Assembly: GCF_002201535.1 (NCBI RefSeq)
Contig: NZ_NIWW01000003.1
Span: forward strand, 248,001-312,000
Reading direction: 5' to 3'
Length of the DNA: 64,000 bases
Source of the DNA: Lacimicrobium sp. SS2-24
GTDB lineage: Bacteria; Pseudomonadota; Gammaproteobacteria; Enterobacterales; Alteromonadaceae
Shown piece by piece: positions 1-64,000 of this stretch (within the stretch, counting starts at the first letter, position 1; every line of letters starts with the position of its first letter). The notes under the pieces are model-generated. The model had not been told where the DNA came from and did no database searches. It was given only the letters and a program-made list of their open reading frames with translations. The translations under genes were made by a program, and so were the position numbers.

Positions 1-1
1 C

Positions 2-343
2 CTCTTTGAGCTTGTAGATCTTGTGCCGGCTGCTGAGCTCGCTCTCAATATCCCCCAGTTGCGCAGAGCCCGGGATCATATGCAGGTTTTCATAATCGGT
101 AGGCTGACAATATTCAATGGCAGGCTTCTTACGCAAATGAAAGGTAATAGTCTGATCGAACAATTCAAAGACACTGCTGTCTTTTTCTGCATTCTCCTTC
201 CCCAGGTAGCGACTGGCGTTACATTGGGTATCCAGATCCAGCACCAGGGTTTTCAGTCCACGTTGGGCACTGATGGCCGCCAGATTCACGGTAAGACTCG
301 ACTTCCCTACTCCGCCCTTTTTATTAAATAATGCTCTGATCAT
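2..343 (-). CDS. ParA-family ATPase, N-terminal part (cut by window edge)
   Basis: Reading leftwards from an ATG at 343, the frame stays open to the window edge, giving 114 codons. Residues 8-15 form a deviant Walker A loop (KKGGVGKS), followed by a Walker A' region (LVLDLDTQCNAS), the hallmark of ParA/MinD/Soj ATPases. These act in plasmid or chromosome partitioning, or in positioning cell-surface machinery. The protein begins directly with the P-loop strand, so it has no N-terminal helix-turn-helix as large plasmid ParA proteins do. Transcription diverges from the diguanylate cyclase on the right. The C-terminal half and any parB-like partner lie outside the window, so the exact role cannot be decided. 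Family assignment is firm; function is open. Confidence 0.88.
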   Translation of the reverse strand, partial: MIRALFNKKGGVGKSSLTVNLAAISAQRGLKTLVLDLDTQCNASRYLGKENAEKDSSVFELFDQTITFHLRKKPAIEYCQPTDYENLHMIPGSAQLGDIESELSSRHKIYKLKE

Positions 344-432
344 GCTGTATAAGGCCCTGTGTGCTTTGTGTTCGCCACCTCATTGTCTGCAAGTGCACCT
401 GAAACAGCAAGTGTTATCGTTAGCAGCAGTAC

Positions 433-449
433 ACGACGCTCAGCGTCGT
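433..449. promoter_or_regulatory. Perfect inverted repeat in the parA/dgc divergent region
   Basis: ACGACGCT and AGCGTCGT are separated by one base, giving 8-bp perfect arms. The site lies about 90 bp upstream of the ParA-like start and about 85 bp upstream of the diguanylate cyclase start. It could be an operator for either gene, since many parA genes are autoregulated, or simply a short hairpin. No T-run follows, so a terminator is unlikely. Confidence 0.4.
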
Positions 450-532
450 AGTGGCAGTTAAATCAATGCATTGGACTGATCCCATCATGCTATACGCAGT
501 AAACATATCGGTATAAGCTAAAGTTAAACGAC

Positions 533-1852
533 ATGAGCAACGTCAGGCAACGGATTGTGTCTGCCGCGACGCCAGATTTAATAGCGAGATGCCCTATGCT
601 GCGATTCAACCCGAAGGTTCCCAAGCAAGAGACAGAGCAGGCCTTCCGAATAGATAACCCCAGCAAATACATGACCATCACTTACGTAGTTTCGTTGTCG
701 GTTATCGCGCTGCTCTCCCTTGCTGTACATGTCGTTTTGGATAAAGTTATTCAGCAACAAGGCCAAACTGCAAAAATCGTCAACATCAGTGGTCAACAAC
801 GAATGTTGTCACAACGTGCCAGTCTTTACACACTGAACTATTTGACTACGGGTTCTGAAGAGTCTAGAAATCTGGCGGAAGATGCCACAAACCTCATGTT
901 GGAAAATCATCAGTTTCTGATTAGTCAGAAAAGCAGCAAGGAGGGGTTTTCTGATGCCCTCAACAGTATGTATTTTTCGGCCCCCTATGCGATAGATGAG
1001 CAAGTAAAAGCCTTTTCCGAAAACATCACCAAACATCTAAATGGTCCCCCCTTACAAAACAATAGCAGAGCAGATAATGGGGCATTTTTATTTTCTGAGA
1101 TGGCGAAAAATGATCTTATCGAGGCCTTACACGCCGCCGTCGGGCAATATGAACAGGAGAGCTATGAAAAAGTTGAGGAGCTGAGAATGGCTCAGAACAT
1201 CGTACTTTGGATTATCATCCTCACCATCTTAATTGAGGCTGTCTTTATCTTTCGGCCCATGGTGGCGAAAGTCAGCAGTTTTGCGCAACGCTTGCAGCAT
1301 GATGCCAATTTTGATGTGCTCACAGAAATTTTCAACCGCCGGGCATTTAATTTACTTGCCAAGCGCACATTCGACCTGTCGGTTCGCCACAAACACGCTT
1401 TAAGTGTAATCATGGCCGATATAGACTTTTTCAAGAAAATTAATGATACCTATGGGCATCAGGTCGGTGATGAGGTGATACGGCTGGCTGCTCAGGTGTT
1501 TAAACAGCGCTGCCGTGAGACCGACATTGTGGCAAGGCTGGGAGGCGAAGAGTTTGCAGTCATTTTGCCAGAAACCCCGATTGATGCCGCCACTAAAGTC
1601 GCCGAAGCACTGCACCGGGCGATCGCCAGTCGGTGTTTAACGGTCGAAGGCCAGAAGGTCGCGTTTACGATGAGCTTTGGTATAAGTCAGCGAAACAATA
1701 ATGACACGAATATTGATACGGTCATAAATCGTGCAGACAAAGCATTATATAAGGCTAAAGAAAACGGCCGTGACCGCGTCGAAGTTGAGACAGTGGCAGA
1801 GCCTTCAGTTCAGGCCTCGGTAGTATCATCAACACCTGCTGCTGAGCATTAA
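533..1852 (+). CDS. Membrane diguanylate cyclase with PilJ-like sensor domain
   Basis: 439 aa. A membrane helix at about 48-69 is followed by a periplasmic sensor that begins with the ISGQQRMLSQR signature of the PilJ/NarX-type helical domain. A second helix lies at about 222-243, and a GGDEF domain at about 260-420. The active-site loop is GGEEF (near 336), so the enzyme should make c-di-GMP from two GTP. An RETD I-site sits five residues before it, implying product feedback inhibition. The ATG at 533 has only a weak ribosome site; an in-frame ATG 22 codons later is possible, and both precede the first helix. c-di-GMP from such enzymes usually promotes surface attachment. No phosphodiesterase or target gene is adjacent. 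Confidence 0.92.
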   Translation: MSNVRQRIVSAATPDLIARCPMLRFNPKVPKQETEQAFRIDNPSKYMTITYVVSLSVIALLSLAVHVVLDKVIQQQGQTAKIVNISGQQRMLSQRASLYTLNYLTTGSEESRNLAEDATNLMLENHQFLISQKSSKEGFSDALNSMYFSAPYAIDEQVKAFSENITKHLNGPPLQNNSRADNGAFLFSEMAKNDLIEALHAAVGQYEQESYEKVEELRMAQNIVLWIIILTILIEAVFIFRPMVAKVSSFAQRLQHDANFDVLTEIFNRRAFNLLAKRTFDLSVRHKHALSVIMADIDFFKKINDTYGHQVGDEVIRLAAQVFKQRCRETDIVARLGGEEFAVILPETPIDAATKVAEALHRAIASRCLTVEGQKVAFTMSFGISQRNNNDTNIDTVINRADKALYKAKENGRDRVEVETVAEPSVQASVVSSTPAAEH

Positions 1853-2088
1853 ACGCTGGCCACAAATCTAAAAGTTAAAATTGAATTTTAATCTTGAAGC
1901 TCATTGCCAACCCGGTACAAGCAAAGGGCTAGATTGCATAGGGTTGGAATTCACATCACACTCACAGTCCATTGCAAAATAACCGCGGACGTTGGATAGC
2001 GTAAGACTCCCCGTTTTTTTAAACGGCTAACACATTCTCCTCAGGTCAGTTAAAAGCTGTTGGCCAAGCACGTTATATTGCTCCCTCC

Positions 2089-2497
2089 CCAGAAGCGTTG
2101 CTTTAATCTGAATCAGCTATGCGCACGTGTGGCGGGTAGTAACAAATATCCAGTTTGCCGTTGCCTTTGTATTTAAAAAACGGGTTGTCCATGCTGCGTC
2201 CCTGCTCCAGACGTGTTTGCATCGCCTTAGAATCGGTGCGCTGAATTTGCAAGCTCAGGCGCGCTGTTTCAGGCACCTTGCTGGCCAGCCTGGCGGTTAC
2301 AATCTTGCCCCGGTGCTGAGGCGTTTCAATCACTCCAGAATTTACCATCGCATCCCCTCTGGGCAGGCCCTGAATATGCTCCATACCATATATAACCCGG
2401 CCAAAGACGCTCATATTGCGATCCAGATGGCGTGGCGCCGGCCCAATCACCACGTAAAAATCGGTAGTGGCACTGTTGGCGTCAACGGAGCGGGCCA
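2089..2497. repeat. Direct repeat copy A (3' part of cyclophilin gene)
   Basis: These 409 bp match 3926-4334 in the same orientation with no gaps and about 16 mismatches by my count (about 96% identical). The match starts 14 bp beyond the stop codon of the cyclophilin gene and ends abruptly inside it. The two copies flank the gene at 2532-3830. Confidence 0.95.
2103..2497 (-). pseudogene. Truncated cyclophilin (peptidyl-prolyl isomerase) fragment
   Basis: This is the C-terminal portion (about 130 codons) of the peptidyl-prolyl isomerase encoded intact at 3940-4779. It is in frame down to the same TAA stop. Upstream homology stops at 2497; the frame then meets a TAG within about 8 codons, and there is no convincing start or ribosome site. 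It lacks the N-terminal half, including the signal peptide and the FYRVIEGFVAQGGD core of the cyclophilin fold, so it cannot make a working enzyme. Most changes from the intact copy are silent or conservative, which suggests a recent duplication or gene conversion with the intact gene. Confidence 0.9.
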
Positions 2498-2531
2498 GAT
2501 TGAGATTGTCTGTACACTAAGATCTCTTGGG

Positions 2532-3830
2532 TTAGGGCATCCCCGGCACTGTCTCGCTTTCAAGTGCCGCTTTATACGGCGACTGTGCAGCGAATTGCTC
2601 TGCCTTACGCGGATTATTCGCCATCAAACCTCGATATACCCGTTTTGCCGTTTCCAGTCGTTTTTCCTCACTTTGGATCTTATCAAGATGAGTCATTGAA
2701 AAATCCGGATGCCGGAATACGGCGCGCTCAATGAGCTGGCTTAATGCGCTATCTCTGTCACTGTAATCCGTCTGATCAAGCCAGCTCATTCCGGCTTCGG
2801 GGGCTGTCATAGCGAATGAGTCCATCACCATGTTTATACTTTTTTGTATGTTTCCGGCAGGCGACTGGCGCATGAACCAGTCCGCTGCCTGATTCATTTC
2901 AGCCTCTTTTGACACCATCCAGTTGAATAATACAGTGCGCTGCATGCCTTCATTGTTGAGTGTGCTGGTTGTTAACCACTGACTGGCGCTGCGCGGATCC
3001 TGACTTGCCCAATCCGAAACGAGTGCCTTTGCGACGTCACTATTTCCTTCTAACTGTGCAAGATCAATCAGCTCAATCAACTCACCGGAATGATTCAGGT
3101 TATCAGTGATCCCTTTCACTGCCATATGCAGTTCATTGCGTGAGAGGCTCAGGCCATTAAGCTTGTCCATGGCGTCATATCTGTCATGCGCCGCCAGCCC
3201 TTTAAACAAAGAGAGAGGAAATTGCCCGCCATAAGGGGAGTAGGCGTCTTTATTACGAACAAACCAGTCGTAGGCCGCCTGTGGATTTTGCCTTGACCAC
3301 TCAGACATTATCGTCGTGGCATGGGACAGTCTTTGCAGCGGCTCTTTAACATTGCGATGCAGATAAGCCATGGCCTCCTGGGCATTGAATTGGCTGTATC
3401 GGGTCAGCATCATCGCCAGTAAGCTTCGATGCGCCGGCAAAGCCGCAATGGGCTCGAAATACTGTAGTGCGTCGGTTAACTCAGCCTCGGTCAGCTGACT
3501 GATAGTATTGTATGCCTGACCGAGCTGCCCGTAATTGACCCGTTCACCATTCTCAGTTGCCAGCGTCAGTTTTAAGCGCTCAATCAATGCCTGGCCGTTT
3601 ACATCATCGGAAGGCCCTTCAATAGCACTATCTGTCGCTGGCTTATGCTTTTCGGGCGGCGCTATCGCCGAATCAGGATTATGTCTGACAGTTTGTTGAG
3701 GAGCCTGCTCGGTTTGCTGGTCATAAGCGGAGCTGGTTGAGTTAAAGTGTTGTGGCTCTGTAAAACGGCCAATCAAAAAGGCCACCATCAGGCTCACAAT
3801 CCATAACACAACAACAATCGGCTTCTTCAT
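2532..3830 (-). CDS. Membrane-anchored helical-repeat protein, unknown function
   Basis: 432 aa from the ATG at 3830, which has a GGGAG ribosome site upstream; a longer frame starts 20 codons earlier without one. Residues about 4-22 form one hydrophobic helix, so the protein is probably a periplasm-facing membrane protein. A Gln/Pro/Ser-rich linker of about 60 residues follows, then a largely alpha-helical body. That body carries recurring segments of the type W..(Q/S)(D/N)P..A..W (for example SEWSRQNPQAAYDWF, SDWASQDPRSASQWL, FNWMVSKEAEMNQAADWF), spaced like solenoid repeats. I do not recognise the family. It is transcribed in the same direction as the cyclophilin upstream and sits between the two 409-bp direct repeats, so it may be part of a duplicated segment. 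Confidence 0.75.
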   Translation of the reverse strand: MKKPIVVVLWIVSLMVAFLIGRFTEPQHFNSTSSAYDQQTEQAPQQTVRHNPDSAIAPPEKHKPATDSAIEGPSDDVNGQALIERLKLTLATENGERVNYGQLGQAYNTISQLTEAELTDALQYFEPIAALPAHRSLLAMMLTRYSQFNAQEAMAYLHRNVKEPLQRLSHATTIMSEWSRQNPQAAYDWFVRNKDAYSPYGGQFPLSLFKGLAAHDRYDAMDKLNGLSLSRNELHMAVKGITDNLNHSGELIELIDLAQLEGNSDVAKALVSDWASQDPRSASQWLTTSTLNNEGMQRTVLFNWMVSKEAEMNQAADWFMRQSPAGNIQKSINMVMDSFAMTAPEAGMSWLDQTDYSDRDSALSQLIERAVFRHPDFSMTHLDKIQSEEKRLETAKRVYRGLMANNPRKAEQFAAQSPYKAALESETVPGMP

Positions 3831-3925
3831 ATCCGGCGACTCCCTGTCAGTAGTTCCAGTTACTATTACATGGGCAGAGCGACAGTTCAATTAAGCATGC
3901 CAGGGCGAGTGAAATCCCTTTTCGT

Positions 3926-4334
3926 CCAGAAGCGTTGCTTTAATCTGAATCAGCTACGCGCACGCGTGGCGGGTAATAACAAATATCCAGTTTGCCGTTG
4001 CCTTTGTATTTAAAAAACGGGTTGTCCATGCTGCGTCCCTGCTCCAGACGTTGTTGCATTGCCTTGGAATCGGTGCGCTGGATTTGCAAGTTCAGACGCG
4101 CTGTTTCAGGCACCTTGCTGGCCAGCCTGGCGGTTAAAATCCTGCCCCGGTGCTGAGGCGTTTCAATCACTCCGGAATTTACCCTGGCATCCCCTCTGGG
4201 CAGGCCCTGAATATGCTCCATACCATATATAACCCGGCCAAAGACGCTCATATTGCGATCCAGATGGCGTGGCGCCTGCCCAATCACCACGTAAAAATCG
4301 GTAGTGGCACTGTTGGCGTCAACGGAGCGGGCCA
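3926..4334. repeat. Direct repeat copy B (within intact cyclophilin gene)
   Basis: Partner of 2089-2497, same orientation, about 96% identical over 409 bp. This copy is continuous with the intact 5' part of the cyclophilin gene, so it is the likely source of copy A. Recombination between the two would delete the 432-aa gene. Confidence 0.95.
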
Positions 4335-4779
4335 TGGCAACAACGCCCGGACAATGGATGAGCCATTCCTGTGCATCGATGATGGCGCGCCCTGCCTGAA
4401 AACCATGGAGATAACCCGTTTGTGGGGCAAAGAAGTCGTCTTGCTGAACCAGCTCAAAAACAGAGGTGCCAGTGAGAGGGCGGGTAAACTCTGCCATCAG
4501 AGGAGTTTTAAAGTCTGAAGCTTTTTCGCCCGACATATCTCCGCCTTGCGCCACAAAGCCCTCAATCACGCGGTAGAAATCCAGTCCGTCATAAAAGCCT
4601 TCATTAACCAGACTCGTAAACTGTTTCACATGCTCCGGCGCCACAAAGGGTGCCAGCTCTATGACCACAGTACCGCTTTCCAGCTCCAGATAAACGGTAT
4701 TTTCAGGATCCGGCGTTCGCCACTCTGAAGCCTGGACCGACGATATGAATAGAGAGAATAATAACAGGGCGTATTTCAT
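3940..4779 (-). CDS. Periplasmic cyclophilin-type peptidyl-prolyl isomerase
   Basis: 279 aa from the ATG at 4779 (AAGGAG ribosome site); a longer frame to 4872 lacks one. Residues 1-18 are a signal peptide ending in VQA-S, so the enzyme is exported. The cyclophilin fold is evident from VYLELESGTVVIELAPFVAPEHV, FYDGLDFYRVIEGFVAQGGDM and SATTDFYVVIGQAPRHLDRNMSVFGRV. Proteins of this type catalyse cis-trans isomerisation of prolyl bonds during folding of exported proteins. Compared with short PpiA (about 165 aa), it has an insert before the DFYVVIG strand and an 80-residue C-terminal extension that ends with a CYYPP motif. The 3' 395 bp are duplicated at 2103-2497. Confidence 0.92.
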   Translation of the reverse strand: MKYALLLFSLFISSVQASEWRTPDPENTVYLELESGTVVIELAPFVAPEHVKQFTSLVNEGFYDGLDFYRVIEGFVAQGGDMSGEKASDFKTPLMAEFTRPLTGTSVFELVQQDDFFAPQTGYLHGFQAGRAIIDAQEWLIHCPGVVAMARSVDANSATTDFYVVIGQAPRHLDRNMSVFGRVIYGMEHIQGLPRGDARVNSGVIETPQHRGRILTARLASKVPETARLNLQIQRTDSKAMQQRLEQGRSMDNPFFKYKGNGKLDICYYPPRVRVADSD

Positions 4780-4873
4780 ACTAGCGCACTCCTTGATACT
4801 GGGTAGCTCATTATAATTAGCAATTTCACTCATAAAACGCAGGTCTGCAGGCAGAGAACAGAGAAGATGCAAC

Positions 4874-5353
4874 CTACAACAGCAAACGCCCTTCTACTGG
4901 GATAAAGCGGCTGGCGGCGTTAACCAATGACAAGGCAGTTAATTCGGGTACACCATAGACTTCAACCTGGCAGCCATACTTTTGCTGAATTCGCTCTGCC
5001 AGTAAGGCAAAATCACCGTCACCAGAGGCCAGCACCACCGTATCAACCCGATCGGCAAAGTCCATGGCATCTAAGGTAATGCCCACATCCCAGTCACCTT
5101 TGGCTGACCCGTCGGCACGCTGAATAAAGGGTTTCAGGCGCAATTCAAAACCAATGGCCCGTAGAATATTCTGAAACTGCCGTTGCTTTTCATTGCCCCG
5201 GTCAATGGCGTAGGCAAAGGCCTTTGCAACCTCTCGACCGGCAGTCGCCTGAGCCCAGAACTGGTTATAGTCAAAATGACGGGAATAAGCATCCCGGGTG
5301 GTGTAATACAAATTCTGCACATCCGCCAGAATCAGCACCTTTTCTTGCGCCAT
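4874..5353 (-). CDS. NYN-domain (LabA/DUF88-like) putative RNase
   Basis: 159 aa. The protein starts with VLILADVQNLYY and carries KGDWDVGITLDA and VVLASGDGDFALLAERIQ. These are the three acidic clusters of NYN/PIN-like nucleases in the LabA/DUF88 family, expected to bind a metal and cut RNA. It is a stand-alone NYN domain with no C-terminal OST-HTH/LOTUS domain. The ATG overlaps the stop of the upstream acetyltransferase (TAATG), so the two are translated together. Substrate and role are unknown. The distance to the cyclophilin start is 94 bp, so that gene probably has its own promoter. Confidence 0.85.
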   Translation of the reverse strand: MAQEKVLILADVQNLYYTTRDAYSRHFDYNQFWAQATAGREVAKAFAYAIDRGNEKQRQFQNILRAIGFELRLKPFIQRADGSAKGDWDVGITLDAMDFADRVDTVVLASGDGDFALLAERIQQKYGCQVEVYGVPELTALSLVNAASRFIPVEGRLLL

Positions 5354-5766
5354 TACAATTCCTTGGTCATAAAGTACTTAGAGCCGGTCAGCGGATAGTG
5401 CTGTTGTGTCCATTGCACCCGATAGCCGCATTTCTCGTAAAAAGGCCGGGCCTGGATATTGAGGGTGTCGAGGAGACAGAACTTACAACCCCTAGAGGCT
5501 GCTTGTTGTTCCATCGCAACAAGGAGCTGGCTGCCTACCCCTTTGCCGCGTTGGCTGTTATCCACCCACAAGGTTTTCAGTTGCAGCCAGTTACCAAAGG
5601 TTTCACCAGCGGCTCCGCCGACAATGGTACCGGCTTCATCTCTTAGCACCGCTGCAAGAGGTTGTCGCTCATTCCATTCCCGGTGAGCCCGATTAAACTC
5701 GACAATCTGCTGGTGTAAAAACTCGGTAAGAGATTCTGATGGGGTGTTTTCTATTTCAATTTTCAT
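5353..5766 (-). CDS. GNAT-family N-acetyltransferase
   Basis: 137 aa from the ATG at 5766 (or 140 aa from an ATG at 5775; neither has a clear ribosome site). The acetyl-CoA loop is seen as QRGKGVGSQLLVAMEQQA (Q/RxxGxG/A pattern), preceded by the strand LQLKTLWVDNS and followed by the typical C-terminal FYEKCGYRVQW. It transfers an acetyl group from acetyl-CoA to an unknown amine. The stop codon overlaps the start of the NYN nuclease, so the two are probably co-translated. Some GNAT proteins paired with nucleases are toxins or modifiers, but nothing here shows that. Confidence 0.88.
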   Translation of the reverse strand: MKIEIENTPSESLTEFLHQQIVEFNRAHREWNERQPLAAVLRDEAGTIVGGAAGETFGNWLQLKTLWVDNSQRGKGVGSQLLVAMEQQAASRGCKFCLLDTLNIQARPFYEKCGYRVQWTQQHYPLTGSKYFMTKEL

Positions 5767-5829
5767 GTGTTGCATCAGGCAGATAGGGTGAGGCAAGCCT
5801 ATCTTCTGTCTGCTATGTAACGCAAGACC

Positions 5830-7215
5830 TTAATCAGTCAGGTCACAGGGAAGCGTCAGCGTGAAGGTTGTACCTTGTTCCGGTTCAGAGGTGGCCTCCA
5901 ACTGCCCTTTTAACTTAGCGGTGGCAAGGTTGTAGCTGATGGACAATCCGAGCCCCGAACCACCCTGGCCTCTGCGGGTAGTAAAAAACGGCTGGAAGAT
6001 ATCTTTTAGCACCGCTGCAGGCATCCCCTTACCATTATCTCTGAACACTATGACCACCTGTTGTCGGCCTCCTTGTTGCTTTGGTGTTACCTCAATCAGC
6101 AATTCATTACGGCGTTCATTGCTATCAAAAGCATGCACGCAGGCATTGTTGGTCAGATTGGTGAGGATCTGCGCCAGCGCCCCCGGATAACTGTGCATTG
6201 CGACAGGTTCATCGGCGCGCAGCAAATAGTTCACTTGATGTTTTTTGAGCATGGGCAGCAAACTCGACATGACCACCTGAATATACTCACCCAGTTCAAA
6301 CTTGGTTAAGGCCAGATTATGTTGATCTACTGCGGTTTTTTTGAAATTTTGCACCAGTTCTGCGGCCCTATCCAGGTTTAAGGTCACCAGATTGAGACTT
6401 TGATACATACTGTCGATATGTTGATCGAGGGCTTGGCGGGTAAGGCGGTTATCAGTAATTTTACTACGCAACTGGTCAAGCAAATGTTGACAATGACTGG
6501 CCCCGGTGACAGCTATCCCCAGTGGTGTATTGACTTCATGGGCGACACCGGAAACCAGACTGCCCAGTGAGGCCATTTTCTCATTTTCAATTAACTGCTT
6601 TTGAGCCTGTTTCAGGGAATCCAGTGTTTGTTCAAGGCTGGCGGTGCGCTGCTGCACCAGATTTTCCAGAGAGGCATTGGTTTCTTCGAGTTTGCGGGCG
6701 TAGTCATTGCGCTCTTTGGCACTGATGGCCCGGCCCACCAAATCGGCCATTGCCGCCGCGAAGCTTTGTTCATCCTGACTCCAGTGTTTCTCGCCGCCAA
6801 TGTGTTCACAGCAAACGATGCCCACCATTTCTCCCCGATGACGTATCGGCATGTCCAGCATCGCACCGATACCCATGGGTTTGAGATACACTTCTGTAAA
6901 GGCTTCTGTGGCAGGGTGGCTACAGGCATCATCTGCGGAAATGGTGCGCTCAGTATCCAGTGCATCAAAATAAGCAGGGAAGTCCTTGCGGGTGAGTAAG
7001 ATGTCTTCATCACGGGTCTGGTGATGCAAATCAATGACCAGATTACAGCGAATGCCTCCTGCTTCTTTATCCAGCATCCATACGCCGGCACGCTGAATTC
7101 GCAGGCCTCGCAGCAAGGAGTTGATGATAAGCTCCTCAGCCTGCTGCATATCTCCTAAATCAATTAACCGTGATTTAGAGACCTCCAGTAACAGGTTTTC
7201 CAGTTCTGCCTGCAT
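5830..7215 (-). CDS. GAF-domain sensor histidine kinase
   Basis: 461 aa, no membrane helix, so cytoplasmic. A GAF domain covers about 20-165, a coiled coil about 165-215 (KLEETNASLENLVQQRTASLEQTL), and the dimerisation/phosphoacceptor helix contains VAHEVNTPLG (His near 227). The ATPase domain has the N box (LTNLTNNACVHAF), the G1 box (DNGKGMP) and the G2 box (GQGGSGLGLSI). This is an HPK4-like kinase with all catalytic motifs intact. It is expected to sense a small ligand or redox state through GAF and phosphorylate a response regulator. None is adjacent, so it is an orphan kinase; the receiver protein at 13576 is a distant possibility only. Confidence 0.92.
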   Translation of the reverse strand: MQAELENLLLEVSKSRLIDLGDMQQAEELIINSLLRGLRIQRAGVWMLDKEAGGIRCNLVIDLHHQTRDEDILLTRKDFPAYFDALDTERTISADDACSHPATEAFTEVYLKPMGIGAMLDMPIRHRGEMVGIVCCEHIGGEKHWSQDEQSFAAAMADLVGRAISAKERNDYARKLEETNASLENLVQQRTASLEQTLDSLKQAQKQLIENEKMASLGSLVSGVAHEVNTPLGIAVTGASHCQHLLDQLRSKITDNRLTRQALDQHIDSMYQSLNLVTLNLDRAAELVQNFKKTAVDQHNLALTKFELGEYIQVVMSSLLPMLKKHQVNYLLRADEPVAMHSYPGALAQILTNLTNNACVHAFDSNERRNELLIEVTPKQQGGRQQVVIVFRDNGKGMPAAVLKDIFQPFFTTRRGQGGSGLGLSISYNLATAKLKGQLEATSEPEQGTTFTLTLPCDLTD

Positions 7216-7524
7216 GGCGATTTTGTATCCGCTTGTTCTGTGCCAGTACGCTGCAACATTGACTCTGATGAATAAAGCCTAATCCATCCTACTCAATTTG
7301 GTAAGGTTTTTGCTGTATTTCTTGGGAAGACTGATGATGCAAGGCCAGTAACATCCTGTTGGCATGTAACAAAAGCTTCATTTTTTGTTAATAAAAAGTA
7401 AAGAAAGCTGTTCTACTTTAACTTTGCTTATGGTATATCTTGATTGTCGATACCGCCAAGCCCCACTGAAAGAGGGGGCAGCCTGTCGATGCTCTATGCG
7501 CTAACACAACAAAGGAGATCTCAC
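7216..7524. other. Divergent intergenic region (309 bp)
   Basis: Separates the histidine kinase (minus) from the DUF3545 gene (plus). It is AT-rich between 7380 and 7445 (GTTAATAAAAAGTAAAGAAAG), as expected for promoters. A possible -10 (TATATC) for the plus-strand gene is near 7434, but no clear -35 pairs with it. No ORF, RNA gene or repeat is seen. Confidence 0.5.
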
Positions 7525-7701
7525 GTGGATCAGTCAGATTTGATGTCTATGCTCGACTTAGAGTCCCGTCCTGTTAAAAACAAAAGTAAAAAACGCAAAT
7601 GGAGAGAGATCGAAGCCATACAAGATCAATACAAGCTTCGCAAAGAACTGGCAGATATGGATGTATTGCTGGATTACGAATTAAGCGAGCTTGATGCCTG
7701 A
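7525..7701 (+). CDS. DUF3545 family small protein
   Basis: 58 aa. The best start is the GTG at 7525, which follows an AAAGGAGA ribosome site by 7 bases; a longer frame from 7444 has none. The protein is highly charged. A basic block (KNKSKKRKWREIEAIQDQ) is followed by an acidic helix ending LLDYELSELDA, the pattern of the DUF3545 family of short gammaproteobacterial proteins. The role of this family is unknown. The gene is monocistronic, closed by a strong terminator. Confidence 0.82.
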   Translation: MDQSDLMSMLDLESRPVKNKSKKRKWREIEAIQDQYKLRKELADMDVLLDYELSELDA

Positions 7702-7706
7702 CACGT

Positions 7707-7735
7707 AACGCCCTGCCACGCAGGGCGTTGTTGTT
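7707..7735 (+). terminator. Rho-independent terminator after DUF3545 gene
   Basis: Perfect 10-bp stem AACGCCCTGC/GCAGGGCGTT with a 3-base loop, starting 5 bases after the stop codon and followed by GTTGTTT. Confidence 0.85.
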
Positions 7736-7865
7736 TCTGGCTAACAATAAGCAAGAAAGGCTGATTCCATACAGGCTATGGGCACTGTCAGCCTGACCTT
7801 GTGGCCGGTATTGCATAGCACCCGGAAGTAGCCCTGTTGTCCCTGATACGGATAGCCGTGGTTGA

Positions 7866-8525
7866 CTATTCAATACGCCAGTCAATGGCGCTTTTTCCCT
7901 GCTTTAGCAAGTACTCATTGGTCATGGAAAAATGACCGCAGCCCAAAAATCCACGGTGTGCTGACAGAGGCGATGGGTGGGGTGCTTTTAGCACCAGGTG
8001 GCGCTGCGTATCCACCATCTTGCCCTTTTTTTGTGCATGACTGCCCCATAACAGGAACACCACGCCCTGAGTATGGCGGTTAATCTGTTCTATGACTTTA
8101 TCGGTAAACCTTTCCCAGCCAATTTTGGCATGGGAATGTGCGTTACCCTGCTCCACCGTCAGTACGGTGTTGAGCAACAACACACCCTGTTGGGCCCAGC
8201 TCTGAAGACAACCATGAGCCGGTAGACTGAATCCGTCAACATCACGGGCCAGTTCTTTATAGATATTCACCAATGAAGGAGGCGGTTTTATCCCGGGCTG
8301 TACGGAAAAACACAAGCCATGGGCCTGATTCGGCCCGTGGTAAGGATCCTGGCCAAGAATAACCACTTTGAGCTGATCCAGCGATGTCATTTTAAACGCA
8401 TTAAACACCTCACTCTGCGGCGGATAAATCACTTTACCCGCTTCGCGCTCCCTACTCACAAAGTCGATGATCTGCTGAAAATAGGGCTGCTGTTTTTCCT
8501 CGCCCAGTATCGCCTGCCAGTCCAT
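7866..8525 (-). CDS. ung: Uracil-DNA glycosylase
   Basis: 219 aa, the usual length for family 1 Ung. Motif 1, the water-activating loop, is [18 protein letters not shown] with the catalytic Asp. Motif 2, the DNA-intercalating loop, is [20 protein letters not shown] with the catalytic His. The enzyme removes uracil from DNA after cytosine deamination or dUTP incorporation and starts base-excision repair. Its ATG overlaps the thrC stop codon (TAATG), so here ung is the last gene of the threonine operon. That is an unusual setting, and its expression may follow threonine attenuation unless an internal promoter exists. Confidence 0.97.
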
Positions 8526-9805
8526 TACCCCTTAACCAGCTTATACAGATGCTTTTTCAAAAGTTCATAATCACAGGCCAGCGTTTCAGACAGCCCTTCT
8601 TTACTGGCACATTCCGCCAACTCGGGGGGCAAGCTGATCGGCTGACCCAACACATTTTCCACCGTATCACGGAATTTCGCCGGATGGGCCGTGCCCAGGA
8701 AGATACCGGTCTGGCCGGCTTCTAAAACCCGCTCCAGCGCCTTATAGGCAACCCCCGCATGAGGTTCACTGACATATCCCAATGCGGCAAGCTGACGCAT
8801 GGCAAGCTGAGTGTATTGCTCATCCACCATGTCGGCGACCAGCAGTTCCTTATCCAGATAACCAAATTCAAACAAGGCTTCGATACGCGGCCAGTTGTTC
8901 GGCTGACTGACATCCATGGCATTAGACAGGGTTGCAACCGTTGGATTAGGCGCCCAGTCACCATTTTTAAGATAACGGGGAACCGTGTCATTAAGATTGG
9001 TAGAGGCCACAAACCGGGTTACGGGCAGGCCCAGCACCTTGGCAAACATACCGGCGGTGAGGTTACCGAAGTTACCGCTAGGTACAGAGAAAACCAGGTT
9101 GGAGCGATCTTCGAGCTGAGAAACAGCCTCGAAGTAGTAACAGATCTGCGCCATCAGACGACTGATATTAATGGAGTTGGCCGAGTTTAAATGCAGCGCC
9201 TTGCGCGCTTCTTCATCATTAAAGGTACTTTTCACCAGTTGCTGACATTGATCAAAGTCTCCTTCGATGGCAACCGTGTGGATATTCCCTCCCAGCGTGG
9301 TGAACAGCTTTTCCTGTAAGGTACTGATTTTGCCTTTAGGAAAAAGAATCACCACGTCGATATTATCCAGACCATGAAAAGCATGGGCTACCGCCGCACC
9401 GGTATCACCGGAGGTGGCCGTCAGAATGGTGATCTTTTCGCCCTTGGCCACTTCCGCCAGACACTGTGCCATAAAACGGGCACCGAAGTCTTTAAACGCC
9501 AGTGTCGGTCCATGGAACAGTTCCAGGCAATAGATGTTGTCGTCGACCTTCGCCAGTGGAGCCGGAAAATCGAAGGCTTCAGACACCATTTGCGCCAGCC
9601 GCTCACGGGGGATTTCATCACCGATCAGACGATGCAGGATTTCTGCACTACGCTCTGCCAGGGGCATTGCCAGCAATGCGTCAATATCTTCAAAGGTCGG
9701 CAGTTGGGCGGGGAAAAACAAGCCCTGATTCTGCCCCAGGCCTTGCTTGACGGCCTGGCTGAAACTCACTTTTTCATCGGGTTGCTTTAAATTGAAAAGT
9801 TGCAA
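8525..9805 (-). CDS. thrC: Threonine synthase
   Basis: 426 aa, collinear with E. coli ThrC from the first residues ([19 protein letters not shown]). The start codon is TTG, supported by an AAGGTG site a few bases upstream and by the family N-terminus. It converts O-phosphohomoserine to threonine with PLP; the PLP lysine is in [14 protein letters not shown]. The gene starts 2 bases past thrB and its stop overlaps the ung start, so it lies inside a tight thrABC-ung operon. Confidence 0.97.
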
Positions 9806-9807
9806 AC

Positions 9808-10776
9808 TTACACCTTATTCGCTGTCGACCCTTGCGGATCCAGTTGACATATATGGCTGAACCCATCGCTATTCTGAATATAATGGGTACTCAACCACTG
9901 GTTGATTTTTTCTGCCGTGGCCAGATTATCGGTAACGGCGAAGACCGTTGGACCAGAGCCTGAAATGCCGAAGGCCAGCGCGCCTTCCTGCATAGAAAAA
10001 GAACGGGCATCGTCAAACCCGGGCAACAGGGCTTTGCGATAGGGCTCGGCGATGACATCCTGCATCATAGCGGCCGCAAGTTTACGATCACCGCTGTGCA
10101 GAGCATGCACAAACACCCCCAACTGACGGCCAAAAGTGAGGGTGTCAGCCAATCCTACCTGCTGAGGCAGAATGCGCCGGGCCTCGGCTGTAGAGACCTT
10201 TATACCGGAATAACAGGCCACCCAATACCAGTCGTCAAACACAGGCAAATTCAGTGCGATTCTGTCGGCTTGCTCCGCCATCAATACCAGCCCGCCCAGA
10301 TAACATGGAGCTACATTGTCATAATGCACCGAGCCGCTGATCTGTCCCTCCAGCTCGCCCATCATCAGTAGCATCTGCTGCTGATTGAAATGCTCCCCGT
10401 AAAAGGCATTCAGGCCATCCAGTGCCGCCACCACGGAACTGGCGCTGGAGCCAAGTCCGCTACCGATGGGCAGGTTTTTATATAATAACATGGAGCAGGG
10501 CTCAAGCTCATGGCCCTGCTCCCGTGCTTTTTCATGGTAGTGGTGGTAGCACTGGGTAAGAATGTTGTCCTCAGCGCGGGTCGGCAATTTGTGTGCAAAC
10601 GCCCCTTTTACCCCAAGACTAAAGGCCGTGGCAGGCCGAATCTCGACTTCATCACCTAACAGGCTGCCATCAAGGGGTTTAAGTGCCGCGCCGAGCAGAT
10701 CGAAACCCAGGCTGACATTGCCGATTGACGCCGGCGCATAGGCCCTTACCGGTGCCTTTGACATCGACCCCGCCAT
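9808..10776 (-). CDS. thrB: Homoserine kinase
   Basis: 322 aa from an ATG at 10776 that overlaps the thrA stop (TAATG); an alternative ATG four codons later (MSKAPVRAYAP) fits the family N-terminus equally well. This GHMP-family kinase uses ATP to phosphorylate homoserine. The ATP-binding motif LPIGSGLGSSASSVVAALDG and the C-terminal motif FGISGSGPTVFAV are intact. It is the middle gene of the threonine operon and is coupled at both ends. Confidence 0.97.
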   Translation of the reverse strand: MAGSMSKAPVRAYAPASIGNVSLGFDLLGAALKPLDGSLLGDEVEIRPATAFSLGVKGAFAHKLPTRAEDNILTQCYHHYHEKAREQGHELEPCSMLLYKNLPIGSGLGSSASSVVAALDGLNAFYGEHFNQQQMLLMMGELEGQISGSVHYDNVAPCYLGGLVLMAEQADRIALNLPVFDDWYWVACYSGIKVSTAEARRILPQQVGLADTLTFGRQLGVFVHALHSGDRKLAAAMMQDVIAEPYRKALLPGFDDARSFSMQEGALAFGISGSGPTVFAVTDNLATAEKINQWLSTHYIQNSDGFSHICQLDPQGSTANKV

Positions 10777-13229
10777 TATTCCTGCTTCCACGGCATCGTG
10801 CGCAGCACATCTGCAAACACACCGGCGGCAGTCACTGCTGCACCTGCACCGTAACCACGAATAACAAAAGGGATGGGTTGGTAATAGTGGCTGTGAATGG
10901 CCAACGCATTCTCTCCATCTTTCACGACAAACAGCGGGTGGCTGTTGTCCACCGCCTGGATCCCCACTTTACATTTTCCTTCTTCTATCGTGCCCACATA
11001 ACGCAATACCTTACCGGGATTCTCAGCCAGTTGCTGCTTATACAGTGCATCCAGCTGCGGCAACCTGGACAGAAATTCGTCCACGGAGCCGGTGTCATCA
11101 AAATCTTCAGGTAAAATAGACTCGATTTCAATATCTTTAAGTTCCAGTTTAAGACCGGCTTCTCGGGCCATAATCAGCAGTTTTCTGGCCACATCCATAC
11201 CACTGAGATCATCACGGGGATCGGGCTCGGTGTAGCCTTTTTCGCGGGCGATTTTGGTCGCCTCGGAGAGACTCAGGCCCTCTTCAAGTTTACCAAAGAT
11301 ATAAGACAGTGAACCGGATAATATGCCCTCGAAACGGGTCAGTTCATCACCGGCATAGAGCAGTTTTTGCAGGTTTTCGATAACTGGCAAACCTGCACCA
11401 ACAGTGGTTTCATATAAAAACTGGCGTCGGGTCGACTGCGCCTTTTCGCGCAGCGCAGCGTAAAAATCCATTCCCGCAGTATTGGCTTTCTTGTTCGGTG
11501 TTACAACGTGGAAGCCGGCTTCCATCATGTCCAGATACTGGTCGGCAACACTGGTACTGGTAGTGCAGTCAATAATTACCGGATTGATCAGGCTGTTGTC
11601 CTGTACAAAGTTTTCCATTACCGCCAGAGAAAAAGGCTGTTGGCGCTGCGCCAGTTGATCACGCCAGCCATTTTTCAGGTCGATACCGCCGGGTTTTAAT
11701 AACATGCCTTTACTGTTGGCAATACCATACACCTGCAGATTAATGTTGCGACTTAACAGTTGCTGCTGCTGACGTGCAATTTGCTCCAGCAGCTCGCTGC
11801 CCACTGTGCCGCACCCCACTAAAAAGGCATCAATGGTATGTAAGTTGGAGAAAAAGTTCTGATGCACCACCTTGACGGCCTCCCTGGCTTTACGACTCTC
11901 AATAACAGCCGAAATAGAACGTTCTGAAGAACCCTGCGCAATGGCCACAATGTTGACCCGCGCTTGTGCCAGCGAGCTGAAAAAGCGCGCCGCCAGACCT
12001 TTCGCCTTGCGCATGCCATCACCCACCAACGTCACGATGGCCAGAGATTCACGCATCTCAATCGGCTCCAGCAACTGGTTAGCCAGTTCCAGCACAAACG
12101 CCTCTTCAAGCAGATGCTTGGCACGCAATGCGTCTTTGGCATGCACACAAAAACTGATGCTGTATTCAGAAGATGACTGGGTGATCAGACTGATCGATAT
12201 ATTGGCATTGGAAATCACTTCAAACACACGACTCGCCATGCCCACCATGCCTTTCATGCCCGGGCCGGCAACGTTAAACATGGTGATATCAGACAGGTGC
12301 GATATACCTTTTACACTGGTCCAGGTGTCGCTGGCCTCAGTGCTGATCAGCGTACCCGGTGCCGCCGGGTTCAGGGTATTACGGATTAAACAAGGGATAT
12401 GGTACTGGGCGATGGGGCCGATGGTTTTGGGATGCAGGACTTTGGCACCGAAGTAGGACAGCTCCATGGCCTCCTGATAGGTCAGCTTATCCAGCAGTAC
12501 CGCGCCTTCAACCTGATTAGGATCGGCGTTATACACCCCATCTACATCTGTCCATATTTCACAGCACTGTGCATCAATGCAGGCGGCCAGTATTGCGGCG
12601 GAATAATCCGAACCGTTGCGCCCCAGGGTGACCTTTTCACCCTTTTCATTGACCGCCACAAAGCCCGGCATGATTAGCATCTGCTCACCATTTTTCGGTA
12701 CATTGGTAAAGCGCGCACGACTGGCAGCCACGTCGGCGATACTGTCGAGGTAATCCCCTTCAGCAATCACATAGTCGACCGGGTCTATAATCTGGTTACT
12801 GACTCCCATCGCACTGACAATCGCGCTGAAGATATTCACACTGACATATTCACCAATGCTCAGCAGCTTTGCAGTGACCGCATCAGGGCTACAGTGAATC
12901 AACGCAATGCCTTGCAGGCTTTGCTCAAGTTCAGTGAGCTTTTCGTTAATCAAAGTGTGCAGCGGGGCTGGCTCAAAGCTATCCAGACGACTGTCCAGAT
13001 CATTAACGATGCCGATCAGCGTCATGCTCAGTTTTTCAAACAGTTCCTGCCAGGGCTCACCGGCTACGGCCTGTTCCACCAGCAATGACAGCGCATTAGT
13101 GACACCTTTGGGCGCAGAAAGTACCACCGCAGCACCTTTTTCGGTGTGGGTGTGCAGCACAATATCCCGAACTTTAAGATAGCGCTCGGCATCGGCTAAC
13201 GACGAGCCCCCAAATTTCATCACCTTCAT
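10776..13229 (-). CDS. thrA: Bifunctional aspartokinase I / homoserine dehydrogenase I
   Basis: 817 aa (E. coli ThrA has 820). The aspartokinase domain starts with KFGGSSLADAERY. Two ACT regulatory segments lie around residues 310-460, where threonine inhibits. The homoserine dehydrogenase domain starts at about 470 with a nucleotide-binding glycine motif (FLVGCGTVGSELLEQI). The enzyme performs the first and third steps from aspartate to homoserine. It is the first structural gene after the leader peptide and attenuator, with about 170 bases between terminator and start codon. Confidence 0.98.
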   Translation of the reverse strand: MKVMKFGGSSLADAERYLKVRDIVLHTHTEKGAAVVLSAPKGVTNALSLLVEQAVAGEPWQELFEKLSMTLIGIVNDLDSRLDSFEPAPLHTLINEKLTELEQSLQGIALIHCSPDAVTAKLLSIGEYVSVNIFSAIVSAMGVSNQIIDPVDYVIAEGDYLDSIADVAASRARFTNVPKNGEQMLIMPGFVAVNEKGEKVTLGRNGSDYSAAILAACIDAQCCEIWTDVDGVYNADPNQVEGAVLLDKLTYQEAMELSYFGAKVLHPKTIGPIAQYHIPCLIRNTLNPAAPGTLISTEASDTWTSVKGISHLSDITMFNVAGPGMKGMVGMASRVFEVISNANISISLITQSSSEYSISFCVHAKDALRAKHLLEEAFVLELANQLLEPIEMRESLAIVTLVGDGMRKAKGLAARFFSSLAQARVNIVAIAQGSSERSISAVIESRKAREAVKVVHQNFFSNLHTIDAFLVGCGTVGSELLEQIARQQQQLLSRNINLQVYGIANSKGMLLKPGGIDLKNGWRDQLAQRQQPFSLAVMENFVQDNSLINPVIIDCTTSTSVADQYLDMMEAGFHVVTPNKKANTAGMDFYAALREKAQSTRRQFLYETTVGAGLPVIENLQKLLYAGDELTRFEGILSGSLSYIFGKLEEGLSLSEATKIAREKGYTEPDPRDDLSGMDVARKLLIMAREAGLKLELKDIEIESILPEDFDDTGSVDEFLSRLPQLDALYKQQLAENPGKVLRYVGTIEEGKCKVGIQAVDNSHPLFVVKDGENALAIHSHYYQPIPFVIRGYGAGAAVTAAGVFADVLRTMPWKQE

Positions 13230-13332
13230 ATGCTGCTCCTGTTACTTGCTCTGATAATTAGTATCCAACCTGTAGACCGGATAGAGATCTCACCACACCC
13301 GTTCAACTGGCATCCGCTCGGCTCCCGGCTGC

Positions 13333-13400
13333 CCATCCGTCCTGGATATCGTCGCTCCTGCTCATCCCTGATCTCGCGACATACCATCCGTCCTGGATAT
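13333..13400. repeat. 17-bp direct repeat in the thr leader
   Basis: CCATCCGTCCTGGATAT occurs identically at 13333-13349 and 13384-13400, 51 bp apart. The second copy touches the U-run of the attenuator. A related start (CATCCG) is at 13311. The composition resembles dispersed intergenic repeats found in marine gammaproteobacteria, but I see no third full copy in this window. Confidence 0.7.
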
Positions 13401-13433
13401 AAAAAAGCCCGCTTCCTTTTGGGTCGCGGGCTT
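13401..13433 (-). terminator. Threonine operon attenuator (transcription terminator)
   Basis: On the minus strand an 8-bp GC-rich stem AAGCCCGC/GCGGGCTT with a 13-base loop is followed by a U-run (A-run at 13401-13406 on the plus strand). It lies 21 bases after the stop codon of the Thr/Ile-rich leader peptide and about 170 bases before thrA, the arrangement of a classical amino-acid attenuator. Ribosome stalling at Thr/Ile codons would free upstream sequence to pair as an antiterminator. Confidence 0.88.
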
Positions 13434-13453
13434 GGTGTTCTATTCGTTGCGCA

Positions 13454-13522
13454 CTAGCCAGCGACCGCCTTGGTAAAGGTGGTAATCATCATAATAATGG
13501 TGGTGCGGCTAATCATTTTCAT
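13454..13522 (-). CDS. thrL: thr operon leader peptide
   Basis: 22 codons from the ATG at 13522 to a TAG. Five of the residues are threonine and four isoleucine (pattern ISRTTIIMMITTFT), matching the regulatory codon bias of the E. coli thrL peptide without being identical to it. It is directly upstream of the attenuator hairpin and in the same direction as thrA. When charged tRNA-Thr or tRNA-Ile is scarce, ribosomes should stall here and allow transcription into thrABC. The ribosome site is weak. The gene is too short for ordinary gene callers. Confidence 0.88.
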   Translation of the reverse strand: MKMISRTTIIMMITTFTKAVAG

Positions 13523-13538
13523 GGCTGTCAATTTGCCG

Positions 13539-13552
13539 TATAGACGTCTATA
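13539..13552. promoter_or_regulatory. Perfect 14-bp palindrome in the thr promoter region
   Basis: TATAGACGTCTATA lies 17 bp upstream of thrL, in the 53 bp that separate it from the receiver gene. It overlaps a candidate minus-strand promoter (TTGCGT, 17 bases, TATACG; or TTGACA at 13558-13553). This is the size and place of a repressor site, but no regulator can be named. Confidence 0.45.
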
Positions 13553-13575
13553 TGTCAATACGCAATTTGTTTGAT

Positions 13576-13980
13576 TTAAGCATAAGATAGATTTTCTTGC
13601 ATGGCGCGCTGCTCGCGGTACAGCCCGAAATCCGTCAAAACCTGCTGTAGCTGCTCAGGACTGACCGGCTTAGCAATAAACGCCAGTGCGCCTAACTGCA
13701 TCACCCGCTCTCTCATTTGTGGCTGAATGTCACCGGAGATCACAATCACGAAGACCTCCAGTTTCTCCTGACGTATGACCTCAAGCACTTCAACACCATC
13801 CATTTGTGGCATGGTCAGATCCAGTAACAGTAAACCATAATGCTGTTGCCTGAGCAGTTCCACTGCCTCAACACCGTTGCTGGCAAAGGTCACAGAGGTA
13901 TCCCAGTCGTCCGGTAACGCCCTTTTTGCTGACTTTCGGGCCAGCAACGAATCATCACAAATTAAAATTGGAAATCCCAT
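13576..13980 (-). CDS. Single-domain response regulator (CheY-like receiver)
   Basis: 134 aa from the ATG at 13980, which has a GGGAAGG ribosome site 6 bases upstream. Receiver residues are all present: the acidic pair D9-D10, the phospho-acceptor D54 (LLLLDLTMPQMDG) and the lysine near 104 (FIAKPVS). It has no output domain, so it must act by protein contact like CheY or as a phosphorelay shuttle. It is divergent from aceK and lies upstream of the thr leader on the same strand, without a visible terminator between. No kinase is adjacent. Confidence 0.92.
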   Translation of the reverse strand: MGFPILICDDSLLARKSAKRALPDDWDTSVTFASNGVEAVELLRQQHYGLLLLDLTMPQMDGVEVLEVIRQEKLEVFVIVISGDIQPQMRERVMQLGALAFIAKPVSPEQLQQVLTDFGLYREQRAMQENLSYA

Positions 13981-14039
13981 CTGCAACCTTCCCCTGTTAT
14001 TCTTCTTTTATACGTTCACTGTTTCTGGTCGGAGTGATT

Positions 14040-15767
14040 TTGTCATCACCTAATGTTGCACAACTTGCCTATCAAATCCTCAAAGGATTCGAAAAGAGCT
14101 TTCGCTGGTACAGCCGTATCACCGGTGCCGCCCAGCAACGCTTTGAGCAGGCACAATGGGAAGCCGGTCAAAAGGCCGCCAAAGAGCGCATCGCCATCTA
14201 CGATCAGAGTCTGGCCGAAGTGGTGGCGCAAATTTACCAGCAACTTCACCCCCATCTGCAGGATAACCCCTTCTGGCGAGAGCTGAAGCAGCACTACCTT
14301 AAACAATTGGATGACCACCCGCAATTTGAATTAGCTGAAACTTTCTACAATTCCGTGATTGGGCGGTTATTCCGGCATCAGAAAATTGATGACGAGATTA
14401 TGTTTGTGCTGCCCAGTCGCTGCTACCTGCCCGGGCAGGTGCGTCATAATGTGATCAATACCTTTGATGCCCGAGGCACCATTCGCGCCACCCTGGAGGA
14501 GATCATCAGGGCCTATCCGTTTCAGCTGGACTATGCCGATAAAGATCGCGACCTCACCCGCCTGGAAAACTATCTGCGCGACACCTTCAGTACCCGACAA
14601 CTGGCCAGCATTCAGCGCATTGAAATGCTGCAACCGGTGTTTTTCCGTAGCAAGGCGGCCTATCTCATCGGACGCATGTGCAGCGACACAGAGGTAATTC
14701 CCTTTGTGATCACACTGATGCTCAACTCTCAGCGTCAGTTATATGTGGATACCTTACTCACCGCCCGACGTGATCTGAGTGTACTGTTTGGCTTCGCCCG
14801 CTCTTATTTTATGGCCGACACCCAGTATCCGGCCGAGGTCGTGGCGTTCTTACAAGAGCTGATGCCCAACAAAAAACACTTTGAGCTGTACATATCACTG
14901 GGTTTTTACAAGCACGGTAAAACCGTGTTTTACCGTAACTTTCTTCAGCATCTTGCACAAAGTGATGATCAGTTCGAAGCCGCCCCCGGTATTCGCGGTC
15001 TGGTCATGGCGGTGTTTCACCTGCCCTCGTACGGCGTGGTGTTCAAAGTGATCAAGGATGAGTTTCCAGAGAGTAAAAAAATCACCCGGGAACAGGTCAA
15101 AGCCTGCTACAAGCTGGTGAAGATGCATGATCGTGTGGGCAGAATGGCGGATACCCACGAGTATATGAATTTCCGTTTACCCAGAGCACGGGTCAGCCCA
15201 GAACTGCTTGCAGAACTGCAGGAAGTGGCCGGTAGCAGCATTGACGTCACGGATGAAGAGGTGATGATTAAACACCTTTACATCGAACGGAAAATGACGC
15301 CCCTTAACCTCTACCTTGAGCAGGAGACTGACCCCGACAAGATCCGTCATGCACTTGATGATCTTGGCCTGTGTATCAAACAAATCGCTGCAGCAAATAT
15401 TTTCCCCGGCGACATGCTGCATAAAAACTTTGGTATTACCCGTCACGGCCGGGTGATTTTCTACGACTACGATGAAATCTGCTATATGAGTGAGCGTCAG
15501 TTTCGTAACTTGCCAGCAAGTGATGATCCCTACGCACTGGACACCCTGTCAGTAGGACCCGATGACGTTTTTCCGGAGCAGTTTGAACACTTTATCGTCG
15601 GCAAGAAAGCGCTCAAGGAACAGCTCAAAGCGCTGCACCCTGAGCTGATGCGGCCGGCCTACTGGCGCAGTATTCAGCAGGAAGTGGCCAGCGGCAAGCT
15701 CAAAGATGTGCTGCCCTACCCCGAATCACAACGCTTTAATAAGCGCTTCCCAGAGCAGCAAGATTGA
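14040..15767 (+). CDS. aceK: Isocitrate dehydrogenase kinase/phosphatase
   Basis: 575 aa if read from the TTG at 14040, which has GGAG five bases upstream; a GTG at 14034 is nearly equal, and a longer frame to 13926 would run into the divergent gene. E. coli AceK has 578 aa. Family signatures include FFRSKAAYLIGR, SYGVVFKVIKDEFPESKK and the kinase-like NIFPGDMLHKNFGITRHGRVIFYDYDEICYM. The bifunctional enzyme phosphorylates and dephosphorylates isocitrate dehydrogenase, diverting carbon to the glyoxylate bypass. aceB and aceA are not adjacent, so it is a stand-alone gene. It overlaps the convergent MAPEG gene by 42 bp. Confidence 0.95.
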   Translation: MSSPNVAQLAYQILKGFEKSFRWYSRITGAAQQRFEQAQWEAGQKAAKERIAIYDQSLAEVVAQIYQQLHPHLQDNPFWRELKQHYLKQLDDHPQFELAETFYNSVIGRLFRHQKIDDEIMFVLPSRCYLPGQVRHNVINTFDARGTIRATLEEIIRAYPFQLDYADKDRDLTRLENYLRDTFSTRQLASIQRIEMLQPVFFRSKAAYLIGRMCSDTEVIPFVITLMLNSQRQLYVDTLLTARRDLSVLFGFARSYFMADTQYPAEVVAFLQELMPNKKHFELYISLGFYKHGKTVFYRNFLQHLAQSDDQFEAAPGIRGLVMAVFHLPSYGVVFKVIKDEFPESKKITREQVKACYKLVKMHDRVGRMADTHEYMNFRLPRARVSPELLAELQEVAGSSIDVTDEEVMIKHLYIERKMTPLNLYLEQETDPDKIRHALDDLGLCIKQIAAANIFPGDMLHKNFGITRHGRVIFYDYDEICYMSERQFRNLPASDDPYALDTLSVGPDDVFPEQFEHFIVGKKALKEQLKALHPELMRPAYWRSIQQEVASGKLKDVLPYPESQRFNKRFPEQQD

Positions 15768-16121
15768 GCAGGCAAAGGCCACCAGCCATACCAGACTGCG
15801 AAGCTTATCCCAGTCGAGCAGATAAAAGGCGTGATACAACACCCTGGCCACCACGAAAGTAACCGCCAAACCAATGGTATAGGCTGAGAAAAGCTCCATG
15901 ACCATCACCATGATCGCGCCGGGCATAAACATCAACAAGGCTTCAAAGGCATTCTCATGACCTGCACGTGCCCGTGCACCGAATCCGGTCAGACTAGCCT
16001 GCTGTTGTCGAGGTAAGCGGTTGTCATATCTTCCAGTTTTGGCCTGGGCAATGGCCAAAGGTGCCTTTGCCAAAATCGGAAGTACGGTGGCGATAAACAG
16101 ACAGAGCAAAATACTGTACAT
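15726..16121 (-). CDS. MAPEG-family membrane protein
   Basis: 131 aa with four hydrophobic helices. The sequence RQQQASLTGFGARARAGHENAFEAL between helices 1 and 2 is the signature of the bacterial MAPEG group (eicosanoid and glutathione metabolism superfamily). The biochemical role of bacterial members is largely unproven; glutathione-dependent detoxification is one possibility. The 3' end overlaps aceK in the opposite direction, and the start is 41 bp from the divergent PLP enzyme. Confidence 0.88.
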   Translation of the reverse strand: MYSILLCLFIATVLPILAKAPLAIAQAKTGRYDNRLPRQQQASLTGFGARARAGHENAFEALLMFMPGAIMVMVMELFSAYTIGLAVTFVVARVLYHAFYLLDWDKLRSLVWLVAFACSILLLWEALIKAL

Positions 16122-16162
16122 TGGCAGACCCTGATCATTGGTAAAACGTTAGCTTAAACCCC

Positions 16163-17062
16163 GTGAAGCAACAATACGAGAGCTTGCTTGAACAAAAACT
16201 GGGGATCTGCACCCCTTCACCGGTGCAACCTCTTCATCTTGACTGGCCGGGCAGCGACAGGTTGCACCTGTTCGTTAAGCGCGACGATCTGATTCACCCT
16301 ATCATCAGCGGCAACAAGTGGCGAAAACTCAAATACGCCCTCAGTGATGCTGTTCACGACGGGGTCAATGAGGTGATCAGTTTTGGCGGCGGACATTCCA
16401 ACCATTTGCATGCGTTGGGTTACGCCTGCATGAAACTGGGCATTCAACTAAGAGCGATGGTGCGAGGTGATTACCGCGAGCACCTGACGCCGACTCTGAC
16501 CGATCTGCAAAACTGGGGAGCACAGCTGCATTTTTTGAGTAAGGCGGAATATCAACAACGCAGCGACCCGGCTTTTTTGCACAAATACCATCACCAATAC
16601 CCCGACGCCCTGCTCATTCCCGAAGGTGGCAGTCAACAACAGGCGCTGGCAGGTGTTGCTGAAATCTATGCTGAACTGACACAACAGGTGGATGTCATTA
16701 TGACACCAGTTGGCAGCGGGGGCACACTGGCCGGCCTGATCCATGCCAATGCGGCTGTGGAATTAGTCGGTGTGGGCGTACTCAAAGGTGAAGGGTACCT
16801 GGAACAACTGGTCACAGATCTGTTGCCGCAACCCTCCCATCAGCGCTGGCAGATTTTGCACCGGTTTCATTGTGGAGGCTACGCCAAAGCCACACCGGAT
16901 TTACTCCGGTGCTGTGAGGATGTAAAGCAACAATGTGGCTTCCAGGTAGAGCCGGTATACAGCGGCAAACTGTTTTTTGCACTGGCACAATTACTCAAAG
17001 AGAACTACTTTAGCGCGGGTAGCCGCATTCTCATCCTGCATACCGGTGGACTGCGACAATGA
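16163..17062 (+). CDS. PLP-dependent ACC deaminase / D-cysteine desulfhydrase family enzyme
   Basis: 299 aa from a GTG start. The family motif HPIISGNKWRKLKYAL carries the PLP lysine, followed by ISFGGGHSNHLHALGYA and a phosphate-binding glycine loop (TPVGSGGTLAGL). Members either open the ring of 1-aminocyclopropane-1-carboxylate or release sulfide from D-cysteine. In gammaproteobacteria of this kind D-cysteine desulfhydrase or a related D-amino acid lyase is more likely, but the specificity residues cannot be judged with confidence here. No metabolic partner is adjacent. Confidence 0.85.
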   Translation: MKQQYESLLEQKLGICTPSPVQPLHLDWPGSDRLHLFVKRDDLIHPIISGNKWRKLKYALSDAVHDGVNEVISFGGGHSNHLHALGYACMKLGIQLRAMVRGDYREHLTPTLTDLQNWGAQLHFLSKAEYQQRSDPAFLHKYHHQYPDALLIPEGGSQQQALAGVAEIYAELTQQVDVIMTPVGSGGTLAGLIHANAAVELVGVGVLKGEGYLEQLVTDLLPQPSHQRWQILHRFHCGGYAKATPDLLRCCEDVKQQCGFQVEPVYSGKLFFALAQLLKENYFSAGSRILILHTGGLRQ

Positions 17063-17120
17063 CAACTTGTGCTAACCTGACTATACCTGTTAGCTCAAAA
17101 TCAACATTAAGGGAATACGC

Positions 17121-17909
17121 ATGAAAAAAGTACTGCTCGGTTTGGTCATTATTATCGCTGTGATTGCAGCAGGGGTGACGTATATGGCCTCAAATCTTGA
17201 TGAACTGATTCGCACTCAAATGGAAACGCAGGGCAGTGCCACCCTGAAAACACCGGTCACCGTGGATGCGGTGAGTGTGGCGCTCAAAGAAGGCAAGATC
17301 ACCATCAGGGGCGTAAATGTGGCCAACCCTGAAGGTTATTCCGAGAATCGCGCATTTAACCTGGAAGAGATTAGCCTGGATGTGAAACTTTCTGCTGAGG
17401 AGCCCTACACGGTGGAATCACTGGTAATCGACCAGCCCACAGTACTCTATGAGGTGGACGCCAGCGGCAAAGGCAACTTAATGGTGCTCAAAGACAATGT
17501 TCAGGCCAGTATGCCCAAGCAACAAAGCACGGAACAAACCGGTCCTAATCCTCTTGTGGCAGTGGAGAATATCAGTATTCGCAACACCCGCCTGATCATC
17601 GATTTTGAGTCGATGGATCTGCAAGGTCTGAATATTGAGGATTTACAGCTGGACAAGAAACGCTATGAAGTGACCTTACCCACCTTCAGTTCAGATCCCG
17701 TCGGCGTGCCCAATGGATTACCCGCTGACCAGGTAGGTAAAGCGATTCTCGACAGCATGTTGAGTAACCTCAATCGCCAGGCTAAACAAAAAGCCAAAGA
17801 CCTCATCGAGGCCAAAGCAAAAGAGAAAATCAAAGAAAAAGTCGATGAGAAAAAAGAAGAGCTGAAAGAAAAAGCCAAGGACAAAATCAAAGATCTGTTT
17901 AAACAGTAA
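17121..17909 (+). CDS. AsmA-like membrane-anchored protein
   Basis: 262 aa. One N-terminal membrane helix (about 4-22) is followed by a beta-rich segment typical of AsmA/DUF748-type proteins (VTVDAVSVALKEGKITIRGVNVANPEG, then VESLVIDQPTVLYEVDASGKGNLMVL). The C-terminal 60 residues are an extremely charged Lys/Glu helix (KAKEKIKEKVDEKKEELKEK), likely a coiled coil. AsmA-like proteins sit in the inner membrane and are linked to outer-membrane lipid or protein homeostasis. The ribosome site is AAGGGAA. The gene stands alone, and an imperfect hairpin follows it. Confidence 0.8.
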   Translation: MKKVLLGLVIIIAVIAAGVTYMASNLDELIRTQMETQGSATLKTPVTVDAVSVALKEGKITIRGVNVANPEGYSENRAFNLEEISLDVKLSAEEPYTVESLVIDQPTVLYEVDASGKGNLMVLKDNVQASMPKQQSTEQTGPNPLVAVENISIRNTRLIIDFESMDLQGLNIEDLQLDKKRYEVTLPTFSSDPVGVPNGLPADQVGKAILDSMLSNLNRQAKQKAKDLIEAKAKEKIKEKVDEKKEELKEKAKDKIKDLFKQ

Positions 17910-18479
17910 GGTATTTATGCAGCAAAGCCTGGCCGACAACCACAATGTCGGTCAGGCCTGAGCTGATGTATAGACTGTTTTGAGCGATCTACAGACAGTC
18001 AGCACTGTTTACTCATTTACACTGATTTTAACAATAGCGGACAGTCGATTTTTGTACACTATTTGGTTTGTTATCACGCTCGACTTACCTAAATTATTGC
18101 AACCTAGTGCGTTCTCCAATTTATTATTACCAAATGGGTAAAGTCATTCATGCTTGTTTAACGCTGCAACCTGCGTAGGCCGTTACACTACTTAATAAAC
18201 GGATTGGTATTTAACTCATTCAACTTGTGTTTATTGTGTCAGGTTTATTTACAAAATTTCATTTCGAAAACGCATAAAAATCAGTAAGCCATTGTTTTTA
18301 CTTAAATATAAATTAGCGGTGTGAATTTTGCTTAAAGATTTAACATTAGGCAGTAATTTCTTTTCTTTATTAATTCTCACACAATTCCGTGGTGAGTTTT
18401 TCTTAAATAAAAATCCTTATTTCAGGAATACACCCGCCAATTGTGGGCAATTTTAAGTACAAACTTAGGAAGATTTAAC
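17910..18479. other. AT-rich intergenic region (570 bp)
   Basis: No ORF with a plausible start and ribosome site. It begins with an imperfect 12-bp hairpin at 17927-17957 (GCCTGGCCGACA/TGTCGGTCAGGC, 7-base loop), which could end the AsmA-like transcript although no U-run follows. The rest, especially 18200-18440, is clearly more AT-rich than the neighbouring core genes, as is the PEP-CTERM gene that follows. It marks the left side of a small accessory patch and must contain the promoter of that gene. Confidence 0.6.
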
Positions 18480-18992
18480 ATGAAAATAATAAAATTAACT
18501 TGCGCATTGTTATTGAGTGCTTGGGTGTCATCGGCAAATGCTACGCTCATTTTCGATTTCTCGTTTACGGATATCCTAAATGGTGGTGGGGTCATTTCAG
18601 GCGAAATTTTAGGTTTAAGTGACAACGCTACTGGAGCGGCGTCGAGCTTACGGATCCTTGCTAATTCAGGCGGTTTTGGCGTTGGCGAATACGTCGGCAA
18701 CCCATCATTAAATTCATTCACGGTGGTAAACGGCGTGCTTACGAATGTTAGTTTTGTGTCTTATGGCAGTAATAACGCCGCCCCAGATATTGTTGATTCA
18801 TCATTTTATTGGAAAACGTTGGAAGGGATAGGATTAACTAATAGTGATTTTTTCGTTTCGGCGGATCCGCGTTCGTCAGCAAGTTTAGCGATTTCACTTC
18901 GGAAGGTTAATGTCCCGGAACCCGGAACGGTTATTTTATTGTCGCTGGGTATAGCAGGCTTATTTGCATCCCGATACAGAAAAAATTCTTAA
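18480..18992 (+). CDS. PEP-CTERM sorted surface protein
   Basis: 170 aa from the ATG at 18480 (TTAGGAAG ribosome site); a longer frame 13 codons upstream is not supported. There is a signal peptide (MKIIKLTCALLLSAWVSSANA). The C-terminus is a complete PEP-CTERM sorting signal: VPEPGT, a hydrophobic helix (VILLSLGIAGLFA), then RYRKN. Such proteins are processed by an exosortase (EpsH/XrtA family), usually in exopolysaccharide producers; the exosortase must be elsewhere in the genome. The middle is Gly/Ser/Asn-rich with no recognised domain. Base composition is more AT-rich than its surroundings, and the gene abuts a reverse transcriptase relic, which points to an acquired segment. Confidence 0.88.
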   Translation: MKIIKLTCALLLSAWVSSANATLIFDFSFTDILNGGGVISGEILGLSDNATGAASSLRILANSGGFGVGEYVGNPSLNSFTVVNGVLTNVSFVSYGSNNAAPDIVDSSFYWKTLEGIGLTNSDFFVSADPRSSASLAISLRKVNVPEPGTVILLSLGIAGLFASRYRKNS

Positions 18993-20031
18993 TCGGTTTT
19001 TCTACTAACCCTGCATTTGCCCATCGTAGCCAGCGGGTAATATAGTCATCACGCATCGCGGCTCTTTTGGGAGCCGTTTGCTTTTGCTCCCTCTCTATAA
19101 ATAAAGTGTGCTGACGTGCTTTATTAACCGCGTTAGTTATCGTTTTTTCTGCCAGTCCCAAGTCTGGCAGGTCAAATAGATAACCCACAAAATTGTCAGG
19201 AACAATTTTGAACAGCTTTAGCTGGCCCGAAGGATGGAAGGCAGGATGCCTGAAATAAAAAAAACAAATCCCTTTTTAATACGCCCAATAAAGGTCTTAT
19301 TCTGCGCTTGTTCCACTTTTAATTGGTTAAAGTGTTGATTGACTGTTTTCACCCCTTTACGCAGGTGCCAGCGAGTTTTAGCTAATACAATGACGTCATC
19401 CATATAACGCCTATAAAAATAACGAGTGTCATCTTCCATCTGTTTATCTCAGGATTTTAAGTAGTAAGCTGCGATAACCGGTGATAGTGAGCAGCCTCTT
19501 GATATACCGCAGGTAATGGATTTAAACGTACCGCCTCTTTCCACCGTACGTTTTATAAATTGCACAAACAAGCGCCATATAAAAGGGTCGGCAATGTCTT
19601 TATCCAGTTGTTTGAGCAATAGCGTATGGTCAATCGATTGGTAGTAATGTTTTACATCGGTTTTCATCACGTAGGGATAATCGTGCAGTGCTGCGTGGAC
19701 ATCGTTAACTGTAGCCTTTAATCCACCATGCCCTTTGATAGGGGCACAGAGAGGGGATAATGCCAAAGCATCCGAGAAGGCCATCGCTAGTATTTTTAAT
19801 ACCAAGGCATCTTTGCAATGTCGTGCCATTAGCCTTGGTGACCATACTCAGAGGCATAAAGGTGTAATCTTGTTTGTGGAGCGACTTGAGCAGTTCCTGT
19901 CGAGCGTTCTGCCAATGAAAATGCTGGTGTCAAATGTCGCCATTGGCAGGAAAGTTAGCACACTGCTTACACAACCATAAATAGGCTGTATCGATAGCGT
20001 CCTCAGTAAAAACATCTTTAGCATCTAGCAT
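18993..20031 (-). pseudogene. Degenerate stand-alone reverse transcriptase
   Basis: Pieces of one gene are visible in order from an ATG at 20031. The N-terminus runs to an in-frame TGA at 19930-19932, where a Trp would be expected (NGDI-stop-HQHFHW). A frameshift occurs near 19830-19840. RT motifs follow: KTDVKHYYQSIDH and GISRGCSLSPVIAAYYL. A second TGA is at 19449-19451, then the catalytic RRYMDDVIVLAKTRW and the KTFIGRIKKGF motif. A 71-bp insertion then shifts the frame, before the C-terminal LFDLPDLGLAEKTI...YITRWLRWANAGL. It resembles group II-like stand-alone RTs without a visible maturase or intron RNA. With two nonsense codons and at least two frameshifts it is dead. The exact 3' end near the PEP-CTERM stop is uncertain. 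Confidence 0.9.
19189..19259. mobile_element. 71-bp insertion inside the reverse transcriptase relic
   Basis: Removing these 71 bp restores a continuous frame and turns the sequence into GFVFVGYLFD, matching the GFDFLGY motif expected here in reverse transcriptases. The element is bounded by A-runs, possibly a short target duplication. At one end it carries an inverted repeat, CAAAATTGT/ACAATTTTG, with a 5-base spacer (19188-19210), and internally GGCAGGATGCC. It looks like a short palindromic intergenic-type repeat (a REP- or MITE-like element). The boundaries are inferred from the protein frame and may be off by a few bases. Confidence 0.6.
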
Positions 20032-20200
20032 GGTTCAAGCATAGCTGAATGGCAGCGAAGGGAACAAACTTAGGTTGTTTTTAGAAAGGCTGAATGACTC
20101 CTGTTGGCACCTCGCCGACAGCCAGACCCGGTTAAACTCAGGAAAAGCAAAGTGTTGGGTTGTACCTGTGTCGGGTCGCTTTAGCGGGCGATGCTATAGC

Positions 20201-20569
20201 TTACAGATGACGTTGAACAAAGGCGTCCAGTTCCTCTGCGTCATCACTGGCGAGCAAGGGAATACTCAGAATAGGCTGAAAACTTTTGTTGATGGTGTCT
20301 TTAAACAAGGGGCCCACTTCACAGGCGATGGCGATGCAACCGTTCTCACTGGCCAGCTGATAGGTCTCTCCCAGTGCTTGCATGGCGTCATTGGTGACCG
20401 CAGCGACATTTTGAGGGTGTTCGAATAAGACCCAGCGCGATAAGGGCTGGCACGCATCCAGGACCCCTCGCTGGTAACGTAATAATCCTGGCCGGTTAAA
20501 ACTGCCCACCGGCCAGGTGTGTAGTACCACACCCTTGATTTCGACTCTGAATTCGCCGTGTTCTAACAT
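20201..20569 (-). CDS. Conserved-looking protein of unknown function
   Basis: 122 aa, no signal peptide or membrane segment, so cytoplasmic. I do not recognise the family. The alternating pattern FRVEIKGVVLHTWPVGSFN, RWVLFEHPQNVAAVTNDAM and GCIAIACEVGPLFKDTI suggests an alpha/beta fold of the kind seen in STAS-like or DUF proteins, but this is only an impression. It begins 12 bp after the DUF4870 gene on the same strand, so they are probably co-transcribed. The ribosome site is weak. Confidence 0.65.
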   Translation of the reverse strand: MLEHGEFRVEIKGVVLHTWPVGSFNRPGLLRYQRGVLDACQPLSRWVLFEHPQNVAAVTNDAMQALGETYQLASENGCIAIACEVGPLFKDTINKSFQPILSIPLLASDDAEELDAFVQRHL

Positions 20570-20581
20570 GGCCGTTCCGGC

Positions 20582-20932
20582 TTATTTTATTAATCTGAGT
20601 GCAAATGGTACGCGGAAAAGCTTGCCTTCATAAGCGGCCGCAGCCCCCATAACGCAAAAGATCAGATGGCATAGCGCAATAATCGGGAAGAGTATTGCAC
20701 CAATCAGAACAAAGGTCAGAATGGTGGCGACCAGATACGCAAGGCCGGCGGTTATCGACCAGTTCAGGGATTCTTTTGCCTGATCAAACACATAGGCATC
20801 TTCTTTTTTGATCAGATAGAGCACCAGGCCGGGTACAAATCCGAAAAAGATGGTGCCGATCCAGTTCAACAGGGCCAGGTTTTTTGAGTCCTGGCTGATA
20901 CCCGTTGCATCAATTTTAAGAGAATCAGACAT
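20582..20932 (-). CDS. DUF4870 membrane protein
   Basis: 116 aa from the ATG at 20932, chosen for its AAGGAG site; the frame extends ten codons further without one. Three to four hydrophobic helices follow the pattern of DUF4870/Tic20-like proteins: SKNLALLNWIGTIFFGFVPG, then DQAKESLNWSITAGLAYLVA, then a long hydrophobic pair ending CVMGAAAAYEGKLFRVPFALRLI. The role is unknown; homologues are widespread small inner-membrane proteins. It is followed closely by the 122-aa gene. Confidence 0.85.
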   Translation of the reverse strand: MSDSLKIDATGISQDSKNLALLNWIGTIFFGFVPGLVLYLIKKEDAYVFDQAKESLNWSITAGLAYLVATILTFVLIGAILFPIIALCHLIFCVMGAAAAYEGKLFRVPFALRLIK

Positions 20933-21036
20933 ATTCACTCCTTGTATGTGAGGACACCCCATCAGGGATATTCTCCAACTTTATCTGAGGTTTCCAGAAA
21001 ACACTAATAAGACCAGTATGTTATCCTGAATACTCA

Positions 21037-21465
21037 TTATTGCGACAGCACTTTAAAGACATCCCCCACCTTAACCTGATTCGCCTCAAACCAGCCCTGA
21101 TTCATTTCCCAGGCATATGTTGCTGGCTGTTCTGTGCCCACTGGCGTCAGATCATGGGGCTGCATAGACTTAATCACCAGTATCCGCCCGTCCTTATCTG
21201 CAAACGCCACATCCAGTGGGATCAGGGTATTCTTCATCCACATTGAAAGTGGTCGCGGCTGAGAATACACAAACAACATGCCACAGTCTTCACATAGCGT
21301 CTCGCGGTACATCAGGCCGCGGCTACGCTGCTGCGGCGTCTCAGCCAGCTCAAGGGTCAGTTCCTGCTTGCCAATCTGGATGGCGACCGTACCGAACTCT
21401 AGCGCCTGTACTGATAATCCCACCAGCAAAGGTGCCCATAGCAGCAGTTTGTATAATCTCGTCAT
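21037..21465 (-). CDS. DUF192 family exported protein
   Basis: 142 aa with an N-terminal signal peptide (LLLWAPLLVGLSVQA). The body has the DUF192 pattern: LTLELAETPQQRSRGLMYRETLCEDCGMLFVY, MWMKNTLIPLDVAFAD, and PATYAWEMNQGWFEANQVKVGD. The family forms a small beta fold and has no proven activity. It begins 11 bp after the HMG-CoA reductase stop on the same strand, so the two form an operon. Confidence 0.9.
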   Translation of the reverse strand: MTRLYKLLLWAPLLVGLSVQALEFGTVAIQIGKQELTLELAETPQQRSRGLMYRETLCEDCGMLFVYSQPRPLSMWMKNTLIPLDVAFADKDGRILVIKSMQPHDLTPVGTEQPATYAWEMNQGWFEANQVKVGDVFKVLSQ

Positions 21466-21476
21466 GATTCACCTAT

Positions 21477-22658
21477 TCAGGGACGATTGCGGCCCAGTCG
21501 GTCATGACTGGATACCCAATGCCCGGCGATAACCGCACTGGCCAGTGAAATATCGCCTGCTAATACCGTTGCCGCCACGATTTCAGCCAGTTTATTCGCC
21601 TTACCCTTACCATAGCAATCCATCAGATTGAGACATTCCCTCTGGGTAGGTAAACCTGTGCCCCCGCCATAGGTGGCGACAATCAGTGAAGGCAATGTCA
21701 CCGACATATACAAGTCATCATTATCCAGCAATTCGTGAGAAAGATGACCGGCATGAGACTCCACCACATTGGCTTCATCTTGTCCGGTAGCAATAAACAA
21801 CGAGGCAATACCGTTGGCGGAATGGGGACCGTTATAGGCCGCCCCGGCTATCCTGGCACCGGTATTCGACATGACCGCGGCCTTTGCCATCATGCGTGTA
21901 TCGGTATGCAGCATGCGTCTGACCACATCTTTTTTCAACACCGCTTCGGCAATCACCCGACGACCACGGGAATGAATCATATTCAGATGAGAATGTTTTT
22001 TGTCTGTGTCCATATTGCCCGACAGCAGATAATCGCAGGGAATCGGGGAGTTTTCTTTAATCCATTCACTGGCCACCAGTGTGGCCTTACTCACCATATT
22101 CTGCCCTGCCGCATCTCCGGTGGTGTAGTTAAACCTCAGATAACGGCTTCTGGCCACTGACCATTGTTCAATATGCATCAGTTTAGCCACGCTACTGGTA
22201 CTCTCTGCCACAGCAGCGATATGGGAGAAGTTATCACTCACCCACTGACCAAAGTCTCGCGCCTGACGAGCATTTTCAAATAAAAATGCCGGAGCGCGCT
22301 GCATAAACTGCTCCACCACGGTGGTGGTCACGCCGCCACATTCATTTAAAACCCGCATCCCGCGGCTATAACTGGCTACCAGAGTGCCTTCGGTGGTTGC
22401 CAGCGGCACATAAAAGTCACCTTTAGCGTGCTCACCCTCAATGTGAATCGGTCCGGCAATGCCTACCGGCATCTGCACTATGCCAATAAAGTTTTCAATA
22501 TTGCCCGGCAGCACACTGGGATCCAGGGTGTACTGCCCCGTCAGCTCCAGAGGCTCTCCCGTTTGCTGGTGCAAAAATTCACGGCGCTCCTGAGCTGATT
22601 CGGCGCTGTAGTCATTTTTTCTGTCTCTGGGGATTTTAGGGGCTTGGGTGTCTTTCAT
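21477..22658 (-). CDS. Hydroxymethylglutaryl-CoA reductase, class I-like
   Basis: 393 aa from the ATG at 22658 (AAAGGACA site). Motifs of the catalytic domain are ENFIGIVQMPVGIAGPI, PLATTEGTLVASYSRG (catalytic Glu), GDAAGQNMVSKATL (cofactor loop), ATGQDEAN (Asp) and the C-terminal GHWVSSHDRLGRNRP (catalytic His). TTEGTLVAS and GDxxGxNM are closer to class I (biosynthetic, NADPH) enzymes than to class II degradative ones. It lacks membrane helices, so it is soluble. The reaction is HMG-CoA to mevalonate, or the reverse in catabolic contexts. No other mevalonate-pathway gene is in the window, while the MEP gene dxs is present. The gene shares a transcript with DUF192. Confidence 0.9.
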   Translation of the reverse strand: MKDTQAPKIPRDRKNDYSAESAQERREFLHQQTGEPLELTGQYTLDPSVLPGNIENFIGIVQMPVGIAGPIHIEGEHAKGDFYVPLATTEGTLVASYSRGMRVLNECGGVTTTVVEQFMQRAPAFLFENARQARDFGQWVSDNFSHIAAVAESTSSVAKLMHIEQWSVARSRYLRFNYTTGDAAGQNMVSKATLVASEWIKENSPIPCDYLLSGNMDTDKKHSHLNMIHSRGRRVIAEAVLKKDVVRRMLHTDTRMMAKAAVMSNTGARIAGAAYNGPHSANGIASLFIATGQDEANVVESHAGHLSHELLDNDDLYMSVTLPSLIVATYGGGTGLPTQRECLNLMDCYGKGKANKLAEIVAATVLAGDISLASAVIAGHWVSSHDRLGRNRP

Positions 22659-23033
22659 TGTGTGTCCTTTTCTTATTGATGGCGTCAAACCAGTTTCTAC
22701 CTTAGCAAGTTGACGAAAAGATACCTAAGGCTATTTCATCTTCTTGAGGTGAAGGTGGCGACATGACTAACGTCTTTTCCAGATAAAGCATTTTCCAGGC
22801 CATTACACCCAAATCAGATGGCGATATTGTGACAGTAGCCCGTTATCTGTGTCGGAGGCGGTATACGGGGTGGCTTTTCACGGTATGTGCGCTGTTACAT
22901 TGCACCTTTTTAGTGCAAAAAAAGGATTTTATTACGCCTGTACGGGAGACCATTTCTCAGTACTCACTACAGCGGCGCGAAGAAAAGATGAGAAGAGAAA
23001 AGAAGAAAAAAGAGTTGAATCACGAGGCAGCAT
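22659..23033. other. Intergenic region (375 bp) between HMG-CoA reductase and acnB
   Basis: Holds the promoter region of the HMG-CoA reductase gene. At 22900-22918 it has a dyad TTGCAC-N7-GTGCAA that fits the NtrC consensus TGCAC(C/T)-N5-(A/G)GTGCA. A purine-rich tract lies at 22980-23015. A 68-codon plus-strand frame (22829-23035) lacks a ribosome site and has odd composition; I do not consider it a gene. No RNA gene is recognised. Confidence 0.45.
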
Positions 23034-23058
23034 AAAAAAGCCGGGACATGCCCGGCTT
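23034..23058 (-). terminator. acnB terminator
   Basis: Perfect 8-bp stem AAGCCGGG/CCCGGCTT with loop ACATG and a run of six U on the minus strand, 23 bases beyond the acnB stop. Confidence 0.92.
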
Positions 23059-23080
23059 GATTAACACAAAAGAATGTCGC

Positions 23081-25693
23081 TTACGCCACGTTCAGGGTGG
23101 GTATGATTTTTTCTTTCGCGTTGGTCTCCGCTTTCTTGAACTCATCCATGCGGTCAAAGTTCAGATAGCGATAAACATCCGCAGACATGGAGTCAATCTT
23201 ACTGGCGTACTGCAGATATTCCTCAGCCGTTGGGATGCGTCCGATAATTGCACCCACCGCAGCCAATTCTGCAGAGGTCAGGTACACATTCGCGCCATCA
23301 CCCAAACGATTGGGGAAGTTACGGGTAGAAGTAGACAATACCGTACTGCCTGCAGCCACCCGTGCCTGGTTACCCATACACAGTGAACAGCCGGGCATTT
23401 CTGTGCGCACACCGGCACGGCCATAGATATTGTAGTAGCCCTCTTCCATCAGCTGTGCCTGATCCATCTTAGTGGGCGGCGACATCCACAAACGGGTGTT
23501 GAGCGGATCTTTATTCTGCTCAAGCAGTTTACCTGCCGCACGGAAGTGACCGATATTGGTCATACAGGAGCCGATGAAGACTTCATCCACCTTATCGCCA
23601 GCCACTTCAGATAAGGTTTTGGCATCGTCCGGGTCATTCGGACAACAAACAATCGGCTCTTTGATCTCATCAAGATCAATCTCAATCACTTCGGCGTACT
23701 CGGCATCTTTGTCGGCGCGCATCAGTTCAGGGTTAGCCAGCCACTCTTCCATTTTCGCAGCACGGCGCTCAAGGGTACGGGGATCGCCGTAGCCTTCGTT
23801 AATCATCCAGCGCAGCATGGTGACGTTAGAGCGCAGATATTCCGCTACAGACTCTTCTGACAGGTTAATGGTACAACCCGCAGCAGAGCGCTCGGCAGAC
23901 GCATCCGACAACTCAAAGGCCTGTTCCGCAGTGAGATGCTCAAGCCCCTCAATTTCCAGGATACGGCCAGAGAACGCGTTCTTTTTACCCTTTTTCTCAA
24001 CAGTCAGCAGGCCGTTTTTGATCCCGTACAAGGGAATGGCATGAACCAGGTCACGCAGGGTAATGCCGGGCTGCATCTTGCCTTTGAAGCGCACCAGAAT
24101 CGACTCTGGCATATCCAGAGGCATCACGCCCGTTGCTGCAGCAAACGCCACCAGGCCGGAACCGGCGGGGAAAGAAATACCCAGCGGGAAGCGGGTGTGC
24201 GAGTCACCACCAGTACCCACGGTATCGGGCAGCAGCATACGGTTCAGCCAGCTGTGAATAATGCCGTCGCCAGGACGCAGAGAAACACCACCACGGTTCA
24301 TAATGAAATCGGGCAAGGTGTGCTGCGTGTCGATATCAACCGGCTTAGGATAAGCCGCAGTGTGACAGAATGACTGCATGGTCAAATCGGCAGAGAAGCC
24401 CAGGCACGCCAGGTCTTTCAGTTCATCACGGGTCATCGGACCGGTGGTATCCTGCGATCCCACTGTGGTCATGCGCGGCTCACAATAGGTGCCAGGACGG
24501 ATACCCTCAACCCCACAGGCACGACCCACCATTTTCTGCGCCAGCGTGTAGCCTTTGTCAGAATCGGCTGGCTGCTCTGGTTTACGGAAGAAATCCGCTG
24601 GCGGAAGGCCAAGAGACTCACGGGCTTTTTCCGTCAGACCACGTCCGATGATCATATTGATACGACCACCCACGCGAACCTCGTCCAGGATCACTTTCGA
24701 GTTGTACTTGTACTCTGCCAGTACTTCACCGGTTTCGTGATGTTTGATCACGCCTTCATGGGGGTAGATGTCGATTACATCACCCATTTCCATTTTGTCT
24801 ACATCGGCTTCAAAGACCAGTGCACCAGCATCTTCCATGGTGTTAAAGAAAATAGGCGCCACTTTAGAGCCAAAGCAGATACCGCCGCTGCGCTTGTTCG
24901 GCACTCCAGGCATATCTTCACCGAAATACCACAGCACCGAGTTAGTGGCGGACTTACGTGAAGAACCTGTTCCGACAACATCACCGATAAAGGCAACCGG
25001 ATAACCTTTGGCTTTGATTTCTTCGATCTGCTTAAGGGGTCCAACTTCGCCCTGTTTTTCAGGCTTGAGACCATCGCGCTCCATTTTGTACATGGCACGT
25101 GCGTGCAGCGGAATATCAGGACGTGACCAGGCGTCAGGCGCCGGGCTCAGATCATCGGTATTCGTCTCACCCGTGACTTTGAATACAGAAACGGTAATTT
25201 TTTCTGCCAGTTCTGGTTTACTGGTGAACCACTCGGCATCTGCCCAGGACTGCATAATATCTTTGGCATACTCGTTGCCCGCTTTGGCTTTTTCTTCCAC
25301 ATCGTGGAAGGCGTCAAACATCAGCAAGGTGTGCTTTAATTCTTCAGCGGCCTGCTCTGCCAGATCCTTGTTATCCAGCAGTTCCACCAGCGGCTCAATG
25401 TTGTAACCGCCATGCATATTGCCCAGCAACTGTACGGCAGCATCCTTATCGATCAGCGGAGAACTGTCTTGTCCGCGCACGATGGCGGCCAGAAAGCCCG
25501 CCTTCACATAGGCGGCTTCATCCACACCCGGGGGAACACGTTCGGAGATCAGTTCGAGCAGAAATTCCTCTTCGCCTGCGGGAGGGTTTTTCAACAATTC
25601 CACCAGGCCGGTAACCTGTTCGGCATTTAATGGCTTAGGGGGGACACCTTCAGCGGCACGTTCAGCAACGTGTTGACGATATGCTTCTAACAC
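23081..25693 (-). CDS. acnB: Aconitate hydratase B
   Basis: 870 aa, close to the 865 of E. coli AcnB. The start is placed at the GTG at 25693, because the protein then begins [16 protein letters not shown] as in the family and a GAGGA site lies upstream; the frame runs 11 codons further. The N-terminal HEAT-like domain (about 1-160) typical of AcnB is present. Cluster ligands are seen in [10 protein letters not shown] and GCSLCMGNQ. The enzyme interconverts citrate and isocitrate with a 4Fe-4S cluster, and AcnB proteins also bind mRNA when iron is low. It is monocistronic with a strong terminator. Confidence 0.98.
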
Positions 25694-25773
25694 TATGTGG
25701 TCCTCTTGATTGACTGCACCTGACAACTCAGGATTGAAGTATCTGTGCAGGGATAGATAAATTAAACCCGCTG

Positions 25774-25779
25774 ATTATA
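25774..25779 (-). promoter_or_regulatory. Candidate -10 element of the acnB promoter
   Basis: On the minus strand TATAAT sits about 80 bases before the acnB start, inside an AT-rich segment. No good -35 lies at 16-18 bases (TTTAAT is the nearest), so the promoter may need an activator. Confidence 0.4.
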
Positions 25780-25923
25780 AGTGTTTAAAACGCAAAATTA
25801 AATTTTACCTGGGTTTAGATCACTTATAGCCAATATAAATAAGCGTGATGTTGTTTAAAAATTGATAAAAGCGGTGAATAAGATAAGAACCATTCTCAGT
25901 TATCTACGCTGAGCAAGCCGCAA

Positions 25924-27096
25924 TTACTCCTTTGTCGCCTGCAAACTGTTTAGCTTCGCGTAGTAAAGGTCCCGGGTTTCATCTGTATAGGTGGCTTGGA
26001 TAGCATTTTCCATCGCCCCCACTGCAGATTCTGTTTTACCCAGTCTGAAATAGGACCGGGCCAGACCCAGGTGTGGCTGCTCCATATAAGGCGCTATCCT
26101 CTCTGCTTTCCTGAACAACCGCACAGCCAGCGCATATTTTTGGTTGCTAAAAGCCTGTTCTGCCAGTTGCAAGAATTTAAATGGATTATTCTCATCAACA
26201 TCGCCCAGCTTGCTTTCAATTTTCTCTGCTTCGGCAATTCTGTTTTGCCGGCGCAAAAGGTGGCGGTAGTTATCCAGCAAGTCCAATGATTCGGGTGCAT
26301 AATTCATCGCATACTCATAGATGTGCGCGGCAAGATCTTCTCGCCCCGCTCTGCGGTAAACCACGGCCAGGGTATTCAGACTATGTGGATCGAGCGGTGC
26401 AAACTCCAGACCTTTGTGGATAAGTCCATTGGCAAGAGCCAGATTACCTTCAGTCAGTGCATTAGCCGCCAGGTTACGATAGTACATTGAAATGAAGTTC
26501 TGCCTGTCCACCTTCGTGCCGTAACGATCACCCCTGCGCGGGAAATAGTCGATGATCAGGGCCGGTTTACTGACGTAGATAAGATTTTGTTCAGGCACAA
26601 AATCAGGATCGTACAAAATCGTGCGGACATGGTGAGATACCGTTATCAGGTTGTTTTCCAGCCGATAGACCGGTGCCGCATTCACCCTTTGATATTCAAA
26701 CTCAATATCCGTTAATTCCGTAAAGGCGGTGGTCATGATGGCTAAAGACAGGCAGTTACCGCTGTTGGTATCAACGGCATCCTGTGCAACTAATGTATCA
26801 CCTTTATAATTAAAGCCGTGTAGCTTGCGCTCAAGATACTGAAACACACGGCGATGCCTGGGCACATGGCTGTAACGTGGATCGTTGTAGTAAACAAGAA
26901 AGTCATGTTTCTGCGCAGGCGTTAAATAAAAAATATCCTCTACCTGAGGAATATTCTCTACCGGCTCAAAAATTTCAAATCGCGGCATTGGCGTAATTTG
27001 TTCTTCGGCAACCTCAGGGGATGGGGCCGAAGCGCATCCCCAGAGCAGCGAGAGTCCCATGAGGCCAATGATAAATTTTGCGTAAAAAGGATTCAT
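25924..27096 (-). CDS. Lipoprotein with TPR repeats and transglutaminase-like region
   Basis: 390 aa from the ATG at 27096 (GGGAA site). A lipobox gives Cys21 (LSLLWG-C-A), so it is a lipoprotein. Residues about 60-200 contain DTNSGNCLSLAIMTTAFTEL, which resembles the Cys region of transglutaminase-like/DUF1570-type proteins, with a later SHHVRTILYDPD that could supply a His-Asp pair. From about 210 onwards there are several TPR-type repeats (NALTEGNLALANGLIHKGLEFAPLDPHSLNTLAVVYRRAGR and others). It may be a periplasmic scaffold or processing protein; the precise role is unknown. It is monocistronic. Confidence 0.8.
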   Translation of the reverse strand: MNPFYAKFIIGLMGLSLLWGCASAPSPEVAEEQITPMPRFEIFEPVENIPQVEDIFYLTPAQKHDFLVYYNDPRYSHVPRHRRVFQYLERKLHGFNYKGDTLVAQDAVDTNSGNCLSLAIMTTAFTELTDIEFEYQRVNAAPVYRLENNLITVSHHVRTILYDPDFVPEQNLIYVSKPALIIDYFPRRGDRYGTKVDRQNFISMYYRNLAANALTEGNLALANGLIHKGLEFAPLDPHSLNTLAVVYRRAGREDLAAHIYEYAMNYAPESLDLLDNYRHLLRRQNRIAEAEKIESKLGDVDENNPFKFLQLAEQAFSNQKYALAVRLFRKAERIAPYMEQPHLGLARSYFRLGKTESAVGAMENAIQATYTDETRDLYYAKLNSLQATKE

Positions 27097-27239
27097 CCGT
27101 AATTCCCACACCATAATTAACCGAAGCCCCAAGCTACCATCAAGTTGTTAGCGCTGCTACTTTTCCTCTATTAACGTAGGCACAATCATACCTGACCCAA
27201 GGAGCAAGCATGTCGCCTGATTAACATGGCTAATCAGAC

Positions 27240-28736
27240 TTAATCATCCTCTTCAAACGCTTCTACCAACGAGCGGAACTCTCTTAAACGGGCACGCACG
27301 CCATCCAGTTCCTGTAAGGTACTTTTCGCCAGACCAAGGCTTTCTACGGATGATTCAGAGATGGTATCCACGCCGCTTTTTACCTCACCTACTGCGGAAC
27401 TATGTTGTTCGGATGCCACGGCAATCTGTGTCATACGATCATTAATATCTTCAATGCCTTCCCTGACCTGACTGATCTCCTCGCGTAACTGGTTACTCAA
27501 CTGACCACATTCTTTGACCAGTTCGCCTTGTCGCTCCATCTGCTGCTGCCAGCTTTTTACCGCCTGGCTCATCGAGCCCATACTTTTCTGCACTTCATCG
27601 ACAGCGTTTTGCGTGCGTTGAGACAAGGTACGCACCTCATCCGCCACCACCGAGAAGCCTCTGCCTGTATCACCGGCTCTTGCGGCCTCAATCGCGGCAT
27701 TCAGTGCCAACAGGTTGGTTTGTTCAGCAATACCGTCTATCTGCTCGGTCACCTTCGCCACTGTGTCGGCATTTTTTACCAAGGTATCGGTTGCCTCCTG
27801 GCTTTGCTCTACCATATCCACCAGCTGTGTAATGCGTTCAGAACTCTGGTTCGTAAATTTATTGGCGTCCTGTGTTTGTTCTTTTACCGCTTTACAGGCG
27901 TCCGAGGACTCCGAGGCATTGCGTGAAATTTCATCCACTGTGGTTCGCATCTGCTCCATGGCCGCTGCTATCTGATCGAGTGATGCGCGGGATTGCTCTG
28001 AATTACTGACCGTTTCTTCTGAGTGTTTACGGGTCGCCACCACGGCTTCATCAATAACTGCTGTGCCTCTGGCGAGGCGGCTGGTCATGGCTTCAATAAT
28101 GCCATCCTTGAGCACAGACTCATACGCTAACGCTGAGTCCTGATGTTCAGGCGCATAAATCTGATGTTGAGATTGACAGTAACGGGCCTCCAGCGGTTTA
28201 CCCAGAATACTTTGTTGCTGCCGGCTACGTGTTGACCAATAAACAATGCCAATGGCAATAGCGCCGGGAAGCAGCACCCAGGGACTGACCAATATGCCAG
28301 TGACCACAAACAACACAGCAAGCAGCACCATCATCAGGATATTTTGCTTCAAACTGACAGCCTTCAGCCCCCCACGATATATGGCCTGAGCCCGGTCACT
28401 CAGTTGTGCCTCAGCCGGGGTGGCCAGCCATTGACTGCCATTTTGTTTCCCATTTCGAAACTGCGGTCTGACGAGCACATCTAACCATTCGCTGCTGCCT
28501 TTTGTATCCAGTGGAACAATACCTCGCCAGGCAAACCCGGCTTGCAATGCCTGCTGTATTTCCTGCCAGATAGCGTTTGGCAACTGTCGAAACAGGCTTT
28601 TCCCGTCACGCCCCTTAAGCGCCTGTTCCTGTGCTCCCATCAGCTCACACAGGTCCTGATTGGCGGCCCTGAGTTTACTGTCACTGCCCAGAGCAAAAAC
28701 AATACTGGTCTGATGATTCGCGCTGATTGATGACAT
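27240..28736 (-). CDS. Methyl-accepting chemotaxis protein with N-terminal PAS domain
   Basis: 498 aa. An N-terminal PAS domain (about 10-105) is followed by two closely spaced membrane helices (about 130-170) with no periplasmic domain, an Aer-like layout. The signalling domain has the conserved hairpin tip ([43 protein letters not shown]). It should relay an internal redox or energy signal to CheA/CheW. A canonical HAMP domain is not obvious. No CheR/CheB-tethering pentapeptide is seen at the C-terminus, which ends in an acidic EEDD. Confidence 0.92.
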
Positions 28737-28979
28737 AAGAGTTCCCTGCGAAGATGTGGGTAAGAGAGATGTGTAAGATGGTCTGGAATAGTATGAATTG
28801 AACCAGACCTAACATGTCGCAAACCTGATATTGAGTTCAGGCTGGTATAGCGCGGGTTCAGGAACTCCCTCCCCACTTTACTGTTTGAAACGTTACCCGC
28901 TATTTAGTAAGAAAGACTAGCAATAATAATGCATTACGCAAATTGAGGCGCAAATCTGAAACAGCAGGTGTCACAGCCC

Positions 28980-29816
28980 TCAGAACAATTCGGGATTCAT
29001 CAGCGCCAGCAGTTTATGGGCATCCATTTGAGTAAATTTAACGGTATCCTGCACATCCTGTGCTTCCAGCTTCAGCTTTTTCAGTGCCACTGGCGACAGT
29101 AAACTGTCTGTTTGGTAGCGATTATCTACCATATGCAACGCCAGTCGCACACTGACATGACCAATCGCCAGATCTTTACCACATGCGCTTTTGAGGTCGT
29201 CATGCATATGCTCAATGATATAGCTGAATTGATTCGGCAGTTGCCACTGCTGCAAAATCAGCGCTGAGCATTGTGTGTAGGTAAAGCCGAGCAAACGCTG
29301 TTGCCGCTGCCAGGGCAGCTCATCTTTGTCATATTGCGCGCAATCGGCCACCAGCTCAGGCTCATTGGCAGCCAGTACCAGTTCGCTGAGCTGGTGCAGT
29401 AATCCGGCAACAAAGTATTCATCACTGCCTCTGACTTTGGCGTCCCGTGCCAGGTGCTTGGCAGCCAGACCGGCATACACACTCTGCTGCCAGAAACGGC
29501 GCAAATCTACCACATCGTTGGCGAAATGCCGGAACGCAGAGCTGGCCGTTTCTGCCAGCGCGAGATTATACAGTGCCTCTCCACCAATCACATTTACGGC
29601 TTTGGCAATAGAGTTAACCTGAGCAGGAAAGCGAAACAGCGCACTGTTAGCAAGCTTGAGTAATTTTGAACTTAAAGAAGGATCCAACGCGATCACATCT
29701 GCAATATCCGCCGCGTCTGCACTGGGGTCGTCCAGCAGTGAACGGATCTTGGAACAGCTCTGTGGCAAAGCAAAAGATTGCCCCGCATACCTGGCTACTT
29801 CTTGTGCACTTCGCAT
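28980..29816 (-). CDS. HDOD domain protein
   Basis: 278 aa made of one HDOD domain. It starts with SFALPQSCSKIRSLLDDPSADAADIADVIALDPSLSSKLLKLANSALF and continues with INSIAKAVNVIGGEALYNLALA-type helices. HDOD proteins are HD-like helical folds without a full set of catalytic metal ligands, often used as signalling adaptors with c-di-GMP, chemotaxis or stress systems. The start overlaps the end of the DUF1289 gene by 22 bp, so the two are translated from one message. Confidence 0.9.
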   Translation of the reverse strand: MRSAQEVARYAGQSFALPQSCSKIRSLLDDPSADAADIADVIALDPSLSSKLLKLANSALFRFPAQVNSIAKAVNVIGGEALYNLALAETASSAFRHFANDVVDLRRFWQQSVYAGLAAKHLARDAKVRGSDEYFVAGLLHQLSELVLAANEPELVADCAQYDKDELPWQRQQRLLGFTYTQCSALILQQWQLPNQFSYIIEHMHDDLKSACGKDLAIGHVSVRLALHMVDNRYQTDSLLSPVALKKLKLEAQDVQDTVKFTQMDAHKLLALMNPELF

Positions 29817-30070
29817 TCGTTCTCACTCCCCAAAAACAAGGATTCTTGCTGCATTTCCTGTTGTGGATGTAGGGACTGCGTCGCAAGTTCTGCTTTTCGT
29901 TTACGCCTGTTGCAGGCCTTAATAATACGTCTTTTCACACTGGCATCCAGTTTGTGCCAGTAAAGTCGCTCGTCTCTGGAACGATAGCAACCCAGACAAT
30001 ACCCGGTTTTACCTGATTGGCACACGCCAATACAAGGACTGGGGATGTCAAAAAACTCGAGTTGTTGCAT
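29795..30070 (-). CDS. DUF1289 family protein
   Basis: 91 aa. The family core SPCIGVCQSGKTGYCLGCYRSRDER contains four cysteines in a C-x3-C-x7-C-x2-C array, likely metal-binding. After it comes W.KLDASVKRRIIKACNRRKRK. The C-terminal 30 residues are variable and acidic. The function of DUF1289 is unknown. It overlaps the HDOD gene downstream and diverges from the AMP phosphorylase operon. Confidence 0.9.
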   Translation of the reverse strand: MQQLEFFDIPSPCIGVCQSGKTGYCLGCYRSRDERLYWHKLDASVKRRIIKACNRRKRKAELATQSLHPQQEMQQESLFLGSENECEVHKK

Positions 30071-30167
30071 TGCTATCCAATCATCTTCTAATCAGCCCCG
30101 ACATTATACGATCTGCAAAAGCCAAGACCCACCCCCCTGTGTCAGCAATCAGCACAGACAACCGAGG

Positions 30168-30216
30168 TTGATCCATATCAACCGGTAAGGTCCGGGCCGT
30201 GGCTATACTCGGTCTC
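30168..30216 (+). promoter_or_regulatory. FNR box and class II promoter of the nucleotide operon
   Basis: TTGATCCATATCAA at 30168-30181 is a perfect match to the FNR consensus TTGAT-N4-ATCAA, and the dyad extends to GGTTGAT/ATCAACC. A -10 hexamer TATACT lies at 30204-30209, which puts the transcript start near 30216. The box centre (30174.5) is then 41.5 bases upstream of that start, the standard position for FNR class II activation. The site points at the AMP phosphorylase gene; the DUF1289 gene on the other side starts about 100 bp away. Confidence 0.85.
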
Positions 30217-30291
30217 AACGTATCAGCATACCTGAATGTTCCCTGATATTGTGGTAATCATTTTAACAACTATAGATTGCTGGGGTAGAGT

Positions 30292-30330
30292 ATGAACAAC
30301 AAGCCTGCTTATGGTGGCACGATCCGATGA
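30292..30330 (+). CDS. Possible 12-residue minicistron overlapping the AMP phosphorylase start
   Basis: ATG at 30292 after GGGGTAG, 12 sense codons, and a TGA that overlaps the downstream ATG (ATGA). The main gene has only a poor ribosome site of its own, so ribosomes finishing this short frame could reinitiate there. It may be chance; no conservation can be checked here. Confidence 0.35.
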   Translation: MNNKPAYGGTIR

Positions 30331-31835
30331 AGAAAGCGCACCTTCTTAAAGCCATGGATATGGGTATTAATACCCATCATGAACCTGTTATCTATATGCG
30401 GGAGGATTGTGAAATATGCCGCTCGGAAGGTTTCAGTGCCAACTCACGGTTACAGCTGGAATACGCTGACAGCAGTATCATCGCCACGCTTAATATCGTC
30501 GATAATCCGGTATTACCAAAAGGCTATGCCGGCTTATCCAAGATTGCCCTTCAACGCCTGGCCATTCAGGCCGGAGACACCATTGACATCAAGCAGGCTC
30601 CGGTCGTGTCATCCCTGGCTGCCGTCAGGAAAAAGATTTTTGGTAACCGGCTGAGTCTGGACGATTTTACCGGCATCATTACCGATATCAGTAACCACCG
30701 TTACAGTGATATCGAGATAGCCAGCTTTCTCAGTGTCTGTGCAGGTAGCCGTCTCAATCTTGAGGAAATTATCGGTCTGACTCTGGCCATGGTCAATTCT
30801 GGCAAGCGTCTGAGCTGGCCGGAACACAAGCAGGTGTTTGATAAACATTGTGTCGGTGGATTACCGGGCAACCGCACAACCCCTATCGTTGTTTCCATTG
30901 TCAGTGCGGGGGGATTGACTATTCCTAAAACCTCTTCCCGTGCCATCACCTCTCCGGCGGGTACAGCTGATACCTTAGAGACCATCACCCACGTCAATCT
31001 TTCTTTGGCTGATATGCAACGGGTGGTTTCGCAAACCGGCGCCTGTCTGGCCTGGGGCGGCGCCGTCAGTCTGAGCCCCACCGACGATTTGCTGATCCGC
31101 ATAGAGCGCGCGCTGGAACTAGACGGCGAGGGACAACTTATCGCCTCCGTCTTATCGAAAAAAATCGCTGCCGGATCGACCCATGTGGTCATTGATGTGC
31201 CAGTGGGGGAAACCGCCAAGGTGCGCAGCCATACTGATGCGCAGCGGTTGATTGACCTGTTTACTCAGGTCGGTGAAGCTTGCGGGTTGACGGTACGCTG
31301 CGTCTTAACCGATGGCAGTCAGCCTGTTGGGCAAGGTATCGGCCCCGTGCTGGAAGCCCAGGACTTGCTGGCCGTATTGCAAAACAAGCCAGACGCCCCA
31401 ACAGATTTGCGTGACCGAGCCTTGTTACTCTGTGCTCACCTGTTTGATCTGGCTGAACAATGCGGTCAGCAAAAGGGTCTGGAAAAGGCCACTACGATAC
31501 TCGACAGCGGCGCGGCCTGGGAACAGTTTCAACGGATCGCAGAGGCTCAGGGGGGATTGAAGACACCAGGTAAGGCCCGCTATCGGCATACAGAGCGTGC
31601 ATCTCGTAACGGCATGCTCAATGCTATCGATAATCGTCAACTTGCCCGATTGGCAAAGCTTGCCGGCGCACCATCCAGCGCTGAAGCCGGCCTTTTTTTA
31701 CACACAAAAGTCGGTGAGATGGTGACCACAGACAGTCCGGTTTTTACCCTGCATAGCCAGTCCAAAGGTGAGCTGGACTACGCTCTTGCCTATTATCATC
31801 AGGCCAGTATTTTCAGTATCAAGGATACCCAATGA
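30327..31835 (+). CDS. AMP phosphorylase-like enzyme (thymidine phosphorylase family)
   Basis: 502 aa, longer than bacterial DeoA (about 440). An extra N-terminal domain of about 85 residues is typical of archaeal-style AMP phosphorylases. Signature stretches are KHCVGGLPGNRTTPIVVSIVSAGG and KTSSRAITSPAGTADTLE; the latter is the nucleoside-monophosphate version of the SGRGLxHTGGTLDKLE motif of DeoA. The expected reaction is AMP (or CMP/UMP) plus phosphate to free base plus ribose 1,5-bisphosphate. It overlaps the PRPP synthetase-like gene by 4 bp (ATGA). An FNR box upstream predicts anaerobic induction. Annotation as thymidine phosphorylase is possible but less likely. No RuBisCO or R15P isomerase is near. 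Confidence 0.9.
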   Translation: MKKAHLLKAMDMGINTHHEPVIYMREDCEICRSEGFSANSRLQLEYADSSIIATLNIVDNPVLPKGYAGLSKIALQRLAIQAGDTIDIKQAPVVSSLAAVRKKIFGNRLSLDDFTGIITDISNHRYSDIEIASFLSVCAGSRLNLEEIIGLTLAMVNSGKRLSWPEHKQVFDKHCVGGLPGNRTTPIVVSIVSAGGLTIPKTSSRAITSPAGTADTLETITHVNLSLADMQRVVSQTGACLAWGGAVSLSPTDDLLIRIERALELDGEGQLIASVLSKKIAAGSTHVVIDVPVGETAKVRSHTDAQRLIDLFTQVGEACGLTVRCVLTDGSQPVGQGIGPVLEAQDLLAVLQNKPDAPTDLRDRALLLCAHLFDLAEQCGQQKGLEKATTILDSGAAWEQFQRIAEAQGGLKTPGKARYRHTERASRNGMLNAIDNRQLARLAKLAGAPSSAEAGLFLHTKVGEMVTTDSPVFTLHSQSKGELDYALAYYHQASIFSIKDTQ

Positions 31836-32734
31836 GTTTACACACGCCCCCGGTTATACTTTTTTGTTTGCCGCAGCATCCCTTAGCGAAGCCACTGACT
31901 CAGGCACTTAATGCAGAAACCGGAGAGCTGGATACGCGCCAGTTTCCGGATGGAGAAAGTTATCTTCGCATTACCAGCGAGGTGTCCGGAAAAGACTGTG
32001 TTGTGGTCGCCGATCTGAGCAATCCGGATGAAAAGTTTCTGCCGCTGATCTTCCTGACAGAGACCCTGCGCGAAATGGGTTGTCGAACCGTGGGCCTTGT
32101 AGTGCCTTATCTGAGTTACATGCGACAGGATATTCGCTTTCATTCGGGGGAGGCGGTCACGTCACGCATCTTTGCCAAAGCCCTGTCACAACACATAGAC
32201 TGGCTCATTACCGTCGATCCCCATTTACACCGTTATCATTCGTTGCAGCAGATTTATACGGTGCCCTGCACCGTCATTCAGGGAGCGCCCGCGCTGGCCT
32301 CCTGGCTCAGTAACCGACCATCACTTTTACTAGTGGGCCCGGATGAAGAAAGTGAGCAATGGGTCAAGGCCATCGCGCAGGAAAGCGGACACAGTTACAC
32401 CATCGGCGCCAAGCAACGCTTTGGTGATGAGGATGTGGCCGTTACCCTAGGCGATCTGAGTCAGCATCAGGGTAAAACGGCTGTGATCATTGATGATGTG
32501 ATTTCCAGCGGTCAGACAGTGATTGAGACCATCAGTGCGCTGAAAAAGCAGGGCTTTGAAAGAATAGACGCCGCCGCAGTGCATGGTATTTTTGCCAATA
32601 ATGCAGACCGGCTGCTGCATCAGGCGGGTATTGATAATCTCATCACCTGTAACACTGTAGTACACCCCTCAAATCAGCTGGATGTCACGCCATTGCTGGT
32701 GCCGGCCATCAGAGACAGTATGGGTGGCTGCTGA
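31832..32734 (+). CDS. PRPP synthetase-like (ribose-phosphate pyrophosphokinase family) protein
   Basis: 300 aa, slightly shorter than housekeeping Prs (about 315). ATP-site elements are FPDGESYLRI and PYLSYMRQDIRFHSGEAVTSRIFAKAL. The catalytic loop reads IGAKQRFGDEDV instead of KRR, and the ribose-5-phosphate loop is VIIDDVISSGQTVIE. The PGEA-type middle motif places it near the archaeal class III branch rather than with the bacterial housekeeping enzyme, which is expected elsewhere in the genome. It is translationally coupled to the AMP phosphorylase, so it probably acts on the ribose phosphate released, toward or from PRPP. The exact reaction is unproven. Confidence 0.88.
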   Translation: MSLHTPPVILFCLPQHPLAKPLTQALNAETGELDTRQFPDGESYLRITSEVSGKDCVVVADLSNPDEKFLPLIFLTETLREMGCRTVGLVVPYLSYMRQDIRFHSGEAVTSRIFAKALSQHIDWLITVDPHLHRYHSLQQIYTVPCTVIQGAPALASWLSNRPSLLLVGPDEESEQWVKAIAQESGHSYTIGAKQRFGDEDVAVTLGDLSQHQGKTAVIIDDVISSGQTVIETISALKKQGFERIDAAAVHGIFANNADRLLHQAGIDNLITCNTVVHPSNQLDVTPLLVPAIRDSMGGC

Positions 32735-32757
32735 CACGGCCCATTGATGCAAAGTAA

Positions 32758-32787
32758 CGGCCCGGGTGGATAATGCCAGCCGGGCCG
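32758..32787. terminator. Hairpin between convergent operons
   Basis: 8-bp GC stem CGGCCCGG/CCGGGCCG with a 14-base loop, between the ends of the PRPP synthetase-like gene and cusA. There is no clear U-run on either side, so it is a weak or Rho-assisted terminator at best. Confidence 0.45.
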
Positions 32788-32795
32788 GCTCAAGT

Positions 32796-35700
32796 TCAGA
32801 TAGAGTCTGTTGATGCCTTGACCTGATGCCTTTCGATTAACAAAAACAACACCGGTATCACTAACAGAGACACCAAGGGCGCCAGAATGATGCCACCTAA
32901 CATGGGCGCGGCAATGCGCTGCATCACTTCATGACCGGTGCCGGCGGTAAACATAATGGGTAACAGGCTGGCAATCACCGTGAGTACCGTCATCGCCTTA
33001 GGACGAATACGCTGAACGGCTCCTTCGATAATCGCATGATTAAGGCCAGAGGCAGTTTTTTTCGGCTGCTCACTCCAGGCCTGATTCAGATACAGGTACA
33101 TGATCACGCCAAACTCTGCCACCACGCCCGCAAGCGCAATCATTCCGACCGCCACGGCAACCGACAGGTTGAATTCCAACAGCCAGAGCAACCACAGACT
33201 ACCGGTCAGTGCCAATGGCAACGTCGCCATCACAACCAGACTCTGTTTCCAGCTCGACAGCGTGATGTACAGCAACAGCAGGCAAATGAACAGAGTCAAG
33301 GGAATGAGCTTAGCCAGACTCGCCTCAACCCGTTTGATTGACTCATATTGCCCGGACCAGGAGACCGTATAACGGGCAGGCAATGTCAGCTCTGCTTCCA
33401 GCAACGCTTTAGCCTTTTGCAAGTACTCTCCCACTGAGACATTCTGGATGTCGATAAAAGTCCAGCCTACCGGTCGTGCGTTTTCGCTTTTAATCATCGC
33501 CGGTCCTTCAACAATGCTCAGGGTTGCCAGTTTGAACAGCGGAATATAAGCACCATCTGAGGTACTGATGGGGAGTTCCCTGAGCTTGTCCACATTGTCC
33601 CGCCAATGGCGGGCAAAACGCAGGTTTATTGGATAACGCTCGTTGCCCTTGATCACCTCATCAATGGCCGCTCCACCGATGGCGTAGCGCACCAAATCAT
33701 GCAAGCGAGCCACGCTCAGTCCATATTCAGCCAGCGCACTGAGATCCGGTTCCAGCTCAAGGTAGCGGCCACCGGCTACACGTTCAGAATACACCGATGC
33801 CGTATCTGGCAGTTGTTTCAATATGCTCTCTACCTGCTCACCGATTGCTTCTATTTGCGCCATATCAGGACCCGAAATTTTAAGACCCAACGGGGTCTTG
33901 ATACCGGTCGATAACATATCAATGCGGGTTTTAATCGGCTGTACCCAGGCATTCGTCAGCCCGGGAAAACGCACCTGCTGTTGCAATTCCTGCTTTAGTT
34001 TATCCAGGGTCATGCCCTCTCGCCATTGGTCACGGGGCTTCAACTGGATCGTCGTTTCCAGCATGGTCAGCGGCGCCGGGTCCGTCGCCGTTTCCGCCCG
34101 GCCTACTTTGCCAAATACGGTCTCAACTTCAGGCAGCTGTTTGATCAGTCGATCGGTTTGCTGAAGAAGCTGAGCCGCCTTACCCGCACTGATGCCCGGC
34201 AGCGTGGTGGGCATGTAAAGCAAGTCACCCTCATCGATTTGTGGCATGAACTCGTTACCAAGCTGTTGAAGCGGATAGTAGCCACTCCCGAGCAATAGCA
34301 GGGATAAGACCAGCGTCATTTTTGGAAAAGCCAGTGCGCCGTTTAGAATCGGCCTATATAAGGCAATCAGAAACCTCGACAACAAATTACGTCGCTCAGG
34401 GACAATATTGCCGCGCACCCAATAGCCCAGTAACACGGGTACCAGAGTTACCGCCAATAGCGCCGAGGCCGCCATGGCAAATGACTTTGTCAGTGCCAGT
34501 GGCGTAAACAGGCGCCCCTCCTGCCCCTGCAATGCAAAAACCGGAAAGAAGCTCACGGTAATGATCAAAAGCGTCAAAAACAGCGCTGGGCCGACTTGCT
34601 GACAGGCCTGTGAAACCAACTGCCAGTGCTCATTTTTGCTAGGCTTTCGTCCTTCTTTTTCGGTGAATTTTTCCAACGTCTTGTGAAGATTTTCGATCAT
34701 CACGATGGCCGCATCGACCAGTGCACCAATGGCAATCGCAATACCACCCAGACTCATGATATTGGCACTGATATCCAGCATCCGCATCATCAAAAACGCA
34801 ATGAGTAAGGCTAAAGGTAAGACCAATACTGCCACCAGAGTAGAGCCCAGATGCCACAGAAATAACAACAACACCACGGAAACTATGGCAATTTCCATGA
34901 CCAGTTTGTCAGTAAGGTTATCCACCGCGCGCTGAATAAAGGCGGAACGGTCATAGGTGGTCACCACTTCTACGCCGTCCGGCAACGAAGCTGATAATTG
35001 GTCGAGCTTATCTTTGACCCGGCCAATCACTTCACGTGCATTCTCACCGCTGCGCATCACCACAATGCCGCCAACGACCTCGCCCTCACCATTGAGCTCT
35101 GCAATGCCACGGCGCAGTGAAGGCCCCAGACGCACCTCTGCCACATCTTTTAGCTGTAGCGGAATATTCGCCTGATTTCGTTTGCCCAATGGGATGTGGT
35201 TAAAGTCATTGATATCGGTAAGATAGCCTTTGGCTCTGAGCATATACTCGGCCTCGGCCATCTCAATGCTGGCCCCGCCCACCTCACTGTTGTTATTGCG
35301 AACGGCAGTAAGCACATCCATCACCGATAACTGATAGGCAGAGAGCTTTAAAGGATCGAGTACAACCTGGTAGGTCTGGGTCATTCCCCCCACCGTTGCC
35401 ACTTCAGACACCCCGGCAACAGACTGTAGCTCCTGCTTTAAAAACCAGTCTTGCAGACTTTTCAGGTCAGCCAGGTTGAGATTGCCTTTTGTGTCTTTCA
35501 GAGCATATTGATAAACCCAGCCGACGCCGGAAGCGTCAGGACCTATTTGCGGCTGTACACCCGGGGGTAATTGCGACGCGGCCTGATTCAGGTATTCCAG
35601 CACCCGGGAACGGGCCCAGTAAATGTCGGTGCCATCCTCAAAAATGAGATATAAGTACGAATCTCCATAGAACGAGAATCCACGTACCGTTTTCGCCCCG

Positions 35701-35930
35701 GGCACGGCCATCATGATATTGGCAAGCGGATAGGTGACTTGCTGCTCCACCAGTTCCGGGCTTTGCCCTGCATAGGGCGTTTTGATAATCACCTGCACAT
35801 CGGATAGATCCGGAATAGCGTCCACATTCAGGCTTCGCATTGCCTGCCAACCCGCAATGCCAAGTGCGGTCATAAGAAGCAGCACCAGGGCACGCTGGCG
35901 AATACAAAATGCGATCAGTTTGGATAACAT
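32796..35930 (-). CDS. cusA: CusA-type heavy-metal RND efflux pump
   Basis: 1044 aa, a full-length RND transporter with 12 membrane helices and two large periplasmic loops. It matches CusA closely at [57 protein letters not shown] and the TM4 proton-relay segment [21 protein letters not shown], so it belongs to the monovalent cation (Cu+/Ag+) HME subgroup. It sits in the inner membrane and expels metal with proton import. It lies 9 bp after the adaptor gene. No outer-membrane channel (cusC) is in the operon. Confidence 0.95.
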   Translation of the reverse strand: [1044 protein letters not shown]

Positions 35931-35939
35931 AGGGCCTCC

Positions 35940-37166
35940 TTAATGATTCGCATGGGAACCCGAATCGGTTCGATTCAAACCACCAGAGAGACTGGCCTCT
36001 GAGTCAATCAAAAACTGCCCCGATGTCACCACCTGCTCACCCTCAGATAAGCCATACAGAATTTCGCTTTTACCTTGTGCCTGCATGCCGGTCTCAACCC
36101 GGCGTACTTCAAACCTGTCGTCATCTGTACGAACCACTACACGACTGGTATTTGCCCCCCGAATAATCGCAGACCCATTCACCACCAATACATCACGCAG
36201 GGGGCCACCGAATATCTCAACCTTGGCAGTCATACCGGCTTTGATGCGTTTTAGCGGATTATCCAGTCTGAGACGAACCTTCAGGCTACGTGTTACCGGA
36301 TCCAGCTGTGGATAAATGTAGTCAATGGTGGCTTCAGCATCATGTACACCAATGCCGGGGAAATGGATGCTGGCAGGACGCCCTTCTTGCAACCAGTCAA
36401 ATTGATCCTCAAACACATCGGCGATAACCCAAAGCTGACTGAGATCGGCGATTGCCATCATTTCAATATCCGGGGTGACATACATACCATGACGCACATT
36501 CAGTTCGGTCAGAACACCCGAGCGCTGCGCATAAAAAGGCACCGTATACAGGGACTGCCTGCTTTCCTCAAGTTGACGTATGACACTGTCATCCATACCC
36601 AGCAACTTCAGCCGCAAACGCCCTTGTTGCAACATTCTTTCCCGCACTCTGCCGTCGGTATTATTCAGCACCTGTAGATAATCGTCCTGAGCCACCACCA
36701 GCTCTGGGGAGTACAGGGTAAACAGTAGCTCGCCTTTCTCCACCGGCTCACCGATTGCGTGGGGTGTAAGCGACTCCAGCCAACCAGACGCTCTCGGGTG
36801 AATATGACTGATGTTGGCTTCATCAAATGTCGCCGTTCCCAATGTCTGAATGTACTTCCACAAATCGTCCCGCCGCACCGTTTCAGTAACCAGCGCCATC
36901 GCCTGCTGCATCTCTCCGCTGATGGTTACCTGGCTGCCATTGTCGCCTTCATTGGCAGAACGTTTGACCGGTTCAAGATCCATCCCACAGATTGGACAGG
37001 TTCCGGGATGATCTTTGACGATATGACTGTGCATGGGGCACACATAGCGCACCTGCTGGGTGATGGGATCCGTGGTATGTTGATGTTCAGATTGTGCGGC
37101 TACACCAAGTGATGAAAAGAACATCACACAGGCCAGTAGCACTAGGGCTAAGCTAATATGCTTCAT
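35940..37166 (-). CDS. cusB: CusB-like membrane-fusion adaptor with heavy-metal-binding domain
   Basis: 408 aa from the ATG at 37166 (AGGAG site); the longer frame 27 codons upstream is not supported. A signal peptide is followed by a heavy-metal-binding domain, YVCPMHSHIVKDHPGTCPICGMDLEP (Cys43, Cys57, Cys60). Then come the usual adaptor parts: a split lipoyl/hairpin region and beta-barrel (LWVIADVFEDQFDWLQEGRPASIHFPG). It links CusA to an outer-membrane channel and hands it metal. The C-terminal tail is His-containing (GSHANH). It is directly upstream of cusA. Confidence 0.93.
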   Translation of the reverse strand: MKHISLALVLLACVMFFSSLGVAAQSEHQHTTDPITQQVRYVCPMHSHIVKDHPGTCPICGMDLEPVKRSANEGDNGSQVTISGEMQQAMALVTETVRRDDLWKYIQTLGTATFDEANISHIHPRASGWLESLTPHAIGEPVEKGELLFTLYSPELVVAQDDYLQVLNNTDGRVRERMLQQGRLRLKLLGMDDSVIRQLEESRQSLYTVPFYAQRSGVLTELNVRHGMYVTPDIEMMAIADLSQLWVIADVFEDQFDWLQEGRPASIHFPGIGVHDAEATIDYIYPQLDPVTRSLKVRLRLDNPLKRIKAGMTAKVEIFGGPLRDVLVVNGSAIIRGANTSRVVVRTDDDRFEVRRVETGMQAQGKSEILYGLSEGEQVVTSGQFLIDSEASLSGGLNRTDSGSHANH

Positions 37167-37247
37167 TGTAAACTCCTGAAAAAACGCTAATTCGGGCCAA
37201 TGCCCGTTGTGCCGCTGCAATGAAAATTGCAGCCATTCAACGCTCAA

Positions 37248-37604
37248 TCAGGATTTGGGTGGACGGAAGGGCCCTGAAGGATAGGAGGTGAGTAACTGAT
37301 AACCCGAGACCTGATATCCCAGGGAGACTGAGCCACAGACAACAACTCCCCCTGTATCGACGACCGCTGAGCAGCCCATTGCGCACTCACAGCCTCCCTG
37401 AGCACAGCACATGTCCTTAGTGGCCTCCTGGGAATCCTGCTCCTGACAACAGTCATGCTCAACCATCTCTGTCATTGGTGTATCCGCCATGGCGGTATCT
37501 GCGCTCATCCCATGCCCCGTGGGCACGATCGACACGCAAAACAAAATCAATATCAGAATGTGAACCAGGGACTTCAACGCGATCTGTACCTTAACTTTCG
37601 CCAA
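37248..37604 (-). CDS. CopL-like Cys/Met-rich exported metal-binding protein
   Basis: 118 aa from a TTG, or fewer from an internal TTG ten codons on (preceded by TAAGG), which would leave a cleaner signal peptide starting KSLVHILILILFCVS. The mature part has paired cysteines (HDCC, DMCC) and GGCECAMGC, eight Cys in all, plus several Met and His residues. The C-terminus ends PFRPPKS. This is the pattern of CopL-family metal-binding regulatory proteins found with copper resistance genes. It overlaps the PepSY gene by 31 bp and precedes cusB, so it is in the metal operon. The start codon is uncertain. Confidence 0.75.
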   Translation of the reverse strand: MAKVKVQIALKSLVHILILILFCVSIVPTGHGMSADTAMADTPMTEMVEHDCCQEQDSQEATKDMCCAQGGCECAMGCSAVVDTGGVVVCGSVSLGYQVSGYQLLTSYPSGPFRPPKS

Positions 37605-38266
37605 TTGGGTTTGATGAGACTGTGATACAACAGCACAAACCCGCTCAGAGTAAACAACCAGGCCACAAAAGCCAAGCTTATTAGAAGCGGATTATTAAAA
37701 TCGGTTCTGTTTTCAAAATCCAGAATATGCAACATCCAGAAAAAATCAAACAGGCGCCATAAGTCCGAGCGCACGCGAAGCACTTCCCCCGAATACGGGT
37801 GAAGGTAAAAGCTGGTATGAATACTGTCGCTGAAATCTACCCGATAAAGTGGCGAGGTTAACCCTCTGACTTCAGCAGGCGTTTGCTCCAGCAAAGCCAC
37901 ACCGGTTACTTCGCCTGCGCCAAGGTACTGCTGAGTTGCGTGCCCGGCAATCTGATCACTGCTCAGCATTGACAAAGGCAATGCCGTGACAGGGTCCAGG
38001 AAAACCTCCTGCTCACTGAAATCGGTGGCTCTGAGGGCCAACTGGTCTGGTCGTTGGAACCATTGCCACGACCGCCATTCCGAAAAATTCAGTGACACTG
38101 ACCGGGCTGGCGGTTGTATGGGTTGCTCCGTGCGCCCGATAAGGTGGGCGCCCCGCACCATGTCGATGGGAATGACGCTCATCACAACACCACCACTGAT
38201 CCACAGCAACACCTGTATACCCAGTATCAGACCAATCCATTTGTGCCATTTGCGCCAAAATTTCAT
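37574..38266 (-). CDS. PepSY-domain membrane protein
   Basis: 230 aa with an N-terminal helix (WIGLILGIQVLLWISGGVVMSV) and a C-terminal helix (LISLAFVAWLFTLSGFVLLYHSL). Between them is a periplasmic PepSY-type region (SPLYRVDFSDSIHTSFYLHPYSGEVLRVRSDLWRLFDFFWMLHILDF). Such proteins resemble iron- or copper-linked PepSY-TM proteins, and some act in metal reduction. It is the first gene of the PepSY-copL-cusB-cusA operon; the ribosome site is GAGAG. Its role in metal handling is inferred from position. Confidence 0.87.
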   Translation of the reverse strand: MKFWRKWHKWIGLILGIQVLLWISGGVVMSVIPIDMVRGAHLIGRTEQPIQPPARSVSLNFSEWRSWQWFQRPDQLALRATDFSEQEVFLDPVTALPLSMLSSDQIAGHATQQYLGAGEVTGVALLEQTPAEVRGLTSPLYRVDFSDSIHTSFYLHPYSGEVLRVRSDLWRLFDFFWMLHILDFENRTDFNNPLLISLAFVAWLFTLSGFVLLYHSLIKPNWRKLRYRSR

Positions 38267-38458
38267 ACTTCTCTCTCTAGTGTCTTGTTCCAGTTTTTTC
38301 AGATCACCCTTGTCAATTCACCGCTAAAGGGGTATAAATCCCGACTATCTTTACGTTTAATTTACCTAAAGTCGATCCCTGCGCTGTTTTTTTACAGCAT
38401 GGCTCAGAATAAAGAGCCGATGAAATGACTTTTAACAGGTTATTGAAGGAAACCGAGT

Positions 38459-38857
38459 ATGAAGAAAAAGCATGGTTCAGAGTCAGAAGACGCAAGCATT
38501 GATATGACCCCGATGCTCGACATCGTATTTATCATGTTGATCTTCTTTATCGTGACCACCTCCTTTGTAAAAGAGAAAGGACTGATTGTTAATCGTCCGG
38601 ATGATCAACAACAAACCAATAAGCCCAGCAAGAACGTGTCGATTCGTATTGATGAGAACGGTTTTATTTACATGAATAACCGTCAGATTGATATAAAGCG
38701 TGTTGAAGCCAACGTACAAAGCTTCCTTGCCGAAAACAACACCGACTCAGCCGTTGTCCAGGCTGCCGAGAAAACCAAGCACGGTGTGGTTGTTGAAGTA
38801 CTTGATCAAATCACTCGCGCTGGTGTTCCCAAGCTCTCCGTAGTGGTTAAAAACTGA
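38459..38857 (+). CDS. exbD: ExbD/TolR-family biopolymer transport protein (solitary)
   Basis: 132 aa. The single membrane helix begins DMTPMLDIVFIMLIFFIVTTSFVKE with the essential Asp21, followed by a periplasmic domain. ExbD works with ExbB and TonB (or TolR with TolQ/TolA) to use the proton gradient to energise outer-membrane receptors. No exbB or tonB is adjacent, which is unusual because these genes are normally clustered. It faces a TonB-dependent receptor gene that ends 7 bp away in the opposite direction. The ribosome site is GAAGGAAA. Confidence 0.9.
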   Translation: MKKKHGSESEDASIDMTPMLDIVFIMLIFFIVTTSFVKEKGLIVNRPDDQQQTNKPSKNVSIRIDENGFIYMNNRQIDIKRVEANVQSFLAENNTDSAVVQAAEKTKHGVVVEVLDQITRAGVPKLSVVVKN

Positions 38858-38864
38858 CATCAGG

Positions 38865-40853
38865 TCAGAAGCGGTATTCATAGCCCAGGCTCAGCCTGGG
38901 CTGCTCACCCGGCATTGACAACCCACTCACTCTCGGCTCATACGTCACGTATTCCTTATCAAATAAATTCGTTGCCTCCAGAAAGACGGTGCTGTTTGCT
39001 GTACCTTGCCAGCTGATTTTCGCGTTGACCAATACCAGACTACCTTGGTAAAAAACGCTGTCCGTATTAATTTCATCACGCCACAGTGCATCCACATTAA
39101 TGCTCCATGGTGCCTGCTGATAACCGAGCCCAACTTGCCCATACCGCTTGTAGCTGTCACTAAAGGGTTTATCAAATAGCTGAGTATATGCTGCTCTGGA
39201 CTCCAAAGAAGGGCTCAAGCGTATGTTGGCACTCACTTCAATACCGCGCATACGATGACTTTGGGTGTTCGCAAAAGTGAACTGTGACTGTCCGTCCGCG
39301 GGGACTTTATCCACAAAATCCTGCATATTGTTATGAAAATACACCACCTCGAGCTGTGATTGTTGTCCCTGCCAACGCCAGATGCCTTCGATGGTTTCTA
39401 TTTTCTCCTGCTGTAATGCAGGATTGCCGACCGTCACGCTATCACGGGAAAATAATTCGTTCGTGGTAGGGGTGCGAAAAGCCTGACCATATTGTACGCG
39501 CCAGCTTTGCTGTGCGGTCGGCTGGTAGATCAGCGACATGCGCGGCGACCAGTTTGCATCGAGACGTTCGATATTGTCATAACGCATACCAGCATAAATT
39601 GTCAGCCTTTCTGCGGCCTGCCACTTGAGCTGAGCATAGGCAGTTTTCGCATCCTGGCTGGCCATCAGATCATTAAATACGGTGATTTCATCAAAGCGGG
39701 TGATCTGTCCCAGATAGGCATTGTCCTCAAGCTGAAAGTCACTCCGATCGGGTGCGATGTGCGTGGTCAGCGTCCCGGCCTGAGTCTGCTTCGCCTTTAA
39801 CAGCGTAACGCCGGCGCTCAACTCTGTTGTTTGTCCCCATTGCCATACGCCGTCTGTAGAGAACTTAAGGTTGCGGGTGATCCAGTTAGGACCGGTAAAG
39901 AAATCGTTACTCAGCCAGCTATTGGCGGGGACCACCAGGCCACTGGTGGCGATATGATGTTCTGACCACTCCAGCTGCGTCGTCAACTGACTCCCTTCAT
40001 GCTGCCACCATTGATATTCCGCGCTCAGTGCAACATTTTTTGACTCATAGAGGTTATCTGCTGAAGCTCCCCCCAGATTGATAAAACCATCCATGTTCGA
40101 TTCATTGGCCCTGGCACGTAGCGTAAAATCTCCGGCTTTGACCCCGGCCTGCAGATACCAATGGGTTTGTGGATCTGTGACCAGCTCTTCCTGATACGCA
40201 TGCGTAGCGCCGCTTCTATCCCGATAGTCGAGTAATACATGCCCGGTCACATCCTTACTAATACTGTGTTGATAACTGGCGGTCAGGCTTTTTTCGCCGT
40301 GACTGCCGACCCGGAGTTTGGCCACATTGTCCTGTTTACGGGTGATCATATTGACCACCCCCATAAACGCATTACTCCCGTACAAAGCGGAACCCGGTCC
40401 CCGGATGATCTCAATACGCTCAGCTAGGTCCAGTGCAATATAGGGCATATACACTGAAGCCTTACCAAAAGAGATCTCATTGATGCGCTGCCCATCAATC
40501 ATAAACAGCACATATCCATTATCCAGAAAGACGCCCCGGGCATGTTCTTTGGACACGGCACCAACCCAGTCTCCGCGAGTTACCTGAAAACCCGGAACAT
40601 AGTTAAGCACATCGTAAAGGTTAGTAACCGCCAGGCGATCGAGCATCTGGCGGGTAAATACCGTAACGGTAGAGGGCGATACGTCAAGCGCTACAGCGGA
40701 TTTAGAGGATAAGGTGACCTGCTGCTCAAGCAACTCATCAAAAGAGAGAGAAAAGGGGTTCACCACTTCCTTAGCAACACCCCCGGAAATACTGCCGACC
40801 CACAACCCCGTTAGAACACATAAACGACGTCGCCAGCTCCGAGATATGTTCAT
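38865..40853 (-). CDS. TonB-dependent outer-membrane receptor
   Basis: 662 aa from the ATG at 40853 (the frame continues to a TTG at 40868). A signal peptide is followed by a plug domain (VTVFTRQMLDRLAVTNLYDVLNYVPGFQV ... IEIIRGPGSALYGSNAFMGVVNMITR) and a beta-barrel ending in the aromatic signature SLGYEYRF. It takes up a scarce ligand across the outer membrane using TonB energy. The ligand is unknown; the closeness to a copper efflux operon and an exbD hints at metal or metallophore traffic but proves nothing. It is convergent with exbD. Confidence 0.92.
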   Translation of the reverse strand: MNISRSWRRRLCVLTGLWVGSISGGVAKEVVNPFSLSFDELLEQQVTLSSKSAVALDVSPSTVTVFTRQMLDRLAVTNLYDVLNYVPGFQVTRGDWVGAVSKEHARGVFLDNGYVLFMIDGQRINEISFGKASVYMPYIALDLAERIEIIRGPGSALYGSNAFMGVVNMITRKQDNVAKLRVGSHGEKSLTASYQHSISKDVTGHVLLDYRDRSGATHAYQEELVTDPQTHWYLQAGVKAGDFTLRARANESNMDGFINLGGASADNLYESKNVALSAEYQWWQHEGSQLTTQLEWSEHHIATSGLVVPANSWLSNDFFTGPNWITRNLKFSTDGVWQWGQTTELSAGVTLLKAKQTQAGTLTTHIAPDRSDFQLEDNAYLGQITRFDEITVFNDLMASQDAKTAYAQLKWQAAERLTIYAGMRYDNIERLDANWSPRMSLIYQPTAQQSWRVQYGQAFRTPTTNELFSRDSVTVGNPALQQEKIETIEGIWRWQGQQSQLEVVYFHNNMQDFVDKVPADGQSQFTFANTQSHRMRGIEVSANIRLSPSLESRAAYTQLFDKPFSDSYKRYGQVGLGYQQAPWSINVDALWRDEINTDSVFYQGSLVLVNAKISWQGTANSTVFLEATNLFDKEYVTYEPRVSGLSMPGEQPRLSLGYEYRF

Positions 40854-41080
40854 ATCAATACTCAGCAATTTGGTGTCTGAAAGTCAGTGTCGAATATTTT
40901 TCGTGTAACTTCAACTTATGAAGAATTGGCTTCACTGTAGGGTCATAGCAAAGAGCATCGTCTCATCTCAATCTGTCACAACCCACTTAGTCGAATTTAA
41001 CAAGACTGAGCTTCAGACTCACTCACTGTGCAGCGAGGTGCCTGAAGAACGTATCATCAGTGCCGCGTCCCCTGCACATA

Positions 41081-41116
41081 AAAAAATGCCAGTCAGTAAG
41101 AGTACTGCCTGGCATT
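41081..41116 (-). terminator. lpd terminator
   Basis: Two-part stem AATGCCAG-x-CAGTA / TACTG-x-CTGGCATT with an AGAG loop, followed by a run of U on the minus strand, about 30 bases after the lpd stop. Confidence 0.9.
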
Positions 41117-41147
41117 GATGATTTACCTGATTAGAACGCGGTATGAT

Positions 41148-42569
41148 TTACTTTTTCTTGGCCTTTGGATTTGGCATATCCGTGATGCTGCCTTCGTAAA
41201 TCTCCGACGCCAGGCCAATTGACTCATTCAGTGTGGGGTGAGCATGAATGGTCAGTGCCACATCTTCAGCATCCGCGCCCATTTCAATGGCCAATCCAAT
41301 TTCACCCAGCATTTCACCGGCATTGATCCCGATTATGGCGCCACCAACGACACGACCGGTGTCTTTCTCGAAGATCATTTTGGTCATACCTTCGGTACGG
41401 CTCGAGGCAATGGCTCTGCCAGAGGCTGCCCATGGGAAGGTGGCCGTTTCCACGCTCACACCTTTTTCTTTGGCTTCTTTTTCGGTCAGACCTACCCACG
41501 CAATTTCCGGATCGGTATAAGCAACAGAAGGAATGCCTCGGGGATCAAAATAATGCTTCTTACCAGCAATAACTTCTGCCGCCACGTGGCCTTCATGAAC
41601 AGCCTTGTGAGCCAGCATCGGTTGTCCCACCAGATCGCCAATGGCATAAATATGCTCAACATTGGTTCTCATCTGCTTGTCGACGTTGATAAAGCCTTTG
41701 TCATCGACTTTAACACCGGCCTTGTCAGCATCCAGTAAGCTACCGTTGGGCTTACGGCCCACAGCAACCAATACTTTGTCGTATTTTACCGGCTCATCCG
41801 GGGCTTGCTTGCCTTCGAACGTCACATACAAACCATCTTTTTTGGCCTCGACATTGGTGACCTTGGTTTCCAGCATCACGTTAAACTTGTCTTTAACGTA
41901 TTTCTGATAGATTTTAATCACATCTTTATCAGCAGCTGGCACTAACTGGTCCAGGAACTCAACAACATCAATTTGAGAGCCCAGTGCTTTATACACTGTA
42001 CCCATTTCCAGACCAATGATACCGCCACCCAGCACCAGCATCTTTTCCGGAATATCTTTCATTTCCAGCGCGCCGGTAGAATCAATCACACGATCATCAT
42101 CTTTAGGAATGAAGGGCAACGAAACAGGTTCTGAGCCAGCGGCAATAATGGCATTGTCGAACTTGATGGTGGTCTTGCCATCTTTCCCGTCCACTTCCAG
42201 GGTATTAGCGCCGGTAAACTTACCGTATCCCTGTACATGCTTGACTTTGCGCATCTTTGACATGCCGGACAGACCTTTGGTCAGTTGGCCAACGACACTG
42301 TCTTTCCAACTGCGAACCTTGTCCAGGTCAATCTTCGGTTCGCCAAAGCTGACACCGTGATCAGCCATTTCTCTGGCATCATCAATGACTTTGGCCACAT
42401 GCAATAAGGCCTTGGAGGGAATGCAACCCACATTCAGACACACACCACCGAGGGTTTCACGGGCGTCTACGATGACAGTTTCAATGCCTAAATCTGCGGC
42501 ACGGAATGCTGCAGAGTACCCACCTGGCCCGGCTCCCAGCACCACCAGTTGTGTTTTAATTTCGCTCAT
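41148..42569 (-). CDS. lpd: Dihydrolipoyl dehydrogenase (E3)
   Basis: 473 aa. It has an FAD-binding N-terminus (VVLGAGPGGYSAAFRAADLG), the redox disulfide in GGVCLNVGCIPSKALLH, an NAD-binding fold (LVLGGGIIGLEMGTVYKALGS) and the C-terminal dimer interface with HAHPTLNES. It reoxidises dihydrolipoamide in the pyruvate and 2-oxoglutarate dehydrogenase complexes. It follows aceF with a gap of 213 bp that holds two hairpins and probably a separate promoter, as in E. coli. Confidence 0.98.
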   Translation of the reverse strand: MSEIKTQLVVLGAGPGGYSAAFRAADLGIETVIVDARETLGGVCLNVGCIPSKALLHVAKVIDDAREMADHGVSFGEPKIDLDKVRSWKDSVVGQLTKGLSGMSKMRKVKHVQGYGKFTGANTLEVDGKDGKTTIKFDNAIIAAGSEPVSLPFIPKDDDRVIDSTGALEMKDIPEKMLVLGGGIIGLEMGTVYKALGSQIDVVEFLDQLVPAADKDVIKIYQKYVKDKFNVMLETKVTNVEAKKDGLYVTFEGKQAPDEPVKYDKVLVAVGRKPNGSLLDADKAGVKVDDKGFINVDKQMRTNVEHIYAIGDLVGQPMLAHKAVHEGHVAAEVIAGKKHYFDPRGIPSVAYTDPEIAWVGLTEKEAKEKGVSVETATFPWAASGRAIASSRTEGMTKMIFEKDTGRVVGGAIIGINAGEMLGEIGLAIEMGADAEDVALTIHAHPTLNESIGLASEIYEGSITDMPNPKAKKK

Positions 42570-42621
42570 TTGTGACCTCTATCATTCAGGGGTAAAAATT
42601 CATTATTTTTGATTAGGATAC

Positions 42622-42649
42622 AGACGGGCGAATTCTACCTAGCCCGTCT
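42622..42649 (-). promoter_or_regulatory. Hairpin in the lpd leader
   Basis: Perfect 8-bp stem AGACGGGC/GCCCGTCT with a 12-base loop, 53 bases before the lpd start. No U-run follows; it may stabilise the lpd message or be part of its promoter region. Confidence 0.45.
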
Positions 42650-42655
42650 TGCAGA

Positions 42656-42686
42656 AGCAAAAAAACGGCCATTGCCTTTTTCTGCT
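42656..42686 (-). terminator. Partial terminator between aceF and lpd
   Basis: On the minus strand AGCAGAAAAAGGC pairs imperfectly with GGCCGTTTTTTTGCT around an AATG-type loop, leaving a U-rich 3' arm. It lies about 100 bases after the aceF stop and could trim readthrough from aceEF into lpd. Confidence 0.5.
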
Positions 42687-42783
42687 CTACAGGTTGTGTA
42701 CGCTTTTCCATGCCCCGATGACTGGCTTCTGGCTGACCTGTAGTAGCGTAACCGGCCAGAAGCAAGTGCAGCGCGGAGCAATA

Positions 42784-44517
42784 CTACAGCAGCATTTCTC
42801 TGATATCCGCCATGACCCGACTCAGGTGCACCGCAAAACGCGCCGCTACCGCACCGTCAATAACACGGTGGTCGTAGGACAAGGATAAGGGCAACATTAG
42901 TCGAGGCTCGAAGTCTTTACCATTCCACTTTGGTTTCATCTCGCTCTTGGAGACTCCAAGTATGGCGACATCAGGGGCATTCACAATAGGCGTGAACGCC
43001 GTACCACCAATACCACCCAGACTGGAAATAGTGAAACAACTGCCCTGCATATCTGCGGCTTTCAGCTTGCCATCGCGGGCTTTCTGACTGATTTCCATCA
43101 GTTCTTCAGAGAGCTCATAAATGCCTTTCTTATCCACATCACGCACCACCGGCACCACCAGCCCTCCTGGCGTATCAACAGCAATCCCGATATGGAAATA
43201 CTTCTTCTGAATCAGACTTTCACCGGATTCAGACAATGACGTATTGAATACCGGGTAAGCCTTAAGTGCATCGGCGGCGGCTTTCATAATAAACACCAGC
43301 GGCGTGATTTTGACACCGAGCTTTTTCTTCTCAGCCAGTTGATTCTGCTGCTTACGGAATGCTTCCAGTTCGGTAATATCAGCCTCTTCAAACTGGGTGA
43401 CATGAGGAATAGTGACCCAGTTACGATGCAGGTTAGGCCCGGATATTTTCTGAATCCGGGTCAACGGCACTTCTTCTACTTCACCAAACTTGGCAAAATC
43501 CACTTTAGGTGGTGCCAGCACTTGTAAGCCGCCACTGCCGCTGCCAATGGATGAGCCCGGCGTCATCTTCGGACGAGAAAGCTCATATTTCACATAGGAC
43601 TGCACGTCTTCTTTGAGGATGCGTCCTTTGCGCCCTGTTCCTTTGACCTGAGTCAGATCCACGCCAAACTCGCGTGCAACGCGCCTGACTGCAGGTGAGG
43701 CATGGATCTGACCACTCGGTGCTTTCTCACCGGCAGAAGGATGATGAGGAACCGGCGGCGGCTTCGGCGCACCCGATGCCTGACTTTGTGGTGCCGATTC
43801 TGTCTGCTCAGATTGCTGTGCCGCGCTATCTTCGGTAGTCGCTTCGTCAGAGGACGACGTGGTCTCAACGTCGTCACCGCCTTCCTGCGTTTCAATCAGT
43901 GCGATTAAGGTGCCCTGACTGACCTTATCGCCATTGGCCACTTTCAGCTCTTTTACCACTCCGGCAAAAGGCGCAGGCACGTCCATGGTCGCTTTGTCAG
44001 TTTCCAGCGTAATCAGGCCCGTCTCAGCCTCCACTTCATCACCGACGGCAACGAGTACGTCAATAACATCCACTTCGCCGTCATCACCGATATCAGGAAC
44101 CTGCACTTCTTTGACGACTTTTTTGCCTCCACCGGATTGCGACTTGGCCTGTTCCTGCGACGCGTCGCTGGACGTTTCAGTTTTGCGGATGTCCTCGCTC
44201 TGCTGCTCAGCGTTATCATCCTCTGAAGCATTGGCCGATGCATCATCACTGGTGTCTTGTTCACCAGTGTCATCGCCATCACTGGCCTCAACTTTCATAA
44301 TGAGCTTGTCCTGGGCCACTTTATCACCCACTTCCACCAGGATTTCAGTAACCTTACCAGCGAAAGGAGCGGGTATATCCATACTCGCCTTATCACTTTC
44401 CACAGTGATTAAGGATTGCTCTGCTTCAATCTGGTCGCCCACTTCGACGCACAGCTCAATGACTTCGACCTCTTCCCCGCCAACATCGGGGACCAGTACA
44501 TCTTTAACATTTGACAT
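42784..44517 (-). CDS. aceF: Pyruvate dehydrogenase E2 (dihydrolipoyl acetyltransferase)
   Basis: 577 aa with two lipoyl domains. Lipoyl lysines are K43 ([13 protein letters not shown]) and a second near 159 ([13 protein letters not shown]). E. coli has three such domains. Acidic and Pro/Ala/Gln linkers separate them. A peripheral-subunit binding domain follows ([32 protein letters not shown]). The acyltransferase core ends with [17 protein letters not shown], the catalytic His-Asp motif. It moves the acetyl group from E1 to CoA. The ribosome site is AAGGAGAG, 20 bp after aceE. Confidence 0.98.
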
Positions 44518-44537
44518 TCTGATTCTCTCCTTGCCAA

Positions 44538-47210
44538 TCAGGCGTATAGCGGGTTGAGCTTATCGACATCGATAGAAAACATTTCAATTGCCTCGACAAC
44601 GCGCTTCTTATCAATAGCCCCGGATTTGGCGAGTTCGTAGAGGCTGGCCACGACGATATAAGCCGCATCCACCTCAAAATGGCGACGCAAATTGGCTCGG
44701 CTGTCTGAGCGGCCGAAACCGTCGGTACCCAGCACCCGGTAAGACCCAGGGACAAAACCTCTGATTTGATCTGCATAGGATTTAATGTAATCCGTTGCAG
44801 CAATGGTCGGCCCATCCACACCATCAGCCAGAACCTCGGAGACATAGGGCACTCGCTCCTGCTTGTCAGGATTGAGCATGTTGTGACGCTCACAATCCAG
44901 TCCGTCACGGGCCAGCTCGTTAAACGAGGTCACGCTGTATACTTCAGAGCTGATGCCAAATTTTTCTTTCAGCAATGTTGCCGCTTCCCGCACCTGCAAC
45001 ATGATGGTTCCCGAACCTAGCAGTTTTACACTTTGCTTGGTTTTGGTGGCCTTTACATGGTCCAGCTTGTAGATACCACGAATAATCCCTTCTTCAGAGC
45101 CTTTGGGCATCTGTGGCTGAACATAGTTTTCGTTCATTACCGTCAGGTAATAGAAAACGTTTTCCTGTTCTTCGAACATGCGGCGCATACCGTCCTGAAC
45201 AATCACGGCTACTTCATACCCATAGGTCGGGTCATAACTGACACAATTGGGAATCAGGCCGGCCTGAGTATGGCTATGACCATCCTGATGCTGAAGGCCT
45301 TCGCCGTTAAGAGTGGTACGGCCAGCCGTTCCTCCTACCAGGAAACCACGGCACTGGCTGTCGCCTGCTGCCCAGGCCAGATCGCCAACCCGTTGGAAAC
45401 CGAACATGGAGTAATAGATGTATACCGGTATCATCGGCAGGTCATTGGTCGAATAAGACGTGCCAGCGGCCAGCCATGAGGCCATGGCACCGAGCTCGTT
45501 AATGCCTTCCTGAAGAACCTGACCTTTCTTGTCTTCGCGGTAGTAAGCCACCTGGTCCGCATCCTGAGGTTCATATTTCTGCCCATAATGGGAATAAATC
45601 CCGACCTGGCGGAACAAGCCTTCCATACCGAATGTACGGGCTTCATCAGGAATGATCGGCACAACACGCTGACCCACCTGTTTATCTTTGAGCATCGCAG
45701 TCAGGACTCTGACAAAGGCCATGGTGGTTGAAATTTCACGCTCACCGGAGCCTTTGGTGACCGCTTCAAAGGCTTTCATCGCCGGGGCAGGAAGATTCTC
45801 CGTGGCAGTGGGCCGACGCACTGGCATATATCCTTTGAGCGCGTCACGACGCTCACGCAGATACTTCATCTCTGCACTGTCTTTGTCGAAGCGGAAATAC
45901 GGCAAGTCTTCGAGCTTGTCGTCAGCAACCGGAATGTTAAACCTGTCGCGATATTGCTTGACCGCAGTCATGTCCATTTTCTTAACCTGGTGGGCAATGT
46001 TCTTGCCTTCACCAGCGGCACCCATTCCGTACCCTTTAACGGTTTTAGCCAGAATGACCTGAGGCCGCCCTTTAGTCTCTACGGCCCGTTTATAAGCGGC
46101 ATAGACTTTTACCGGATCATGGCCACCACGATTCAGGCGCCAAATGTCTTCATCAGACATATTGGCCACCATCTCTTTCAGTTCGGGATATTTTCCAAAG
46201 AAGTTATCACGGGTGTATTTACCGCCTTTGGCTTTGTAGTTCTGGTACTCGCCGTCAACGGTTTCATTCATCAGATCGATCAGCTTGCCCTTGGTATCTC
46301 TGGCCAGCAGGGGATCCCAGTAACGCCCCCAGATGACCTTAAACACTTCCCAGCCAGCGCCACGGAAGGTGCCTTCCAGCTCCTGAATGATTTTTCCATT
46401 GCCCCGGACAGGACCGTCCAACCGCTGCAGGTTACAGTTAATCACGAAGGTCAGATTGTCCAGACCTTCACGGGCGGCCAGGCCAATGGCACCGAGGCTC
46501 TCTGGCTCATCACACTCACCATCACCGAGGAAACACCACACTCGTTGATCGGAACAATCTTTAATACCCCGGTCAGTCAGGTACTTCAAAAAGCGCGCCG
46601 TATAGATAGCCTGAATAGGCCCTAAACCCATGGATACGGTGGGGAATTGCCAGAACTCTGGCATCAGCTTGGGGTGAGGGTACGAAGACAAGCCTTTGCC
46701 ATCCACTTCCTGACGGAAGCCATCCAACTGATTTTCGGACAAGCGCCCTTCGATGTAGGCACGAGAATAAATGCCCGGTGCGACGTGACCCTGAATAAAC
46801 AGGAAGTCACCGCCATCTTTGTCGTTCGGCGCCTTAAAGAAATGATTAAAACCAACATCGTATAACATGGCAGATGAAGCGAAACTGGAGATATGGCCTC
46901 CCAGCTCCAGATTCTTTTTTGAAGCCCTTAGTACCATCATCAAAGCATTCCAGCGAATGGCGCTGCGGATCCGGGCTTCGATGCTCTGGTCGCCTGGCAT
47001 AGTCGGCTCCTGACCAGCCGGGATCGTGTTCACGTATGCCGTTGTCGCGGTGTAAGGTAAGTGGGCACCGTTGCGACGAGCCTTTTCGATCAGGGATTCA
47101 AGCAGGAAATGAGCACGATCAGTACCTTCTGTTTCCAATACCGCCTCGAGAGACTCGAGCCATTCTTGTGTTTCCTGTGGATCCACGTCTGGCTTCATCT
47201 GTTCTGCCAT
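44538..47210 (-). CDS. aceE: Pyruvate dehydrogenase E1
   Basis: 890 aa, the length of homodimeric E1 (E. coli 887). The thiamine diphosphate motif is [38 protein letters not shown]. It decarboxylates pyruvate and reductively acetylates lipoyl-E2. The start at 47210 has a GGAAAG site. It is the first structural gene of aceE-aceF, 76 bp after pdhR. Confidence 0.98.
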
Positions 47211-47286
47211 AGCGCTTTCCTTTATCTGGTTAGTGAATTCTGTTTACGGACGCCGTTTTGGTCTTTGGCTCCGCAGCTGTTCTGTT

Positions 47287-48066
47287 TCATGGTTTTTCTG
47301 GCATTTCAATACGACGCAGCGAACGCTGCAAATTGCTGTTTTGCCGATTTATATTGAGCAAGGTTTCTTCAATAAACGCCAGGTGTTCATTGCTGGCCAG
47401 TCTGGCCTGCTCCGGGTCACTGGCGACAATTGCATCCAATATTCTTACCCGCTGCCTGTTCATCTGTTCACTGACATCCGGGTCAGCACATAAGACGTCG
47501 AGGTTTCGCCGAATGTTGTCTTCCAATAAAGGTAACAAACCTCGGAAAATATGCAGCATTACCATATTGTGGGAAGCCTGGATCATTTGCTGGTAAAAAC
47601 TGCTCAGCGCTTTTGCCTGTCCAGCCAAATTGTCCGGCTCCTGCTGTTGCAAGGTTTGCACTGCCGTGTATGCGTGCTGGATGTCCTTTTTTTGCGCCTC
47701 GGTTCCCCGCAATGCGGCATAGTATGCCGCCATACCTTCAAGCGCGAGTCGGAATTCGAGCAAGTCAAACTGCGACTCCGGACGCGATGCAATCAGCTCC
47801 AGTAAGGGCGCGTTCTCAAGTAACGCCAGTTCCGACTGCACAAAGGTGCCGCCCCCTTGCTTGCGGTACACCAGTCCCTTGGCTTCGAGCTTTTGAATCG
47901 CCTCACGCAATGATGGACGCGAAACCGCAAATTTTTCGGCCAACTCCCGCTCCGCGGGTAGTCGTTGTCCGGCGGTCAAATTACCATCGAGGATCATGGA
48001 CTCAATTTGTTCCATGATCACATCAGACAGTTTTTTCGCTCGAATTCGTTGCATGATTTGAGTCAT
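47287..48066 (-). CDS. pdhR: Pyruvate-responsive repressor PdhR (GntR/FadR family)
   Basis: 259 aa from the ATG at 48066; the frame continues two codons to a TTG. The winged helix-turn-helix is clear (LSDVIMEQIESMILDGNLTAGQRLPAERELAEKFAVSRPSLREAIQKLEAKGLVYRKQGGGTFV) and is followed by an all-helical FCD effector domain. E. coli PdhR represses the pdhR-aceEF operon until pyruvate binds. The operator-like site at 48073-48087 sits just upstream of the start and supports autoregulation. Confidence 0.95.
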   Translation of the reverse strand: MTQIMQRIRAKKLSDVIMEQIESMILDGNLTAGQRLPAERELAEKFAVSRPSLREAIQKLEAKGLVYRKQGGGTFVQSELALLENAPLLELIASRPESQFDLLEFRLALEGMAAYYAALRGTEAQKKDIQHAYTAVQTLQQQEPDNLAGQAKALSSFYQQMIQASHNMVMLHIFRGLLPLLEDNIRRNLDVLCADPDVSEQMNRQRVRILDAIVASDPEQARLASNEHLAFIEETLLNINRQNSNLQRSLRRIEMPEKP

Positions 48067-48072
48067 TGCCAA

Positions 48073-48087
48073 AATGGTAATACCAAT
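48073..48087. promoter_or_regulatory. PdhR operator
   Basis: On the minus strand the sequence reads ATTGGTATTACCAT, matching the known PdhR consensus ATTGGTNNNACCAAT with one base difference per arm at most. It lies 7 bases upstream of the pdhR start codon, where bound repressor would block transcription or initiation. Confidence 0.82.
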
Positions 48088-48202
48088 TAACCTATTAGCT
48101 TAGTGCAAAATAATTCAAAGGTAAAATAAAGATTCAGTATAGACGGGCGGGGGCTTTATTCGATATCGCAGCCAGACCAGACAATTCAGGCTTTTATTCA
48201 GC

Positions 48203-48213
48203 TGGTCAGACCA
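48203..48213. promoter_or_regulatory. Second GntR/FCD-type operator upstream of pdhR
   Basis: TGGTCAGACCA is a perfect palindrome of the TGGTNNNACCA class bound by PdhR, FadR, LldR and GlcC-type regulators. It is about 140 bp upstream of pdhR. A half-site CCAGACCAGAC lies at about 48171-48182. Two separated sites would allow looping or repression of separate promoters. Confidence 0.55.
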
Positions 48214-48327
48214 AATGCAGAAATAGTGGGTATTTATTCATTTGCGCCGCGACAAGGAGGTACGGCCTCCTTAGCAGGCTGCCCTCCACAGAACCGATGT
48301 GCCTATTAAGGACGCGTGCGCATAGAA

Positions 48328-49152
48328 CTAATTAATAACTCCGCTAAGGGTCAGCAGTGCAACCAGCACCAACAGTGCCATCATGTTTCGTTTCACTAGT
48401 CGCACCATCGTACAGGGCTCTTGTGTACATTCGATGCCCTCAGGCTCTACATATTCTGCGGCCTTAGCCACTTCAGTGACCAGCTTGCGCGCCGTTACCT
48501 CGGTGCTGCCAAGATAATCCAGCCACACTGTCAATGCCCGGGAAAAGTGCCCCACCACCAGCAGTCCAAGTGTATGAACGCGCGCCGGTATCCAGTCAAT
48601 CAGCGTTACCACTTTTTGCCAGCTATCCGACAACGGATGCTTTTGCTGGTGCAGGTAATGGCCCATCGATACCGTGAGTACGTAAAGCAAGGCCCCAGCG
48701 GCACCCAGCAAAACAAACCAGATGGCAACGGCAGCATAGTGACGATAGTTGATCCACACCAGGCATTGCCCGAAGCTATTTTGCGACTCGCACGGATAAC
48801 CCAGTTGCTCGGCATACAATACCGCGGCTTCCGTATCTCCTCGCGACGCGGCTTGCAGATAGCCTCGATAACTTTCGCGCAACCGAGGACAGCCGACACA
48901 TACCATCAGTACAGCAGTATTGACGAGAAAAGTCATAAACATGGCATCGAGTTGATACAGCACCAGCCAGATCAGTATGGCCGGCACCAGTACAACGGCC
49001 AGCAAGGTCTGTAGCGACACGCCCGCTGCAAGAATATCGCGGCGCTGTAACCATGCGAGGTAACGGTCAAAATAGAAGTCCGACCGCCAATAGGTGGTTT
49101 TACTGGTCGCTCTTTCGAGCGCCAGTACCAGCAGTAAACTGATCAGTGTCAT
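48328..49152 (-). CDS. ampE: AmpE-like inner-membrane protein
   Basis: 274 aa, four hydrophobic segments, with the family N-terminus MTLISLLLVLALERATSKTTYWRSDFYFDRYL. AmpE is a predicted membrane signalling protein encoded with the amidase AmpD; its exact job is unresolved. It follows ampD by 97 bp on the same strand and precedes pdhR, the order seen in E. coli (ampD-ampE ... pdhR). The ribosome site is AAGGACA. Confidence 0.9.
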   Translation of the reverse strand: MTLISLLLVLALERATSKTTYWRSDFYFDRYLAWLQRRDILAAGVSLQTLLAVVLVPAILIWLVLYQLDAMFMTFLVNTAVLMVCVGCPRLRESYRGYLQAASRGDTEAAVLYAEQLGYPCESQNSFGQCLVWINYRHYAAVAIWFVLLGAAGALLYVLTVSMGHYLHQQKHPLSDSWQKVVTLIDWIPARVHTLGLLVVGHFSRALTVWLDYLGSTEVTARKLVTEVAKAAEYVEPEGIECTQEPCTMVRLVKRNMMALLVLVALLTLSGVIN

Positions 49153-49249
49153 AACATGTCCTTAGATACCTGATGAAGTCGATGGCCCACCGCTCGACGC
49201 CTGTGTAATCCTCGCCCGGTGCATCCCCTGTTAATGCTCGCCCGATAAT

Positions 49250-49798
49250 TTACCGCATCCGACACAGCTGGCTTCTGAAACCAGACCAATCGAAAGCAGG
49301 ACCGGGATCGGTTTTCCTGCCCGGAGCAATATCACAGTGACCGACAATGCGTCCCAGCGTGATACGCGGATAAGTGTGCATGATATCCCGGCTTAATGTC
49401 AGCAGAGATTTATACTGGTCTGCTGTGTAGGCCTGATGGTCGGTGCCTTCGAGCTCAATACCAATACTAAAATCATTGCAGGCCTGTCGCCCCTGAAAAC
49501 AGGATTTTCCCGCATGCCACGCCCTTTGCGTTGTGGGTACGTACTGAATCATAGTGCCATCACGACGGATTAAAAAGTGACTGGACACCCTTAATCCCCT
49601 CAACCCCGCAAAATAAGGATGCTGACTTTCATCCAGGGTGCCGTTAAAAAGCTCATCGATGTAAGGGCCACCAAATTGTCCCGGGGGCAACGAGATGTTG
49701 TGAATGACCAACAGGCTGATGTCCTGATCGGAACGCGCATCACAATGGGGCGAAGGCTTTTTCGCAGCGGCAGCATGCCAGCCGGAGTCATCGAACAT
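49250..49798 (-). CDS. ampD: 1,6-anhydro-N-acetylmuramyl-L-alanine amidase
   Basis: 182 aa, close to E. coli AmpD along its whole length (LLVIHNISLPPGQFGGPYID, RRDGTMIQYVPTTQRAWHAGKS, CNDFSIGIELEGTDHQAYT, GHCDIAPGRKTDPGPAFDW). Zinc ligands are the His in VIHNIS, the His in GHCDIAP and the Asp in KTDPGP. It is cytoplasmic and cleaves the peptide from anhydromuropeptides during cell-wall recycling, keeping beta-lactamase induction low. It diverges from the aspartyl protease gene by 20 bp. Confidence 0.97.
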   Translation of the reverse strand: MFDDSGWHAAAAKKPSPHCDARSDQDISLLVIHNISLPPGQFGGPYIDELFNGTLDESQHPYFAGLRGLRVSSHFLIRRDGTMIQYVPTTQRAWHAGKSCFQGRQACNDFSIGIELEGTDHQAYTADQYKSLLTLSRDIMHTYPRITLGRIVGHCDIAPGRKTDPGPAFDWSGFRSQLCRMR

Positions 49799-49818
49799 AC
49801 AAAAAGTGAACTGTCAGT

Positions 49819-50397
49819 GTGATTTTAGATACTATATCAGCAGAGAATACTTTTTCAGACGGAAATTCATTGTCAGATCCGACTCAACAAAAATTAGGTC
49901 GCTGGATGTGGGTGTTAGCCTGGTTATTCGGTTTAGGTTTACTCACTCTTTTTTTCGACAAGCAGCTGGCACAGCAATTTAACCCGAATTCAGAGCCCCA
50001 GAGCTATCAGCAGGGTGCTAACGTTGAGGTGAAGCTAAAACGCAATCGCCAGGGTCATTATGTGGCCAGTGGCCTGATCAACCAACAACCGGTCGTATTC
50101 TTACTGGATACCGGGGCGACCCAGGTTTCTGTTCCCATTCATCTGGCGGAGCGACTCAATCTGCAACCCGGCGCCACACAGCGAGTTATGACCGCCAATG
50201 GCAGTATTAACGTGGCCAGGACGCATATTGACAGCCTGCAATTAGGTGATCTGACGCTTTATGATATCGACGCCCACCTCAATCCAGGCATGCAATCAGA
50301 TGCCATATTGCTGGGCATGAGTGCACTGAAACAACTGGACTTCCGCCAGTCGGGCGAGTGGTTGTATCTGACCCCCAACAGTCGCTATCAAAATTAA
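49819..50397 (+). CDS. Membrane-anchored retropepsin-like aspartyl protease (TIGR02281 type)
   Basis: 192 aa from a GTG at 49819; a TTG about 17 codons later is also possible, and neither has a strong ribosome site. One membrane helix (WMWVLAWLFGLGLLTLFF) anchors it. The protease-like domain has VVFLLDTGATQVSVPIHLAERL, with the catalytic DTG, followed by MTANGSINVARTHIDSLQLGDLTLYDIDAHL and the second half ILLGMSALKQLDF. It would face the periplasm as a dimer. The substrate is unknown. It sits between ampD and nadC, which are neighbours in many relatives. Confidence 0.87.
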   Translation: MILDTISAENTFSDGNSLSDPTQQKLGRWMWVLAWLFGLGLLTLFFDKQLAQQFNPNSEPQSYQQGANVEVKLKRNRQGHYVASGLINQQPVVFLLDTGATQVSVPIHLAERLNLQPGATQRVMTANGSINVARTHIDSLQLGDLTLYDIDAHLNPGMQSDAILLGMSALKQLDFRQSGEWLYLTPNSRYQN

Positions 50398-50446
50398 TCT
50401 GCATCCGTCCAGCTAACACAAGGACCTTATGACGCAGGCTTTGGGG

Positions 50447-50452
50447 TATAAT
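50447..50452 (+). promoter_or_regulatory. -10 element of the nadC promoter
   Basis: TATAAT preceded by TTGGGG, 44 bases before the nadC start. No good -35 is found at 16-18 bases, so confidence rests on the perfect -10. Confidence 0.45.
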
Positions 50453-50492
50453 CGGCACAATCACTCACTTAACTCTGTGAACTTCTGGATAA

Positions 50493-51353
<861 letters not shown>

Positions 51354-51414
51354 AGGTCGGCGGGACCAAATTGGCAAACGCGAAGAATCAAGACTTAGGT
51401 ATTAAAGCCAATAC

Positions 51415-51442
51415 TTGTCCGAACGCAAAAGGAGCCTATACT
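51415..51442 (+). promoter_or_regulatory. Candidate sigma-70 promoter for pilA
   Basis: TTGTCC (51415-51420), 16 bases, TATACT (51437-51442), about 100 bases before the pilA start. A weaker sigma-54-like element (TGGCTTGAATATGGT near 51482) overlaps the leader but has GT instead of GC at -12. Confidence 0.5.
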
Positions 51443-51547
51443 GATTCTGGAGAAACAAATCAGGTCAGTACATTTTGTCATCTGGCTTGAATATGGTTCC
51501 TATCAGCAAACTTTACAGCATCAATAACGATGCACTGGAGATAAACG

Positions 51548-51961
51548 ATGAAAACTCAGATGACTAACAACAAGGGTTTTACCCTGATTGAATTGATGAT
51601 TGTAGTGGCCATTATCGGTATTTTGGCTGCCATCGCGTTGCCCGCGTACCAAACATACACCAAGAAAGCGAAATTTTCAGAAGTAATGCTGGCAACCAGC
51701 GCCTTCAAAACCGCATTCGAAGTATCAGCTCAGGGCGGACGTTTAGCTGCGTTGGCTGATGCAGATGCCGGTACTAATGGTATTCCTGCTGCTGTAGGTG
51801 CCTCTGGTGTGGTCAACTCTGTGACAATGGTAGATGGTGTCATTACCGCAACAGGTACAGCTGAAGTGGATAGTGTTACCTACACCTTGACTCCTGATGG
51901 CGTTACTGCGCCGATTCAATGGACTGAAGGTGGTACATGTATCGCCGCGGGACTCTGCTAA
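51548..51961 (+). CDS. pilA: Type IV major pilin
   Basis: 137 aa. A short positively charged leader ends at Gly10, followed by [31 protein letters not shown]. Cleavage by PilD comes before Phe11, and Glu5 of the mature pilin is present. The globular part is Ala/Gly/Val-rich. The only two cysteines close a very small C-terminal loop (CIAAGLC), much shorter than the usual 20-residue D-region. The ribosome site is GGAG. A terminator directly after the gene fits a highly expressed major pilin. Confidence 0.95.
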
Positions 51962-52007
51962 GCCGAGCTGAACCTTCCTCGAGCTTCTATAGCAAATCGT
52001 AAAGTGC

Positions 52008-52036
52008 AAGCCCGCAGTTAGCGGGCTTTATTTTTT
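52008..52036 (+). terminator. Terminator between pilA and pilC
   Basis: Perfect 8-bp stem AAGCCCGC/GCGGGCTT, loop AGTTA, followed by TATTTTTT. It would let pilA be expressed far above pilC, with pilC reached by readthrough. Confidence 0.93.
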
Positions 52037-52047
52037 AAGGCTGGAAT

Positions 52048-53265
52048 ATGGCTAAAGCAAAATCACTGGATATCTTTGTCTGGCAGGGTAAAAACCGAAA
52101 GGGGCAGCAGGTAAAAGGCGAAATCAGCGCCAAGTCGATAACCGAAGCGCGTAATTTGCTCAGACGCCAGGGAGTCTCCGCCACTAAGGTCAAAAAATTT
52201 GCCAAACCCTTGTTTGGTAAAGGTGCCTCCAAGGTTAATGCTCAAGATATTTGTCTTATTTCTCGCCAGATCGCCACCATGCTCGGCGCTGGCGTCACCC
52301 TGATTCAGACCATTGATATGATAGCCGAGGGCCATTCTAAGGCCAGTGTACGTAAGATGCTGACCGATATCGGCAATGAAGTAAAAGCCGGAAACCCGCT
52401 TTCTTCAGCATTGCGCAAGCATCCGGACCAATTTGAGGATCTGTACTGCGATCTGGTTGAGACCGGTGAACAGTCCGGTGCGCTGGAAACCATCTATGAT
52501 CGTATTGCCACCTATAAAGAAAAAGCCGAAGCGCTAAAATCCAAGATAAAAAAGGCCATGTTCTACCCCATTGCCGTTGTTGTAGTGGCCTTTATCGTTA
52601 CCACTATACTGCTGGTGTTTGTGGTGCCCCAGTTTGAAGAGATTTTCAGTAGTTTTGGAGCTGAGTTACCTGCTTTCACCCAATTGGTACTTGGCATATC
52701 GAGGTTCGTGCAGGATAACGGTCTTTACATAGCGGCAGCCATGTTTGTAGGCGCTATTCTCTTTGCTCGAGCCTACAAGAAATCCCGGGCTCTGCGAGAT
52801 AAAATTGACAGAAAGATCCTCAAAGTTCCAGTTATTGGTGAAATACTCAAAAAAGCCTCCATCGCCCGTTTTACCAGAACCTTGTCTACCACCTTTGCCG
52901 CCGGTGTTCCTCTAATAGGAGCTCTGGAGTCGGCTGCCGGGGCTGCCGGCAATGCGGTATTCCGCGATGCTATCCTTTACGTTCGCAAGGAAGTCTCCGG
53001 AGGGATGCCGATGAATGTGGCCATGCGTGCTACCGCCGTGTTTCCGGATATGGTCACGCAAATGATCGCCATCGGAGAAGAATCCGGTGCAGTGGATGAT
53101 ATGCTCAGCAAAATTGCCACCATTTATGAGCGTGAGGTGGATGATATGGTAGATGGACTCACCAGCCTGCTCGAACCCATGATCATGGCGGTGCTGGGTG
53201 TCGTCATTGGTGGTCTGATTGTGGCCATGTACCTGCCTATCTTTCAGATGGGGCATGTGGTTTAA
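52048..53265 (+). CDS. pilC: Type IV pilus inner-membrane platform protein
   Basis: 405 aa, the usual PilC length. It has two GspF domains, each with the pattern ISRQIATMLGAGVTLIQTIDMIAEG and ARFTRTLSTTFAAGVPLIGALESAA, and three membrane helices. It forms the platform that couples the PilB/PilT motors to pilin assembly. Just 11 bases separate the start from the pilA terminator. The ATPase gene pilB, normally between pilA and pilC, is absent here. Confidence 0.96.
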   Translation: MAKAKSLDIFVWQGKNRKGQQVKGEISAKSITEARNLLRRQGVSATKVKKFAKPLFGKGASKVNAQDICLISRQIATMLGAGVTLIQTIDMIAEGHSKASVRKMLTDIGNEVKAGNPLSSALRKHPDQFEDLYCDLVETGEQSGALETIYDRIATYKEKAEALKSKIKKAMFYPIAVVVVAFIVTTILLVFVVPQFEEIFSSFGAELPAFTQLVLGISRFVQDNGLYIAAAMFVGAILFARAYKKSRALRDKIDRKILKVPVIGEILKKASIARFTRTLSTTFAAGVPLIGALESAAGAAGNAVFRDAILYVRKEVSGGMPMNVAMRATAVFPDMVTQMIAIGEESGAVDDMLSKIATIYEREVDDMVDGLTSLLEPMIMAVLGVVIGGLIVAMYLPIFQMGHVV

Positions 53266-53298
53266 TCCGGGGCACTTAAACCGGCTTGAGAATTCACG

Positions 53299-53898
53299 AT
53301 GCGGGAAAATCTTTTTGTATTGCTTTTACTTGTCTTTGGCAGCCTGACAGTACAGGCCCAAATAGTGCGGCCAGCACCGCTGGTATCTATTGCCACCCAT
53401 GATGCGTTTTTTGAAAAAATACAAGCTCACTGTGGCAACGCCTATGCGGGCAAAGTTGCTGTAGATTCGCCCCCCCAACCTGGATTTGAAGGTCCTCTGG
53501 TGATGCATATACGTCAATGCCAGCCACATCAATTGCACATTCCCTTTCATGTGGCCGATGATCATTCCCGGACATGGATCCTCACCAAAACCGGCTCTGG
53601 TATCAGCCTTAAACATGATCATCGCGATGAGGATGGCTCCTACGACTCTCTCACCATGTATGGTGGCCATACCACAGATGCCGGTTGGGATAATGTCCAA
53701 TCCTTTCCTGCGGACCAGTATTCACGGGAACTCTTCGTTAAAGAGGGGCTGCCACAATCCAATACCAATGTCTGGAAAATATACATATACCCCGAACGTT
53801 TTACCTACCGACTTATCCGCGAAGGTCGCGAGTTTCGGGTTGACTTTGATCTGACCAAACCTGTCACGCCCCCGCTCCCTCCGTGGGGATATGAGTAG
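53299..53898 (+). CDS. Exported protein of unknown function inside the pil cluster
   Basis: 199 aa. A signal peptide (LFVLLLLVFGSLTVQA) is followed by a domain with VSIATHDAFFEKIQAHCGNAYAGKV, LVMHIRQC, and KHDHRDEDGSYDSLTMYGGHTTDAG, rich in His and Asp. Two cysteines (HCGNAY and IRQC) could form a disulfide in the periplasm. I do not recognise a named family. It lies between pilC (33 bp before) and pilD (15 bp after) on the same strand, so it is transcribed with them, but nothing in the sequence ties it to pili; it may be a passenger. Confidence 0.78.
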   Translation: MRENLFVLLLLVFGSLTVQAQIVRPAPLVSIATHDAFFEKIQAHCGNAYAGKVAVDSPPQPGFEGPLVMHIRQCQPHQLHIPFHVADDHSRTWILTKTGSGISLKHDHRDEDGSYDSLTMYGGHTTDAGWDNVQSFPADQYSRELFVKEGLPQSNTNVWKIYIYPERFTYRLIREGREFRVDFDLTKPVTPPLPPWGYE

Positions 53899-53913
53899 TA
53901 ACAGGGCATAACG

Positions 53914-54786
53914 ATGAACGATTTAAGCACTTTACTGCAAGACTCACCAATCCTTCTCATTGGCCTGTGCGTGACTTTAGGGCTTATGGTGGGAAGCTTT
54001 CTCAATGTGGTGATACACCGCCTGCCGATAATGATGGAGCGGAGCTGGAAACAGGAATATCAAAGCTACTTTCATGATGAACAGGTGAGTAAAGCGGAAA
54101 CCTATAATCTGGTGAAGCCGGATTCAGCCTGTCCGGGTTGTGGTCATAAAATTCGCGCCTGGGAGAACATTCCTCTACTAAGTTGGCTGGTACTCAAAGG
54201 TAAATGCAGTCAATGCAATATCGCCATCTCGGCGCGTTACCCTATGGTTGAACTGCTGACGGGTATTCTCAGTGGCTGGGTGGCCTGGCATTTTGGCTAT
54301 GGTCTGCCTCTGATAGCCGGACTGGTCCTCACGTGGCTACTGGTGGCCATGACGTTTATTGATCTGGACAAAATGTTACTTCCCGATCAATTGACACTGC
54401 CCTTACTCTGGCTCGGACTGTTGCTCAGTATCCAGCATACCTTTGTCTCGCCACAAGACGCCATTATCGGTGCCGCGGCCGGTTATCTCAGTTTGTGGTC
54501 TGTGTATTGGGGCTTTAAATTACTCACGGGTAAAGAAGGCATGGGCTATGGCGACTTCAAGCTACTTGCCGCTCTGGGTGCATGGGTAGGCTGGCAATAC
54601 CTGCCTATGATTATTCTGCTGTCTTCCTTTGTCGGCGCTGTGCTTGGCCTCATTATGCTCTCTGTGCAGGGCAAGGACAAAGGCCAGGCTATCCCCTTTG
54701 GTCCTTACCTCGCCGTTGCTGGCTGGATAACCTTTATGTATGGCTCTCAGTTGAGTGACTTATACTGGTCCTGGATGCTGACATGA
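53914..54786 (+). CDS. pilD: Prepilin peptidase / N-methyltransferase
   Basis: 290 aa. There is a zinc-binding motif in the N-terminal cytoplasmic loop (SACPGCGHKIRAWENIPLLSWLVLKGKCSQC), catalytic aspartates in FIDLDKMLLPDQL and GMGYGDFKLLA, and about eight membrane helices. It removes the leader of PilA and other pseudopilins and methylates the new N-terminus. The stop overlaps the coaE start by 4 bp. Confidence 0.97.
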   Translation: MNDLSTLLQDSPILLIGLCVTLGLMVGSFLNVVIHRLPIMMERSWKQEYQSYFHDEQVSKAETYNLVKPDSACPGCGHKIRAWENIPLLSWLVLKGKCSQCNIAISARYPMVELLTGILSGWVAWHFGYGLPLIAGLVLTWLLVAMTFIDLDKMLLPDQLTLPLLWLGLLLSIQHTFVSPQDAIIGAAAGYLSLWSVYWGFKLLTGKEGMGYGDFKLLAALGAWVGWQYLPMIILLSSFVGAVLGLIMLSVQGKDKGQAIPFGPYLAVAGWITFMYGSQLSDLYWSWMLT

Positions 54787-55397
54787 GCCAGTTGTTCGTG
54801 GGCCTGACAGGGGGCATTGGCAGCGGCAAAACTCAGGTATCAGACTTATTCACTGCCAAAGGCGTCAGCGTCATTGATGCCGACATTCTCGCCAGAGAGC
54901 TTGTCGCACCAGGTATGCCTGCACTGGCGTCTATTCGGGACAAGTTCGGCTCAGAAATCATCAATCAGGCGGGTCAACTGGACCGTCGCCGGCTAAGAGA
55001 TAGGGTATTCTCCTGCCCCGAGGACAAAGACTGGCTGGACAACCTGCTCCATCCTCTCATTCGCAAAGAACTAATGCGTCAGGCGCAAGCGGCTAGCTCT
55101 GCGTATGCCGTTCTGGCTGTGCCATTATTGATTGAAAATGGACTGCATAGTCTGATGGACCGGGTTCTTGTCATTGATGTTGATCCTCACCTACAGCTTG
55201 CTCGGGTAGTGCAACGGGATCAGGTTAGTGAGCAACAGGTTCGCCGTATTATCGCCCATCAGGCCACCCGGGAAGCACGTTTAGCCCTTGCCGATGATGT
55301 TATTAACAACAATGGTGAACTCAGTGAATTGGCTCCACAAGTAGACAAATTGCACGAAAAGTATCTGAAACTGGCTAAAATCAATGTAAAAGCTTGA
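54783..55397 (+). CDS. coaE: Dephospho-CoA kinase
   Basis: 204 aa. The P-loop is LTGGIGSGKTQVSDLF, followed by VSVIDADILARELV and RRIIAHQATREARLALADDVINNNG. It phosphorylates dephospho-CoA in the last step of CoA synthesis. The pilD-coaE-zapD-yacG order is the standard gammaproteobacterial arrangement. Confidence 0.97.
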   Translation: MSQLFVGLTGGIGSGKTQVSDLFTAKGVSVIDADILARELVAPGMPALASIRDKFGSEIINQAGQLDRRRLRDRVFSCPEDKDWLDNLLHPLIRKELMRQAQAASSAYAVLAVPLLIENGLHSLMDRVLVIDVDPHLQLARVVQRDQVSEQQVRRIIAHQATREARLALADDVINNNGELSELAPQVDKLHEKYLKLAKINVKA

Positions 55398-55469
55398 ATT
55401 AAGAACGCTTTTACGTTGTAGTTCCAGAAGTAGACATGCGGCACCCGTCACCGGCAATGAGGTAATCGA

Positions 55470-56222
55470 ATGAACCAGGCTGTTTTTGAATTTCCGCTCA
55501 ACGAGAAGGTTCGCACCTATCTGCGTCTTGAGCAGCTATTCAAACAACTGGGGCAAGCAGATGGTGCTCAGGAAGACTGGCAATATGTCAAATTTATCGA
55601 GTCGCTGTTCACCTTACAGGATCTTGCCGAACGGGTGGACATACGCAATGATCTACTCAAAGACATTGACCTGCACGAGAAAAACCTCGACCACTGGGCA
55701 CAGCACCCCAATATTGATCTGGCCGCACTGGAGCAGGCCAAAGTCACGGTGACTGAGCTAAGAGACGCGCTTAAAAGCGCGAAGAAATTTGGCTCGGCGC
55801 TCAAGGAAGAGAAGTTTCTGATGTCAATCCGCCAGCGTTTCTTTATTCCCGGGGGCGCCTGCAGCTTTGATTTGCCCAACCTGCATTACTGGTTACGGCA
55901 ACCACAAACCTACAAACAAAAGATGTTACAGGGCTGGCTGAGTGAGTTTTCGCTGATGAAGCGGGCCATCGAATTAACCTTGTCATTCTTAAGAGAGCGT
56001 GGGCGTTTCGAACAGGTAGAGGCAGAAAAAGGCTTTTACCAAGGGGTTGCAGACGACAAAAACGAAATGATCCGCGTATACTGCCAGACCGATCAAGGCT
56101 ACTTCCCCACGCTGAGTGGGAATAAGTACCGCTATGCCATACGATTCATGTTTTTCAATCCCGAAGAAGCGGGGCAAGTGGCCATGGAGTCACTGGTCAG
56201 CTTTAAGCTTGCCTGCTGCTGA
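55470..56222 (+). CDS. zapD: Cell division protein ZapD
   Basis: 250 aa. It begins FEFPLNEKVRTYLRLEQLFKQL and contains IRQRFFIPGGACSFDLPNLHYWL, both ZapD (YacF) signatures. The protein is cytoplasmic and crosslinks FtsZ filaments in the division ring. It lies between coaE and yacG. Confidence 0.96.
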   Translation: MNQAVFEFPLNEKVRTYLRLEQLFKQLGQADGAQEDWQYVKFIESLFTLQDLAERVDIRNDLLKDIDLHEKNLDHWAQHPNIDLAALEQAKVTVTELRDALKSAKKFGSALKEEKFLMSIRQRFFIPGGACSFDLPNLHYWLRQPQTYKQKMLQGWLSEFSLMKRAIELTLSFLRERGRFEQVEAEKGFYQGVADDKNEMIRVYCQTDQGYFPTLSGNKYRYAIRFMFFNPEEAGQVAMESLVSFKLACC

Positions 56223-56249
56223 TTACTCGACCAACTACGAACCAAACCA

Positions 56250-56483
56250 ATGAAAGTCAATTGTCCAACCTGTAATAAAGACGTGGAATGGGGTGAAGTC
56301 AGTCCCTATCGTCCATTTTGTAGTAAAAAGTGCCAGTTAATCGATTTGGGAGAATGGGCGAACGAAGAAAAAGCCATTCCGGTGAAAGATTCACAGCAAG
56401 GTGCCATGGGCACTGAGATGGATATTGAGGAAATTGAAGCCATGCTGAGTAAGCAGGAGCAGGACTTCTTTAAACCTTCCTGA
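56250..56483 (+). CDS. yacG: DNA gyrase inhibitor YacG
   Basis: 77 aa with the zinc motif [36 protein letters not shown], the hallmark of YacG, and an acidic C-terminus. E. coli YacG binds GyrB and inhibits gyrase. In E. coli the next genes are mutT and secA; here dxs, ispA, xseB, pomAB and thiI lie between. Confidence 0.94.
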
Positions 56484-56578
56484 AGGTACCACTGCCCTTA
56501 ACGGCCCGTGCTGAGCTTAAACCTGCTTGGAGTGCTGGCTCAGTTTTCCGGCTGACAAGCTTTAAGCTCCCTAATCAT

Positions 56579-58447
56579 TCAGGCTTTTTCTACAAACGTA
56601 CGGATCTGCTCAAGGATGCCCGGGCCATCAATTTTTAGCTCTGCGTACATTTGTTGCTGCGTCCCCTGCATAATAAACTGATCCGGTAAACCTAGTTTCA
56701 GCATCTGACAACCAAGCTTTTGTGAATGCAAATACTCACTTACTGCACTGCCAGCGCCGCCCATCACTGCACCATCTTCAATAGTGACAATAACCTGATG
56801 TTGTTCGGCCAACTGATTCAGTAGCGCCTCATCCAGCGGTTTGACAAATTTCATATCCGCTACAGTGGCATCTATCTCTTCTGCCGCCTCAAGGGCACCA
56901 GGCAGCAGCGTACCAAAATTGAGAATGGCGATACTGCGGCCCTTACGCAACACCTCGCCTTTACCTAAAGGCAGAGACGTCATGGTGTCCTGCACCGGTG
57001 TACCGCATCCCTGACCTCGCGGGTAACGCACCGCGACCGGCTGATTCAGCTGATACCCGGTGTACAGCATTTGCCTGCATTGATTTTCATCACTAGGCGT
57101 CATGATAATCATGTTGGGAATACAGCGCATGAAGGGAATATCAAATGCCCCCTGATGGGTCGGACCATCTGCGCCCACAATACCCGCACGATCAATTGCC
57201 AGTAATACCGGTAGATTCTGCAGGGCAATGTCATGAATAAGCTGGTCATAGGCACGCTGCAAAAATGTGGAATAGATGGCTACAACGGGTTTAAGACCGT
57301 CTTTAGCCAGTCCGGCGGCGAACGTCAGGGCGTGCTGTTCGGCAATGGCCACATCAAAATATTGCTCTGGAAAACGTTGAGAAAAGGCCACCATACCAGA
57401 GCCTTCACGCATGGCAGGCGTGATGGCCATGAGTTTGTCATCCTGCTCAGCCATATCACACAACCAGTTGCCAAAAACCTGAGAAAAGGTTGGACCAGAG
57501 GCTTTAGATTTGGGCAACGAGCTTTGTGCCGGATCAAACTTTGGCACCGCATGATAATTAATAGGATCCTGCTCCGCCCGTTCGTAGCCCTTACCTTTTT
57601 TGGTAACAATATGCAGTAAATTGGGACCCGACAGCTTGCGCATATTTCGCAGGGTATCTACCAGACCATTAACATCATGGCCATCGATAGGGCCAATGTA
57701 ATTGATGCCCAGCTCCTCAAATATGGTACCAGGCACCACCATACCCTTGATATGTTCCTCCGCCCTGCTGGCGAATTCCTTTATGGGTGGTACATTGCTC
57801 AAAAGCTTTTTTCCGCCATCGCGGATAGAATTAAAGAAACGCCCGGTCAGTAAGCGCGCAAGATGACTGTTCAGTGCGCCCACATTCTCTGAAATCGACA
57901 TTTCATTATCATTTAGCACCAGCAGCAGATCTTTATCGATATCTCCTGCATGATTCATGGCTTCAAAGGCCATACCGGCAGTCAGCGCACCGTCTCCAAT
58001 GACCGCAACGACTTTCCTGTCGCGTCCCTCTTTTTCTGCCGCTACAGCCATGCCCAATGCGGCACTGATTGAAGTCGAGGAGTGTCCAACCGCAAAGGTG
58101 TCGTATTCACTCTCCGGGGGCCATGGGAAAGGGTGCAACCCGTCTTTCTGGCGAATACTCGGCATCCTTTCACGACGGCCGGTGAGAATTTTATGGGGAT
58201 ACGCCTGATGCCCGACATCCCAAATCAGCCGGTCAAAAGGCGTGTTATAGACATAATGCAGCGCGACGGTGAGCTCAACGGTACCGAGTCCTGACGCAAA
58301 ATGACCACTGCTTTGACTGACACTGGCAAGCAAATACTGGCGCAACTCATTGGCAAACTGACGTAATTTTTCCTGCGGCAACTTACGCAGCTGAGCAGGG
58401 TCATCTGCCAGCGACAACGTCGGGTAGTGGGCTAAATCCAGAGTCAT
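56579..58447 (-). CDS. dxs: 1-Deoxy-D-xylulose-5-phosphate synthase
   Basis: 622 aa from the ATG at 58447; the frame runs 14 codons further without support. The thiamine diphosphate motif is [20 protein letters not shown] ... [12 protein letters not shown]. Also present are [12 protein letters not shown] and the transketolase-like [17 protein letters not shown]. It condenses pyruvate and glyceraldehyde 3-phosphate, the first step of the MEP isoprenoid pathway. It follows ispA by 10 bp in an xseB-ispA-dxs operon. Confidence 0.97.
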
Positions 58448-58457
58448 GAGATCGTTT

Positions 58458-59354
58458 CTAGTGGTTCCGATGAATGATGTAGTCCGCAAAGGACGCCAGT
58501 GAAGAGGTATTGTAGGGCAAAGCGTTCAAGGCTTGAAGCGCTTCTTGATAAAGCTTTTCAGTGAGCGTCCGGGCACCGTCGAGTCCCAGCAGCGACGGAT
58601 AGGTACTTTTATTCAACAACACGTCTGAGCCCTGCGGTTTGCCGAGTGTCTGCGTATCAGCGGTAATGTCGAGAATATCGTCCTGTACCTGAAACGCCAG
58701 ACCAATGGCCGCCGCATAGGCAGATAGCTGTTCCAGCTCCGCCGTTTTGATGCCGGCCATGGTCGCTGGCATCAGCAACGCAGCCTGCAACAATGCGCCT
58801 GTTTTGCTGTTATGCAGCACTTCAAGTTCCGTCAGGGTGATGGCTTTATCTGTGGCGGCCAAATCCAGCGCCTGGCCACCGCACATACCGAGGTACCCGG
58901 ATGATCTTGCCAGAATCGCCATCATCTCGGCGCGACAATCCCTTTGCCCATTGGCAAAGGTCATATTACTCAGCACCTCAAAGGCCATGGCCTGCAGCGC
59001 ATCACCCGCCAGAATCGCCATTGCTTCACCGAAGACCACGTGACAGGTTGGCTTACCTCGACGTAACTCATCATTATCCATTGAAGGCAGATCATCGTGG
59101 ATCAGCGAATAGCTGTGAATGCACTCCAGTGCTACTGCCGGCCCATCGAGCCGTTCAGACGGAATACCCAGCATGTCTCCACATGCATAGAGCAGTGCCG
59201 GGCGTACGCGTTTTCCGCCGTTGAGCACGGCATATCCCATCGCTTCTTTGAGCTTGGGTGCCACATCTGGCAATCTGGCAATGTACTGCTCAAGCGCCCC
59301 ATTCACCCGCTGTTGATATAGGCCAAACTGCTCCAGCCAGGCTTCCTGGGTCAC
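58458..59354 (-). CDS. ispA: Farnesyl diphosphate synthase
   Basis: 298 aa from a GTG that overlaps the xseB stop (GTGA). The first Asp-rich motif is [20 protein letters not shown], and the second is [23 protein letters not shown]. It joins isopentenyl diphosphate units to geranyl and farnesyl diphosphate. It is the middle gene of xseB-ispA-dxs. Confidence 0.97.
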
Positions 59355-59599
59355 TGAGGTGGCTCTTCTTCAAAGGGCACCAACGTCGACTGCCCCTGCT
59401 GAGCAACCAGTTTCTGTACTTTTTGCTCAGCCTGCTGCAGCCGTGCCTGACTGACACGGGTTAACTCAACACCTCGTTCAAATTTCTGCAAAGCCTGCTC
59501 CAGTGGCAACTCTCCCTGCTCCATTTGTTCTACAATGTGCTCAAGTTCTTTGAGCGCGTCTTCGAAGCTTAAATTTTCATTTTTTTTGCGGCTTGTCAT
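59351..59599 (-). CDS. xseB: Exodeoxyribonuclease VII small subunit
   Basis: 82 aa. The family core is LSFEDALKELEHIVEQMEQGELPLEQALQKFERGVELTRVSQARLQQAEQKV, a helical hairpin that binds XseA. It is the first gene of the operon with ispA, and the stop overlaps the ispA start. Confidence 0.95.
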   Translation of the reverse strand: MTSRKKNENLSFEDALKELEHIVEQMEQGELPLEQALQKFERGVELTRVSQARLQQAEQKVQKLVAQQGQSTLVPFEEEPPQ

Positions 59600-59659
59600 A
59601 GCTAGAAGTTAGTGTCGTTTATGTGTGAAGGAAACCGAACAGGCGAGACCTGACAGTGC

Positions 59660-59686
59660 TTGGCACCTTACCGGAGGGGCTATAAT
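59660..59686 (+). promoter_or_regulatory. Candidate promoter upstream of pomAB
   Basis: TTGGCA, 15 bases, TATAAT on the plus strand, about 210 bases before pomA. The spacing is slightly short but the -10 is perfect. The 296-bp region between xseB and pomA must also carry the xseB promoter on the other strand. Confidence 0.5.
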
Positions 59687-59895
59687 GGGTCAAACACTTT
59701 TGATAGCCCTTTAGAATTATGTCCGTGTGTCGATAAATTGGTGAAATATCTCAATCACTTATCTAATTCACAAGAAACCGGTAAGTGACCACCAGACTTG
59801 TTGCCGGGCTATGAAATAGGGCAATATGTTACCTGTAGCACGAGTCTTACAGGTGCTGGATGACTCAGTAACCAGGGTTTTTAGGGGAGAACAGT

Positions 59896-60660
59896 GTGGA
59901 TTTAGCAACCCTGATCGGCATGTTAGGCGCCTTTGGCTTTATTATTATGGCCATGGTGCTCGGTGGCGACATTATGATGTTCGTCAATGTGCCGTCCATT
60001 CTGATCGTATTTGGCGGTTCCATTTTCGTGGTCATGACGTCATACACGCTAGGGCAGTTTTTTACCGCCGGGAAAATAGCGGCCAAAGCCTTTATGTTCA
60101 AAATTGAGTCTCCGGAAGAGCTGATTGAAAAAATCGTGGAAATGGCCGATGCGGCCCGCAAAGGCGGCTTTCTGGCCCTCGAAGAGGCGGAAATTAACAA
60201 TGGGTTTATGCAAAAAGGCGTGGATATGCTGGTCGACGGCCACGACGTTGATGTGGTCAGAGGCACCCTGGCAAAAGACATTTCCATGACCTCAGAGCGG
60301 CATGAGTTTGGCGCCTCAATCTTTAAGACACTCGGTGATGTAGCGCCCGCTATGGGTATGATCGGTACACTGATCGGTCTGGTGGCAATGCTTTCCAACA
60401 TGGACGATCCTAAAGCCATCGGTCCGGCGATGGCCGTTGCCTTGTTGACCACACTCTATGGCGCCTTCTTTGCCAACGTCATCGCCCTGCCAATTGCCAA
60501 CAAACTCATTAACCGGGCCGAGCAGGAAAAGCTCAATCAGAGCGTGGTGCTCGATGGCATTCTGGGGATTGCAGACGGACAGAACCCCCGCGTCATAGAA
60601 GGACTGCTTAAGAACTACCTGGCAGCGAATAAACGCAATGCGGGCGAACCGGATGAATAA
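59896..60660 (+). CDS. pomA: Flagellar motor stator protein PomA/MotA family
   Basis: 254 aa from a GTG preceded by AGGGGAGA. It starts VDLATLIGMLGAFGFIIMAMVLGG as in PomA. The TM3-TM4 region is FKTLGDVAPAMGMIGTLIGLVAMLSNMDDPKAIGPAMAVALLTTLYGAFFANV, with the conserved prolines. The cytoplasmic loop has charged residues that push on the rotor. With PomB it makes a (probably Na+-driven) stator. It is followed by pomB after 5 bp. Confidence 0.95.
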   Translation: MDLATLIGMLGAFGFIIMAMVLGGDIMMFVNVPSILIVFGGSIFVVMTSYTLGQFFTAGKIAAKAFMFKIESPEELIEKIVEMADAARKGGFLALEEAEINNGFMQKGVDMLVDGHDVDVVRGTLAKDISMTSERHEFGASIFKTLGDVAPAMGMIGTLIGLVAMLSNMDDPKAIGPAMAVALLTTLYGAFFANVIALPIANKLINRAEQEKLNQSVVLDGILGIADGQNPRVIEGLLKNYLAANKRNAGEPDE

Positions 60661-60665
60661 CACCG

Positions 60666-61598
60666 ATGGCTGATCATCAAGACGAATGTCCAAAGTGTCC
60701 CCCTCCCGGCCTGCCCGCCTGGATGGCGACATTTGCCGATCTGATGTCACTGTTGATGTGCTTTTTCGTGTTATTGCTGGCCTTTTCCGAAATGGATGTG
60801 CTGAAATTTAAACAAATTGCCGGCTCCATGAAATTTGCCTTCGGCGTGCAAAACAAAATTGAAGTGAAAGACATTCCTAAGGGCACCAGTGTCATTGCCA
60901 TGGAGTTTCGTCCCGGTAAGCCCGACCCCACACCCATAGAAAACATTCAGCAGCAAACCATCGAAATGACACAGCAAATGCTGGAATTTGAGGCCGGGGA
61001 AGAAGACTCCGCCGGAGGACGGCAAAAGCAACGAGGTACACAGCGTGGCGGGAAATCCCAGCAAACCGCCCAGGCATCCCCGAGCGCCGCCAGTGCTCAG
61101 GCTGCCAGTGAACAAACCAGCGAGCAGATGAAAAAGATTGCTCAGGAGCTGGAACAACAGATTATGGACGGTGCCATCGAAATGGAATCGCTGGGTCAGC
61201 AGATTACTATCCGCATCAAAGAAAATGGCGCCTTCTCGGCGGGTTCGGCATTCTTACAGCCTCAGTTCATTCCGGTGCTGCGCAAAGTCGGAAGACTTCT
61301 GGTGGATATTCCCGGTACCATCGAAGTCTCAGGGCACAGCGACAACCAGCAAATATCCAATGAGTTGTATCGCTCCAACTGGGATCTCTCGGCGCAAAGA
61401 GCGGTGGCAGTGGCAGAGGCCATGCGCGGTGCTGAAGGGTTTGATGAATCCCGCATGTCTGTTGTTGGCATGGCAGATACCCGCCCTCTGGCTGACAATA
61501 ACACCGCTGAGGGGCGGGGCCAGAACCGCCGGGTGGAAATCACTATCAATCAGGGAGAAGCCATGGAGGCCGGTCCCATCTCAATTGTCGAGCCCTGA
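60666..61598 (+). CDS. pomB: Flagellar motor stator protein PomB/MotB family
   Basis: 310 aa. The single membrane helix (WMATFADLMSLLMCFFVLLLAFSEMD) carries the ion-binding Asp25. A Gln/Ser/Ala-rich linker at about 110-155 is followed by an OmpA-like peptidoglycan-binding domain (IEVSGHSDNQQISNELYRSNWDLSAQRAVAVAEAM ... GRGQNRRVEI). Similarity to Vibrio PomB in the helix favours Na+ coupling, but this is inferred. Confidence 0.95.
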   Translation: MADHQDECPKCPPPGLPAWMATFADLMSLLMCFFVLLLAFSEMDVLKFKQIAGSMKFAFGVQNKIEVKDIPKGTSVIAMEFRPGKPDPTPIENIQQQTIEMTQQMLEFEAGEEDSAGGRQKQRGTQRGGKSQQTAQASPSAASAQAASEQTSEQMKKIAQELEQQIMDGAIEMESLGQQITIRIKENGAFSAGSAFLQPQFIPVLRKVGRLLVDIPGTIEVSGHSDNQQISNELYRSNWDLSAQRAVAVAEAMRGAEGFDESRMSVVGMADTRPLADNNTAEGRGQNRRVEITINQGEAMEAGPISIVEP

Positions 61599-61907
61599 GT
61601 ACCCGGCTATTTGCTTACCCGAATTGGGGATCAGGGCAAGGTTTGCTATAATCCGCGCACTTTTTTGCCGGACCTGGTCCTGGCGACGACACCCTAATGA
61701 CTCCACTGCGTTGTGGCACTCTTTGCAGCCATTGTAGCAAAGGGTCATGCAGACGCAGTCGGACTGCGGATATTGAATGCCAGATGGGCTTCTCTATCCA
61801 CAATCCAGCGTGTTGTTCAGACCTGCCAGACCTGCACCAGACGCACTACTTGAGGAACTCAGATGTTCCATCGCAAGGCGTGTTTGCTCCGCGTTTAGGT
61901 ACCCATT
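61599..61907 (+). promoter_or_regulatory. thiI promoter and long leader (309 bp)
   Basis: A strong sigma-70 promoter is visible: TTGGGG (61624-61629), 17 bases, TATAAT (61647-61652). It predicts a start near 61660 and a leader of about 250 bases before thiI. The leader has a Cys-rich 79-codon frame (61697-61936) that runs into thiI out of frame and has no good ribosome site. I see no TPP-riboswitch (THI box) sequence. What the long leader does is unknown. Confidence 0.65.
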
Positions 61908-63368
61908 ATGAAGTATATTCTCAAATTGCATCCTGAAATCACGATTAAGAGTGACTCAGTAAGACGCCGCTTTACCCGTATTCTGGAATCGAATATTCGC
62001 AACATCTTTAAAGCCTATGACTTTAAAATTGCACTGTGGAATCGCTGGGACAAGTTGGTGCTTGAGCCTAAAACCGAGGCCCCGGAAGATATCCGTCGCC
62101 TGCTTGATCAGTTAAAACGCATCCCAGGTATCGAACAGTGCCTGCAAGTCAAGCAAAGCACCTACACGGACTTACATGACATTTATGAACAGGTCAAAGC
62201 GGTATGGGGCGACAAGCTCGTGGGCAAGCGCTTTGCCGTTAAGGTGCGGCGCAGAGGCAAGCATGAATTCAGCTCCATCGATGTCGCCCGCTACGTGGGG
62301 GGTGGTCTCAATCAACACTGTCAGACCGCCGGGGTCGATTTGAAGCACCCTGAAGTGCTGATTGAACTGGAAGTGGACAAGGATCAGTTGCTACTGATCA
62401 ACGACAGATTCAAATGTCTCGGTGGTATGCCATTGCCCACCCAGGAGGACGTTGTTTCACTGATTTCCGGTGGCTTTGATTCTGGCGTATCCAGCTACCA
62501 GATGATCCGTCGTGGTGCACGCACACATTATTGTTTCTTTAACCTTGGCGGAACGGAGCACGAAATTGCTGTGAAGCAGGTTGCCTGCTATTTGTGGCAA
62601 CGCTACGGTGCCTCCCATAAAGTGAAGTTTGTCAGTGTCAATTTTGAACCTGTGGTGGCACAGATTCTTGAAAAAGTAGACAACGGTCTGATGGGTGTGG
62701 TGCTCAAGCGTCTGATGTTGCAGGCGGCCACGATTGTGGCCGATAACCTGGCGGTATCTACGCTGGTCACTGGTGAAGCCATGGGGCAGGTATCCAGTCA
62801 GACCCTGTCCAATCTTGCGGTGATCGACAGAGCCACCGACAAGCTGGTATTACGTCCGTTAATCTGCATGGACAAATCAGAGATTATCAGTCTCGCCAGA
62901 GAAATCGGCACCGAAGATCTGAGTAAGAGTATTCCGGAATATTGTGGTGTTATTTCCAACAAGCCCACGGTTAAAGCCGATTTAGCCCTGGTAGAAGCAC
63001 AACAGGCTCTGATAGAACCCGGTCTGATTGAAGCAGTGGTCAGAGCCTCAAATGTATTGGATATGCGACGGATTGCCAAAGACGCACAAGAGGAAGTCCG
63101 CGAAGTAGAGACTTGTGAGTCTTTACCGGTAGAGGCGGTGATTATCGATATCCGCAGCCCGGAGGAGGAAGAACGGGCACCCCTTGAGGCCTCGGGCAAA
63201 GAGGTGATACATCTACCTTTTTATCGTCTCTCCACCCGCTTTGGCGATCTTGATCAGCAGCGCCAGTATTATCTGTACTGTGATCGTGGAGTGATGAGCA
63301 GAATGCAGGCCTTGTTGCTACATGAGCAGGGCTTTAGCAGTGTGAAAGTGTATCGCCCTAAGCAGTAG
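61908..63368 (+). CDS. thiI: tRNA 4-thiouridine synthase / thiamine thiazole sulfur carrier enzyme
   Basis: 486 aa, the long gammaproteobacterial form. A THUMP domain is at about 60-165. The PP-loop is SLISGGFDSGVSSYQM, and a C-terminal rhodanese domain has its catalytic Cys in YYLYCDRGVMSRMQALLL. It adenylates uridine 8 of tRNA and inserts sulfur, and passes sulfur to the thiazole of thiamine. It has its own promoter after pomB. Confidence 0.97.
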   Translation: MKYILKLHPEITIKSDSVRRRFTRILESNIRNIFKAYDFKIALWNRWDKLVLEPKTEAPEDIRRLLDQLKRIPGIEQCLQVKQSTYTDLHDIYEQVKAVWGDKLVGKRFAVKVRRRGKHEFSSIDVARYVGGGLNQHCQTAGVDLKHPEVLIELEVDKDQLLLINDRFKCLGGMPLPTQEDVVSLISGGFDSGVSSYQMIRRGARTHYCFFNLGGTEHEIAVKQVACYLWQRYGASHKVKFVSVNFEPVVAQILEKVDNGLMGVVLKRLMLQAATIVADNLAVSTLVTGEAMGQVSSQTLSNLAVIDRATDKLVLRPLICMDKSEIISLAREIGTEDLSKSIPEYCGVISNKPTVKADLALVEAQQALIEPGLIEAVVRASNVLDMRRIAKDAQEEVREVETCESLPVEAVIIDIRSPEEEERAPLEASGKEVIHLPFYRLSTRFGDLDQQRQYYLYCDRGVMSRMQALLLHEQGFSSVKVYRPKQ

Positions 63369-63428
63369 CCACAATTGCAACGGGGAGGACAGACAAAGCC
63401 GCGATCTGACAATAGGTGGCAGCCTTTG

Positions 63429-63839
63429 TCATGGCGAGTCATTAAGCTCATCACGCTGCAGTTTTTCAATAATTGCGACGTTGGCCTGAGGAAACTCGTA
63501 ATCGGTCAGTACGCTTAATGGCACCCACCGGCCTGTTTGTCCTTCCCGCCCATGAGGCTCTCCTTGGTAATCCCGCACCAGAAACACCTCCAGTTCGACA
63601 ACCTTGTCACCGTAGTCATGGCGTATGGTCATAAAGGGCTCTGCATCGGTCACGCGTATCCCGGTTTCTTCCTGGAGCTCTCTCCTCAGGGCTTGTTGTG
63701 CTGGCTCCCCGGGTTCACACTTGCCTCCGGGAAACTCCCATTTACCACCCTGATGCTGGTCCGCCTTGCGCAGCGTAATGAACGTAGACTGCGCCTTCAG
63801 GATCACTCCCACTGCAACGCTTATGTGTTTGACTGTCAT
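63429..63839 (-). CDS. mutT: 8-oxo-dGTP diphosphatase MutT
   Basis: 136 aa from the ATG at 63839. The Nudix box is GGKCEPGEPAQQALRRELQEETGI (GX5EX7REUXEEXGU pattern complete). Upstream is HISVAVGVILKAQSTFITLRKADQHQGGKWEFPG, as in MutT. It hydrolyses 8-oxo-dGTP to prevent A:T to C:G changes. It lies downstream of secA on the same strand, as in E. coli, separated by a terminator. Confidence 0.95.
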   Translation of the reverse strand: MTVKHISVAVGVILKAQSTFITLRKADQHQGGKWEFPGGKCEPGEPAQQALRRELQEETGIRVTDAEPFMTIRHDYGDKVVELEVFLVRDYQGEPHGREGQTGRWVPLSVLTDYEFPQANVAIIEKLQRDELNDSP

Positions 63840-63856
63840 GCAAATACCCAAAAAGC

Positions 63857-63878
63857 AAAGGCCGGAAAACCGGCCTTT
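63857..63878. terminator. Terminator between secA and mutT
   Basis: Perfect 9-bp stem AAAGGCCGG/CCGGCCTTT with an AAAA loop. The A/T ends make it usable in both directions. It separates secA from mutT, so mutT probably depends on readthrough or a nearby promoter. Confidence 0.88.
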
Positions 63879-63907
63879 AAATAACGTGTTGTCCGATAAA
63901 CCCTATA

Positions 63908-64000
63908 TCAGGAGAGCTTACCGTGACATTGCTTATACTTCTTACCGGACCCACAGGGGCACGGCTCATTACGACCGACTTTCTGCCCTTCACGGAACTG
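63908..64000 (-). CDS. secA: Protein translocase subunit SecA, C-terminal end
   Basis: Only the last 30 codons are inside the window. They read [19 protein letters not shown] then [11 protein letters not shown] and stop. This is the zinc-binding C-terminal tail of SecA (C-x-C-x8-CH) that binds SecB and lipids. The rest lies beyond the right edge. Position next to mutT fits the conserved secA-mutT pair. Confidence 0.95.

Follow-up and report, generated by a model that had tools for sequence, protein, structure and literature searches.

Introduction

FNR class II promoters of the Escherichia coli type carry the site TTGAT-N4-ATCAA at −41.5 and a sigma-70 −10 element, with no good −35 element. 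The narG and NarK-family genes are classical targets of FNR. FixK2 is without the oxygen-sensing cluster of FNR. The AMP phosphorylase of Thermococcus kodakarensis belongs to the pentose bisphosphate pathway and to an enzyme family with an N-terminal extension, which also includes the phosphorylase described here.

The closest described operon is found in Bradyrhizobium diazoefficiens, an alphaproteobacterium of soybean root nodules. Genes for a thymidine phosphorylase family protein, a PRPP synthetase and an MBL-fold hydrolase form one predicted operon, bll3117-bll3116-bll3115, with a putative FixK2 box, ATGATCTGGGTCAA, whose first base is at −74 (PMC9104804). Upon deletion of fixK2, the reported changes are −6.6 for bll3117 and −30.6 for bll3115 (PMC9104804 Table 2), and bll2518 (phosphoketolase) and bll2517 (acetate/propionate kinase) are also down approximately 10-fold (PMC9104804). 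At 0.5% oxygen, the log2 rise of the protein is 2.9 for bll3115, 4.4 for bll3116 and 2.1 for bll3117, and the transcripts rise 15.4-, 7.7- and 5.1-fold, respectively (PMC6515984 Table 2). The same report places the three genes in the expanded and not the core microoxic set; they are not listed there as direct targets of FixK2 or NifA, nor as raised in bacteroids (PMC6515984).

A preliminary description of the locus studied here was aware of no established account of such genes being switched on without oxygen in a gammaproteobacterium. This has to be corrected, because low oxygen induces the Bradyrhizobium operon, which is FixK2-dependent (PMC9104804 and PMC6515984); a low-oxygen link is therefore not unheard of, and control of such an operon by the FNR family is already known from this alphaproteobacterial precedent. 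In Bradyrhizobium the regulator is FixK2, whereas the predicted sensor in our host is FNR; the host has an exact box at class II spacing and a ribonuclease gene unlinked to the operon. Among the papers listed in literature searches that covered few subscription journals, neither the phosphorylase operon nor a beta-CASP ribonuclease was found as a gammaproteobacterial FNR target. New here are FNR as the likely regulator in alteromonads, the conserved geometry and the evidence of repeated recruitment, together with a shared predicted switch for an unlinked RNase/Na-Pi operon.

Results

The features of the locus are listed in Table 1. The preliminary description had claimed a perfect FNR consensus followed by TATACT at class II geometry, and both readings stand. 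No other zero-mismatch TTGAT-N4-ATCAA occurs in the window, and the predicted start puts the centre of the box at the class II position. With up to two mismatches, the window holds 56 such sites against a mean of 35.4 in shuffles.

Table 1. Features of the phosphorylase locus. Positions are those of the window, the whole 64-kb (64,000-nucleotide) stretch of DNA that was analysed.
Feature	Position	Strand	Remarks
Divergent DUF1289 gene	29795–30070	−	then HDOD gene, 28980–29816
FNR box TTGATCCATATCAA	30168–30181	+	exact TTGAT-N4-ATCAA, centre 30174.5
−10 hexamer TATACT	30204–30209	+	22 bases after the box
Predicted transcription start	30216	+	7 bases after the −10; box centre at −41.5
Predicted leader, 111 bases	30216–30326	+	predicted start to phosphorylase gene
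Archaeal-type thymidine/AMP phosphorylase family protein, 502 aa	30327–31835	+	profile searches
PRPP synthetase-like protein, 300 aa	31832–32734	+	NF005537, 365.3 bits (cut-off 322)
G+C-rich hairpin	32753–32790	+	after the operon, before the convergent gene's end; without a T tract

A promoter scan found no sigma-70 −35/−10 pair at the predicted promoter, as is expected for an activator-dependent class II promoter. The box near −41.5, the −10 element and the poor −35 that mark this class, and that make the promoter like those of the E. coli type, can all be read from the letters, with a predicted start; the target genes differ. We regard the promoter prediction as sound and ordinary in kind, and the regulatory prediction that follows from it as strong. 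Further downstream, TTAACA-17-TAGAGT (30263–30291) is a weaker sigma-70 match (9/12), which could possibly mark a second start.

The product of the first gene scores 643 bits against NF003338 (cut-off 434) and 564.8 bits against TIGR02645 (cut-off 434.6). Against the AMP_phos equivalog model TIGR03327, it reaches 457.1 bits (cut-off 535), so that its identity as an AMP phosphorylase, in which it would match the archaeal enzyme, is not proven. The nearest solved structure by sequence is 4ga5 (324 bits), with 4ga6 also among the nearest. The start of the second gene overlaps the stop of the first (ATGA), giving two overlapping genes. Its product exceeds the cut-off of the ribose-phosphate diphosphokinase model, which predicts this activity, and its nearest solved structure is 1u9y. 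Of the operon named in the preliminary description, the archaeal-type phosphorylase family and the PRPP synthetase-like partner are therefore upheld and the specific AMP phosphorylase label is not. The hairpin behind the operon was not picked up by a terminator scan; the whole 76-base stretch that contains it has a z of −2.7, and it is possibly a terminator without a T tract. Convergent on the operon is a CusA/CzcA family metal efflux (RND) gene (window 32796–35930; TIGR00914, 1176 bits, cut-off 701), and a piece of a CusA/CzcA-type gene lies likewise 3′ of the operon at the same-genus locus L015.

An oxygen-sensing FNR, which a class II promoter of this kind needs, is predicted in the host genome (G000, 3.7 Mb), in agreement with the regulator named originally. 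This bona fide FNR (L001, 952–1692) scores 391.5 bits against NF008365 (cut-off 228) and 324 bits against a solved FNR, whose cysteine positions and VETISRLL recognition helix it shares. Its gene is followed by uspE (NF008380, 475 bits, cut-off 227), which we take to be the gene order of E. coli. The Crp helix-turn-helix model PF00325 matched two proteins in the genome, and an additional CRP may have been missed by this search. The Crp helix-turn-helix of the second protein (L002, 1447–2121) contains VETLSRLM, which is similar to the FNR sequence; the protein scores 87.7 bits with the Fnr model (cut-off 228) and 59 bits with that of FixK (cut-off 300). The best family of the response regulator encoded divergently from it is FixJ (188.8 bits, cut-off 255). 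We note that L002 1447–2953, with a Crp/Fnr protein bearing N-terminal cysteines and a FixJ-like regulator, is a possible FixJ-FixK-like pair in an alteromonad.

The 3.7 Mb hold 11 exact TTGAT-N4-ATCAA sites compared with one for the reversed pattern. With up to one mismatch there are 240 sites compared with 21, which means that the motif is compositionally favoured, that the reversed pattern is an imperfect control and that loose matches mean little. Of the 11 exact sites, three are intragenic (L109, L111 and L117, read from the ORF maps), and L110 is the window's own. One has a narG piece (TIGR01580, 852 bits) on one side and a gene for a NarX-like kinase (291.5 bits, cut-off 578; L116) on the other, and two stand before genes for a NarK-family transporter (338 bits, cut-off 312; L114) and a weaker NarK relative (173 bits; L112). 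The others precede an anaerobic ribonucleotide reductase gene by approximately 0.5 kb (TIGR02827, 549 bits, partial gene; L115), a porin-like gene without a match in the family search (L113), a small c-type cytochrome-like gene (TIGR02603, 28 bits, cut-off 68; L108) and an aminotransferase-like gene identified by eye (L107).

Conservation of the box was followed upstream of orthologous phosphorylase genes. A phosphorylase over the cut-off was present in 17 of 147 relatives, 76 of 369 genomes of the class, 26 of 394 of the order and 44 of 398 of the phylum. These genomes and four named contigs provided 145 loci, or 139 unique loci after removal of six duplicates. Seven of the 139 had fewer than 150 bases upstream and were dropped, leaving 132 upstream regions. 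Exact boxes occur within 300 bases upstream in 7/132: the window's own locus (L020), two of the host genus (L015, L016), two of Bowmanella (L003, L005), L056 and L046. Ten other windows of the same loci (133–139 regions each) gave 0, 0, 0, 0, 0, 0, 1, 0, 0 and 1, and 200 Markov resamples gave a mean of 0.085 and a largest count of 1. A looser criterion (at most one mismatch, or TTGA-N6-TCAA) was matched in 16/132; the other windows gave 0 to 9, and the resamples a mean of 2.4 (largest 7). Since loose sites reach 9/133 elsewhere, they were rejected as a measure of conservation, and the exact class alone is clearly above background. The pattern TTGA-N6-TCAA occurs in 13/132 upstream regions and five other palindromes in 0/132 each, although these five are also rarer across the whole loci (2 to 14 vs 55).

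In the host genus, the box and TATACT are kept as islands in all three genomes, with spacings of 22, 23 and 21. The box of G001 has the host letters, and that of G002 differs by one spacer base. The box-to-start distance is 67–69 bases longer in the host than in these two genomes. In the genus of Bowmanella pacifica, to which the host is related, four of five genomes keep the box with at most one mismatch (three exact and one with one mismatch), and G016 has two mismatches. Exact boxes are also present in two other gammaproteobacterial lineages, and the distant L010 (43% identity) has a one-mismatch box with TATACT at spacing 22. Two loci of genus g475 (L162, L164), which we take to be Bradyrhizobium, have the same letters as the putative FixK2 box, centred at −76. 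A site at −407 of L097 was not counted; it falls within the same-strand upstream gene (ORF map), a beta-CASP gene by sequence.

The conservation expected of orthologues is thus found in the host genus and in most of the B. pacifica genus and is absent from most other loci. Even the loose site is absent in 116/132 upstream regions, including those of the close orthologues L106 (69% identity) and L004 (66% identity). In a FastTree phylogeny of 129 phosphorylases, from the 139 loci and L179–L181 (142 in all), a loose site is present in 18/129 and requires at least 12 state changes, indicating repeated gain or loss, with a few of these probably due to chance. In the printed order of the tree, G016 does not stand with the remaining loci of its genus. 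With most orthologues lacking the box, its control appears to be lineage-specific and recurrent.

A beta-CASP gene (Beta-Casp and RMMBL domains) is a recurrent neighbor of the phosphorylase. By tblastn, it lies next to and downstream of the phosphorylase/PRPP synthetase pair, in the same orientation, at no fewer than 20 of the 139 loci, upstream of the pair at 10 or more, upstream of a phosphorylase without a PRPP synthetase match at three or more, and on the opposite strand beside the pair at two or more; these linkage counts are lower bounds, as many loci have a 1.5 kb flank only. The pair has no beta-CASP match at 101/139 loci, and the phosphorylase stands alone at 3/139. The beta-CASP gene of the host is located on a different contig (G000 C1:249050–250453; L221 2548–3954, minus strand), unlinked to the phosphorylase and followed by a Na/Pi symporter gene (NF037997, 174 bits, cut-off 50). 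Upstream of it there is an FNR-type box with one mismatch, CTGATCTATATCAA, and such a one-mismatch box is kept in four genomes (the host, G001, G002 and G063).

Both sets of boxes favor the class II spacing of the −10 element. For 15 orthologous phosphorylase boxes, some of them near duplicates, spacing 22 gives the best −10 among 54 spacings, and the best of spacings 21–23 ranks 1/52. For the four beta-CASP boxes the corresponding ranks are 1/54 and 2/52; neither set of ranks represents independent draws, because the box sets include close relatives.

We examined 31 beta-CASP loci (30 matches listed of a longer list, and L121). Twenty-one encode a protein at least 45% identical to that of the host, and nine of these 21 carry a box with no more than one mismatch, three of them exact. 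Among the 10 below 45% identity, one has a box. Boxed beta-CASP genes are also found in four genomes without a phosphorylase over the cut-off (G004, G018, G019, G025), which makes the RNase a probable FNR target independently of the phosphorylase. The host beta-CASP and the operonic one of L106 share only 33% identity. With orthologues in genomes lacking the phosphorylase, this makes the functional tie looser than the shared box suggests.

Two further gene rows combine several of these elements. At L217 (G009, 2146–7298), an exact box approximately 430 bases before a beta-CASP gene is followed by genes for a universal stress protein, a frameshifted phosphorylase and a PRPP synthetase. At L218 (G101, 1634–8954), genes for the phosphorylase, PRPP synthetase, an acetate-kinase family protein, a phosphoketolase-like protein and the beta-CASP protein stand on one strand, with no box found. 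The acetate-kinase family and phosphoketolase-like proteins are under their NCBIfam cut-offs, and the phosphoketolase is over its Pfam cut-off (149 bits vs 22). This row is possibly a complete route from RNA ribose to acetyl phosphate. The phosphoketolase family PF03894 was found in 7/20 genomes tested, and in none of the three of the host genus or the five of the B. pacifica genus. A phosphoketolase as the end of the host route was therefore rejected, since with 0/8 the route to acetyl phosphate cannot apply in the host. On C17 of G016 (L216, 1479–9970), a beta-CASP/Na-Pi pair lies approximately 3 kb from the phosphorylase pair, and both boxes are degenerate, with two mismatches each.

Discussion

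From the sequence elements, their conservation and the FNR found in the genome, we infer that the host FNR binds the box and, through class II activation, switches on the phosphorylase/PRPP synthetase-like operon in the absence of oxygen. We hold this to be quite probable. Without oxygen, FNR would keep its iron-sulfur cluster and dimerize, and the dimer at −41.5 would recruit RNA polymerase to the TATACT promoter, thereby turning on the operon. The same factor is predicted to activate the separate beta-CASP ribonuclease and Na/Pi symporter operon. Together, the products of both operons would convert RNA to nucleotides, and the nucleotides with inorganic phosphate to base and ribose-1,5-bisphosphate (or nucleosides to ribose-1-phosphate). 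The ribose would then pass to PRPP or the pentose phosphate pathway. The PRPP synthetase-like enzyme could work forward to PRPP, or in reverse, with PRPP and AMP giving ATP.

Three other accounts of the box were considered. The box might mainly serve the second Crp/Fnr protein, in a FixJ-FixK-like cascade, or both proteins. The closeness of VETLSRLM to the FNR helix, the gene position divergent from a FixJ-like regulator gene and the FixK2 dependence of the same operon in Bradyrhizobium speak for this, but the protein stays far below the Fnr and FixK cut-offs, a canonical FNR is encoded in the genome, and exact sites also stand before narG and NarK-family genes; we consider this account unlikely. 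It is very improbable that the exact match is a chance palindrome and that the operon is constitutively expressed from another promoter, such as TTAACA-17-TAGAGT. In favour of chance, the motif is compositionally favoured, 3/11 exact sites are intragenic, and the 9/12 sigma-70 match lies downstream. Against chance, the box and the −10 are conserved islands across the genus, the box persists across most of the B. pacifica genus, and the 7/132 exact boxes compare with 0–1 in other windows. That the box works for the divergent DUF1289/HDOD genes instead of the phosphorylase operon is scarcely credible. The box starts 97 bases past the start of DUF1289, and the DUF1289/HDOD pair is present beside it in G001 and G002. 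However, the pair was not found by tblastn at any of the five box-keeping loci of the B. pacifica genus (L003, L005, L179, L180 and L181, with L003 and L180 apparently from a single genome). It is thus the phosphorylase operon that the box accompanies, and the class II-spaced −10 is on the phosphorylase side.

The purpose of the operon leaves more room for a different account. Control by FNR could be real and the operon could serve biosynthetic nucleotide or PRPP supply (base exchange, anaerobic DNA precursors) instead of RNA breakdown for energy. We treat this as a serious possibility, though not the one we favor. It is consistent with the exact site near the anaerobic ribonucleotide reductase gene and with the PRPP synthetase-like gene that follows the phosphorylase at 133/139 loci. 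The recurrent neighbors, namely the beta-CASP RNase, the Na/Pi symporter and the acetate kinase and phosphoketolase of L218, point instead to breakdown. The best reading remains that ribose is recovered from nucleotides or RNA under FNR control, a role that we propose from the gene content.

A wider reading can be put forward only tentatively, and we find it rather doubtful. Proteobacteria may possess a module for oxygen limitation by which RNA is converted to usable ribose and phosphate, and which FNR-family regulators have repeatedly captured at linked or unlinked loci. It would comprise the beta-CASP RNase, the archaeal-type nucleotide phosphorylase, the PRPP synthetase-like enzyme and the Na/Pi symporter, to which some lineages would add phosphoketolase and acetate kinase. 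If true, it would amount to a general anaerobic RNA-salvage or energy reserve.

The information lies in the target, the promoter itself being of an ordinary kind. The FNR prediction assigns an orphan bacterial gene pair, known mainly from archaea, to anoxia as a defined physiological state, and connects it with a ribonuclease through a shared predicted regulator even where the two are unlinked. If it is right, it offers a direct test of whether anoxic bacteria draw ribose, phosphate or ATP from their own RNA. At two distant gammaproteobacterial phosphorylase loci, FNR-type sites (L228, 4230 and 5893; L229, 3517) also lie near a glutamate dehydrogenase-like gene, which at L228 scores 475 bits against NF040817 (cut-off 750) and at L229 was identified by eye.
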